From a virus, in IMG/VR virus record IMGVR_UViG_3300030102_003926, positions 1 to 44,709 of that record: a stretch of 44,709 nt of DNA; one strand, written 5' to 3'. Both the position numbers and the translations under genes were made by a program. The notes under the pieces are model-generated. The model was not told the DNA's origin, ran no database searches, and saw only the letters and a program-made list of their open reading frames with translations. Positions 1 to 44,709 of the stretch are shown one piece after another; the stretch's first letter is position 1, and every line of letters starts with the position of its first letter.

Positions 1-8
1 GGGTTTAG

Positions 9-1376
9 TTATTTCTTTTTGGGCTTGGACTGATCTCGACCAGCACCACCGGCAGCGATGCGTCGTCTTTCATTATCAGCTATGACTTGCTGAAGTCTTG
101 CCTGCCTTTCTTGATCTCGTTGAACGTATGATTTCTTTTCATCATCGGCGGCTTTGGCTCTTTTGAAAGCGCCTGGATTATCTTTGATTTTACCCTCAAC
201 GACTTGTTTGGCGAAACGTGTGTCGGTAACTTCTTTACCCTTCTTAAGCGCACGATTAGTTTTTCTATGTGACCCTACCCTACGAGCCATTTCAGCACCT
301 TCCTGGCGAGCACGCTTTTGTTCTTCGGGTGTACCCTTACTCATTTTTCTCAATCTCGTTGCCTCATTGTAGCGGTTACCCCAACAAACTTTCTTGAAGG
401 CTTCGAGCATCGCTTTGCCAAAGATATCAGTAGAAGAGTTCTGAGAACCATACTTCATAGCTGTTCTTGAGCTTTTCTTATCTCCTGGCCCAGGCGGAAC
501 GCCTGTGGTACCCTTCGCGATCTTCTTCTTCGCTATAGTGCCAACGTCGTCTGCCTGACCAAACTTCTTGCGTAACTTTGCTCGACCTTTACCAACGACA
601 TTACCAGTTTGCTCCTTACCACCACGCTTACGGTAGGTCTCATACGACCCGGCTCTTTCAGCAGGCGTGAAAAGCTTTTCCTTAGCTAATGCTCCAGCAC
701 CGAGCTTCGCTAACCCGCTTCTCATTTTTGCTTTGTTTCTTCTTTTAACTTCACCTTCGTCAACTCTTTCTAAAGCTTTACTGACCTTGCTCTCAAGCAT
801 CGTCATCAGAACTCTGTCTTTCTTGTGCTTAGAAACAATCGCCTGAGCACGCTCGCTGTTCTCGCGAATCGATTCGGTCAGTTCAGGATACGCACCCTTC
901 GTCGAGGGATCCGAAACCAAGTCGAAAGTGATTAACTTGAAGTCCTCATTGACAATCTTGCCTTCGCGGCCCTCAGAGACGCTACCAACACCACGGCTGG
1001 AGATACCGATCTTCACACCGTCATTAATTAAAGCTTCAACGATCTTGCCATTAGGAGTCGAGAGGATCTCACACTCACCAATCACATCGCCACTCTTATC
1101 AACAGAGAGGCCCGTAATCAGGTGCGAGGCTTGAGACAAGTGGATGGCATCGTTGGCAGGGTGGTCAAGAGCACCCACTAGAGAGCGATCACCGATCTTC
1201 TCTTGGATCTTCTTCACCTGACCCTCTAAGATCTTGCGAGGGTAGATTCTACCGTTATTGTTTTGCTCATCGCATTTCTGAAAACGACCCCTGAGCTTTA
1301 ACTTCTTACCGCCACCAGCAGTGGCCTCATTGATCACTTGAAGTTCATCTAAAACGGTGTATTCTACGAGTAACAT
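9..1376 (-). CDS. 21: Prohead core protease, T4 gp21-like, with long basic C-terminal extension
   Basis: This protein matches the T4 gp21 prohead protease family, which cleaves scaffold and capsid proteins during head maturation. The protease part is about the first 200 of 455 residues. It has the substrate-fold signature NGRIYP (41-46), GALDHP with candidate catalytic His72, GISSRG with candidate nucleophile Ser127, and FDLVSDPS (151-158) with a candidate acidic residue. T4 gp21 is only about 212 residues. Here about 250 further residues are very rich in Lys and Arg and contain no domain I recognise. The start is supported by TAGGAAG four bases before the ATG. The gene follows three small head-core genes, as in the T4 67-68-21 order, so scaffold and capsid genes are expected beyond the left edge. 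The protease call is firm; the tail could be an internal head or DNA-binding segment. Confidence 0.9.
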   Translation of the reverse strand: MLLVEYTVLDELQVINEATAGGGKKLKLRGRFQKCDEQNNNGRIYPRKILEGQVKKIQEKIGDRSLVGALDHPANDAIHLSQASHLITGLSVDKSGDVIGECEILSTPNGKIVEALINDGVKIGISSRGVGSVSEGREGKIVNEDFKLITFDLVSDPSTKGAYPELTESIRENSERAQAIVSKHKKDRVLMTMLESKVSKALERVDEGEVKRRNKAKMRSGLAKLGAGALAKEKLFTPAERAGSYETYRKRGGKEQTGNVVGKGRAKLRKKFGQADDVGTIAKKKIAKGTTGVPPGPGDKKSSRTAMKYGSQNSSTDIFGKAMLEAFKKVCWGNRYNEATRLRKMSKGTPEEQKRARQEGAEMARRVGSHRKTNRALKKGKEVTDTRFAKQVVEGKIKDNPGAFKRAKAADDEKKSYVQRDQERQARLQQVIADNERRRIAAGGAGRDQSKPKKK

Positions 1377-1384
1377 ATTGCTTC

Positions 1385-1765
1385 CTATTTTTGTTTGCGA
1401 GACCAGAACTCTTTGCTCTTGTATCTACGTGTTTTCTGCTTACCATGACGAACTAAAGTTCTAATGGCATATTTCTTTACATCCGAGAAAGGGACACTGG
1501 GGGAGAACCCTTTCGCACTTCTACCGGCAACGATTTGCTCGTCATCCTTACCCCATTTTTGTTTTGTAATAACGTAAAGTCTGTTGGCATCCTTTGTAGA
1601 AAAGATTTGACCAACATAACCGTTCTTTAAAGCATTAGTGATAGAGTCGTAAACTCTAACCCTGGATTTGGTCGCAGCCCTCTTGGAGCCTTGCCCCTTC
1701 AGCATTTTGTCTCTGCCTTCGGAAGACCCACGGCCCATTTCCTGTAGGACGTTAATTATGTTCAT
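1385..1765 (-). CDS. Small basic hypothetical protein in the head-core cluster
   Basis: The product has 126 residues and I do not recognise its family. It is strongly basic, ending in a run with RRYKSKEFWSRKQK, and has a central segment (about 45-85) that looks like one compact alpha/beta unit with GQIFSTKDANRLYVITK. The ATG overlaps the stop of the upstream gene in an ATGA arrangement, so translation is probably coupled. The protease gene follows eight bases downstream. Its position between the gp68-position gene and gp21 suggests a prohead-core or internal head protein. That is inference from position only. Confidence 0.75.
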   Translation of the reverse strand: MNIINVLQEMGRGSSEGRDKMLKGQGSKRAATKSRVRVYDSITNALKNGYVGQIFSTKDANRLYVITKQKWGKDDEQIVAGRSAKGFSPSVPFSDVKKYAIRTLVRHGKQKTRRYKSKEFWSRKQK

Positions 1766-2166
1766 CCTTTTTTCTTCCCTTTTGCTTTTTTAGGCTTCCT
1801 GACCATCATCAATTTCTTTTGAGGACCCACACCAATCATACCCGTGGTGGTCATTTCAGTCATGACCTCACGAGCCTCATTGATAAGAGCCTTCAATCGC
1901 TCGACGAGAGAGAGGACCTTCTCTTCTGTAAGAGTTGCCTCGTTCAAAGTTTGAACTGGCTCTTCTTCAGGAGTAAGGGCCTCCGCCTCGTTGAGTCTAC
2001 CAGAGAAATTAAGGATATCGCTGACGAAGTCGTCAGGAACTACAACGTCCTTGAGACCATCGTCAACAATAGGATCTGCTCCAACCGGGACTACCGCCTT
2101 AGCAGGCTCTGTCTCAGCAAGAATGGACTCCGATAAAGCTAAAAGATCTTTAGTGCTAGCACTCAT
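1762..2166 (-). CDS. Putative prohead core protein (gp68 position)
   Basis: This 134-residue protein has an acidic, low-complexity first half and a lysine-rich end (KKAKGKKKG). A helical segment at about 80-105 (EEKVLSLVERLKALINEA) could form a coiled coil. GAGG lies seven bases before the ATG and supports the start. It sits between an acidic gp67-like gene and the gp21 protease, which is where T4 carries the minor core protein gp68 (141 residues). The similar size and place make a core or scaffold role plausible. I see no sequence motif that proves homology. Confidence 0.7.
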   Translation of the reverse strand: MSASTKDLLALSESILAETEPAKAVVPVGADPIVDDGLKDVVVPDDFVSDILNFSGRLNEAEALTPEEEPVQTLNEATLTEEKVLSLVERLKALINEAREVMTEMTTTGMIGVGPQKKLMMVRKPKKAKGKKKG

Positions 2167-2175
2167 CTTTTAACC

Positions 2176-2535
2176 TCACTTATCTTCGTCTTCTTCTTCG
2201 TCGCCCTCGTCTTCGTCCTCGTCCTCGTCCTCATCCTCATCATCGGCTTCGTGAAGCTCTTCTTCGTAATCTTCACCCTCAAGCTCTTCCGAGAGTTCTT
2301 GGGCTTCGTTAAGGACGGCAGCGATGTAATCGACGCACTCTTGCATGGCCTCTTCCGAGATCGGCTCATCTAACTCCGACTCGCAAAGCGGGCAAGCATG
2401 AACCTCTTCTTCGGTGTGCTCGTGCTCTTCAACGACGAACTCAGTCGATTCGTTGAGGTCGTCAGTGTTCTTAAAAGTTTTGTTAGCCTCAAGGATTTGG
2501 CTAACGTACTGATCATCTACATTAATGTAACGCAT
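2176..2535 (-). CDS. Very acidic head-core protein (gp67-like by position and composition)
   Basis: The product has 119 residues and ends in an almost uninterrupted Asp/Glu run encoded by repeated GAC/GAG-type codons (about 2180-2250). In T4 the small acidic prohead core protein gp67 opens the 67-68-21 group, and this gene is first in the equivalent group here. A CPLC motif near residue 48, with several nearby His residues (EHEH), could bind a metal, but a second Cys pair is missing. A clear GGAG precedes the ATG by eight bases. An open frame over the acidic tract in another phase is only a by-product of the repeats. The core-protein role is inferred from composition and order. Confidence 0.75.
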   Translation of the reverse strand: MRYINVDDQYVSQILEANKTFKNTDDLNESTEFVVEEHEHTEEEVHACPLCESELDEPISEEAMQECVDYIAAVLNEAQELSEELEGEDYEEELHEADDEDEDEDEDEDEGDEEEDEDK

Positions 2536-2564
2536 AATATTATCTCCGGTATATGTATTTAGTC

Positions 2565-2572
2565 GATTTATA
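2565..2572 (-). promoter_or_regulatory. Possible T4-type late promoter box ahead of the head-core genes
   Basis: On the minus strand this reads TATAAATC, one mismatch from the T4 late promoter box TATAAATA. It lies in the 65-base gap between the long tail operon and the head-core group, about 29 bases before the ATG at 2535, and a GGAG ribosome site follows. The gap is otherwise very AT-rich and shows no strong terminator. The element is weak evidence on its own because AT-rich DNA yields such boxes by chance. Confidence 0.35.
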
Positions 2573-2600
2573 TAATTTTAAAATATTAAAAATTAGGACA

Positions 2601-5600
2601 TTACCTACCTAGTTTCTCTTTTGAGGTATCTTTTCGATCCCCCACTTCAATAATAGTTCTGGAGTCGCTAGGCAGTAATAGGGACTCCTGATCCCCACGC
2701 CCCTTAAGCACGAAGTCTGGCTTCAACCCTTGCCTAAACCCTTCTTTGATGTCATCAAATATACCCCCTGGCGCTGTGTAGAATAGCTCTGAGAATCTAT
2801 TAAATGGCATTCTTCGGTATACATCAAACCAAGTAATTGATTTAGAGGTGGTGCTTGAAGCCAAATAATCCAGCACTTCCGTCATAAGGTAAGAGATACC
2901 AAATGACGATACAGCGTCTATGCTAGAGGTATAAGACGATCCATCGTATAAAGTATTGTAGAACCGAGAGGGGTCATAATCATAACCAAACGACTGAACA
3001 CTCCCTTGTTCAACCAATCCAATTTTCGTGGAGCCATCTCGATTGTACAAGTTGTATCTTTGAAGATTAGTCCCCTGAGCTTTATCGATGAAAGATCCAA
3101 TACTAGGTTTAAAGTCTAAGGATCTTACAAAGGTATCCCCCTTGTAAGTCGTTAGCACAGATTGAGCGTTTAGTGGGTTAAACTTGGAACCCGCCACTGG
3201 GAGAATGAGGATTGCAAAGGGAATGTTTTTTGGGAAGTTGAAGTTGACCGATGAGTAACCATCTTTGAAACCATATACTGTTAGATCTTCTTGAGTTAAG
3301 GTAAACGAAGAAGTATCTAAGATGTAACGATAGAGAGGATCATCATACCCAATCCTAAATTCAGAAAATGATTGAGCATTGTTATTAACATGCCTAGCAA
3401 TTTGATCTGTATCTACAATCCTGGAATAAGCCGCAGTATACTTTTCAATTAACGGATCGTCCTCATAGCTACTGGATACTGACGATAAGTTAATGCCAAA
3501 GTACATGGGTTCAAAAGAGCTAGCCCCCGCATCACCAGAAACAAATTCATGCTTATCAGGCAGAGAGCTTGCCTCAATTGTAGCAACAAAAGATTTACCA
3601 TTAAGAGATAAAACTTTAGACTTCTTAAAGTCGGGAAGATAGAAAGATGTTTCTAGAAGATTATCAGTTCTAAGGGGAACATTATCATTAACTCCAGAAA
3701 TGTAGAAGTAGTAGCCTCCCCCATCCCCTGTATTCAAGCGATCATGTTTACCCACGCTAATTGGAGTGGTGTCTGATCCCGCTGTGAGGGCAGACAACAG
3801 AACTCCTTCATTGGGCACAGTAATGGGCTGCGTGCCTGAAAGTATTGTCTGAACATTAATCTTCATGTCCAGGTCTTCGTTTAAGACACGACCTCTATTT
3901 ACTTGAATGTTTTTAGCAGCACCAGTCTTATCCTCTAAGAGAGATTCCCCGTTATTGACTATGTAGTCAATGCTAAATCTAGACGCATATTCTTTGGTAG
4001 CTGCGGGTTCGAGGAGAGTAAAGTTTTGTTGGAGTTGAGCTTTTGCTACCTCAATGTAGAAGCTAGGATCAAACTTAGAAATGGTCCCGGTGACTAGGTG
4101 CTTCCTGAGAGAGTCCACAAACGTATCGAGGCCAACAACCTCTCCACCGGGAAACCTGATAATTTTAAATGCAATCAGCAGATCCTCATTTAAGCTGCTG
4201 ATAATCTTTTCGTTTGTAAGGTTGAAGAAGTCTTTCTCATTCCAAACAGAACTTGTGTTTGTAAGAAGAAGAGCTTTGTTAACAGTAATATCCACCTTAT
4301 CAGAGAAGATATCTCTGTAGGAATTATTTGAAGTAAGAGTTATTGTTCGATCAGGCTCAGACTTAAAGAAGTTTAGCTCAGGGTGATAGAGCTTCTGATT
4401 AAAGTTAAGATTCTTTAATTCCTCATTGTCTTCTTTTAAGATTTGCTGATTAGTATTTACAAACGTAGCGTTTCTTTCTTGAATTTGAAGCAACTGCTGT
4501 GTAGGGAGATTAACTGATTGCGAAGGTCCTGGCACAGAAATACTAGGATCTGCTTGTGGAATAATTGTATTAATTGTACCTAAAGGAAAGCTAGGCTCAG
4601 GAGCGGTGGGGCCTAAGGGTCGGCCTGTGGTAGGTCCTGTAGTAGGGCCTGGAGGGGATGGAGGAAGGCCAGGGAATCGAGTGCCTCCAGGATTCGGCGT
4701 TATTGGACGACCCAGCGTAGGCGTTGGAGGAGGCGCGGTAGGGCCTAAAGGACCTCCTGTTGGAGGGGGTGTTAGAGGTCTCCCAAACCTAGTGCCGCCA
4801 GGGTCAGGGGTTATTGGAGCCAAAATCTGTGGCTCTTCTAGGCAGAATCTCGCAATAGAGGGAGGGGTTATAGGGGCGGCAGGTGGACAGCTTGCCTTGC
4901 AAGTTGCAAGAACGTTTGGGTACTGACAAGCTGTCTCTTCTGTCCTAGTGTCTGGATTAACTAAGGCAGGCTTGATGACATTACCTGGGTTGTTTGGGTC
5001 TGGTACAGCGGGTCTAAATGAACCAGGATTTGTTACGGGGGCTCTTGGTATGTCCCCACGATTACAGGTTTTACATTCTCGACTATTAATGCCAATGTAT
5101 GTACCAGCTTTGGGAGTTCCTGCTGGGCAGAAAATCTTCTCCGTAACACACTTGAACCCCGCCCCAGTTGTAGGTCCGGTAGAACCTCCTCCTTGCCCAC
5201 CGGGATCCAAAGGCGCAGAAATACAGTTTCTGACTTCACTAGGGAAACAAGGAGGCCCGTCAGAGCAGTCAGGTCTTGTATAAATACAGTCTGGATTTGC
5301 TTCTTGAGGAGCACACTCTACACAAGTTCTTATAATTTGTTTAAGGTCTCTTATAGGATCGATCGCGGTTGGGTCGGAGGGCACTAAAGGAAGCCCCTGC
5401 GCTGTAGTGCGTGGGGGACAGTATCTGTAGCTCTCTTGGCATTTGTACCTCTTAGGAGTCCCTGGACAATCAAAAACCATTGTGACGCAAGGCTCTGCTG
5501 TAGGGTCATCATCACAGGTAGGTTCTCTAAATCTACAATCTTCATTCCCTGCGGGTCTTGTGATTAAAGATAGGAGAGGCGTACCGTCTGGGTTAAGGCA

Positions 5601-5849
5601 TTGTACACAAGTCTTTACAAGTCTCTCAGTAATATTCCCGTTTGGAAAAGGGCAAGGGACTCGTCTTTCCTCACACTTAAATAAAGGCTCCCCTGGTGGA
5701 GGGATGATCTCACCTAATGTAGGGTCTATCTCCCCCGTTCCCGTGGGATCGTAGTTAGAAGTTATCGGTGGCAGAGGATCTCCCAGGGGTTGTTTTCCTG
5801 GGAGAAAGAACTTGCCACATGCTTCAAATAGAGACCCAAAGTTTGACAT
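2601..5849 (-). CDS. Large virion protein: Cys-rich N-terminus, Pro/Gly linker, long C-terminal domain
   Basis: The 1082-residue product has three parts. Residues 1 to about 345 hold about 25 cysteines in at least three imperfect repeats of the form KC-x-CP ... TCxxC ... C ... PxC ... PC, giving a disulfide- or zinc-knot look more typical of extracellular eukaryotic modules. Residues of about 345-430 form a Pro/Gly/Thr linker containing two copies of the PITPNPGG-type peptide found in two other tail proteins of this phage. The rest (about 430-1082) lacks cysteine and has no domain I recognise. The gene is the last of the long coupled tail operon, with its ATG overlapping the previous stop (ATGA). 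Position and length suggest a peripheral virion structure such as a fibre or baseplate appendage. The function is unknown. Confidence 0.8.
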   Translation of the reverse strand: MSNFGSLFEACGKFFLPGKQPLGDPLPPITSNYDPTGTGEIDPTLGEIIPPPGEPLFKCEERRVPCPFPNGNITERLVKTCVQCLNPDGTPLLSLITRPAGNEDCRFREPTCDDDPTAEPCVTMVFDCPGTPKRYKCQESYRYCPPRTTAQGLPLVPSDPTAIDPIRDLKQIIRTCVECAPQEANPDCIYTRPDCSDGPPCFPSEVRNCISAPLDPGGQGGGSTGPTTGAGFKCVTEKIFCPAGTPKAGTYIGINSRECKTCNRGDIPRAPVTNPGSFRPAVPDPNNPGNVIKPALVNPDTRTEETACQYPNVLATCKASCPPAAPITPPSIARFCLEEPQILAPITPDPGGTRFGRPLTPPPTGGPLGPTAPPPTPTLGRPITPNPGGTRFPGLPPSPPGPTTGPTTGRPLGPTAPEPSFPLGTINTIIPQADPSISVPGPSQSVNLPTQQLLQIQERNATFVNTNQQILKEDNEELKNLNFNQKLYHPELNFFKSEPDRTITLTSNNSYRDIFSDKVDITVNKALLLTNTSSVWNEKDFFNLTNEKIISSLNEDLLIAFKIIRFPGGEVVGLDTFVDSLRKHLVTGTISKFDPSFYIEVAKAQLQQNFTLLEPAATKEYASRFSIDYIVNNGESLLEDKTGAAKNIQVNRGRVLNEDLDMKINVQTILSGTQPITVPNEGVLLSALTAGSDTTPISVGKHDRLNTGDGGGYYFYISGVNDNVPLRTDNLLETSFYLPDFKKSKVLSLNGKSFVATIEASSLPDKHEFVSGDAGASSFEPMYFGINLSSVSSSYEDDPLIEKYTAAYSRIVDTDQIARHVNNNAQSFSEFRIGYDDPLYRYILDTSSFTLTQEDLTVYGFKDGYSSVNFNFPKNIPFAILILPVAGSKFNPLNAQSVLTTYKGDTFVRSLDFKPSIGSFIDKAQGTNLQRYNLYNRDGSTKIGLVEQGSVQSFGYDYDPSRFYNTLYDGSSYTSSIDAVSSFGISYLMTEVLDYLASSTTSKSITWFDVYRRMPFNRFSELFYTAPGGIFDDIKEGFRQGLKPDFVLKGRGDQESLLLPSDSRTIIEVGDRKDTSKEKLGR
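4662..4706 (-). repeat. Pro/Gly peptide tag, copy A2
   Basis: This stretch encodes PITPNPGGTRFPGLP, 14 of 15 residues identical to the consensus shared with 23975-24019 and 26996-27040. It lies in the Pro-rich linker of the Cys-rich virion protein, about 25 residues after a related copy. Confidence 0.8.
4776..4817 (-). repeat. Pro/Gly peptide tag, copy A1 (one residue shorter)
   Basis: This stretch encodes PITPDPGGTRFGRP, a 14-residue variant of the tag that lacks the Pro after RF. It marks the start of the Pro-rich linker in the Cys-rich virion protein. Confidence 0.75.
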
Positions 5850-8512
5850 CAGATAAGCTCGATAGTCGGAGTGGCTCCTTGAATTAGAGCACCACCTCTC
5901 GGGCTTCTAGATGTCATATCATTACTGTGCCCGATGATTTCGTATTGCACGGTGGGGTAGAGGACTGGAGTGATATCAGTGAAGTAGTTAACCGATGTGA
6001 GCCTATTCGAAGTAGCAGCAAGCCCTTGATTAACTTGGTCTAAAACTCTTTCACCCTGAGTTTGATTTGCGCCAACAGCCGGAGAGTTTTGACCCGCCGG
6101 ATTTCTCAGTTGCATACCATACTGTTGGAAGTCACCAGGGAATGGAATAGCAATCTCAGGAAGAGCGAATCCAGCTAACTCATTAACTTCGTCTCGGTTG
6201 GCCCAAGGAATCCCCTCAGCGTCAATTCTCGTGAAGTCATTATCGTGAGTTCTCCTATTAAAATCGTCAGAAACCCAAGCAACATTAATTACGAAATAAT
6301 CTCTACACTTATTAATCCAAATATTAGAGGATCCCGCTGCTCTACCTTGTCTCTTTTGACCAGTATCACTACCCGAAGAAAGTGGGATGCAGTTAAGTAA
6401 CTGAGCGTTGACAGTGTAATCTGTCATCCACGGGACATTGTCTCTGTTTATACGAATAACCTTTCTAACAAAAGTTACCACCACATTCTGACGAAGGTAT
6501 ATTCCGTCGCCTCCAAGACCCGCGACGGCGTCGAACCAAGGTCTCTTTACCCCAAACCCATGCAAGCCAGGGAAGTTTTCATTGGTCTGCGAATCCCTAA
6601 GACCTTCAACATTTGAGTTTGTCTGCGCTAAGTTATCAAGAGATTTGTTGAACGGAGGAAGGTAATACTTATCTTGATTAGTAGACTCTGCTACGATAGG
6701 CCAGCTAACATGAATACAGTCCGCAGGTTGATCTCCTGGACGCGGGGTTTGAGTCAGTGACCACGGGGCCGGATCCCACCCTGGATCAAATGTGATCGAC
6801 CCCGGCAGGTAGTTAAAGAAGTTTTCAGCAGCGTCAGCCATTTCGCCCCAAGTAACTTCTCTAAGAGGTCTACCCAAGAGGTTAGGAGCGGCTTGTCTGA
6901 AGAGAGCGCCCTCAGGACCGTATTGAATTCCACCACAAACGGTACCCATACCAACAACTCTTGAAGGTGTCGCAGGAGGTATCGGAATGGCGTTAACTCT
7001 TTGACGGAGTTCCCCGTAAAGCTCTCTTCTCATCTTCTCAGCATACTCTTCTGTAACAACTGGGTTAGCAATAGAAACTTGAGGAGTTGCGGCAGCAATA
7101 CCTGCTCTTTCATTGTAACTTAATTCAGTCGTTCTGAAGAATGGACGGATATCAATGATGTCATTTGTCTCAAGAATGTCAGCAACCCCACCAGAGTTTG
7201 TTACCCTAACGTATGCAACGGGTAAGATGGATTGACCAATAAGAGCAATCGAGTCTGTCTCCAAGCCCTCAGAAAGAACTGGAGCTAAGTTCATAAGGTC
7301 GTCTGGGGAAGGGAAGGAGCCTCGGATAACACCAGCACTTGAGGAGTGGAATCCGGTAGTAGTACCCTGTTCATCGCCTGGGTGGGCCAACATGATTGGA
7401 ATGTTGTCCAAGCTCTGAATATCTACGTTGTCGTTAGGGGTGCCAGAGCCCTTTCTAGAAACCCCAACACCCGCACCTTTCAGAATGCCCAAGGCTGGTC
7501 TGGTGAGAGTTTTATTCAGACCAGCACCATCTGTCTGTGCAATTGTAGTTTGGTTTTGGTCAATAGCTTTACTGTAAATAAAGACTAGGTCAATTCTTTG
7601 ATTGGCATCTAGTAGCTGCTTATCACCATTCTCATCAAGGTAGAAAAAGTCTTGTTGATCAAAGTCTGGGACAGTCACTGATAACTCACCAGAAACATCA
7701 ACGACTGAGGTTCTGATCGCGCCCCGCCATCTCTTAATGAAGTTGGACTCAGTCTTGTTAGAGTTGGAAGCGTCAGGGAATGCTCCCGCGACAAAAATAG
7801 ATTCAATTAGTGTAAGTCTCTGAGTTTCTGATGTTGTAGCATCCAGATATAATTGGCCAATAAAGTTGGGTAGGAGAGGAGCTTCGCTCTGACCGTTACC
7901 AATATCCGTCCTAGCTTGAAGATACTCAGCAACGGTTTTAGCGTTTAGAGTTCCTTGTTGACCGACTGCGCCTGGAATAGGTGTTCCTTTCTGGGAGGGT
8001 ATGGGGAAAGTAAAAGATCTTTCCGCTAGACCATTCATGTTTAATGCTGCGCCATTAAGTCCATTTTGAAATGTATTAAGTGCAGCGGACACCCCATCGC
8101 CTGCAATGGTTTCAACATCAAAACGAGGTGTCAGGTTGTTGTTATTATTAGAATTAACAACATCATACCCTGTACCAACCACTTGAGTTATGAATTGAAG
8201 AGGGTCAGCGGTGTATGCATCATTAATTCTGGCGGTGTATCTACCACATCTCACCCTAACCTTGCGATCATTGCCCCTTACAAACGGTTGAAGCTCAGTG
8301 AATCCAGACCTGTCTATCTTAGGTTGGTCGTTCTCTGTTGCCCTATCACTTAGAATTCCATCAACCTGCTCTTTAAGGAAGTTAGTATTTTCCTCTAATT
8401 GCTTGATCGGAATATTATCAACTTCATAGTAGTAAGGATCGTTAGCCTTAAAGTGTCTAATAGGACTAACAAAGTTGTAGTTAGTCGTGTAGTAATTAAG
8501 TTCGCAAGTCAT
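5849..8512 (-). CDS. Virion structural protein with baseplate-type N-terminal module
   Basis: The 887-residue product starts with a segment (about 25-52) reading DPYYYEVDNIPIKQLEEN. It closely parallels residues of about 31-58 of the next upstream gene product (FYNWEQDNLPLHDLDERT). From memory, such D-x-Y-Y-x-x-DN-x-P segments occur near the start of tail or baseplate proteins in marine T4-like phages. The remaining sequence is beta-rich, with no enzyme motif that I see. The ATG overlaps the upstream stop (TAATG) and is preceded by GGAGAAGGG, so the start is secure. A role as a baseplate-attached structural or fibre-bearing protein is inferred from the shared module and from its place among tail genes. 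Confidence 0.8.
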   Translation of the reverse strand: MTCELNYYTTNYNFVSPIRHFKANDPYYYEVDNIPIKQLEENTNFLKEQVDGILSDRATENDQPKIDRSGFTELQPFVRGNDRKVRVRCGRYTARINDAYTADPLQFITQVVGTGYDVVNSNNNNNLTPRFDVETIAGDGVSAALNTFQNGLNGAALNMNGLAERSFTFPIPSQKGTPIPGAVGQQGTLNAKTVAEYLQARTDIGNGQSEAPLLPNFIGQLYLDATTSETQRLTLIESIFVAGAFPDASNSNKTESNFIKRWRGAIRTSVVDVSGELSVTVPDFDQQDFFYLDENGDKQLLDANQRIDLVFIYSKAIDQNQTTIAQTDGAGLNKTLTRPALGILKGAGVGVSRKGSGTPNDNVDIQSLDNIPIMLAHPGDEQGTTTGFHSSSAGVIRGSFPSPDDLMNLAPVLSEGLETDSIALIGQSILPVAYVRVTNSGGVADILETNDIIDIRPFFRTTELSYNERAGIAAATPQVSIANPVVTEEYAEKMRRELYGELRQRVNAIPIPPATPSRVVGMGTVCGGIQYGPEGALFRQAAPNLLGRPLREVTWGEMADAAENFFNYLPGSITFDPGWDPAPWSLTQTPRPGDQPADCIHVSWPIVAESTNQDKYYLPPFNKSLDNLAQTNSNVEGLRDSQTNENFPGLHGFGVKRPWFDAVAGLGGDGIYLRQNVVVTFVRKVIRINRDNVPWMTDYTVNAQLLNCIPLSSGSDTGQKRQGRAAGSSNIWINKCRDYFVINVAWVSDDFNRRTHDNDFTRIDAEGIPWANRDEVNELAGFALPEIAIPFPGDFQQYGMQLRNPAGQNSPAVGANQTQGERVLDQVNQGLAATSNRLTSVNYFTDITPVLYPTVQYEIIGHSNDMTSRSPRGGALIQGATPTIELI

Positions 8513-11500
8513 TAGTTACCCTTCTCCAGATCAAAGTTGTTTACAGAAGCTAACCCTCTAGTGGATCCGACTTCCGCTTCTTTGTAAGAATCACCACCAA
8601 TTGGGTAATCTACATACGGATAATATATATTCACAACCTTTGCTAGTTTACATTTACCTACACTATTGTGCCTAGCATTAGCAAATAGGTTGGATGCCGA
8701 CTCATCAAGGACAGCTTTAGTTGTGTATGGGTTACGGACCATTTCTGATGCATAATAATAGCCAGAAGGAACAAGGTCCCCTGTTGAATTATTCTGATCG
8801 GTAAACCTTGGTAAAGAGAAAAGTTCAGCACTTGAATTGAACTGTGAGGAGTTACCCGCTATAGCGTTTGCTGAGAATTGATATCCCTGTGAGAACACTT
8901 GGCTGATAAAGCCACTAGAGTTCGCATCAAGAGAGCTAGTTTGAAGCCAGTTGCAAGCCGGGTCCGTAGAGAAAAAGAGTCTAAAAGGTCCTCTATTTTC
9001 AAAAGCACTAGCACCTGGGAAGTTGGCACCCGATAGACTAATAGATTTTCCATAGAGGTCTAGTACAGATATTGCGCCAGTGTCAGGAGTTCCTGTAGGG
9101 GCTCCGTTATGACCCCAGTCCCCAGAGGGACCGTGGTAGCCAGAATCAACAGGGTGCATCCCACTAACAGACACGTAGTTTGCATGAACCAAAGAATCAT
9201 CGGCAATGTTCCAAATCCTAAGCCTAGTACAGTTAGGGATACTCCCACTTAAGTCATACACTTGACCTGAGGTGTTATGCCACCCACAAGGGAAGTGAAC
9301 ATTGGTAACGTTCACCTTACTACCCTCCAAAGCTCTAACACACATGCCACCTGTTGAGACCTTATCGATCTGATCATACGTGGGAGTAGTTAATTGTCTT
9401 ATGTAGTAATTATCGACACCGCTGATGGGTCGGTCAACTCCAGCGTAAGCAGTAAATTTTGCATCCGTAAAGTGGGAAGCACTGTTTAAATCTCTATCTT
9501 CCCCGGTTATGCCATCAGTGTCTATATAAGCATTCGGATAGAATTGGATGTACCCACCACTTACATTAGTTCTGTATGTTCCGTCATTCTCACGAGCGTC
9601 GATGTTATTTAGGTAATCAAACTTAGTAGTCGGCAACCCTTGGCCGTGAGTAGCATTATCAAAAGTGCTTTGATAATTTCCTAGATCCTGCATGACAATT
9701 TCAGAGTTACCTTTGGAAACTAAGCAAGCTCTGGTAGAGTGAAGCTCGACCGTTGTGTGGTTCAGAGGGTTACTCAAGTCATACGCACTAACCATCAACT
9801 CCCCGTCAGAATTTCTGTGAGGAACAAACTCCATCTTAGAGTTATTATCCGCCAGAACGTCTACGCCTAGAGAACCAATAACAGTTGGCCCTTGGAATGA
9901 TACAGTTGAGTTCTTATCACAGAAAACTCCAGCATGGAGAATATGCTTATCTCTTCCGGCAGCACCAGCTATCACATTAGCGAACTTATGAGAACCTCTA
10001 GTAGTTACAGAGGAGTTCTTATCAACTCTTATTACACTACCATAAACAGCCCTGTCGTAACCATTATCGGTAGCATGGTCTTTTCTTCTGTTACCGAAGA
10101 AGTGAACTAAGTCTGCATCAGAGTTTTCAGTGATATGAACGGACGGCAGTAAGCCGTTTAACTCATTAGTACCCTCAGTGGCGTTATCTCTCCCGAAAGC
10201 TCCAGAGGTGAAGAATTGACTGTACACCGTAGGAACAGAGTTTATTTCAACTGGTTTAATTTTAGAATTAATACACTTTAAGTGAGTGCCATTACCTAAC
10301 AAGCCAACTTGATCGAAACGAGATTCATTAGAGAAGTTCGTGCCGTAAGTTTGAGTTGCGTAAGTTTGATTACCGTAAGTGAAAGAAGAGTCCTTCAAGA
10401 AGAGAGCCTCAGCTTGATTATCTTTACACTTAAGGACATCTGTAGCTATCTTAGAATCGTCCGCATCCAAACCTCGATAGTTTCCATAGAGAAGAATTCT
10501 ACCATTGTTATCAAGCTTACTACCCTCCAACTTAATACCAGCCTCTGTGTTTAGCTCGGAGAATATTTGTGTTGCGTCTGTCCAAGACCCAAACCCTTGA
10601 CCATCTAATTCAGTTCTACCACCTATAATGTCAGAGTTTACTGCATGAATACCGATGTCATTCCTGGACAGACAGTATAAGGCTTCCATTGATGGGTTTG
10701 GGATATCTCCAAGGTAACTGGGGTATTCCGCCCCTGACGCCTCTGTAGACTTATCAATATCTCTTTGATAAGTAGAGCTTACATTGATGGTTGAGTTGTT
10801 AGCGTAGATACCAGCCCCATAAGAGCTAACGGAATCATATGAAACTCTTTTAGTTTCGAAAGGGATGCCAGTTCTAGTAGAGCCCTTCAACTCATAGTTT
10901 CGATAAGCTACGAAGCCCCTAAGAAGAACAACATTAGAGTTTTCTGCGTGGAGACCAGCCTTGTTAGCTCTTGAGACAGAACATCTTTCAAAGAACACAT
11001 CTGAGTTTAAGACCTCAATGCCCTTATCAAAGTTATGTTTTGCGTCAACCGCGAAGTTTCTAATGTAGATTGGTCCATTACAGTTTTGAACCTTAATATT
11101 ACTCAAGTGGTTTGCATATGCAAAGGCAGCAGCACCGTAAGTAGCAGTCTCTCCAGTACCACCCGTGCCCCACTTAATCTCAGAATCAGTGAGGAAGTTT
11201 ACGGTACTAACATCATAGGTATCCATTTCAGTGGTCCTAACTGAAGCAGGAGCATCAAATGCGTTAAATGCAAAGCCACTAGCGTTCCTAAAGTTAGAAG
11301 CTCCGGTATTCCAAGGAGCAAGAGTACTACCTAACGCGGCGGTCAACCTATTATCACCATCAGCATAGACTCTCCTGCTGAAGACATATAACCCTTCCAA
11401 GTCTGCCCCGAATCTAGCGTCAGCGTATCTGGTTGCTGTAGAGGTGGCATAAATTGAACTGGTTAGAGTTTTTGCATTCTGTAAGTCAAAAGCTAATGTA

Positions 11501-12054
11501 GGAGCACTTGCACCCGCCTCCCATTGATCCACGATAGATCCTCCAGGAACGATAGAGGAAGCGATGGAGTAATCAGTGTAATCACCATTGTACTCTTGGA
11601 GAGAGATACCTCCATTGGTAGCTGCGCTAAGTTGAACCCCTCCGGCAAATGAGGAGTTTCTGTTTACAATTTCTAAAGCTCCGTTTGGACCAAATACTTT
11701 AGAAGGTATTTCCAAAGAACCAAGGTCTCCAAAAGATAAAACTTCCACAAGAATAGGGTAGTTTATCACATCGGGTAATGCAGCCATGCAGGAGCTTACG
11801 GTAGAGAAATAGAAAGGATAACAACCCTCATCGGCACCGGCAGAGACAATAAAAGACATACCTGTAATAGCAGAGGTAGGATTGCCAAGCCTCTCCCAAA
11901 GCAGTTCCGTCCTTTCATCTAAATCATGAAGCGGTAAGTTGTCCTGCTCCCAATTGTAGAACGAGCTAGCGTCGTATTTAGTGACCTTATCAGTCCAGCA
12001 AACTCTAAGATCGCTAGTGCCACCAGAAACATAAACATCGCTTGGGTTTAACAT
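8512..12054 (-). CDS. Large right-handed beta-helix tail spike or fibre protein
   Basis: This 1180-residue protein shares its N-terminal module (about 31-58, FYNWEQDNLPLHDLDERT) with the 887-residue protein encoded next. Residues of about 310-800 show ten or so recurrences of a G-(I/L/V)-x-(A/V/C)-x-(N/D)-(N/S)-S-x-(I/V) turn. Examples are GLHAENSNVVLLRG, GIYANNSTINVSS and GIHAVNSDIIGG. Regular strands with an Asn-Ser turn are typical of pectate-lyase-like beta helices used by phages to bind or cut surface glycans. I cannot assign catalytic residues. The gene is in the middle of the coupled operon, one base after the upstream gene's stop. Receptor or glycan contact is inferred from the fold. 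Confidence 0.8.
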   Translation of the reverse strand: MLNPSDVYVSGGTSDLRVCWTDKVTKYDASSFYNWEQDNLPLHDLDERTELLWERLGNPTSAITGMSFIVSAGADEGCYPFYFSTVSSCMAALPDVINYPILVEVLSFGDLGSLEIPSKVFGPNGALEIVNRNSSFAGGVQLSAATNGGISLQEYNGDYTDYSIASSIVPGGSIVDQWEAGASAPTLAFDLQNAKTLTSSIYATSTATRYADARFGADLEGLYVFSRRVYADGDNRLTAALGSTLAPWNTGASNFRNASGFAFNAFDAPASVRTTEMDTYDVSTVNFLTDSEIKWGTGGTGETATYGAAAFAYANHLSNIKVQNCNGPIYIRNFAVDAKHNFDKGIEVLNSDVFFERCSVSRANKAGLHAENSNVVLLRGFVAYRNYELKGSTRTGIPFETKRVSYDSVSSYGAGIYANNSTINVSSTYQRDIDKSTEASGAEYPSYLGDIPNPSMEALYCLSRNDIGIHAVNSDIIGGRTELDGQGFGSWTDATQIFSELNTEAGIKLEGSKLDNNGRILLYGNYRGLDADDSKIATDVLKCKDNQAEALFLKDSSFTYGNQTYATQTYGTNFSNESRFDQVGLLGNGTHLKCINSKIKPVEINSVPTVYSQFFTSGAFGRDNATEGTNELNGLLPSVHITENSDADLVHFFGNRRKDHATDNGYDRAVYGSVIRVDKNSSVTTRGSHKFANVIAGAAGRDKHILHAGVFCDKNSTVSFQGPTVIGSLGVDVLADNNSKMEFVPHRNSDGELMVSAYDLSNPLNHTTVELHSTRACLVSKGNSEIVMQDLGNYQSTFDNATHGQGLPTTKFDYLNNIDARENDGTYRTNVSGGYIQFYPNAYIDTDGITGEDRDLNSASHFTDAKFTAYAGVDRPISGVDNYYIRQLTTPTYDQIDKVSTGGMCVRALEGSKVNVTNVHFPCGWHNTSGQVYDLSGSIPNCTRLRIWNIADDSLVHANYVSVSGMHPVDSGYHGPSGDWGHNGAPTGTPDTGAISVLDLYGKSISLSGANFPGASAFENRGPFRLFFSTDPACNWLQTSSLDANSSGFISQVFSQGYQFSANAIAGNSSQFNSSAELFSLPRFTDQNNSTGDLVPSGYYYASEMVRNPYTTKAVLDESASNLFANARHNSVGKCKLAKVVNIYYPYVDYPIGGDSYKEAEVGSTRGLASVNNFDLEKGN

Positions 12055-12055
12055 G

Positions 12056-12667
12056 TTATCCGAAAGTTATTGTCCACCTAAACACCAGACCAAACTGGTT
12101 TGTTTTTCTAATATTACTAAAGTATCGATAAGCAGCCATTACAGAAACGTCGTTGACTGTATTGCCAGTTGGATTCTTCACAAATAAAGCAATTTCATTT
12201 AAGCTAACCTCATCTGCTACTCTTGCTAAATTGTTACAAGAATCCTCATCAATAAAGATTGTGTACCTAACTGTTCTAGAGTCGATTCTGGTGACTTTCG
12301 TGAAAGGTATTTTTGCAAATATTGCATTGGGTGAAGTTGCATTCTTGTATTGTTTAGACTCAAGTGCATTCAGGTTACTGTCGCCATTTGTCGTGTATTC
12401 AGCAACACTGGAGAGAGGGCCTGAAAGTTCAAAGGTAGAACTGACCTGAACAGCCGGTCCACCACTAACCCCTAATTGAAATCTATCAATTTGGTAATCA
12501 GTAATGTCCGTACCCCCAGCTAATCCAAACAAGTGACTAAGGGAATACCCAAAGCCAGAAGTAATGACATTGTCCTCATCATAAACAAGCTCTTCCTCAC
12601 CATTCGCAACCTTGTGAATTGTGAGGTGACCTTTTATGTTAATTTGTTCTAAGAATGAATTGTGCAT
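12056..12667 (-). CDS. Putative baseplate or tail structural protein
   Basis: The product has 203 residues. I do not recognise a named family. Its C-terminal half reads like a compact beta domain, with LNEIALFVKNPTG, then MAAYRYFSNI, then LVFRWTITFG at the extreme end. From memory, similar endings occur in tail proteins of other marine myoviruses. The gene is separated by one base from both neighbours and must be co-translated with the large spike gene that follows. A small wedge or fibre-connector role would fit, but this is inference. Confidence 0.7.
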   Translation of the reverse strand: MHNSFLEQINIKGHLTIHKVANGEEELVYDEDNVITSGFGYSLSHLFGLAGGTDITDYQIDRFQLGVSGGPAVQVSSTFELSGPLSSVAEYTTNGDSNLNALESKQYKNATSPNAIFAKIPFTKVTRIDSRTVRYTIFIDEDSCNNLARVADEVSLNEIALFVKNPTGNTVNDVSVMAAYRYFSNIRKTNQFGLVFRWTITFG

Positions 12668-12668
12668 G

Positions 12669-13688
12669 TTACTTAAAATTAAATTTCAATAAGAAGGTCG
12701 GTCCTGCGTTCGTCAACACTCCTTCATTGTAACCACCCTGTAATCCCGCAGTGGATCCAGCGTCTTCATGAATTAACAAGTTGTCCCAAAAACTAACCTT
12801 AGCGACCAACTTATATATTCTGTTATTATTTAGGGCATCCCAGGAATAAGGTGGTGTTATTCCCGAGGCCAGCATGGCGTTTAGATCTAAACAGTGGACA
12901 CCAATATGATTCACGCCACCGTAGAGAGCAAGGGTGACCGCGTCTCCTTGCTGAGGGACTACGGCCAGACCGATGGTGCCCTTGGCTGCGGTCAAGTCTC
13001 CCCCACTACATATTAGAGGCCCTCCAGTTAGATTATTCCCTAGAGACCCACTGGCTACGCCACTAAGCTCACTGATTTTAACAAAGCCGTTCTTATCTGC
13101 TAAAGAATGCTCGTTGTAAATCCCGCTTAGAATACCACTGGTTAAATAAGCTCCCGCAGAATTCACCACATAGAACTTCTTGCCCGCTCCTGAGGGAGGA
13201 GCAAATCCGCCCAACACAGCCCAAGCGTTGCTTAAAGTGGAGTCTACCCAAGCATTCGGGTAATGGCCTAGATCGGGAGGTGTTGCAGAAAAGGCAGAGG
13301 CATTAGTGGTTTGCGTTGAGTTTAACTCAAGCCTCTCATGATTAGGGGCTGGGTATATTGGCACCGATAAGTAGGTGCTTGAGAATTGTAGTTTGGTTGA
13401 GCTTGGAGAGTATGAGCTAACAAAAGGCGCAGCGGCTCCATAATTTGTTAAAAGCACTAAATCGTCGTTATAACCTGAAACCGCGCTTGCGCTATTGCCA
13501 TTATTATATTGAACAGTACTGACTGAGTGGGCGTGGAAGTTAAAGCCTTCTGCGTCCTTACCATAGGTTATGGCATTAAAGGTGTAATTAGAAGTGTCCA
13601 GGATCGCACTAGCCGACTCAACCCCACTCAACTCAGGGTTGACGGTTAGTATATTAGTTATTATTTCTCCAAATCCTTCTAAGAACAT
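12669..13688 (-). CDS. Hypothetical virion protein
   Basis: The 339-residue product is Ser/Thr/Asn/Gly-rich and appears all-beta, with no transmembrane segment, signal peptide or enzyme motif. Its start overlaps the stop of the gp7/gpI-like gene (TAATG), so it belongs to the same coupled series. The composition resembles adhesin or fibre domains. Nothing in the sequence proves a specific role. It could be a small fibre, a decoration protein or a chaperone for the neighbouring spike. Confidence 0.65.
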   Translation of the reverse strand: MFLEGFGEIITNILTVNPELSGVESASAILDTSNYTFNAITYGKDAEGFNFHAHSVSTVQYNNGNSASAVSGYNDDLVLLTNYGAAAPFVSSYSPSSTKLQFSSTYLSVPIYPAPNHERLELNSTQTTNASAFSATPPDLGHYPNAWVDSTLSNAWAVLGGFAPPSGAGKKFYVVNSAGAYLTSGILSGIYNEHSLADKNGFVKISELSGVASGSLGNNLTGGPLICSGGDLTAAKGTIGLAVVPQQGDAVTLALYGGVNHIGVHCLDLNAMLASGITPPYSWDALNNNRIYKLVAKVSFWDNLLIHEDAGSTAGLQGGYNEGVLTNAGPTFLLKFNFK

Positions 13689-16600
13689 TATACGTCTATT
13701 GGTAATATATTAAGTGTTTGTGTAGAGAGATAATTAGATCTAGGGAACATTTCTACTAAGTATCTATACGTCAACTTAGAACCACCATCATTACCCATTA
13801 TAGCCTCAGTCTTATTCTTGTATCTAGCTGCGTAACTGGTGTCCCTATCCTTCCCTGTAAGGGTATTGAAGTACTTAAATACGGCTAACAAATCTTCCCT
13901 ACTAAGCTCTGACCTATATTCAATCCCCTTGTAAGACTGCGGGATAAGCTCAATCAAAGGATTTACCCTAGGGCCGAAAACATACCTCTCAGACATCTTC
14001 TTCATGGTGAGATCCTTAACCACCACCTCATCAAATACTAAGAATTGATCTGGCCTATCCTGCCCTGGTACTAAGAATATCTCGATAACATATTCCTGAT
14101 CTTTCCTATGTAAATTACCAACGTCTAACTTATACTGAGTTGGCTCTAGGAGAGTCCTATTCCTAGTGTTAAATCTTAGTTGCAGATCCTCAAAGTCAGT
14201 CTCCTGATATTTGGTGACGGGAGATGTAATCTCTCCTGCGACAAAGTCTAAGCACTGGAATTGTTTTTCGTTAACTAATTTAGTTCTTGAAGGAATAGAG
14301 TATAAGTGTGCATACTTATTCAAAAGGTTGTCTCTAGTGGGGATTGCTGAATGCTGGACCCACTCACCAGAAGGGGTGGAGTGTAACCATTCCCCTCCTG
14401 GGGTGTGAGGATTACCGGGAGGTATGAATGACCACATTTTACCTTCCTCAGGCTTAGTATGAACCCAGATCCCCACTGCCCTACCTCCAAGATTTCTACC
14501 AGTATCATCACCAATTAAAGCTTTAAGGTCTAACTGGAAATCATGCTCAGGTAAGAGGAAGTTACTGTCCAAAGAGTGATTATATGAAGTATCCCATCGA
14601 GAGATGTCTAAACGAACCCTGGGCGTAGCGTCAGGACCGGCCTTTGTCATTATAAATGTTCTGTCGAACATGTAGGGGTCATCCCCTTCTTTCTTAACAT
14701 CACTACCTACTCGGAAAACTGAGAAGACACTGCCATCGTCTACTGCACTGGTGTGGATGAGATCAACTCCACTTACCAGAGAGGAGTAAACAAGCTCCGG
14801 TTTTTCCACGTACATGTCCGTGGCGTCCGATGCGGCGTAAGCAATGGGTGTCACAAAAGGATCGATGCCCGTTTTTAATTCTTTAACGTCTCCGATAGAG
14901 CTAGTAACTATGCTGCTGATGTCAGTAGTGCTTCCCAGCAATTCAAAGTCGTGGTTAAACAACAAAGGACCAAACGTGTGAGAAATTATATTAGGACCAT
15001 CAAGTTCAATCTCTGCTGGGGTTAATCTATGCTGATCAAACAGTTCTACATAGATTCTGTAGAGGTTATGAAGGTCTCTCCCAAACTCAAAATTGTAGTA
15101 GTCATTAACGCTGGCTGGGAAGTCGTAGCCTTCCTCAGCGTCATTAGACTTCTCGTTAACCCCGTTAGTCCAATGCCAGTCAGGACAGCGGGCCAACTGA
15201 TCAATATATCTTTCCAGTTGTCTTGAATCTTCTTCAGAATTTCCTTGATCTCTTAATCTGGCAACTTCTCTCTCTATAAAGGCTTTTCCATCTTCAGCGT
15301 TGTATTTGTCTATCTTAGCTCTTTCCTGAATTCTATGCATAGCTGCATAGATATCCGCGAGCTTCCCTCTGTCATTTGTAACACTAGAAGTGTAAAATGC
15401 TCTCCCCCTAGAAGCCATAGTGTTACTCACATCATAACCGTTGTAAGTATTTTTAGAGTTCAAGTCCTCACACTGCTTCCACACGGGAGGCAAATTAATG
15501 TAGCTACTAACCGGGGTGAAAGTATTTGAGGAAGGTGCCAAACCGAGGGGAAGACCACTTAGAGTTGCATCCATCTCAAAAGTTGTTGGCATGTTGAATC
15601 CAGTCCTGTCGTAGAAGCCATGGAAAGGCATTATGTTTTGAAGGCTTCTTCTCCTTAGAGAACGTCTCTCAATACCGCCCGTAAGTGTCGCGGTACCCCC
15701 ACTTCTCATTTTTGTTGTGGAGATTCGTTTAGAAACACTAGACTTTGATTCATCTTTTGAAAGGACCGTGCCGTCTGTCCTAACATCTCTCATATAAGAG
15801 TTTAAACTTAGACCAGAAACCCAATAATTATTATTAGCGGCAACGTTTGCCTCTTCAAGATTAAAGAGAACGAGAGGTAAGAAGTTAGGATCATTCAGTG
15901 GAATAGTATCAAAGTTGCCAGAAACTTGAACAGATACCAAAGGTATCGAGTGAGCAGGCGCAAACTTTCTCACCATCTGCGAGGCTAATTCAAAAGCGTT
16001 CCCTGAGTCAGTGGTGATCAGTCCTCTCTTGGTGAAATCATACGCACTGGCGTTGACAGCCAACTTGAAGTGAGAAGACTTACCCGACCATAGAGATAGG
16101 TAGTCTATATCCCTACTGTTGGCCTCCAGAATCATACTGGAGTAGTTAGGAGGATCGTTGTAGCCTGAGGTAAACAGGAGCCAAGAACCATCTCGTGGTT
16201 CATCGTTTGAATCTAAACCATACTCTGTTAAATAACCACTAACATCTATAGCAAATTGATTTCTAACCCCGAAGCACACCAAACGATCTGCAATGAACTC
16301 AATCATCGCTTTTGTAAGTTCCACGTTAACGTAGTAAGGATACTCTTCATAGGGAGGTATCTTGTGAGTATTCCCACGGTAGTAGAATCCGTCTTCTAAG
16401 TTAGGGATATTAAATCTTTCAGGGAATTTAATAAAAGCTTCTTCAATAATTCTATCAGTTGCTCTCTTGATATTGTCATCCATGCTGGAGAGGGAATACC
16501 CTGAAACTCCCATTTCAAAAGCTAGCTGAGGTGTCCAAGTAGTAAAATCCTTGAAATAGCTAGACTCAGTAGCGAGAGCGTAGTATATTAGGTAAGGAAC

Positions 16601-17728
16601 GTAGGATTCCCAAAGCTCAACTAGACTAGTCTGGATGGGGAATTGATCCTTAGGAAACATTGAGTTCAGCGCAAACTGTATAGACTTTTTAGTCCCCACC
16701 GATTTATAAATCTGAGTGGCGTTTCTGAGTTGTAGTCTCCATTTATCTGGATCTGTGCCGAATAAGTCCCAACCAATGAGTTTAGCTAGTAACGGTAAAA
16801 ACTCATCAGGGCAATCCTCTAAGTCATAGTTGGTTGTTAACTTTTCTGACAGATTGTCAATATCATACGCTAAGAAAGACAATGCCCTTAGGAATCTAAC
16901 AAATGGACCGTCTTCAACTTTTCTAGTGGTCGCAATTCCGTTGTCTATAAACGTTTCAAACTTATCTCTAACTCTAAAGTCTGATGCATCCGCGAAGAGA
17001 GGAGAGTACAAAACGTCAATCCAAGTCTTCAACTTATCTAATTGTTGAGTTCCACTTAGATCTGCTCTCGTACCACTTGCAAAATAGGTAGACGGATAAC
17101 GAGCGGTCATACCGTTCTTCCAGACAAACTCCATTAAACCTTTAATGCCATCCGCTGTTGTGACCTTTTTACCCTTATACAATTTATTAACCATTAAATC
17201 AGCAACATAGTTAGAGGGGTCATAGCTGTCCCCACTAGTGTTGAGAAGGTATAACCAAGAGAGATTGCTGATTAAATAGTTGTGACTATTGGAGGTGTCA
17301 GTGGAACTGAATCCAGCCGGATTATTCAAAACTATCGTAGGTAACAGAGTATCTGTAACATAACTACTAAAGCTTTCTACAGTTTCATAATCCGAAAAAC
17401 TTTTATCTAAAACATTAAGAACGTTCGATTCAAAGTCCCTTGTTGTGATATCTGTCAGCTTATTTTGTTTAACGAAATAAGGAGCAATACCTGAGATATT
17501 GTCAAAGTCTTCAGAGACACTGTTAGGACAGGCACTGACCTCAATTACACTTGAGAAATTATTCGCCAGCCCTATGTTGGAATTAATTATGACATCCGAA
17601 AGGTCATCGGCTTTTGGGCTATGATCTCTATCGTCCTGATAGATATACCCAGGCACGATATACTTAAAAGCATCAAAGTAATTGTGCTTGTGGTAATTTT
17701 TATTCAGCAGATAATTCTTTCCAGACAT
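13688..17728 (-). CDS. Giant baseplate wedge protein with P2 gpI / T4 gp7-type domain
   Basis: This is the longest gene here (1346 residues). Residues of about 310-365 match the phage tail protein I pattern: LPLLAKLIGWDLFGTDP, then WRLQLRNATQIYKSVGT, then KKSIQFALNSMF. In contractile systems that domain pairs with the gp6/baseplate-J protein to form the wedge. The gene directly follows the gp6-like gene with overlapping TAATG, exactly the expected order gp25-gp6-gp7. T4 gp7 is about 1030 residues. The extra C-terminal half contains no motif that I recognise and probably builds peripheral wedge domains. No clear Shine-Dalgarno precedes the start, so translation likely depends on reinitiation after gp6. 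Confidence 0.85.
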   Translation of the reverse strand: MSGKNYLLNKNYHKHNYFDAFKYIVPGYIYQDDRDHSPKADDLSDVIINSNIGLANNFSSVIEVSACPNSVSEDFDNISGIAPYFVKQNKLTDITTRDFESNVLNVLDKSFSDYETVESFSSYVTDTLLPTIVLNNPAGFSSTDTSNSHNYLISNLSWLYLLNTSGDSYDPSNYVADLMVNKLYKGKKVTTADGIKGLMEFVWKNGMTARYPSTYFASGTRADLSGTQQLDKLKTWIDVLYSPLFADASDFRVRDKFETFIDNGIATTRKVEDGPFVRFLRALSFLAYDIDNLSEKLTTNYDLEDCPDEFLPLLAKLIGWDLFGTDPDKWRLQLRNATQIYKSVGTKKSIQFALNSMFPKDQFPIQTSLVELWESYVPYLIYYALATESSYFKDFTTWTPQLAFEMGVSGYSLSSMDDNIKRATDRIIEEAFIKFPERFNIPNLEDGFYYRGNTHKIPPYEEYPYYVNVELTKAMIEFIADRLVCFGVRNQFAIDVSGYLTEYGLDSNDEPRDGSWLLFTSGYNDPPNYSSMILEANSRDIDYLSLWSGKSSHFKLAVNASAYDFTKRGLITTDSGNAFELASQMVRKFAPAHSIPLVSVQVSGNFDTIPLNDPNFLPLVLFNLEEANVAANNNYWVSGLSLNSYMRDVRTDGTVLSKDESKSSVSKRISTTKMRSGGTATLTGGIERRSLRRRSLQNIMPFHGFYDRTGFNMPTTFEMDATLSGLPLGLAPSSNTFTPVSSYINLPPVWKQCEDLNSKNTYNGYDVSNTMASRGRAFYTSSVTNDRGKLADIYAAMHRIQERAKIDKYNAEDGKAFIEREVARLRDQGNSEEDSRQLERYIDQLARCPDWHWTNGVNEKSNDAEEGYDFPASVNDYYNFEFGRDLHNLYRIYVELFDQHRLTPAEIELDGPNIISHTFGPLLFNHDFELLGSTTDISSIVTSSIGDVKELKTGIDPFVTPIAYAASDATDMYVEKPELVYSSLVSGVDLIHTSAVDDGSVFSVFRVGSDVKKEGDDPYMFDRTFIMTKAGPDATPRVRLDISRWDTSYNHSLDSNFLLPEHDFQLDLKALIGDDTGRNLGGRAVGIWVHTKPEEGKMWSFIPPGNPHTPGGEWLHSTPSGEWVQHSAIPTRDNLLNKYAHLYSIPSRTKLVNEKQFQCLDFVAGEITSPVTKYQETDFEDLQLRFNTRNRTLLEPTQYKLDVGNLHRKDQEYVIEIFLVPGQDRPDQFLVFDEVVVKDLTMKKMSERYVFGPRVNPLIELIPQSYKGIEYRSELSREDLLAVFKYFNTLTGKDRDTSYAARYKNKTEAIMGNDGGSKLTYRYLVEMFPRSNYLSTQTLNILPIDV

Positions 17729-19338
17729 TACACAAAGGATGTTGTTATGTTAAGATTATTCAGTTGAATAATTTCATTGAAACCAACTGAAATTGCAGAG
17801 TCAACATTATCTACACGAGCGTATCTAATATTAGGCTCGTTATCGAGAATGAACCTAACTAAGTCTTCGGGCACAAAAGGCTCCCCAAAGTCTGTATTAT
17901 CAACATTGAAGTACTCCTGTGTTAGCTGTCGAGCAGACTGAATGATTTGATTCTGACCAGTTCTAAAGTTATCATCTATGGTTAGGACCAAGAATAAATC
18001 CATGGTACGAATCAAGCCATCCACTACAACCACTTCATCGGTCAGCATTTTCTTACCTTCAATAGACTCTAATAGTTGTTTCTTGTATTCCTGTGTGGCT
18101 CGTCTGAGTTGAGTATCTGAGGCTTTTTCCAATACAAAGAGATCAATTATATTCGCAGAGGAATATGCTCTCCTAACAGTTGCAGATGCTTTTCCTGTAG
18201 ATCCATAATTAGACGCAAAGTTATTAGCGTGGCCCTTGTAATCCTCAAGAGTAACTAACCTATCCTGGCTTCGGAAATACAAAGGCCCATACCTCTTTGC
18301 GCTAGCGATGGTTTCCGCGTTCCTGCCTCCAGTGGCAACACTAGTATTCTCTAAGGTTCCCGCAATACCTGTGAAAGTATCTGTGGAACCAGTCTCATTA
18401 AGAGTAACTTCAACTGGGACATTTATGAAGCTCTCTGCGACATTACCTCTTGTGCCTCCCCCGACTCTGTAAACGACCGTGTATCGATCTCCTACAGCGG
18501 GCGCTTGTCCAATACTGTTGTCTCCAAATAAGAGAGAAGCTACGAAGTTCTCGTCAGTGGTGACTTGGAATACCTTATCACTACCACCTGAGGCAAAGTA
18601 AATATTATCTTCCTCTGTGTAAGCACCCTGAGTGTCTTGAGATCCTGTGATGTATACTTGAGCACTCTTCTCAATGTAAGGGCTTTGCTGTAACTCAATG
18701 GACTTAATGCTATCGGTGGTCCTGAATATACCAGACTCAATCACCATCGCGCCTTCTTGAATTACTAAGCTAGAAGCAGTCGCTGTTCCTGCCGCTACTG
18801 TTACGTCTACTGTTATATCCCCACTATTAGAACCTAAACCATCGACAGTGCCATCACTGTTCAGCTTATACATGGTGTAACTTAAAGAGCCACCATCCTC
18901 AGGAGAATTGATTATAAAAGTTCTGTCTCCCTCAGGGATGGTCATAGAGGACACTGTCTCTGTTGTGTCTGCTTGAATCTGTGCATTGGCAGCAGCGGAG
19001 ATTGGCCCCTTCATGCGAACACCAACTAACTCCAGAAGACGTTTAACGCTATCCCGACTCCTAGCCGTAGCTAAGAAATTCTCATTAGCCAGATAATCAG
19101 CCTTATTAGATTGAATATGACCGACTGCCGCCATTAACTCTATCAAAAGGGTTCCAAAGTCTGAGGACTCGAAGTTGTTGTAGTCCAGCGGAAAGGTCGC
19201 CTTTACATAGTTAATAAGCGCCTCTCTGTAGGAGGAGAAATCAGCAGCAGCAAAGTCAATAAGTTTGACCTTATTGTCTAGCTCTGTAGGTAGAAACTTT
19301 AAATAGTCTGATTGGACTGTGCCTGAAAATGCAACCAT
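17728..19338 (-). CDS. 6: Baseplate wedge protein, T4 gp6 / baseplate J family
   Basis: The product has 536 residues (T4 gp6: 660). Its N-terminus has the typical pattern of an unstructured start, then YREALINYVKATFP, then DFGTLLIELMAAVGHIQ, then the NENFLATARSRDSVKRLLE helix of gp6/J proteins. Middle and C-terminal parts carry the conserved GRNAETIASAKRYGPLYFRS segment and a YKGHANNF element. gp6 dimers form the iris ring of the baseplate and hold the inner hub. The gene lies between gp25 and the gp7/gpI-like gene and overlaps both by one base. Confidence is high. Confidence 0.92.
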   Translation of the reverse strand: MVAFSGTVQSDYLKFLPTELDNKVKLIDFAAADFSSYREALINYVKATFPLDYNNFESSDFGTLLIELMAAVGHIQSNKADYLANENFLATARSRDSVKRLLELVGVRMKGPISAAANAQIQADTTETVSSMTIPEGDRTFIINSPEDGGSLSYTMYKLNSDGTVDGLGSNSGDITVDVTVAAGTATASSLVIQEGAMVIESGIFRTTDSIKSIELQQSPYIEKSAQVYITGSQDTQGAYTEEDNIYFASGGSDKVFQVTTDENFVASLLFGDNSIGQAPAVGDRYTVVYRVGGGTRGNVAESFINVPVEVTLNETGSTDTFTGIAGTLENTSVATGGRNAETIASAKRYGPLYFRSQDRLVTLEDYKGHANNFASNYGSTGKASATVRRAYSSANIIDLFVLEKASDTQLRRATQEYKKQLLESIEGKKMLTDEVVVVDGLIRTMDLFLVLTIDDNFRTGQNQIIQSARQLTQEYFNVDNTDFGEPFVPEDLVRFILDNEPNIRYARVDNVDSAISVGFNEIIQLNNLNITTSFV

Positions 19339-19781
19339 TAAACTCTAACTCCAACTCTAAAGTATGGTATCTGTGCATTATCGTAAGCACAGTATAGGAA
19401 TATTCTTAAACCTTGCTCCCCTTCTCTAGTTACCTGTAACTTGCCAATGGAAACTTTCTTTAGGTATTTACGAATGCTGGTGGTTACGTCATCTTTTATT
19501 GCTAAGAAAGTTCCCTCATCCAGCGGCTCAAATAAGAAATTTCTGACATTACAGCCATAATCTGGAAGCATGAACCTCTCACCCCTCTCAGTTCTGATGA
19601 CATCCCTAAGGCCAGAGTTGACAAGCTTAGAGTTAACAGCTTTGGAGAAATAGCCTCTTTCTGGGGCTTTGGGGATGGGGTATCTCATCCCTGCAAGCTC
19701 AGGATCTTTAAGATCAATAGTTCTTGCTACGGGTCTAGGGGGAGTAGTCCCAAAGATCTTTACGTCGTCTGAGGTGGTCAT
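19338..19781 (-). CDS. 25: Baseplate wedge protein gp25 (GPW/gp25 family)
   Basis: The 147-residue protein shows the gp25 core: a short N-terminal arm, then GLRDVIRTERGERFMLPDYG followed by NFLFEPLDEGT at about 58-90, and a C-terminal strand pair. The R-G-E-R-x-M-x-P-x-(Y/F)-G ... EP signature is diagnostic. gp25 nucleates sheath polymerisation and binds gp6 at the core of the wedge. The start overlaps the upstream stop by four bases and the next gene overlaps its stop, giving tight gp25-gp6 coupling as in other contractile systems. Confidence 0.95.
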   Translation of the reverse strand: MTTSDDVKIFGTTPPRPVARTIDLKDPELAGMRYPIPKAPERGYFSKAVNSKLVNSGLRDVIRTERGERFMLPDYGCNVRNFLFEPLDEGTFLAIKDDVTTSIRKYLKKVSIGKLQVTREGEQGLRIFLYCAYDNAQIPYFRVGVRV

Positions 19782-22330
19782 ATCAGTTTAACAAATTTAA
19801 AGAAGTTTTTGTTAGCGTTGTAGTTCTGTAGAACTTCACCGGCTGATAAAGGTCTAGAGTAGAACTTTATTCCTCCAAGCTTACCTTGTAACGCGCTAGT
19901 CTTGCCCCCGTTGACAGTTCCCATGAATCCATTAGGTAGCTCATCAGTAAATCCACTACCAAGAACCCAGGGAGTAAAGAACTTATCAAGCTCTAAACCA
20001 CTCGCGTGAGAGTTGGAAAGTTTAAGAGAGGGGAGTTTAGGGGTGATAGAAGCCTTGGTGCCGAAGGTGTCGTAGTAACCAGAGGCTCCCAACAACTTGG
20101 AATCAAGGTAAACGCTAACCTTGTCTTGCGACGGATTGAATGTTACTGCTAAGTGAGAGAACGTGCTCCCACAATCAGAGAAGGCAACCTCGTCAGTTAT
20201 TGAAGACACAGGAATCTTAAGACCATGCCATTTAGTATTGTCGTCATTGCAGGGCTCTTGATTAATAAAGCCCACTTGGTCTGCATCAAATGACTGAGTT
20301 GGTGCAATTAAGAATACAGATTCAGAGGCTGGGTTATCAGAGTCTACATTACTAGCTGCTTCATCAGAAGTAAACCTTCTGTCTCTGGTGAATCCCATTA
20401 CCATGCCTCTTACAAAATTATTGCCCTCATCTAAGGACATAACTTCGATATCGGGCTGCGAGGATGCTCCTGCTGCTATACCCGTGTTTTCATTAGCAAG
20501 TATCACCCTATGCAAGCCACTAGACCCAAGCTGATTGTAGTTAGAGTTTGTATTCAGCCCAGACACTTGAATCCAAGCCTCGAAAGTAGCTCCCTCCGAG
20601 CAATACAGCAAGTCTTGTAGCTCCCTAACAGCGGGCAACCTTATGTAAGAATTACTACTAACTCCTTCTAAGAAGGCTGTCCCAAGTCCATTCTTGAAAA
20701 TACTAGATGCATCTCCCACAATCTTAGCATTGTAATCAGCACCATACTCAGAGCTATTAAACAAACCGAAGTCTTCACTAGTTCTAGTAGATTCCTTAGC
20801 AGAAAGAACATTGTATAGTGCTATTAACTGCCCTTCCACAACCTTGGCCGTAATCGGTAGAATTGGTGCAGTTGAGGAAGGAGCATCGTGATCAATAATT
20901 GCACCCCTAGCAATACCTGCCAACAAGAGGTGGTCAACGACCACCGGATCATTAGCTTCAACCTTTTGAGTGTACTTAACTTCTAAGGGGAGAACAACAC
21001 CCTCTACATCGTCTTGTGTAATAACCAGTTCTCTTTGTTCCTTAACATCCATAAGGAAGTTGGACCCTTCCAAGTAAGAAAAGTCATTAACTGGTATTTG
21101 ACCTGGATCGTATACTGGCCCAGCCCCGTATAGAACCGGGATCTTGACGGCGAGTTCAATCTGTTTCTTTCTCTTGTTCTCTTTTTCTGTGTAGTAAGCT
21201 GCCTCAGAGATGAGGGTTTGCTTCATGTTGTCAATTAAAATCTGAGCATCTCCGTCCGCAACCATTTGTGATATTTGGGATGAGACATCGAAGACTTTTC
21301 TATCCCTCTGACCAACGATATTCTGAAGGACTTGATCGACGGTGTAGAACTTTTGGAGTGCATTGGAATCATCAATAATCTTAGGATCAAGAATACTGTT
21401 GAAGTAGAACTTAACGTTTTCAGAGCTAAGTTGATTACCTCTCCCTCCTAAGTTAGGATCAAAGTCTAGCTTCCAATGCTTTTCCCTTGCAATATCCTTT
21501 TTCTTGTTGGCGATCTCCATCAAGGCAGGCATGAGGCCCTCTGACGTATCGTAGTACAGACCATCGACAGAGAGGATGAATCTGCCCGATGTAGCCTCTG
21601 GAGGGCCTGCCTGAAGCCTGAAAACGCTTTCCGTGGGTGTTGGCTCGATCTCAAGATCCGCAAGCTCAGGCTCTAAATCTGGATCTAACTCTCTCTCAGC
21701 AAGAACTCCATCAATAACACTCAAAACATTTAATGCCTTAGCTTGAAACTCCTGAGCGACTCTTAATTGCTCTTGAGAAAATGCGTTCTCCCCCTCCACA
21801 GCGTTTTGATAAACAGTTGGGTTAGTCAGATCTCGCCTGCCTCTACCTTCACCACCTGAGTTGTTTAAGAATTCATCAAGCTGCTCGAAGCAGTCTTGAA
21901 TAGACTGAAGTTGATCAACTGTGTTTTGATAGTTCTGATAGATCTGAGCGGCGGCGTTGATTCCCGCATTTACGGTACCAAGCAGTGTTCCAACAGCAGA
22001 CTGGAACTCGGCACCTCCTAATTCCAGACCAAATTTACTGATGTTACTAAAGAATCCATAGTTCCCATTTCTATCTGGGAAGACACAGATACCTGTATTC
22101 ATCTTGATCCAGCGAGCCAGCTTATTGATAACTGCACTGGTCTTCGCTTCAGCTTCCTCCATGGAAGATCTCAAAGGGAAGAGGACTGGGCTCGGAAGAA
22201 GTCTCGCTAAATCAGACGTTAAATTAAACAGACAGTTTGGAACCCCAAAAGCTTGCCCTATATTTGTAAGGGTGCCGCCAGGGTTAGCTGCTTGTTTTGT
22301 TAAGAATGAGTTTGCGTCAAAACTTGGCAT
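19778..22330 (-). CDS. Baseplate-associated protein with C-terminal LamG-like domain
   Basis: The 850-residue product has a helical N-terminal region (about 60-180, including IYQNYQNTVDQLQSIQ), a middle region without recognised family, and a C-terminal concanavalin/LamG-like domain at about 560-850. The latter shows EGATFEAWIQVSG, then FSHLAVTFNPSQDKVSVYLD, then LGGIKFYSRPLSAGEVLQN, the usual order of strands ending in the R-x-L-S-x-x-E-(I/V) helix. LamG domains bind sugars or proteins, so this could let the baseplate touch the cell surface. The gene lies between the spike and gp25. T4 has no direct counterpart that I can name. Confidence 0.8.
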   Translation of the reverse strand: MPSFDANSFLTKQAANPGGTLTNIGQAFGVPNCLFNLTSDLARLLPSPVLFPLRSSMEEAEAKTSAVINKLARWIKMNTGICVFPDRNGNYGFFSNISKFGLELGGAEFQSAVGTLLGTVNAGINAAAQIYQNYQNTVDQLQSIQDCFEQLDEFLNNSGGEGRGRRDLTNPTVYQNAVEGENAFSQEQLRVAQEFQAKALNVLSVIDGVLAERELDPDLEPELADLEIEPTPTESVFRLQAGPPEATSGRFILSVDGLYYDTSEGLMPALMEIANKKKDIAREKHWKLDFDPNLGGRGNQLSSENVKFYFNSILDPKIIDDSNALQKFYTVDQVLQNIVGQRDRKVFDVSSQISQMVADGDAQILIDNMKQTLISEAAYYTEKENKRKKQIELAVKIPVLYGAGPVYDPGQIPVNDFSYLEGSNFLMDVKEQRELVITQDDVEGVVLPLEVKYTQKVEANDPVVVDHLLLAGIARGAIIDHDAPSSTAPILPITAKVVEGQLIALYNVLSAKESTRTSEDFGLFNSSEYGADYNAKIVGDASSIFKNGLGTAFLEGVSSNSYIRLPAVRELQDLLYCSEGATFEAWIQVSGLNTNSNYNQLGSSGLHRVILANENTGIAAGASSQPDIEVMSLDEGNNFVRGMVMGFTRDRRFTSDEAASNVDSDNPASESVFLIAPTQSFDADQVGFINQEPCNDDNTKWHGLKIPVSSITDEVAFSDCGSTFSHLAVTFNPSQDKVSVYLDSKLLGASGYYDTFGTKASITPKLPSLKLSNSHASGLELDKFFTPWVLGSGFTDELPNGFMGTVNGGKTSALQGKLGGIKFYSRPLSAGEVLQNYNANKNFFKFVKLI

Positions 22331-22352
22331 GTCTAGTTTCTATTTAGTTTGA

Positions 22353-23588
22353 TTAGTCTGGGGCATCCCCATAAGTGTTTAGTGCGATGTCTGGTGGCAC
22401 GGGGTTTTGAGGTGTAGGCGGTGTAGGGGAGGCAGGGTTAGTTGGAGAGCTTAAGGTGACTGTACTTCTCTTATCACTATTGGGCCAATTCTGAGTGGGT
22501 CCTTGAAGTATGCCATCATTACCTCCCTGAATTTGAGTGGTCCCTCCTTCTATGGCAACAGAGCCTCCTAACATATTAATTGAATTAGCGTTTACACTAA
22601 ATGCAGTCCCCGCGTGTGCGACTTCTCCTGTATTACCATCAACAGTTAAGGCACCTCCGGTCATTGTTAAGTTACCATTCAGAGATATGTCAGGAGCAGT
22701 TAAGTTGATAGCAGTACTTCCTTCCATATTGATACTACCCCCTGCAAGGCTCTGGATAGATATATCACCTGTGGTGCCGTTTACTTGTATTTGAGCGGTG
22801 GGCGTGATAATGTTAATGTTCTTGGTAGCTTCACCATTAGCTAAAGCGTCAGGAGCGCCAGTTCTTAAAGTAATATCTCTGTTCTTACTATGAACTCTAA
22901 CATTACCTGCTGCAACACCACAACCTCCTAAAGCAGGGGTATTAGCAACGTTACTGATATGGATGTCATCACCAGCTTGACCGACTGTCAGATTGATAGA
23001 GGCACCCCCACACTCCTGGAAGATAGGTCCATCAGATGTCATCGTAATGCTTCTAGTGGGGAAGATGTCATTAGCAGGTCCTTGAACCACAATGCCATCT
23101 AAGTGTTCGTTAACCATCTGACAGCCTTGCTCACCGGCAGCAACATAACTACCCATCTCAGCGTCCAAGGATACGTGGTTGATTCTTTTTTGATTAGTAA
23201 GTTCGCTAGTGGTTGAGATACCCTGGTTGTCAGAGTTCTGCAACGTCATCTTTACGGGTCGATTTTCCTTATCAAAAGGTTGCCCGTCGCCCCCTGCACG
23301 AACTGCGTTAAACTCAGCAATTCTCTCCTTCCCACTAATGGGTTCATCATCTACAATCGTAGCAATATAGAAGTAATTAGGCTTATTGTCTTGTGGGTTA
23401 GTGTCTTCAAACAAGAGAACTTCCTGCTCAATTGTAGGAGGAGCAAAGATGCCACCCTGGTTTGCGTTGTAGCTAGGGGAAGTGTATGCAACTCTTACAG
23501 CCTCAGACCCACCAATCTCGACCCAAAAAGAACCATCCTTATTGGGAGAAACATCTGAAACAACTCTTCCTTTTTTTATTTTAAACAT
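22353..23588 (-). CDS. Central tail spike, gp5 / VgrG-type OB domain and beta-helix, no lysozyme domain
   Basis: The 411-residue product begins with an OB-fold-like domain (about 1-105) that includes GRVVSDVSPNKDGSFWVEIG and PTIEQEVLLFEDT, as in gp5 and gpV spike proteins. After a middle region, residues of about 240-370 form a repetitive beta-helix (ISIQSLAGGSINMEG, INLTAPDISLNGNLTMTGG). It ends in a Pro-rich tail. T4 gp5 carries a lysozyme domain between the OB fold and the helix. No lysozyme motif is present here, so cell-wall cutting must be done by another protein or is not needed. The preceding gene is the large hub candidate, two bases away, as expected for a hub-spike pair. Confidence 0.85.
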   Translation of the reverse strand: MFKIKKGRVVSDVSPNKDGSFWVEIGGSEAVRVAYTSPSYNANQGGIFAPPTIEQEVLLFEDTNPQDNKPNYFYIATIVDDEPISGKERIAEFNAVRAGGDGQPFDKENRPVKMTLQNSDNQGISTTSELTNQKRINHVSLDAEMGSYVAAGEQGCQMVNEHLDGIVVQGPANDIFPTRSITMTSDGPIFQECGGASINLTVGQAGDDIHISNVANTPALGGCGVAAGNVRVHSKNRDITLRTGAPDALANGEATKNINIITPTAQIQVNGTTGDISIQSLAGGSINMEGSTAINLTAPDISLNGNLTMTGGALTVDGNTGEVAHAGTAFSVNANSINMLGGSVAIEGGTTQIQGGNDGILQGPTQNWPNSDKRSTVTLSSPTNPASPTPPTPQNPVPPDIALNTYGDAPD

Positions 23589-23590
23589 GA

Positions 23591-26500
23591 TTATCTAAGG
23601 GGTGGCCCACTTACATTATAGGTAGGAATGACACCGTTGTTATTTTTCTTAGTTCGCATGAAGACATCGTATCGCCTCTTAGCATTTTGATATGCCGCCA
23701 TATCCGCTTTTCTGAGACGCCTTTGCATCTTAGCATCACGGTTTTTAACACCTTTCTGTACTTGGGCGTATTTTGCGTCTCTTATGTTTTTAAGGGCTTC
23801 TTCAAGTTGATTTTGCCTCTCTTGAGTTAAGGCTGGTGGCACTTCAATTTGGTACACTCCATTATTAATAGAGGCTTTAATTTCGTTGGGATTTTGTTTA
23901 GAGTTCTGAGCCCTCTTCTTCTTTGCAATCTTCTGCCTCTTAAGCTTATTCTGTTCAGAAGTTTCTCCAGTCGCAGGTCGTCCAGGGAATCTTTCTCCTC
24001 CAGGATTAGGGGTAATCGGTTTTGAAATTTTAGTACCTCTATCAGTGCCCGGTGCTGGAGGTGCGTTTCCTTCAATTTCCTTTTGCGCCTCTGGGGGAGT
24101 AGCACTCTTTACAGCCTTCTCTGTTGGAGGGTCTACTACATCCTTTTCTGGCTTGGTTTTAACGAGATCAAACTCAGAAAAAGCCTCCTTAGCACTCAAG
24201 AAGTGTCTAGCCCCTCTAATAAGATAATTACCATTAAGTATGGTTGAGGGAGGATTTTCTCTAATGTCATTAGTAGTTGTTATGACATTGTTGTACAAGC
24301 TGAATAAATAACATTGCTTATCAAAGTAGAATTTCTGATTGAAGAACGGGAGAGTTTTAATATTCAGATTCACCACTAAGTTGGACATCTTCTCATGAAG
24401 ATCTGCCATAGTCTGGTAGGCTCTAGGGTTATCTGTACTATTGTCACTTAGGTAAGGAATCTCAGCATTGGGAAGATCTTCACTGTATTGCTCTAGAAGT
24501 TGAAAATAACCTACAATTAAGCTAACGTAGTTATCTAAGTCCTCAGCACTTCCAGTTCTTCCCTTAGCCAAAAAGTTAGTCCCTGTCTTTTGTTCAATAG
24601 AAGACAAAGAAGCCGCTTCCTCTTGGTTCATACTTAGGATAAAATTTTGAAGTTTAGCAGAATCTAGAGTGGCATCTTCTCCAAGGAGACCTTTATCCTT
24701 AAAATAATCTACGAGATCCTTTACTTTGAAGTCATCATTCTTAACAGCTTTCTTTATAAAAGAGTTTAAGAAGGGGCCTCGCTGTCTCGCAGACATATTG
24801 AAGTTCAAGAGGGGTCCTTGAACAATGTCTTTTTGAAAGGATATTGAGAGAACATTTGAATTCTTTACACCGTGTAAGAAAATAATATCTTTCTCATTTT
24901 TTATTTCTTGAAAAGTAGAGTTAAAAGGACCAAAATCAATTTGCTCTTTGAATGAAGAGTTTTGTCTTCTTTCTCTTTCCAAGATAGTGCTCTTAAAGTC
25001 TTCTCGGTAACCCTCCCAATCCATTCTGTCTAATTCGGGGTCTGTGAACATCTTGCCAAATATTGTTTTGTCCCCTGACAAGTTAGACTTACCTTGGTCT
25101 GCTAAGTAAATAAGCTTTTTTATAAGTCTTGTATCTCCGAATATTATTCTGGGAGTGCCGGGTCCTCCCCCTGGGTAACTCATACCACCGTTCTTCATGG
25201 CTTTATCTAAGAAAGATATAATTTCTTGATCAGCAAGCTCATAAATGCAGTAGTCTTTTGTACTTCCAGTATGCTCTTTCAACGCTCCAATAAACTTGAA
25301 GATTGGGTGCAGGACGCGGTCAGGAGTTTTCTCATCAGGGTCTGAATCAATGTCCATCTCCATCTCCATTATTGCCTTAGTGAGAAGGAATCGACTATCA
25401 ATCAGTTCCATGTAATCAGTTTTCTTTTCTTTGGTTGCCTGAGAATCTCCTTGTTTTTTATAGTAATCAGTATAATACTTTTCAAGAGTGGAGAATCTCT
25501 TGCCGTCATCACCTAATCTATTCTCCTGCTTCCTGATAAAGTCTATTTCTCTCTCACTTAAGTTATACTCAGTTCCATAATCCCCAGTATTCAAATCTGC
25601 TTGCTGTGCTTCAGCCCTAGCATTCACAGCATTGTTTACAACTTCCGCAGCCTTACGAGCCGTCGATGAGAAGGGATTGTATTCTGAAATTGTGTCAAGA
25701 AACCCAGCCTCCTCAGCAATTTCAGCTTTGCCATAAGAAGTTTTGTTCCTACTACTCGACTTCGTAGGTGCAGAGGGACTTCTTGCTTTTAACCCTATAC
25801 CCATCTTCCTGAGCTTAGGTCCAAAGTTTCTGAAGAAGTCTTTGCTCTCTGTCTCTTCTAAATCTTTACTAATGATCTCGTCGAAGTCTTCCGATAGTAA
25901 AACCATCACTCGATTCTGAATAGACTGTAAGCTGCCTCCATATACTTTACCAAGGTAACCTTTTAAGAGTCTTCTAATAAAGGGATTCCAAGTGAAAGGC
26001 TTTTGAAAAACCCTCTTAGTGTTATCCCTTTGAGATGGATTTCTTCTAGGACCCTTTGTTGGAGTCAGTCCGTAGTCTAATTCCTCTACAAATTTGTACC
26101 TCACTTTCGTATCTTTAGGCAGTGAAGTATTAAGATTTTCGTCCTCAAACCCTAGATTTCCATAAAGCTTCTGGGTATAACTTCTAACCGACGTAAGCTC
26201 CCCTACAACGAATCCTAAGGTTACGACCTTTACATTGTTGTCTAGAACCATGTTAGCGGTACCAAGTGTAACAGCGAAAGGTCCCGCCCATTCATTCATG
26301 TCATCGCCCGTCCCGAAAGCAATATAGAATTTATTGAGCTTTGCAAGACTCTCATCCAGAGAAACTCCAGCCTTGGAAAATAAAGAGTAGATTGTATTGA
26401 ATTGAGTTTCTAAAGGACTCGCATTCAAAGCAAAGTATTCAATAATCTCGTGAGACTCGACAAATTTAGCATTGATATAGGACTGAGACTGGCTTCCCTG

Positions 26501-26689
26501 AGGGATGTTGAAGTCCAACTCTAGAAGTGTGTTGTTTACTCCTGGGGCAGCTAATAGAGTATTCTTATCATTTCGCACATCCTCCAAACGATCGGAAAAG
26601 CTAAGTTTGCCTCCCATGTTTGAAGGTCCAAAGAAGACACGTTGCATCGTGTCAAAGTCCCTGGTAATAAGTACGTTTGGGGAAATCAT
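23591..26689 (-). CDS. Large baseplate hub protein (gp27-position)
   Basis: The product has 1032 residues. It lies between gp53 and the spike gene, where the hub (T4 gp27 role) is expected. Residues of about 590-640 contain NSNVLSISFQKDIVQGPLLN, and about 780-850 contain LNIKTLPFFNQKFYFDKQC followed by LNGNYLIRGARHFLS. Both resemble the segments in marine phage hub proteins in which a gp27-like barrel closes. Much of the middle is helical and charged. Near the end (865-885) it carries one copy of the PITPNPGG tag and then a Lys/Arg-rich helical tail. The start overlaps the gp53 stop as ATGA. T4 gp27 is only 391 residues, so this is an expanded version or a fusion. The hub role is inferred. 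Confidence 0.75.
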   Translation of the reverse strand: MISPNVLITRDFDTMQRVFFGPSNMGGKLSFSDRLEDVRNDKNTLLAAPGVNNTLLELDFNIPQGSQSQSYINAKFVESHEIIEYFALNASPLETQFNTIYSLFSKAGVSLDESLAKLNKFYIAFGTGDDMNEWAGPFAVTLGTANMVLDNNVKVVTLGFVVGELTSVRSYTQKLYGNLGFEDENLNTSLPKDTKVRYKFVEELDYGLTPTKGPRRNPSQRDNTKRVFQKPFTWNPFIRRLLKGYLGKVYGGSLQSIQNRVMVLLSEDFDEIISKDLEETESKDFFRNFGPKLRKMGIGLKARSPSAPTKSSSRNKTSYGKAEIAEEAGFLDTISEYNPFSSTARKAAEVVNNAVNARAEAQQADLNTGDYGTEYNLSEREIDFIRKQENRLGDDGKRFSTLEKYYTDYYKKQGDSQATKEKKTDYMELIDSRFLLTKAIMEMEMDIDSDPDEKTPDRVLHPIFKFIGALKEHTGSTKDYCIYELADQEIISFLDKAMKNGGMSYPGGGPGTPRIIFGDTRLIKKLIYLADQGKSNLSGDKTIFGKMFTDPELDRMDWEGYREDFKSTILERERRQNSSFKEQIDFGPFNSTFQEIKNEKDIIFLHGVKNSNVLSISFQKDIVQGPLLNFNMSARQRGPFLNSFIKKAVKNDDFKVKDLVDYFKDKGLLGEDATLDSAKLQNFILSMNQEEAASLSSIEQKTGTNFLAKGRTGSAEDLDNYVSLIVGYFQLLEQYSEDLPNAEIPYLSDNSTDNPRAYQTMADLHEKMSNLVVNLNIKTLPFFNQKFYFDKQCYLFSLYNNVITTTNDIRENPPSTILNGNYLIRGARHFLSAKEAFSEFDLVKTKPEKDVVDPPTEKAVKSATPPEAQKEIEGNAPPAPGTDRGTKISKPITPNPGGERFPGRPATGETSEQNKLKRQKIAKKKRAQNSKQNPNEIKASINNGVYQIEVPPALTQERQNQLEEALKNIRDAKYAQVQKGVKNRDAKMQRRLRKADMAAYQNAKRRYDVFMRTKKNNNGVIPTYNVSGPPLR
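23975..24019 (-). repeat. Pro/Gly peptide tag, copy B
   Basis: This stretch encodes PITPNPGGERFPGRP in the C-terminal part of the hub candidate. It uses different synonymous codons from the copies at 4662-4706 and 26996-27040. Confidence 0.8.
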
Positions 26690-26976
26690 AAGTTAACTAT
26701 TTTAATTCTGTCTCCAACGTTAAGTTGCTGAAATGGATCAGAAACATTATTAGTCCAGCAGATTACCCAATCAAGTAAAGGCGTACCGTAGAAGAGATTG
26801 GAAATCTTATCTGCTCGGTGTTCGTACCCTGCGGGAATTGTTCCGATTGTAAATGCTTGCTCGTCTAAATTCTTGACGAACGATTCAAACTCTTTTGAGT
26901 GCAAATTGGTCGTTGCAAGATGACGCTTATGCTCAACTGCGTACCCACCGATCCTTAAATGATTCTTATAAGCCAT
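26686..26976 (-). CDS. 53: Baseplate wedge protein, T4 gp53-like (LysM-type)
   Basis: The 96-residue protein follows the gp53 pattern: a helix, then YEHRADKISNLFYGTPLLDW, then VICWTNNVSDPFQQLNVGDR and a final strand. The D-x-I-(S/A) ... YG-x-P-x-L-x-W-V-I ... N ... P-F-x-x-L-x-x-G motif is typical. gp53-like proteins have a LysM-like fold and hold neighbouring wedges together around the central tube. T4 gp53 is about 196 residues, so this is a short version consistent with marine relatives. It precedes the hub candidate and overlaps it by four bases. Confidence 0.85.
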   Translation of the reverse strand: MAYKNHLRIGGYAVEHKRHLATTNLHSKEFESFVKNLDEQAFTIGTIPAGYEHRADKISNLFYGTPLLDWVICWTNNVSDPFQQLNVGDRIKIVNL

Positions 26977-26986
26977 TAATCACTCC

Positions 26987-27991
26987 TTAAGTTGAAGGTC
27001 TACCACTGAACCTTGTACCACCTGGATTAGGAGTAATGGGTTTAGTTACCGCAGGTAATGCAAAGTCTTCAAAATTATAGTTCATTGAATCTAAGACATT
27101 CCTGTCTAAGATTGCCTCCCACCCAGTGAGGTTGTCACCTTCGATAAGTCTACCCTCTTTATATTCTCCAAAGTTACCAGCCCTAGACTCTATTAAAGAC
27201 ATGGAAACTTTAATTGTGTAAGGTAGGAGAGTCTCGACTTCATAGTTTGATTGCTTGTCAATAGAAATCTTATAGTCCTCGACAATACAAGGAGAGTTCA
27301 TGTATAAAGGTCCGTGATTAAGGCGTACAATCGGAGGACCATAAACCGTATTTTGAGAATTATTAAGAGTACTGGATCTGATCGTGTTTATCCAATACAT
27401 GACCAAATCCAAAGTTTTATCGAGGTCAGGAGTGTCAAACTGAAAGTAATCAGGCAAAGGTCTCTTACCATATCTGTCGTTTGTTCTCTGCCTTGACTCC
27501 TCCTGATTAAGAAGCTGATCTCCATTGTCTGTTATAGAGTTGAGAAACTTACTTCTCTCGTGAGCCGAGTATTGGTAAGCTCGATCCAAGGCAAAGGCTT
27601 TATCTGGGTTCGTAAAGCGTCTAAGTTCTTGCCCTCGATCAGTGTTTTTTATAGGTCTCTTAAACCTTTCAGTGATACCTTCTGTCTCCTGGAGATGGAA
27701 TAAGTGAAGTAAGTTTATTTCGAAGTCTATGCTAATCTTGCGGGACTCCGCGCCACCATAGGAAAAGAGTTGACCTGCTCTACCCAGAAGGTTGTAGGAA
27801 GCCAAGTTAGCCTTACCCTGTTCGTTTATGTTTATGTTTTCAAGGAAGGGGAGGTGAGTCCTTACTACTTGACCATCAGACCCTTGATACTCAAATAGTA
27901 AAAAGGACCTCTCATGAAGCTTTCTAGCGAAAATGATTGGTGAGTTTGGAGCTTGCCCTTCAACTTCTCCTCTGTAAATTGCGTCTAACAT
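26987..27991 (-). CDS. Baseplate tube-cap / tail-tube initiator-like protein
   Basis: I place the start at the ATG at 27991, one base after the tape-measure stop. An upstream in-frame ATG at 28039 would overlap the tape measure by 47 bases and lacks a ribosome site. The 334-residue product has features of tail-tube-type proteins of contractile injection systems. Examples are LPFLENININEQGKANLASY followed by SRKISIDFEI, and later a conserved block with GPLYMNSPCIVEDYKISID and a LLPYTIKVSMSLIE strand. T4 uses gp48/gp54 to start tube growth at this point of the assembly. The extreme C-terminus is a copy of the PITPNPGG tag, followed by only Ser-Thr. The exact T4 equivalent is uncertain. Confidence 0.7.
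   Translation of the reverse strand: MLDAIYRGEVEGQAPNSPIIFARKLHERSFLLFEYQGSDGQVVRTHLPFLENININEQGKANLASYNLLGRAGQLFSYGGAESRKISIDFEINLLHLFHLQETEGITERFKRPIKNTDRGQELRRFTNPDKAFALDRAYQYSAHERSKFLNSITDNGDQLLNQEESRQRTNDRYGKRPLPDYFQFDTPDLDKTLDLVMYWINTIRSSTLNNSQNTVYGPPIVRLNHGPLYMNSPCIVEDYKISIDKQSNYEVETLLPYTIKVSMSLIESRAGNFGEYKEGRLIEGDNLTGWEAILDRNVLDSMNYNFEDFALPAVTKPITPNPGGTRFSGRPST
26996..27040 (-). repeat. Pro/Gly peptide tag, copy C, at an extreme C-terminus
   Basis: This stretch encodes PITPNPGGTRFSGRP. Only two residues follow before the stop, so the tag forms the C-terminal tail of the tube-cap-like protein and is probably exposed. Confidence 0.8.
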
Positions 27992-27992
27992 A

Positions 27993-30059
27993 TTATGCGG
28001 TGGTGTCCTTAGTTCTCTTCTCTGCGGCTCTACGCTCATTATCTAGACGAAGCTGCTTGTTTTCTTCGACTAATTCGTTAAGCTTACCAACCTGTTCAGC
28101 AGTAGCTGACTTCATGAAGGCAGCTTGTTGGCTTTGAACTCTCTCAACAATAGCCATGAGAGCGAAGTCCGACTTCTGGTTCTGGGCTCTGGTCGCCTCT
28201 CTAGCTAGGCGCATCTCCTTTTCCATCTTCTCAGTGGCTTCTCTCTCTTTCTCTGCCGCTGCTGCTCTGTCACCATCGAAGTCCATCAGTTCAGCAATGC
28301 CACCGACAACTGCACCACCAAGCCCGCCAACTATTGTCCCAAGACCAGGAATAACAGAGCCCAGGGCTGCACCAGCAGCAGCATAGCCCAGAACATCCCC
28401 TCCGGTATCCAAGGCGTCACCCTTCTCAGCACCCATGGCCTCAGTTGCCATGCTGATTACAGGATCAGCAACAGCCGCAGCAATGCCAGCAACATTTAAA
28501 CCTTTAGCAGCAAAGCCTAAACCTCTGGCTACTCCAGCCATCTCTAAACCAGTTCCAGCAGCTTGAACCACTTTTCCGGTCCCACCTCCCATGTCTTCAC
28601 CAAGACTTTCGGTTAACAAGCCAGCACCGAGCGTGGCAATAGTACCACCAATGCCGCCTGTAAAATTTGTGAGAGAGCCTTTGAGACCTGCGAAGCCACT
28701 TTTAATATTGCCTCCAAGATTCTTAAACGAATTCTTCAAACCACCAAATCCGCCCTTCAACACGCTGGTCTGCTGGCTCATCGTGTTTTTCATAGCTGGC
28801 GGAAGTGGAGGACCTTGGAGATTGCTTCCTGGCATACCTGGAGCTTTTTGAGTTTTAGTAAACAAAGTCTCAAAAGCACCTCCAGCACCTTGGCGAGCGT
28901 TTAAGACCATAGACAGGCCGTTAATGGCCTGAACCGTTTGTATTGCTGGTGCAAGCAATGCTACTGTTGCTGCAAGAGCTTGGGGTGCAGTCTTCTGATA
29001 GAACTTGTTAGCTAACTCTGTTTGGTTCTTAATAGTTTCAAGCTGTTCCTCTTGAGTAGCTTGCAGGTTCTTAGAATCTTCAGGACCCTTCGCAAGAGAT
29101 CTACTTATGTTAACGAGGTCAACTGCTTGTTGCTGACTTACTCGGAATTGTTTCTGCACTAACTCTAAAGCAACGGCAGGATCTTCAGCACCATCCACGA
29201 CAGCTTGCACTTGCCTGCCAACATCCTCCATTGTCGCAGCTATCTGCTCAGAACTTGCCTCACCTCTTGCGAACTGCTGGGCGAAGTCAGAGATGCCAAA
29301 CATTTCTCTAGTGCCAATCTTATCTAAGCTAGGCTCTAATAAACCGAAGAAGCTACCTAAGCTATCTTCGTTGAGTCCCTGGAATTTTCCAAGGATATCG
29401 GACATAGATGCCTTGATGTTGGTCGCAACATCAGCCCCAAATATCGAGAACTTATCTACGTCCTTGGAAAGTTTCTCTAAACCCTTTAAGAGACTTTCAG
29501 TAGATACTGTGTAGGTATCAGCAGACTCAAGAACAGCATCATTAACCTTACTTAGAGCGTCGTAGTTCCTACCAGTCATACCAAGCAGGCTGTTATTTAC
29601 TGAGCGTAAGGTATCGGTATTTTGACCCGTTCTAACTAGCTGTTCCGTAAGTCTAAGAGTACCACCCTCAGTCTTTCTGATACCCGCTGCGAAGTTGTTA
29701 ACAAACTCTTCTGCTGCTCTCAGATACCCAATACTGCTTTCATTGATCGCTGCTGAGTTTGCATCGATAACTTTCTGAAGTGTGACGTTTGTACCAAGGG
29801 CCTTTGTGTTAATCTGGTCGGCTCTCTTAATGCTCTCTGAGAACTTATCGATGACCTGATTACTCTGAAGAAGGTTCTGGCCAAGATCAGTGAAGGCTTT
29901 TCTATTATCTCTGTTTGTAGTTATTAACTTCTTTTCTACATCTGTGAGATTTTTACTACTTTGGATTGACCGATCCTGAGCATCGTAATCATTCTCCATT
30001 ACATCAATTAACTGATTGATCCGATCAATTAATTGTTGGGTTGTTGCGTTGTCAGCCAT
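27993..30059 (-). CDS. Tail tape measure protein
   Basis: The 688-residue protein is mostly helical, with long heptad-like stretches in the first 380 residues. It then has Gly/Ala-rich hydrophobic segments at about 470-610 (GLGFAAKGLNVAGIAAAV, AAAGAALGSVIPGLGTIVGG) and a charged coiled-coil C-terminus (about 615-680). That arrangement, together with its place among tail genes, marks a tape measure that sets tail length and later enters the host envelope. Length is similar to T4 gp29 (590 residues). No peptidase or lysozyme motif is visible. The ATG follows the upstream stop by two bases. The matching assembly chaperone is probably the gp26-like gene at 33949-34704. Confidence 0.85.
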   Translation of the reverse strand: MADNATTQQLIDRINQLIDVMENDYDAQDRSIQSSKNLTDVEKKLITTNRDNRKAFTDLGQNLLQSNQVIDKFSESIKRADQINTKALGTNVTLQKVIDANSAAINESSIGYLRAAEEFVNNFAAGIRKTEGGTLRLTEQLVRTGQNTDTLRSVNNSLLGMTGRNYDALSKVNDAVLESADTYTVSTESLLKGLEKLSKDVDKFSIFGADVATNIKASMSDILGKFQGLNEDSLGSFFGLLEPSLDKIGTREMFGISDFAQQFARGEASSEQIAATMEDVGRQVQAVVDGAEDPAVALELVQKQFRVSQQQAVDLVNISRSLAKGPEDSKNLQATQEEQLETIKNQTELANKFYQKTAPQALAATVALLAPAIQTVQAINGLSMVLNARQGAGGAFETLFTKTQKAPGMPGSNLQGPPLPPAMKNTMSQQTSVLKGGFGGLKNSFKNLGGNIKSGFAGLKGSLTNFTGGIGGTIATLGAGLLTESLGEDMGGGTGKVVQAAGTGLEMAGVARGLGFAAKGLNVAGIAAAVADPVISMATEAMGAEKGDALDTGGDVLGYAAAGAALGSVIPGLGTIVGGLGGAVVGGIAELMDFDGDRAAAAEKEREATEKMEKEMRLAREATRAQNQKSDFALMAIVERVQSQQAAFMKSATAEQVGKLNELVEENKQLRLDNERRAAEKRTKDTTA

Positions 30060-30061
30060 TA

Positions 30062-30640
30062 TTAAGTCTCGTCAACTCTTAATGAGATAGAGATGAAATC
30101 TCTAATCCCCTCTGTCCTGAAGTATTTAAATTGTCCCTGGTTAAGAACTGCCATCATGCCAGCCTGCCTTTCAGGGTCCATTTCCTCAACTTCTTTTCTA
30201 CCTTTGCTCAGAATTTCCTCTTCGTCTTCGTCTAGTCTTCCAAGGTTGTTCGAGTAGCGATCAGCTTCAATTTTATTAGTAGGCTGCTCTCTAATCTGGA
30301 GGGAGATGTAACGAGACAAGACTCTATTCTTGTATAAAGTATTTAGAATAAATTCGAAGGCTTCTTCGTTTAACGAGTCTGAGGTCACGACCTGTAGGAC
30401 TCGATCTCCTTTGAGGGTAGACCTCACAGCTTTACCAGTTCCAGACCTCTGAGTAGCTATGGCAAGACCCCTATATGACCCTGGATCACCATTTAATTTA
30501 GTGTAGTTGAACTGCACTAAATCTCCTGGCCGAGCATTCAGAGCCCCCTCTCCACCTCTAATTAGTTTCCTTTTCTTTGGATCTGCCTCTTCAATTCTCT
30601 TTCTGAAGGCGGGGTCAATATCTAACGTTCTTAGAGTCAT
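30062..30640 (-). CDS. Hypothetical protein at the head of the tail operon
   Basis: The 192-residue product is not recognised. Residues of about 35-95 look like a small beta barrel (ARPGDLVQFNYTKL, YRGLAIATQRSGTGK, LKGDRVLQVV), followed by helices and an acidic stretch with EDEEEI. It is the first gene of the long minus-strand run and is followed two bases later by the tape measure, so a tail-assembly or baseplate function is likely. Its upstream region is the 66-base divergent gap that carries a palindrome at 30648-30668. Confidence 0.75.
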   Translation of the reverse strand: MTLRTLDIDPAFRKRIEEADPKKRKLIRGGEGALNARPGDLVQFNYTKLNGDPGSYRGLAIATQRSGTGKAVRSTLKGDRVLQVVTSDSLNEEAFEFILNTLYKNRVLSRYISLQIREQPTNKIEADRYSNNLGRLDEDEEEILSKGRKEVEEMDPERQAGMMAVLNQGQFKYFRTEGIRDFISISLRVDET

Positions 30641-30647
30641 TGTAATA

Positions 30648-30668
30648 TTTTTGAATATTCTTCAAAAA
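30648..30668. promoter_or_regulatory. Perfect inverted repeat in a divergent promoter region (possible operator)
   Basis: TTTTTGAA and TTCAAAAA flank a five-base spacer (TATTC). The palindrome lies 8 bases upstream of the minus-strand ATG at 30640 and 39 bases before the plus-strand gene at 30707. It could be a protein-binding operator for the long tail operon or a hairpin in its 5' leader. No G/C-rich stem is present, so a terminator is unlikely. Confidence 0.4.
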
Positions 30669-30695
30669 GATGTTTCAAAGTGCCACATCCTGCTC

Positions 30696-30703
30696 TATAA
30701 ATA
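30696..30703 (+). promoter_or_regulatory. Exact T4-type late promoter box just before a start codon
   Basis: TATAAATA is identical to the T4 late promoter box and ends only three bases before the ATGATG at 30707. No Shine-Dalgarno lies upstream of that ATG. If active, transcription would begin at or next to the start codon and give a leaderless message. Confidence 0.4.
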
Positions 30704-30706
30704 CAT

Positions 30707-31003
30707 ATGATGGTTAATCTGGAACAAGATTTAATTGAGACAATTGATTTATTGAATTTTACCTTCTCTAGTGACTTTGTAGATAAGTGGTCATATAAGT
30801 ACGGTAAACGATTACCTAGTTTATTTCAGATTAGACTATTAAAATCTTTAGATGGTAGAAAACCTCTAAAGATAGAAACAGTAAATAAGTTTCTGACTGT
30901 TGATTCTGGATTCAATCCAGAAGTAGTAGAAAGTTTTCTAGAAGATATTGACTACAGGATCTACAGACCTATAATCTCAGGATCACTTAAGAGAAAAGAC
31001 TAA
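30707..31003 (+). CDS. Small hypothetical protein
   Basis: The 98-residue product is not recognised. It looks largely helical, with alternating charged and hydrophobic residues (FQIRLLKSLDGRKPLKIETV) and no membrane segment. It starts with ATGATG and lacks a ribosome-binding site; a TATAAATA box is immediately upstream. It is divergent from the tail operon and is followed after one base by a small membrane-protein candidate. As one of the few plus-strand genes here, it may belong to a different expression class from the structural genes, but no function can be given. Confidence 0.65.
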   Translation: MMVNLEQDLIETIDLLNFTFSSDFVDKWSYKYGKRLPSLFQIRLLKSLDGRKPLKIETVNKFLTVDSGFNPEVVESFLEDIDYRIYRPIISGSLKRKD

Positions 31004-31004
31004 C

Positions 31005-31142
31005 ATGACGAACTCTCAGACTATCTCACGCGGCGTTTCCAATTCCTACCGTTACAGCCGCAGACAGGATCCTGGTGGGGAGAGCTTACTTGCTTGGATT
31101 CTCGCCTTTGTTTTCTTTGCTCTCTGGTTTGCTATTAAGTGA
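31005..31142 (+). CDS. Candidate 45-residue single-pass membrane protein
   Basis: An ATG one base after the previous stop opens a 45-residue frame. The N-terminal half is polar and positive (NSYRYSRRQDPGG). It is followed by one hydrophobic helix (LLAWILAFVFFALWFAI) and a terminal Lys, which is the usual shape of a small phage membrane peptide. AAGAGAAAAG upstream is a weak ribosome site. The last 57 bases overlap the 3' end of the convergent nuclease gene, so some of the pattern could be chance. No function can be assigned. Confidence 0.45.
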   Translation: MTNSQTISRGVSNSYRYSRRQDPGGESLLAWILAFVFFALWFAIK

Positions 31143-31913
31143 CTTCTTCAACTCTCGTTGCTCGTCAAGTCGCTTGCACACCACTTCTTCTGAATGGAAC
31201 TTAGGGCAGGCTTCCTTGTATTCACACCAGTCACAGAAGATGTTCTGTTGAGCCCAGAACTCATCCTTCTTCTTCTTCCGAATACGCCAGACCTTTTCAA
31301 TCTGCTGCTTCTTCCATCTCTCAACTTGGAACCTAGTAAACTTAACAGCTACAAAGTTTCCAGTCACAGGGTAGTAGTGAGCGCAGTAGATTTTATCGTA
31401 AGGAACATCGTAAAGCTTGTGAATAGCCCAGGCGTAACCCTTTAACTGGTTATCGTCCATCAGGCTCTTCTTGCGCTTCTCCTTCTTGGAAGTCTTGTAG
31501 TCAATGACGAGGTAACCACCATCGTTGCCTTTGATTACTCGGTCGATAACTCCTACAAAGCTGATGTCGTTCTTCTCATCTAGGGGAATGCTAACTGATT
31601 GCTCGGTTGAAAGAGTTTCTCCCATTCTTTGATTCCAGATGAGGAAGTTCTCAAGACAGGTCTTCATCCGATCGTTCTCGTGGAAGGGAACTTTATAGGT
31701 TGCCCGCTCTTGCTCGGCAATCCTAAGGAGGGCTTTTAGGTCTTTCTCCTTGTAGCCAAGTTCGAACACTTTGTGAATGAATGATCCGAAGTTCAAAGCG
31801 TCTTCATTCTTGGCACCAAATCCTGGTAGCCTGTCTACATATCTCAGCTTGTATTTCCATAGGCACTGGTCTATGATGTCACTGCGAGAAGCACTAATAT
31901 TATTTATAAACAT
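31086..31913 (-). CDS. PD-(D/E)XK exonuclease, Cas4/RecB-like, with Fe-S cysteines
   Basis: From the ATG at 31913 the protein has 275 residues. It shows the RecB-family nuclease motifs: His47 in FGSFIHK, Asp124 in GVIDRV, Asp138-x-Lys140 in LVIDYKTSKK, and the Gln156/Tyr160 motif in NQLKGYA. Cys17 plus Cys227, Cys230 and Cys236 (CDWCEYKEAC) form the four ligands of the 4Fe-4S cluster typical of Cas4 and AddB-type nucleases. No CRISPR genes are nearby, so a role in phage DNA replication, recombination or end processing is likely. An in-frame ATG at 31931 would add six residues. I favour 31913, because it forms a shared CATG with the divergent primase and the family motifs start right after it. 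Confidence 0.85.
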   Translation of the reverse strand: MFINNISASRSDIIDQCLWKYKLRYVDRLPGFGAKNEDALNFGSFIHKVFELGYKEKDLKALLRIAEQERATYKVPFHENDRMKTCLENFLIWNQRMGETLSTEQSVSIPLDEKNDISFVGVIDRVIKGNDGGYLVIDYKTSKKEKRKKSLMDDNQLKGYAWAIHKLYDVPYDKIYCAHYYPVTGNFVAVKFTRFQVERWKKQQIEKVWRIRKKKKDEFWAQQNIFCDWCEYKEACPKFHSEEVVCKRLDEQRELKKSLNSKPESKENKGENPSK

Positions 31914-32868
31914 GGCGGATACATCCTTCATTAGAAAGTACTGTTTGAGTAAGTTCCAGTCTAATTATAGGCTGGCTAGCGATGATGTTGAACTAGTAGT
32001 TCCTTCATTGTTTATAGACAACGACTACAAACGTCACATGTCCATCAACCTGGAAACAGGCTTATGGCGATGCTTTAAGAGCGGTGAGACGGGTAACTTC
32101 GTAAAGCTCTACGCACTGATCGAGAAGTGCTCCTTCCAAGAAGCGTATGAGAAATTTGTCTTTGAGGACTTTCTGGCTGGTAAAGATTCTAACTACCGGA
32201 AGCCAGTTGATGCCATCGATCCGCACAAGATCAAGACCAGCCTAGACGAGGCAGAGCACTTTGAGGAGATCGAGACGCATCCCGTCATCGAAAGCAGAAT
32301 GCTGCAAGGTTTCCGATTTATGATGGCAAAAGGAGGGAAGTATAAGGGCCGTCTAATCATCCCGTTCATCAACACCCGTAACAAGCTATTCTATTTTCAA
32401 GGGCGTGCTCTGAATGGTGAGATGCCAAAGTATCTCAACTGCAAAGACTTGAAAAGCTCTCAGGTTCTTTACCCCTTCGATTATTCCTCCCACGAGCCTC
32501 TATATGTCACTGAGGGTGTGTTCGATTGCCTGAGTCTCCAGGCAGTAGGGCTTAACGCAACGACAACCTTAAGTTGTTTTACGAGCCGTGAGCAGATGCT
32601 GCAACTAAGTCAGTATCAAGGTCCAATTGTGTGTGCGTTTGACAGCGACGACGCAGGCATGGAAGGGCGATACAAGTTCCTTAAGCTAGCACACTGGGTC
32701 AGGAGGGAAGACATCCTCACGGTCATCCCACCTGTAGGCTCGAAGGATTGGAATGAGATCCTCGTCAACGAAGGACCTGATAAGCTTCAACAGATTGCCT
32801 CGAATACTGTTCGTATGACTCCGCTAACCCTAGACTGGTTAACGTATGACAAAAGCCATATCGTTTGA
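31912..32868 (+). CDS. DnaG-type primase with Toprim domain
   Basis: The 318-residue product has the DnaG catalytic core: RLIIPFINTRNKLFYFQGRA (147-166), the Toprim glutamate in YVTEGVFDCLSL (Glu201), and CAFDSDDAG with Asp244 and Asp246. It would make RNA primers for phage replication. The N-terminal region (about 30-85) is placed like the primase zinc domain but has only one Cys and one His where four ligands are usual (RHMSINLETGLWRCF), so it looks degenerate. An in-frame ATG at 31777 would overlap the nuclease gene by 137 bases; 31912 fits better. No Shine-Dalgarno is visible, and TTTATAAAC directly precedes the ATG. Its 3' end overlaps the convergent structural gene by 30 bases. Confidence 0.88.
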   Translation: MADTSFIRKYCLSKFQSNYRLASDDVELVVPSLFIDNDYKRHMSINLETGLWRCFKSGETGNFVKLYALIEKCSFQEAYEKFVFEDFLAGKDSNYRKPVDAIDPHKIKTSLDEAEHFEEIETHPVIESRMLQGFRFMMAKGGKYKGRLIIPFINTRNKLFYFQGRALNGEMPKYLNCKDLKSSQVLYPFDYSSHEPLYVTEGVFDCLSLQAVGLNATTTLSCFTSREQMLQLSQYQGPIVCAFDSDDAGMEGRYKFLKLAHWVRREDILTVIPPVGSKDWNEILVNEGPDKLQQIASNTVRMTPLTLDWLTYDKSHIV

Positions 32869-33792
32869 CACGATGGTCTGGTTTAAGGCATTAAACTTCA
32901 GTCTCACAACATAAGTGCCTGTCATCGACCCTAGCGTTCCGTTCAGAGTTTTAGCGTGAGTCTTGAGGGCCTCAGTATCAAAAGTAAAAATGACTGTATC
33001 CTCTGAAGTGGTGTCCATGTAACCGGAAGTGTCTGTGTATCCAGAAACCTCCACTCTTGCATCTAAGTTTCTGTCCTGGTTCTTCTTGTAGATCTCAATC
33101 ATTGGCTCAGTAACAAGAGATTGCTTAAAGAGATTTACAATACTCCTATCGATGTTGGCATTCTCAAGAGTGAACTCGTTAGTGAATTTAAGGTCAACTT
33201 TAGATCCGAGCACCAAGAAGTTGTTTTCAAGCCTCGTCGCCACTCTAAACAGAAGGGGCTCTGTGACGCCAAAGAACCTGTCCTCGGTGAGTGTGAATTC
33301 GTTTATAATTGTATCAATTTCTGAGCCAGCAACCCTCTTGATGCTCCAGACATCAATGTAGTCACCCGTAGAGGAAACTCTGTTACGTATTGTAACATCC
33401 TCACCTGAGAGGTTGAATATTCCACTGGGTAGTGTGGTATTGTCTAGGAGCACACAGGCAAATTTACCTGTATCGAGCTTGTAAATGCCGGAGGAGTTGG
33501 CGTTAGCACCATAGTTCGAAGCATCGAAAGCAGTATTATCAGCGACAGCCCCTGCGCCTGAGAAGTGCATGAGCAGATTCGAGCTAACACTGGAGAACCC
33601 CTTTAACTCACCGTCAGAGGTGATAACCGAACTAGGAAACTGATTGTCTGATGCCTCGAAGATAGAAACACCACTAATCGAATGAGGATCGGTGTATTGC
33701 CCGTCATTAATGAAATACATTATGAGGGCGGTGGGACCTAAAACTGTGGGTCTCTCATGCCTCGTAGTGACCTTTTTATCGTTAATTCTCAT
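32839..33792 (-). CDS. Hypothetical structural protein next to the tail-assembly chaperone
   Basis: The 317-residue product is not recognised. The N-terminal two thirds are beta-rich with no motif. The last 90 residues (VEVSGYTDTSGYMDT, then TGTYVVRLKFNALNQTIVSN) look like an immunoglobulin-like or similar beta-sandwich domain. GGAG seven bases before the ATG supports the start. The ATG lies inside the end of the -1 frame extension of the gp26-like gene, so the two are coupled. A virion or tail role is inferred from its neighbours. Confidence 0.7.
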   Translation of the reverse strand: MRINDKKVTTRHERPTVLGPTALIMYFINDGQYTDPHSISGVSIFEASDNQFPSSVITSDGELKGFSSVSSNLLMHFSGAGAVADNTAFDASNYGANANSSGIYKLDTGKFACVLLDNTTLPSGIFNLSGEDVTIRNRVSSTGDYIDVWSIKRVAGSEIDTIINEFTLTEDRFFGVTEPLLFRVATRLENNFLVLGSKVDLKFTNEFTLENANIDRSIVNLFKQSLVTEPMIEIYKKNQDRNLDARVEVSGYTDTSGYMDTTSEDTVIFTFDTEALKTHAKTLNGTLGSMTGTYVVRLKFNALNQTIVSNDMAFVIR

Positions 33793-33961
33793 AGCGTTGC
33801 TCCAACCTCTTCATCTCTTCTGAGTAGAATTTCAAGAAGGTCATTCTCTCCTTCTTGGTCATTGCCTTCACATCAGAGTAAGAAAAACTAAGTTTGCTTA
33901 CTAATATGTAGGCTTGTTGCAGAAGGTCCTCAGAGGTTAAAGTCTCTGTTAGCTCACTGAA
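33782..33961 (-). CDS. Frameshift extension (-1 frame) of the gp26-like tail-assembly chaperone
   Basis: In the -1 frame relative to the gp26-like gene, 59 sense codons run without a stop from the slippery site to a TAA at 33784-33782. The fusion would be 307 residues (248 + 59). The extension begins FSELTETLTSEDLLQQAYIL and later has SFSYSDVKAMTKKERMTFL and a charged helical end. This hydrophobic-aromatic, D-V-x-x-M-T-x-x-E-R-x-x-F-L pattern resembles the second-frame domains of tail chaperones such as P2 gpE' and lambda gpT. It has no ATG near its beginning and fills the whole gap to the next gene, overlapping it by 11 bases. Confidence 0.75.
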   Translation of the reverse strand, partial: FSELTETLTSEDLLQQAYILVSKLSFSYSDVKAMTKKERMTFLKFYSEEMKRLEQRYEN

Positions 33962-34704
33962 AAAAAACCGGAATCTATCGGTACTGCGAGCGTCTCTTTA
34001 TGCCCACATTTCCCGCACTTGAATACGAAGCGGGGGTCGATCCCGTAGGTGACCCCTGTCACAGCCGTGTAGATCTTCTTCACATCTGCAATCTCCATCA
34101 TGTCAATGGCCTTAGAGATGAAGACCGGGTCGGAGTTACCAGCCAGTGATTTCACGAATCTGTAAAGATTCTTGTAAATGGTTTCGGTGTCAGATAGGAA
34201 TCTTTCCTGCTTATTTCGAGGAAGCTTAATCACAACTTCTGCCCCAAGCTTAGGAAGTTTGATAGTTCTCGGGTCCTCAAAGTCATCGGGAACTTGGGAC
34301 ATATTAAGCTGCTTGGAAAGCTGAATCTTCGAGGTGGACTCATGATTGCAATTCCTACAAACAATCCCAAACTCATAGTCGTCCCCATAGGAAACTTCAC
34401 GGAGCTTCATTAACAGGTAATTCTTATCCATCAACAAGAGGTCATCAATGTCGATACCCTCAACGGTCTTAGCAAGAAGGTCAGAAACAATGTCTTTCTG
34501 TATATCCTTGCCATTAAGGATTAACTGCTCATCCAGAAACTTAAGGGGAGAGACCTTAACACCTTCAAAGTTTTCGTAGAATCTACCTTTTGAGGGTAGA
34601 TCTGTCACCACCATGCTGGTGTCTTTAACTTTACCAAAAAGCTCCTCTAGAGCCTTGTCTCTCTGATTATTGATATCAGGAGTAATTTTTCTAACTTCAG
34701 TCAT
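33949..34704 (-). CDS. 26: Baseplate hub assembly protein / tape-measure chaperone, T4 gp26-like
   Basis: The 251-residue zero-frame product matches the T4 baseplate gp26 family: DLPSKGRFYE (35-44), REVSYGDDYEFGIVCRNC (102-119) and the final VPIDSGFF. Two Cys pairs (Cys116/119 and Cys230/233, the second in CGKCGHKE) probably bind one zinc. The family acts in hub assembly with the tape measure and is not thought to be a major component of the finished virion. The last codons contain eight consecutive Ts with a heptamer T-TTT-TTT in frame, allowing a longer -1 product. The gene starts 36 bases from the divergent helicase. A TATAAT on its strand lies 26 bases before the ATG. Confidence 0.88.
   Translation of the reverse strand: MTEVRKITPDINNQRDKALEELFGKVKDTSMVVTDLPSKGRFYENFEGVKVSPLKFLDEQLILNGKDIQKDIVSDLLAKTVEGIDIDDLLLMDKNYLLMKLREVSYGDDYEFGIVCRNCNHESTSKIQLSKQLNMSQVPDDFEDPRTIKLPKLGAEVVIKLPRNKQERFLSDTETIYKNLYRFVKSLAGNSDPVFISKAIDMMEIADVKKIYTAVTGVTYGIDPRFVFKCGKCGHKETLAVPIDSGFFSVS
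33961..33967 (-). promoter_or_regulatory. Slippery heptamer U UUU UUU for programmed -1 frameshifting
   Basis: On the minus strand the zero frame reads GGT TTT TTT TCA GTG AGC TAA. A one-base backward slip on T-TTT-TTT changes to TTC AGT GAG and opens the 59-codon extension. The zero-frame stop follows nine bases after the heptamer (33951-33949). A small inverted repeat, CAGAG/CTCTG (33944-33948 with 33931-33935), lies about a dozen bases downstream and might help pausing. P2 uses the same type of T-TTT-TTT site in its E gene. Confidence 0.75.
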
Positions 34705-34730
34705 AAATATCTACCGTGTTCTAATAAACT

Positions 34731-34736
34731 ATTATA
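34731..34736 (-). promoter_or_regulatory. Overlapping divergent -10-like boxes
   Basis: The near-palindrome CTATTATAG gives TATAAT on the minus strand (34736-34731, 26 bases before the gp26-like ATG) and TATTAT/TATAGT on the plus strand directly before the helicase ATG at 34741. No good -35 hexamer is seen for the minus-strand box. The site may be a compact bidirectional promoter in the only 36-base gap between the two genes. Confidence 0.4.
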
Positions 34737-34740
34737 GTAT

Positions 34741-36126
34741 ATGAAGATAACCGTAGGTAACTTAACGAGTCGCCTAGAAACTGATAATCCTGAGATTCTA
34801 AGAGCCTTGAGGGATAAATACTCCTTCTCGGTCCCTGGATATCAGTATTCGCCTGCTTACAGGAGCAAGCGATGGGATGGTAAGAAGAAGTATTTTGGTG
34901 CCAACGGTAAGTTCAGAACTGGCCTACTTTCTCGTATTCTTAAAGATCTAGAAAAGATAGGAGCGAAAGACATTGAGTGGGAAAACAAGCCTGAGCAAGA
35001 AGAACCATTTATCCCCTCAGTAGGTAGCTTTCAGTATCGTGAATATCAAGAGCGAGCTATCTATCAATGCCTTAAAAGAAAAAGAGCTATCATCGACAGT
35101 CCTACAGGGTCTGGAAAGACATTAATAATGGCGGGTTGTATAGCAGCATTACAGCATGGCAATGACCCTACCGTCGTCGTTCTTTTTAGGGAAAAAGGAA
35201 TCCTTAACCAAACCTATGAATTCTTTAAAAGGTGTGGAATCCGCGATTTAGGTTACAACTCTGGGGAGGGATACATTGATGGAAAAGTGATGCTCTCAAC
35301 AGTTCAAAGTATCGAAAAGATAATTGATACTCACTTGCACCAAACACAAATGCTGATGGTGGACGAGGCTCACCAGTTCTGCAAGGGAGAGACCACCATA
35401 GCAGCCGTTGAGAGCTTCCCTAACGCCTCCTACAGGCTTGCATTCACTGCCACCCCTCCTAGGGAGACCTCGAAGGATATCAACGCTAGAATGGTTCTGG
35501 AGGGCTCATTTGGGGCTGTTTACACAACCAGAACAGCGGAGGATCTAATTAAAGATGGGTCCTTAGCCAAGCCGGTTATTCAAGTTATCGATAACACGCC
35601 AACTTCTTCAGTTGACACTGACCTGTCTTACCTTGAGATATATGAAGACTACATCGTAAACTGCAACAAGCGCAACGACACCATAAAGACAATCGTCTCG
35701 AAGGTGTATCAATCTAACCCAAATGCAAAAATACTTATCCTGGTTAAAAACCTAAAGCATATTGAGAACTTGCAATCTAGGATAGAAAACTGCTATACCA
35801 TTGAAGGGAAGGACGATATCGAGAGCAGGTATGACATCATCAAAGAATTTGTAAATGATAATAAACCTGCCACAATTATCGGAACTAATGTCATGCAGAC
35901 TGGTATCAGTATTGACGAGATTACTCACATGGTAAATGCTCGTGGTTTATCCGGTGAGGTCCCAACTTTACAAGGATTAGGTCGAGGTATACGTAAGGCA
36001 GATGGTAAGGATACTATGTATTTTTACGACTTCTATGACAGGGTGCCCTATCTTGAGGAGCACTCTAAGCAACGTGTTAAACACTACAAACGATTAAAGT
36101 TCGAGGTTCACAATGTCCGATTCTGA
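34741..36126 (+). CDS. uvsW: ATP-dependent helicase, UvsW-like
   Basis: The 461-residue protein is an SF2 helicase with Walker A PTGSGKT (121-127), DEAH (208-211), TATP (236-239) and motif VI LQGLGRGIRK near residue 420. The N-terminus carries the UvsW-specific DNA-binding region with GYQYSPAYRSKRWDGKKKYF (33-52). T4 UvsW unwinds R-loops and branched DNA and helps switch from origin- to recombination-dependent replication; length is close to T4 UvsW (about 500). There is no Shine-Dalgarno; TATTATAGTAT precedes the ATG. It likely works with the nuclease and primase nearby. A small helical protein overlaps its 3' end. Confidence 0.92.
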   Translation: MKITVGNLTSRLETDNPEILRALRDKYSFSVPGYQYSPAYRSKRWDGKKKYFGANGKFRTGLLSRILKDLEKIGAKDIEWENKPEQEEPFIPSVGSFQYREYQERAIYQCLKRKRAIIDSPTGSGKTLIMAGCIAALQHGNDPTVVVLFREKGILNQTYEFFKRCGIRDLGYNSGEGYIDGKVMLSTVQSIEKIIDTHLHQTQMLMVDEAHQFCKGETTIAAVESFPNASYRLAFTATPPRETSKDINARMVLEGSFGAVYTTRTAEDLIKDGSLAKPVIQVIDNTPTSSVDTDLSYLEIYEDYIVNCNKRNDTIKTIVSKVYQSNPNAKILILVKNLKHIENLQSRIENCYTIEGKDDIESRYDIIKEFVNDNKPATIIGTNVMQTGISIDEITHMVNARGLSGEVPTLQGLGRGIRKADGKDTMYFYDFYDRVPYLEEHSKQRVKHYKRLKFEVHNVRF

Positions 36127-36358
36127 TATTATTACAAAAGAAGCACAGGTTGATACTATCAACAAAATTACCAAGGATCAATTAAACTCCATTGATGCTT
36201 GTATTGATATTCTTAAATCACTTAAGGAAGAGAAGAAAATTACCGAAGCGACAACCAGAAATATAACAAGCGTAATGAGAGAGTTAGACTCTCTTCGTGA
36301 ACTTTTCTACACTCGCCTGTTCAACTCACTTAAACGTGGTGATATGCTTTTAGGTTAG
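36113..36358 (+). CDS. Small helical hypothetical protein
   Basis: The 81-residue product is mostly charged helix (DACIDILKSLKEEKKITEA, MRELDSLRELFYTRLF) and could form a helical hairpin or dimer. GAGG lies six bases before the ATG. The start overlaps the helicase end by 14 bases, so the two are co-translated. In T4 the small UvsW.1 protein follows UvsW, and this gene has an equivalent position, though I cannot show homology. Its TAG stop shares three bases with the TAA of the convergent fibre gene. Confidence 0.75.
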   Translation: MSDSDIITKEAQVDTINKITKDQLNSIDACIDILKSLKEEKKITEATTRNITSVMRELDSLRELFYTRLFNSLKRGDMLLG

Positions 36359-38406
36359 ATAGGGTCGGGCATCAGTGTAACTCTAAAATGATCCACGGTA
36401 ACTGTTTGCGCCGCATCAGACTGTTGAGCCTCAAGAGATAAGGTTAAATTAGTGCTCTCATCAGCAGCAGCACTATCATTTGTAATTTGTCCATCTCGGT
36501 GGATTCCTGCCCAACTACCTCGTCCAGCCGATGACCCTGTGCCTGTTGATTGTCTAAAGTTAGCGGTCACTAACTGCTTATCGGTAGCTGTTTTAGATAT
36601 CTGAATATGCATAGTATAAGTCGTAAAGTCTGAGAAGGTACCTTGAGATATTGAAGAATTAAGTATATTGGTTCCACCTATTTTAAAATTCCATCTAAGG
36701 TTTGAACCCTGTGCAAGTTGACGACCTCTAACTACGATATCAACATCACCCACTGCTAGGTGGTTAGCAGGAAGAGTATATGATACAAGCTCTGCAAGGC
36801 TGGTAGAGTTGGAAGATGCTATAGGTGCTCCAACTTGCCTATGGAGAACTTGAGCAGGTCCCCCATATAACTCCGTCGCCGCTGTTCCCGAAGCTGCATC
36901 GGTGGAGGAGAAGTATACAAGGAAATTACCGTTTACAATATTTTGATTAGGGCCGGTCACCCAAGTTCTCCCGAACCTGTCGCCTACAAACTCAGTAGCC
37001 GAAGCGTCTGTCCCTGAAAAGAATATGAAAGAGTTAGTGGTAGAGTCACCTTTACCAGTGCTTCCAGGAGGAGTTAAAACTGCATTACTAACTATGAAAT
37101 TATTAGTGCCTGCTGTCAATCCCTGCACAGTGATTCCACCAAACTGCATCTGTAGATCGACTGGACTGTAACTACCACCTCTAAATTGAAGAATCTGACC
37201 CGCTGTAGGATCCGTGTCAGCGGTATCAGAAAGATCCCTAACCCTAGCGTCACTACCTATAAGAGTCCTAGAGCCAGCAGTTGTTGTTATACCATCAGGC
37301 CCTGTTCCGTTATTGTAATAAATCTCATTTGTACCTGCCGTTGAACTGACTACAAGTGTGGATGAGAAACCTGCTGCTTCTGCCGTTGGCAGAAGCGTAG
37401 AAGAGAATCCGTTAGCTTCTGCTGTTGGTAGCAATGTAGCCGAGAAACCTGCTGCTTCTGCCGTTGGCAGAAGCGTAGAAGAGAATCCATTAGCCTCTGT
37501 TTTAGGCAACAATGTAGCAGAGAATCCTGCTGCTTCTGCCGTTGGCAGAAGCGTAGAAGAGAATCCATTAGCTTCTGTTTTAGGTAGAAGCGTAGCAGAG
37601 AATCCTGCTGCTTCTGCCGTTGGCAGAAGCGTAGAAGAGAATCCGTTAGCCTCTGTTTTAGGTAGAAGAGTAGCAGAGAATGCGGTGGCTTCTGCTGTTG
37701 GTAGGAGCGTAGAGGAGAAACCTGCGGCTTCTGTTTTAGGTAGAAGAGTCGCGGAAAATGCAGTAGCCTCTGCTGTGGGTAACAAGGTTGCTGAAAAGCC
37801 TGCTGCTTCATTTGTGGGAAGCAGCGTAGAGGAGAATCCATTAGCTTCTGTTTTTGTGAGATAAGGGGTAAGGTCTGAGTCAACTACAACATCAGTGCCA
37901 TTTACCTGAGGTGTCGTGTTAAATGAAGTCGGGCCAGTAACGTTGAGACCTACAGAAGTGACACTAAAGCCAGCTTGGGCCTCAGGGGCTTGAGTAAATA
38001 TAAGTTTTGGATTTACTGTAGTATTAGCTGTTCCCTGTGTCGGGACAAACTGTAAGGTAGATGGGCAGAACTGAGTACCATTCCAAGCATAGACCTGACC
38101 GTTAGCAGCAACCGCATCATTACAGACATTTCTTAGAGCACTTAAATCACAGCTAGCTAAATCACCACAGGTAAATGACCCACCACCACCACCCCCAGCG
38201 GTAATAGTAGACGGGGCATAAATAAAAGAACCATCACCAACAGCAGACCAAGCTAATACTTGATATTGAGAAGGGGCGTGATTGGAAGCAACATCGGCAA
38301 GGTCAAAAGAACTGACTTGTAGTGCAGAAGCCTGCACTTCTGCAAGCTTATCTGCGTCCCCGTCTGAGTTGTAACCCAGCGTTAAAGCGTATTTTTTATC
38401 AGACAC
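36355..38406 (-). CDS. Tail fibre-like protein with 13-residue tandem repeats
   Basis: The 683-residue product starts at a GTG (38406-38404) with AAGGAGA upstream, so the alternative start is well supported. The N-terminal part (about 30-75) has a common marine phage fibre pattern (SNHAPSQYQVLAWSAVGDG). Residues of about 186-354 are 13 tandem copies of a 13-residue unit such as TEANGFSSTLLPT / AEAAGFSATLLPK in alternation. They probably form a trimeric rod. The C-terminal 150 residues look like a beta-sandwich head (LRWNFKIGGTNIL) ending in VTLMPDPI. It is located away from the main tail operon, between the helicase pair and the head genes. Receptor binding is a reasonable guess. Confidence 0.85.
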   Translation of the reverse strand: MSDKKYALTLGYNSDGDADKLAEVQASALQVSSFDLADVASNHAPSQYQVLAWSAVGDGSFIYAPSTITAGGGGGGSFTCGDLASCDLSALRNVCNDAVAANGQVYAWNGTQFCPSTLQFVPTQGTANTTVNPKLIFTQAPEAQAGFSVTSVGLNVTGPTSFNTTPQVNGTDVVVDSDLTPYLTKTEANGFSSTLLPTNEAAGFSATLLPTAEATAFSATLLPKTEAAGFSSTLLPTAEATAFSATLLPKTEANGFSSTLLPTAEAAGFSATLLPKTEANGFSSTLLPTAEAAGFSATLLPKTEANGFSSTLLPTAEAAGFSATLLPTAEANGFSSTLLPTAEAAGFSSTLVVSSTAGTNEIYYNNGTGPDGITTTAGSRTLIGSDARVRDLSDTADTDPTAGQILQFRGGSYSPVDLQMQFGGITVQGLTAGTNNFIVSNAVLTPPGSTGKGDSTTNSFIFFSGTDASATEFVGDRFGRTWVTGPNQNIVNGNFLVYFSSTDAASGTAATELYGGPAQVLHRQVGAPIASSNSTSLAELVSYTLPANHLAVGDVDIVVRGRQLAQGSNLRWNFKIGGTNILNSSISQGTFSDFTTYTMHIQISKTATDKQLVTANFRQSTGTGSSAGRGSWAGIHRDGQITNDSAAADESTNLTLSLEAQQSDAAQTVTVDHFRVTLMPDPI
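37345..37851 (-). repeat. 13 tandem 39-bp repeats in the fibre gene
   Basis: Thirteen 39-base units (507 bases) encode the 13-residue repeats of the fibre. Units mostly alternate between a GFSSTLLPT and an AFSATLLPK/GFSATLLPK form, so the longer period is 78 bases. Because the unit is a multiple of three, other frames also stay open across the region, including one on the opposite strand. Central units are nearly identical and the ends are more divergent, as expected if copies are gained and lost in the middle. Confidence 0.9.
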
Positions 38407-38418
38407 TAACTATCTCCT

Positions 38419-40086
38419 TTAGCTTTTAAATTGCTCAGGATCTTTGTCATCGTCCTCTTCGTCGTCGTCCTTCAGAATACCAGATAACAGATCTTCGAGT
38501 TGATTCAGAGCATCCATAACTTCTTCTTGAGTTTTCGATTCTTCGTCAGGCTCAACATCACCCTCAGGAGTCTCGTCCTCTTCCTCTTCTTCTGCCTCTT
38601 CTTCTGCGCCTTCCATACCTTCAGCGGCGGCGGCTTCTTCGTCTTGGACTTCAGCAGCAGCTTCTTCAGCATCCATCTTAGGCTCGGCTTCGGAGCCGCT
38701 ATCCATGGGGTCTTCAGAGCCTAAATCTGCCTCTTCTTCACCACCTTCACCTTCCATATCCATCTCACCGTCTGCTAAGTCTTGAAGCTTAGGAGAGAGC
38801 ATCTTGAGGACATCGCCAATCTTACCGAGATCTTCAGCGACCTTGGAGAAATCCATGTAGTTCATTAAGCTGTTTTCGTTCAAGCTCTCCGTGTAATCAG
38901 CGGCAGCGAACATTTCGCTTAAGAACGTAGCGAGGTCAATAGTCTCTGCACCATCCTTAGCGGGGAGAATGCTTGCAAGCTCTAATAAAGTTTTCTCAAG
39001 GACCGAACCTTCAGGAGTCTTCTTGGCCAGAGCGATGAGCAACTCCGCCTCAGTTAAAGCCAAGCTTCTGAAGGTGGGGATATCAGTAAGCTTCTTGATG
39101 TCGATGCCATACTTCTCATTCAACGTATCAATCACAAAGCCCTTGACAGGCTTCTTCATGCGATAAACATCACTGGCGAACATGTTAAGATCCTTGCTCT
39201 TAACAGTTGTCTCGTTCATGGACAGAGCATTACGAAGGATTTCAGAGATCTGCTTCTTTGTCGCTAAAGCAAAGTAGGGAACCTCAGTAATTGTTTGAGC
39301 AACTTGATGGCGGATAGCCTCTTCATCACTCTCAAAGACCATCGAGGCAAGCTCATGCACTTGCTCGTTGTCTATCCAAATCTTTTCAAAGCCTTGCTTG
39401 GCTTCCATGATTTCTTTCTGAACCAATTCCTTTCTGCAAAGGTACTCGTAGAGATCGACTTTCCCCTTGGGGCAAACCTCAAAAACCTTGCTTTCTTGTA
39501 ACTGCTCAGTGCTCATTCTGGGAAGCTCGAAAGAAGTCGAAACTAATGCAGCAAGCTTCATACCATTTTGAATACCAGGAGTTTGAACCGTGTCTCTGTT
39601 CTCGATTAAGAACTCAACAAGCTGATCCTTCATCTCGAAAAGTCTACCAAACTCTTTGGATGTGACTACCGAGGTCTGCTCTCCAAATCTTTGAACCTTC
39701 TCTTCAAGACGGTTCTTGATTCTTTCATAAGACATCTTAGCTTCAAACAGCGACAAGATCTTATCAAACGAACCTTCAGCTTCCTGGTAGTCGTCCTCTA
39801 AGAGGCTGAACAGCACTTCAGAAACTTTCTTATCAACCGAGGACTCGTAAACTTTCTTATCCTCAAGGACACTAGCGTCCTCAACTTGGATGTTGGTAAG
39901 CTTTAAGACAGGCTTAAACGAATACTTTCCACTGATGACATTACCAGTTTCGGTTAAGTAAGTCACCACGCCATCCTCAACGCCAAACATTTCGACGTTT
40001 TCCCTTAAAGTTCTAGCTAAGTAATCCCCGATTTTAATGAGGTTACTGAACTCTTTTCCACGATTTTCAATAAGATTCGTTAACAT
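38419..40086 (-). CDS. Acidic head-associated protein following the portal
   Basis: The 555-residue product is not a family that I can name. The first 440 residues are mixed helix without enzyme motifs. The region of about 440-545 is an extreme Glu/Asp/Ala tract (for example EEEAEEEEEDETPEGD), followed by a short amphipathic helix and a second acidic patch. Such acidic tails are common in scaffold, portal-associated and internal head proteins. Position directly after the portal supports a head role. No Shine-Dalgarno is seen; TTTATATC directly precedes the ATG, as also before the terminase ATG. Confidence 0.7.
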   Translation of the reverse strand: MLTNLIENRGKEFSNLIKIGDYLARTLRENVEMFGVEDGVVTYLTETGNVISGKYSFKPVLKLTNIQVEDASVLEDKKVYESSVDKKVSEVLFSLLEDDYQEAEGSFDKILSLFEAKMSYERIKNRLEEKVQRFGEQTSVVTSKEFGRLFEMKDQLVEFLIENRDTVQTPGIQNGMKLAALVSTSFELPRMSTEQLQESKVFEVCPKGKVDLYEYLCRKELVQKEIMEAKQGFEKIWIDNEQVHELASMVFESDEEAIRHQVAQTITEVPYFALATKKQISEILRNALSMNETTVKSKDLNMFASDVYRMKKPVKGFVIDTLNEKYGIDIKKLTDIPTFRSLALTEAELLIALAKKTPEGSVLEKTLLELASILPAKDGAETIDLATFLSEMFAAADYTESLNENSLMNYMDFSKVAEDLGKIGDVLKMLSPKLQDLADGEMDMEGEGGEEEADLGSEDPMDSGSEAEPKMDAEEAAAEVQDEEAAAAEGMEGAEEEAEEEEEDETPEGDVEPDEESKTQEEVMDALNQLEDLLSGILKDDDEEDDDKDPEQFKS

Positions 40087-40107
40087 GATATAAAAGCTTC
40101 ATCAAAA

Positions 40108-41877
40108 TTATTTAGACTGTTCTTCTGCGTCTTGTTTGTTAAAATGGCTCTTGGTTTTAAAGTCTTCCAAAAGAACCAACAATTCATCATCACATCCAGC
40201 TTCTAAGGCTAGGGATTTCATAGAATCAAAGTCTAATTGCTCAGATTCTGCCATTGGAGGAGGAGCCCCTTCTTCCATACCCGGCTGAGGTGGAGCACCC
40301 CCAGGCATCCCAGCAGCGACCGCTCCAAAGACCGGGTTACTCTGATCTTCCTTCAAGCCAGTCTCGATGTCATCGATTTCCTCGTCTGAAAGCTGGTAGT
40401 AATCTTTATAGATTTTCTTCATTGGGAAGATGCCAAGACCCTTCACAGCTTGCACAACGCGAGTTTTCTGCTCATCCGTCTCAAGGTACCTCTTGATCGC
40501 CATGTCAGAAGGAGCCGGAAGGCGGACCTTCACACCGTCAATGAGAGTGCTAGGGTAGCCCCTAAGCATGAGGTGTCTCTTGGCCAAGGTCTCTAACCCA
40601 ATTTCAAGGGACTTTTGAATTCGGGTGATAACTCTAGCAAACTTAACATCCAACTGTGAAAGGTTGGCTTTTCTTTCGGGAGCATTGTCTTTCTCAACAA
40701 TGTAATCCTTCGGGATTTTCATCGCAGCGAGAAGCTTGTCTCTGAAGTACTTAACATCGTCAACTTCCCCTAAGTTCTCAGCGCCCTTGAGTGTTTCAAT
40801 CTTGGTGCCCGAAGTTTTACCATTTACTGCGATGTAGAAGTCCTCGTCAGCAGCAAGTGCATTGAAGTTTTCTTCGATGTTGCCCGTTTGCGAGTTGTAA
40901 CTCTTACGCTTCTTAAACTTATCCATCTGCTTCTTGATGTGCATCTCAGCTTTAGAAGCAGGCAACGAGCCAGTATCAATGTAGAAGATACGACGCTCAG
41001 GAGCGCGAACAAGACGGTAGATGAGCATCGCATCCTCCATCATCTTCAAACTCTTGTAGGTTACTCTGGCAGCAGCCGCAATAGATTTACCATAGGGGTA
41101 GTGGGTCGGGTCAGAAGTGTGTAATCTAAAGTGAACAATCTGACCTGGATCCAGAGAGATCATGTGAGTATCGTCAAGCTTAGGACCAATAGACCCATAG
41201 CTTGAGTAATCATTCTTCTTTGGAACTTCTTGAATAAATTGCTTAAGGTAACCAAACTCGTCTTCCACACGGAAGATGTATGTAGGGTTAAGGATCTTAA
41301 TTCTTTGCACGCCTCTCTTAGCGTTGTTTAAGTCAATGATGGTCTCAATAAACAAATCACCATATTTGACCACGTTTCTGGAGATGTCCCAAAGATATCT
41401 GTCTAAGTTAACTTGGTCAAACATTTTAGAAATGTCCTGTTTGACCATCTCGTTATCAGTTTCAATTCTCCAAGGAGACCCATCCACGTTCTCCTGAGTG
41501 CAGTCATCACTGTAAATATCAAAGGCTGAGGAAATCTCAGGATACCCATCCATATCCTCATATTCTTTGTATCGCCTCTTCCGATCGTGCTCTACTTGTG
41601 GTAAGATCGGGTAGAATGTTTTTTCGTGGTTAAACTCAGAAGCAATCTTAATTACTTCCTTCTGCTGTAGCGCATCTCCCTGCAAGGGCTTTGGAGCAGC
41701 TACCTTCCTCTTTGTGACGGGATCTACATATTGATCGTCTCGGAAGTCCTCAACCTCTCTGGCAAAGAATTTCTTAAAAAACCTGCCAATCAAGCCAAAG
41801 GGCTTGTTATATGGTTGCTGAGGATCCGAAAACTGGGAAAATCCCTCTGCCCCTTCTCTTATTTTCCGATCAGCCAT
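40108..41877 (-). CDS. 20: Portal vertex protein, T4 gp20-like
   Basis: The 589-residue product matches T4 gp20 (524 residues). Supporting segments are YPEISSAFDIYSDDCTQENV, then YLWDISRNVVKYGDLFIETI, then the crown/stem region with YGKSIAAAARVTYKSLKMME and RLVRAPERRIFYIDTG, and later DYIVEKDNAPERKANLSQLD. The portal forms the dodecameric ring through which DNA enters and leaves the head and on which the terminase docks. The C-terminal 80 residues add a Met/Pro/Gly-rich stretch and a charged helix. The start overlaps the terminase stop by 19 bases. Confidence is high. Confidence 0.95.
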   Translation of the reverse strand: MADRKIREGAEGFSQFSDPQQPYNKPFGLIGRFFKKFFAREVEDFRDDQYVDPVTKRKVAAPKPLQGDALQQKEVIKIASEFNHEKTFYPILPQVEHDRKRRYKEYEDMDGYPEISSAFDIYSDDCTQENVDGSPWRIETDNEMVKQDISKMFDQVNLDRYLWDISRNVVKYGDLFIETIIDLNNAKRGVQRIKILNPTYIFRVEDEFGYLKQFIQEVPKKNDYSSYGSIGPKLDDTHMISLDPGQIVHFRLHTSDPTHYPYGKSIAAAARVTYKSLKMMEDAMLIYRLVRAPERRIFYIDTGSLPASKAEMHIKKQMDKFKKRKSYNSQTGNIEENFNALAADEDFYIAVNGKTSGTKIETLKGAENLGEVDDVKYFRDKLLAAMKIPKDYIVEKDNAPERKANLSQLDVKFARVITRIQKSLEIGLETLAKRHLMLRGYPSTLIDGVKVRLPAPSDMAIKRYLETDEQKTRVVQAVKGLGIFPMKKIYKDYYQLSDEEIDDIETGLKEDQSNPVFGAVAAGMPGGAPPQPGMEEGAPPPMAESEQLDFDSMKSLALEAGCDDELLVLLEDFKTKSHFNKQDAEEQSK

Positions 41878-43424
41878 TTAATATTCTCTTCAGTAAGCTC
41901 ATTTGTAGAGGTCTTCACCTTATATGTATAAGCGTTCTGGATGTCTGGGGGGATATAAGTTTTATCTTCTGCCTTTTCTATGAAGGCATTCCCTCTTAAG
42001 TTATTAAAAACTTTAATCCCAGTCGCAAAGGACATAATTAAGTCATCGTGGCAATTGGTATCTGGCTTCACCTTGCCTGTTTCGGGATCCATAATGAAAG
42101 TAAGAAGCTCGTTGATCAACCTGTCTGAGTTAATTAAAACTTTACCTGATCGGATACTGTGCTCCAGATCAGCGAGCAGATTCTCCTTATTCTTCTGAGT
42201 AATCATTATGCCGATCTCTCGCTTCTCATCCATCACCAGATTCTCGTATTCTAGCTCTTCCTGTAGGAAGTAAATTAGGTTATTACCAATGCCATTTCTC
42301 TCAGGACATACAAAAGCAGTGTTGTAAAGCCTAGCCTCATCTGCTATGATTTTAGCGAACTCATTAATTGGAGTTCGGTTAGAGTAAAACTCAGCAACCT
42401 GCTTACCATTATAGATGTCAATAATATGGAAGGCTGAGTAATCTCTCTCACGACCAATCGAAGGATCAGCAGCTAGGACGTATTCGTGATTAGGTTTAGG
42501 ATCCTCCCAAACACGCATTTTATTGTTATACTTTATCCAGTAATCGCTCCTGCAATTCTCCTTCAGATTACGTAGTATTTCACCTTCAATATAAGTCTCA
42601 CCTGTACCTAGGAAGCTAGCCTCATATTCTTGTAACCATTCTTTGTAGCTGTGTTTACGTCTGGTTTGTTCTTCCCACTTATCAACATTGATCGGAGGAT
42701 TGCAGGATTCCATCTGTTCGTAAAGCCACTCAAAGCCTGGATGTCTTTTGTATTCAGGGTGTTCATTCCAGGTAATGTCAATTGGATGGAAGCCGTTATC
42801 ACCCTCCGTTGCTTGTGTGTACATCTTGTGGAACCAATTACCAATACCGTTAACCGTAGAGAGACACACCACACGACCACCAGTGGACGTTGTAGGGCCT
42901 ACAGCGGCCCAAATAGTATCAATGTGTTCAATGAATGCTGCCTCATCTAAAATGAGCAGAGAGGCTGATATAGAGCGTCCTGACTGCTTTCCTGAAGCTT
43001 TAGACTGGATAGAGGATCCATTCTCAAAAGAAAGTGTGTGATCGTTATCTCGGGTAGTCTTAGGCTTCATCCAGAAGGGTAATTCCTCATACATGATTTT
43101 TATGCGAGAAATAACTTCTTTAGCTTCTGCATCACCCTTAGACAAGATCGCAACTCTCTTGTTTGTACCAAAGATGCAAAAGTGAAGGGCATACGCAGCC
43201 ATCAGTGTGGTACATCCAGCCTGTCGGAACTTACGCAGGATGGTTAGTCTGTAATCCTGAAACTCATCTAGGATTCTAGACTGGAAGGGGTATAGTTTAA
43301 AGTTGACCATGCCCCGCATCGGGTGAACGACTTTGATGTAGTTATTTGTAAAATATTCGCAACTACGAGAGCATTTCTTAAATTCCTCAGCGATCTTTTC
43401 AAGGTCTTCGCTATTATTATTCAT
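41859..43424 (-). CDS. 17: Terminase large subunit, T4 gp17-like
   Basis: I take the ATG at 43424 (521 residues); the longer frame to 43520 starts at a TTG and overlaps the divergent gene. The ATPase domain has KFRQAGCTT (65-73) as the Walker A region, LLILDEAAF (156-164) as Walker B with Glu161, and the coupling motif STVNG (189-193). The C-terminal nuclease has VLAADPSIGRERDYSAFHII, ERNGIGNN and CHDDLIMSFATG with the expected acidic residues. The classical GK(T/S) is replaced by GCT, and Lys65 at the start of the motif probably takes over, as in other K-x-R-Q-x-G-type terminases. It packages DNA into the prohead. The start codon overlaps that of the divergent glycosyltransferase gene. Confidence 0.94.
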   Translation of the reverse strand: MNNNSEDLEKIAEEFKKCSRSCEYFTNNYIKVVHPMRGMVNFKLYPFQSRILDEFQDYRLTILRKFRQAGCTTLMAAYALHFCIFGTNKRVAILSKGDAEAKEVISRIKIMYEELPFWMKPKTTRDNDHTLSFENGSSIQSKASGKQSGRSISASLLILDEAAFIEHIDTIWAAVGPTTSTGGRVVCLSTVNGIGNWFHKMYTQATEGDNGFHPIDITWNEHPEYKRHPGFEWLYEQMESCNPPINVDKWEEQTRRKHSYKEWLQEYEASFLGTGETYIEGEILRNLKENCRSDYWIKYNNKMRVWEDPKPNHEYVLAADPSIGRERDYSAFHIIDIYNGKQVAEFYSNRTPINEFAKIIADEARLYNTAFVCPERNGIGNNLIYFLQEELEYENLVMDEKREIGIMITQKNKENLLADLEHSIRSGKVLINSDRLINELLTFIMDPETGKVKPDTNCHDDLIMSFATGIKVFNNLRGNAFIEKAEDKTYIPPDIQNAYTYKVKTSTNELTEENIKWLIGK

Positions 43425-44136
43425 GATATATTTTTCTGTGTGTAGTAGAAAAGATAAGCAACCTAAATCTTTAGAAAACCTTATAAAGTATTGTAACTCT
43501 AACGAGTCCTTTAGGATCAATGTTACTTACGATGCTACATCTATTTATCAAGGTCATAAAGACAATGTAGATTTCTTTAAGAAAATGTCTCTTGAAGATG
43601 GAGATATTATAGTTTTATGTCATGATGACTTAGACATACTTTCTAAGCCAGAAGATGTAATCACTTATCTTAAATTGGCAAGAAAGCCTGGAGTTGGCTT
43701 CTTAGGGCTGGCTGGGTCTTGCTACATCCCACGAGAAAGCGGGTGGTGGACCGCTAGAAATACGGGAGATGCAAGGGGTTTTGTATTCCAAGGAAATACC
43801 CACCAGATGATGACACCAAATTATTTTGGTAAGAGTGGACAGGCTGTTGTCATGGATGGTTGCTTCCTAGCCATAACTTATGGGAATCTTAAAAAGATTG
43901 GACTGGACCAGCCAGAGTATCTAGAGACGGGGTGGGACTTTTACGATATTCACCTCACCTACGAAGCGCACATGGATGGTTTCTCAAATTATGTGGTTCC
44001 AATCATTGCAATGCATGAGTCTCCTGGTATAATGAGAGAAGGTTGGTTTACTGCTAAAGAAAAATTTATGAGATACCATGCTGGGACTGTCCAGTACGCT
44101 AAACTACCTACAGATAAAACTCACGGATTACCTTAA
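43423..44136 (+). CDS. Glycosyltransferase-like protein (GT-A, family 2-type)
   Basis: The 237-residue protein shows the pattern of the short GT-A glycosyltransferase-like family: IIVLCHDDLDIL (62-73) with an acidic nucleotide/metal site, KSGQAVVMDGCFLAI (137-151) with Asp145, GWDFYDIHLTYEAH (170-183), and a late MHESPG (197-202). It could glycosylate phage DNA, virion proteins or host surface sugars; the acceptor cannot be read from the sequence. No Shine-Dalgarno is present, and TATTATTATTC directly precedes the ATG. The start codon overlaps the divergent terminase start in CATG. The next gene overlaps its stop (TAATG). Confidence 0.8.
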   Translation: MIYFSVCSRKDKQPKSLENLIKYCNSNESFRINVTYDATSIYQGHKDNVDFFKKMSLEDGDIIVLCHDDLDILSKPEDVITYLKLARKPGVGFLGLAGSCYIPRESGWWTARNTGDARGFVFQGNTHQMMTPNYFGKSGQAVVMDGCFLAITYGNLKKIGLDQPEYLETGWDFYDIHLTYEAHMDGFSNYVVPIIAMHESPGIMREGWFTAKEKFMRYHAGTVQYAKLPTDKTHGLP

Positions 44137-44444
44137 TGGAATATTTAGTAAGTGTTTTGATTTGGATCATGGCTGTTTATGGCATGACCACTATCATGGT
44201 TAGTTCGGTTCTTTTCGAACCAGTTAGAAATGCCTTGGTAAAGGTAGGGTTCCTTCACAAACTCATCAACTGTATGCTGTGTACAGGTTTCTGGGTAGGG
44301 GTATTCTGGGGTGGTCTCTTCTGGGATCCTTTCTCCAAGGTCGAAACATCCTACCTGTTGCGACTCCTTTTCGATGGTTGCTTCGGAGCCGCAACGACCT
44401 GGATTATTTACCTTAAAATGTATCCGCTAATGTATGGTAAGTGA
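44136..44444 (+). CDS. Small membrane protein with C-x-x-C-x-G-F-W motif (DUF1360-like)
   Basis: The 102-residue product has three hydrophobic segments (about 4-26, 47-65 and 78-95). Between the first two is LHKLINCMLCTGFWVG, where the C-x-x-C-x-G-F-W pattern is that of DUF1360-type membrane proteins found in bacteria and phages. The function of that family is not established. The ATG overlaps the glycosyltransferase stop, so the two are co-expressed; a shared role in surface modification is possible but unproven. Confidence 0.75.
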   Translation: MEYLVSVLIWIMAVYGMTTIMVSSVLFEPVRNALVKVGFLHKLINCMLCTGFWVGVFWGGLFWDPFSKVETSYLLRLLFDGCFGAATTWIIYLKMYPLMYGK

Positions 44445-44501
44445 CAACCAGTCAACAACCAGACGCACAGTTAGTGACGGGGCGGATTCCAAATTTCATT
44501 T

Positions 44502-44530
44502 TTAACAGCATGGCACACTCCTTGTATATT
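44502..44530 (+). promoter_or_regulatory. Sigma-70-type promoter before the secreted-protein gene
   Basis: TTAACA (44502-44507) and TATATT (44525-44530) are separated by 17 bases. Each hexamer has one mismatch to the consensus. A start site near 44537 would give a short leader with the AGGAGA ribosome site at 44540-44545. The surrounding gap (44445-44550) has no gene and no clear terminator. This looks like a host-polymerase, possibly early, promoter. Confidence 0.6.
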
Positions 44531-44550
44531 TACTAGTTCAGGAGAAAGTT

Positions 44551-44709
44551 ATGATTAAGTTTATGAAACTTGTTACACTTGCGTTACTTAGTGTTACGCT
44601 ACATGCACATGGTGGTCAATACCGTGGACCTGGAGATATCGTTCCCCCAGGTGGAGGTGGTCGCGGAGGAAGCACTGGAAGACCCTCAGGCCCTTCTACA
44701 GGTCGTCCG
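44551..44709 (+). CDS. Secreted Gly/Pro-rich protein, 3' end beyond the window
   Basis: The first 53 codons are present and run off the right edge. A signal peptide (MIKFMKLVTLALLSVTLHA) with likely cleavage before HGG is followed by GGQYRGPGDIVPPGGGG and then Ser/Thr-Gly-Arg-Pro repeats (STGRPSGPSTGRP). AGGAGA five bases before the ATG and a good promoter support expression. From memory and unverified, secreted proteins of planctomycetes begin in a very similar way after the signal peptide, so this may be a host-derived gene. The T-G-R-P linker also resembles the linker of the Cys-rich virion protein at 2601-5849. Function is unknown because the main domain is missing. Confidence 0.75.
   Translation, partial: MIKFMKLVTLALLSVTLHAHGGQYRGPGDIVPPGGGGRGGSTGRPSGPSTGRP

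Follow-up and report, generated by a model that had tools for sequence, protein, structure and literature searches.

The window analysed here is a viral stretch of 44,709 nt (IMG/VR record IMGVR_UViG_3300030102_003926, positions 1-44,709). On its minus strand a gp26-like tail gene (33949-34704, 251 aa) is separated by a gap of 156 nt from the next gene (32839-33792, 317 aa), for which no family match was found. The gp26-like gene ends with GGT TTT TTT TCA GTG AGC TAA, and the -1 frame is open from the T run through the whole gap. The heptamer T_TTT_TTT is located at 33961-33967 (minus strand) and forms together with an eighth T at 33960 a T8 run (33960-33967); the 0-frame stop codon TAA (33949-33951) follows three codons past the heptamer. 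The -1-frame extension consists of 59 codons and a stop (33782-33961, stop codon at 33782-33784, minus strand), and the ATG of the 317-aa gene overlaps its end by 11 nt, in the window as well as in all 14 close relatives compared. A -1 slip at the heptamer would join codon 248 to the extension, giving a predicted fusion protein of 248 + 59 = 307 residues with the junction peptide ...SGFFFSELTETLTSEDLLQQAYILVSK, and the translation beyond the slip reads FSELTETLTSEDLLQQAYILVSKLSFSYSDVKAMTKKERMTFLKFYSEEMKRLEQRYEN.

The initial annotation had proposed a programmed -1 frameshift in a gp26-family tail gene that adds a chaperone-type domain encoded in the second frame. Its sequence, coordinates, gap, overlap and lengths were all exact, and comparative evidence strongly supports the proposal. 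Very probably, a G/GT-like pair of a short and a long chaperone is produced by ribosomal -1 frameshifting at T_TTT_TTT. Most ribosomes would synthesize a short form of 251 aa (TAC-N, comparable to lambda gpG). A smaller share would slip back by one base on U_UUU_UUU, with tRNA-Phe in both the P- and the A-site. These ribosomes would pass the UAA three codons further on without stopping and add 59 codons, which results in a long form of 307 aa (TAC-NC, comparable to gpGT and to T4 gp51). If both forms act as in lambda, the tape measure protein would be coated by the short one and tail tube subunits would be recruited by the long one, with their ratio set by the slip rate. We infer the ribosomal slipping at this site, its rate and the roles of the two forms, the roles being taken from lambda (PMC5009743).

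A scan of IMG/VR yielded 15 relatives, of which 14 include the end of the gene. The T8 run, the frame offset and the extension were conserved in each of these 14. Read in the -1 frame, the extension had a pooled dN/dS of 0.082; the two remaining frames of the same DNA gave values of 1.8 and 2.5 and contained 2-8 stops per sequence. Judged by these substitution patterns, purifying selection on the extension is confined to the -1 frame. In four relatives (L004, L005, L010, and L014) the -1-frame codon immediately ahead of the run is TGA, and therefore the extension can be entered only at the run. All 11 full-length sequences examined have TTT TTT TCA as codons of F247, F248, and S249, whereas the nine other invariant phenylalanines of the gene all switch between TTT and TTC. 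Among the predicted genes of the window, the slip site is the only place with an in-frame T_TTT_TTY. The conservation of run, frame and extension is far beyond chance.

The short form matched PF12322 with 56.5 bits (cut-off 24.5, residues 34-239) and phrog_150 with 4e-16. The extension as a single sequence gave no match in an hmmscan against Pfam and PHROGs. A profile built from the extensions of the window clade, however, matched the gp51 extensions (phrog_634) in register over 48 of 59 columns with an E-value of 3.6e-4; reversed or unrelated controls gave 0.28-0.35, and none of 300 column shuffles was as good. Weak matches were obtained with T4 gp51 alone (E 0.0094) and with the extensions of jumbo phages (E 0.013). 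On this profile evidence the extension is homologous to gp51.

The predicted structures were compared as well. The extension was modelled as a three-helix domain. In BFVD the gp51 of P-HM1 ranked third (TM 0.66/0.72), with an E-value of 0.16 that is not significant, and other gp51 and tail-chaperone entries ranked under it. The gp26 model (mean pLDDT 85.6) matched baseplate hub proteins of other phages in BFVD. Residues 28-108 of this model matched the solved structures 3klu (YqbN, Z 6.4) and 2ob9 (HK97 tail assembly chaperone, Z 6.2), scores that are middling, with the next entry at 3.1. A plain Foldseek search of the PDB with the gp26 model gave nothing significant, 2ob9 being found at rank 10, and when the gp26 profile was run against the sequences of the PDB, it gave chance-level matches only. 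According to the model, the N-terminal part of the short form has a chaperone-like fold which resembles solved tail assembly chaperones.

We searched named phages with PF12322 and phrog_634 for the same arrangement. In P-SSM2, S-PM2, HTVC008M, KVP40, phiM12, PhiW-14, and OLIVR5 gp51 lies in the -1 frame behind a single gp26, and a sequence NNT TTT TTY is found at most two codons from the gp26 stop. RAS14, XacN1, and LR756511 likewise possess T_TTT_TTY and a -1 extension, with the 0-frame stop located later. We tabulated 112 genes with T_TTT_TTY at the homologous place (T_TTT_TTC in 85, T_TTT_TTT in 27), which represent about a dozen lineages and not 112 independent events. The gp26 proteins of named phages and other lineages are 15-38% identical to those of the window lineage.

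We considered three alternatives to ribosomal frameshifting. First, the RNA polymerase could add or drop a base on the T8 run, resulting in mixed mRNAs of which a part reads into the extension with no slip of the ribosome. The 44.7-kb window contains no other A8/T8 run and no homopolymer longer than this one, and all close relatives keep it. Transcriptional slippage would thus be possible in the window clade. However, T_TTT_TTC is found in L075, which belongs to the nearest other lineage, and in most of the family; these sites contain six T's only and still are classical ribosomal heptamers in the right frame. Slippage on T8 would leave these conserved T6C heptamers unexplained, and we regard it as improbable.

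Second, the extension could be a small gene in its own right, as cyanophage gp51 is annotated, and its translation could depend on re-initiation or on a rare start codon. An ATG is indeed found beside the gp26 stop in P-SSM2, S-PM2, KVP40, phiM12, and PhiW-14, and re-initiation is possible in such relatives, where both routes may operate. The situation in the window is different. As the initial annotation had claimed, the extension has no useful start of its own: its first half contains no ATG, GTG or TTG, and the -1 frame reaches the earliest of these codons 77 nt past the 0-frame stop. A CTG with an upstream GAGG is present in the extension; it is not conserved and was ruled out as start. 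A junction ATG is absent from the window clade, HTVC008M, OLIVR5, RAS14, and XacN1, and the protein sequence of the extension is conserved right to the T run. Moreover, the heptamer is kept in 80 of 80 P-SSM2-like genes despite the ATG at the junction. A separate gene is therefore still less probable than transcriptional slippage. The KVP40 annotation lists the gp51-like extension (186612-186779) as a hypothetical protein apart from gp26, beginning with an ATG, and in HTVC008M and OLIVR5 similarly split annotations start inside the conserved domain.

Third, homopolymers are error-prone in some sequencing methods, and the break could be such an artefact or a decayed frame. This is contradicted by 14 other contigs with equal run length and frame, synonymous divergence and strong purifying selection, whereas an artefact would have left most relatives with a gene uninterrupted in one frame; it is the least credible reading of all.

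Ribosomal frameshifting at the heptamer is hence the reading followed below, and we looked for RNA signals around the site. The initial annotation had pointed to a 5-bp stem-loop downstream, and this structure is present 12 nt beyond the heptamer (33931-33948, minus strand). A role as stimulator was not supported: its folding was no better than that of shuffled sequence (z = +0.26 and +0.42), and the 4-bp core alone was kept, in 10 of 12 relatives, with little covariation. Folding compared with shuffles and covariation among the relatives supported no other downstream structure at the slip site either. Upstream of the heptamer, gp26 codons 240-244 (GCA GTA CCG ATA GAT, 33973-33987, minus strand) form a block of 15 nt that shows no synonymous change in 11 of 11 sequences, whereas 112 of the 127 other degenerate codons with an invariant amino acid vary among these sequences. 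In the more distant L075 the block is not conserved. Judging from its conservation, it may be an upstream stimulator of the slip. A second block conserved at the nucleotide level lies inside the extension (33877-33916, minus strand; CAAGCCTACATATTAGTAAG). Pairing of this block with CTTACT could give a hairpin rich in A+T, some 60 nt downstream of the slip site.

Several observations count against a -1 frameshift. Besides the lack of a supported downstream structure and the T8 run, which could permit transcriptional slippage, the neighbourhood of the gene has to be mentioned. The gp26-like gene is flanked by uvsW and the 317-aa gene; no recognised tail tube or tape measure gene adjoins it, and no tape measure gene was clearly recognised in the window. 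Two open reading frames of the tail region (26987-28039 and 27993-30059, minus strand) overlap by 47 nt, and the upstream one of this pair weakly matches families of tail lysins and of tape measure proteins. Furthermore, the contig L168 (IMGVR_UViG_3300011253_000081) encodes a gp26 that is 99% identical to that of HTVC008M but has a different 3' end without the FF heptamer and without the extension; this contig is possibly chimaeric, or it represents a real loss.

Phage T4, on the other hand, counts for the -1 frameshift. T4 gp26 and gp51 are encoded on opposite strands, and both are PF12322 and phrog_150 proteins; in gp51 the extension is contained in frame. By sequence comparison the two proteins are paralogues which differ by the extension. 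T4 gp26 reads GAG TTC TTT and consequently lacks the heptamer, in a phage where the fused paralogue gp51 exists. CP220 also contains two copies, one of them with the extension fused in frame.

In a further group of phages the extension lies in another frame behind gp26, namely +1 (or -2). This group comprises SP-15, LIS04, GXN1, immuto, LR756508 and the contigs L076-77 and L078-85. The T-heptamer is absent from these lineages, and the codon ahead of FF (or the equivalent) does not end with T. SP-15, LIS04, and GXN1 have NCC CGA TTY in common near the gp26 stop, and NCC_CGA is a candidate shift point for the SP-15-type sites; TGG CCT GAC is common to immuto and L078-85. The gp51 profiles matched the +1 (or -2) extensions with E-values of 3.3e-8 and 1.5e-4 (none of 100 shuffles as good). 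Directly compared with the SP-15-type extensions, the profile of the window extension gave an unconvincing result, 3 of 100 shuffles being as good. In SP-15, LIS04, and immuto the gp26 gene is situated between the tail tube and the tape measure genes. From these sequences it appears that members of a single gene family use two different frames at the same junction.

Taken together, phages with PF12322 and a gp51-type extension probably arrive at the two products by three routes. The first would be a -1 shift on T_TTT_TTY (the window clade, cyanophages, KVP40, and others), the second a +1 (or -2) shift without the T-heptamer (SP-15, LIS04, GXN1, immuto, LR756508, L076, and L078), and the third a duplicated, fused gene without any shift (T4 and CP220). 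If this is true, the protein product has persisted in evolution through a change in the direction of the shift. A tree built from 23 gp26 proteins did not resolve whether frameshifting was the ancestral state, nor the order and number of changes. In the open-access literature we found no paper on the window lineage or on the change of frame.

Many phages, relatives of T4 among them, are already known to produce two chaperone forms by -1 frameshifting. In lambda (gpG/gpGT) and P2 (gpE/E+E') a small tail gene likewise gains a second domain without a start by a -1 slip close to its end (PMC5009743); the likeness is one of working, and sequence homology would not be expected. For Vandenendeviridae and Andersonviridae a -1 frameshift has been predicted on a T-rich site which lies at the 3' end of TAC-N, and all genomes have an open -1 frame there (phage Adele paper, PMC12846349). 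The conserved motif in these other phage families is given as GTTTTT, and they are likened to the window by layout. Closer to the window are the gp26-gp51 junctions of the cyanophages P-SSM2 and S-PM2 and of the Pelagibacter phage HTVC008M, which share T_TTT_TTY at FF near the gp26 stop and gp51 in the -1 frame. These are annotated as two genes, and the cyanophages also have the junction ATG; the window differs by its T8 run, a stop three codons later and the missing ATG. With the T4-type gp26/gp51 chaperones the window locus shares PF12322, the gp51-type extension and a short and a long form. Unlike T4 and CP220, where the long form is a separate fused paralogue, the window has one gene from which the predicted -1 slip would give both.

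The initial annotation had suggested that a frameshifted gp26 would link T4-like phages to the G/GT system. The homology to gp51, the paralogy of T4 gp26 and gp51, and the chaperone-like fold speak for this link. It is not novel, since the tail assembly chaperones of T4-like phages were already identified in 2022 (Vladimirov, Gautam & Davidson 2022, Virology 566:9-15, as cited in PMC10885494 and PMC12846349). Our results therefore confirm the link and extend it to an uncultivated lineage whose site is unusually clean. T4 has been named as the exception to the conserved G/GT frameshifting (Atkins et al. 2016, PMC5009743). Within the gp26/gp51 family, to which T4 itself belongs, the frameshift layout is common, which makes T4 a special case of this family rather than a phage outside the rule. 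Where phage annotations list a small "gp51" gene, as many do, it probably encodes the second half of a frameshifted protein.
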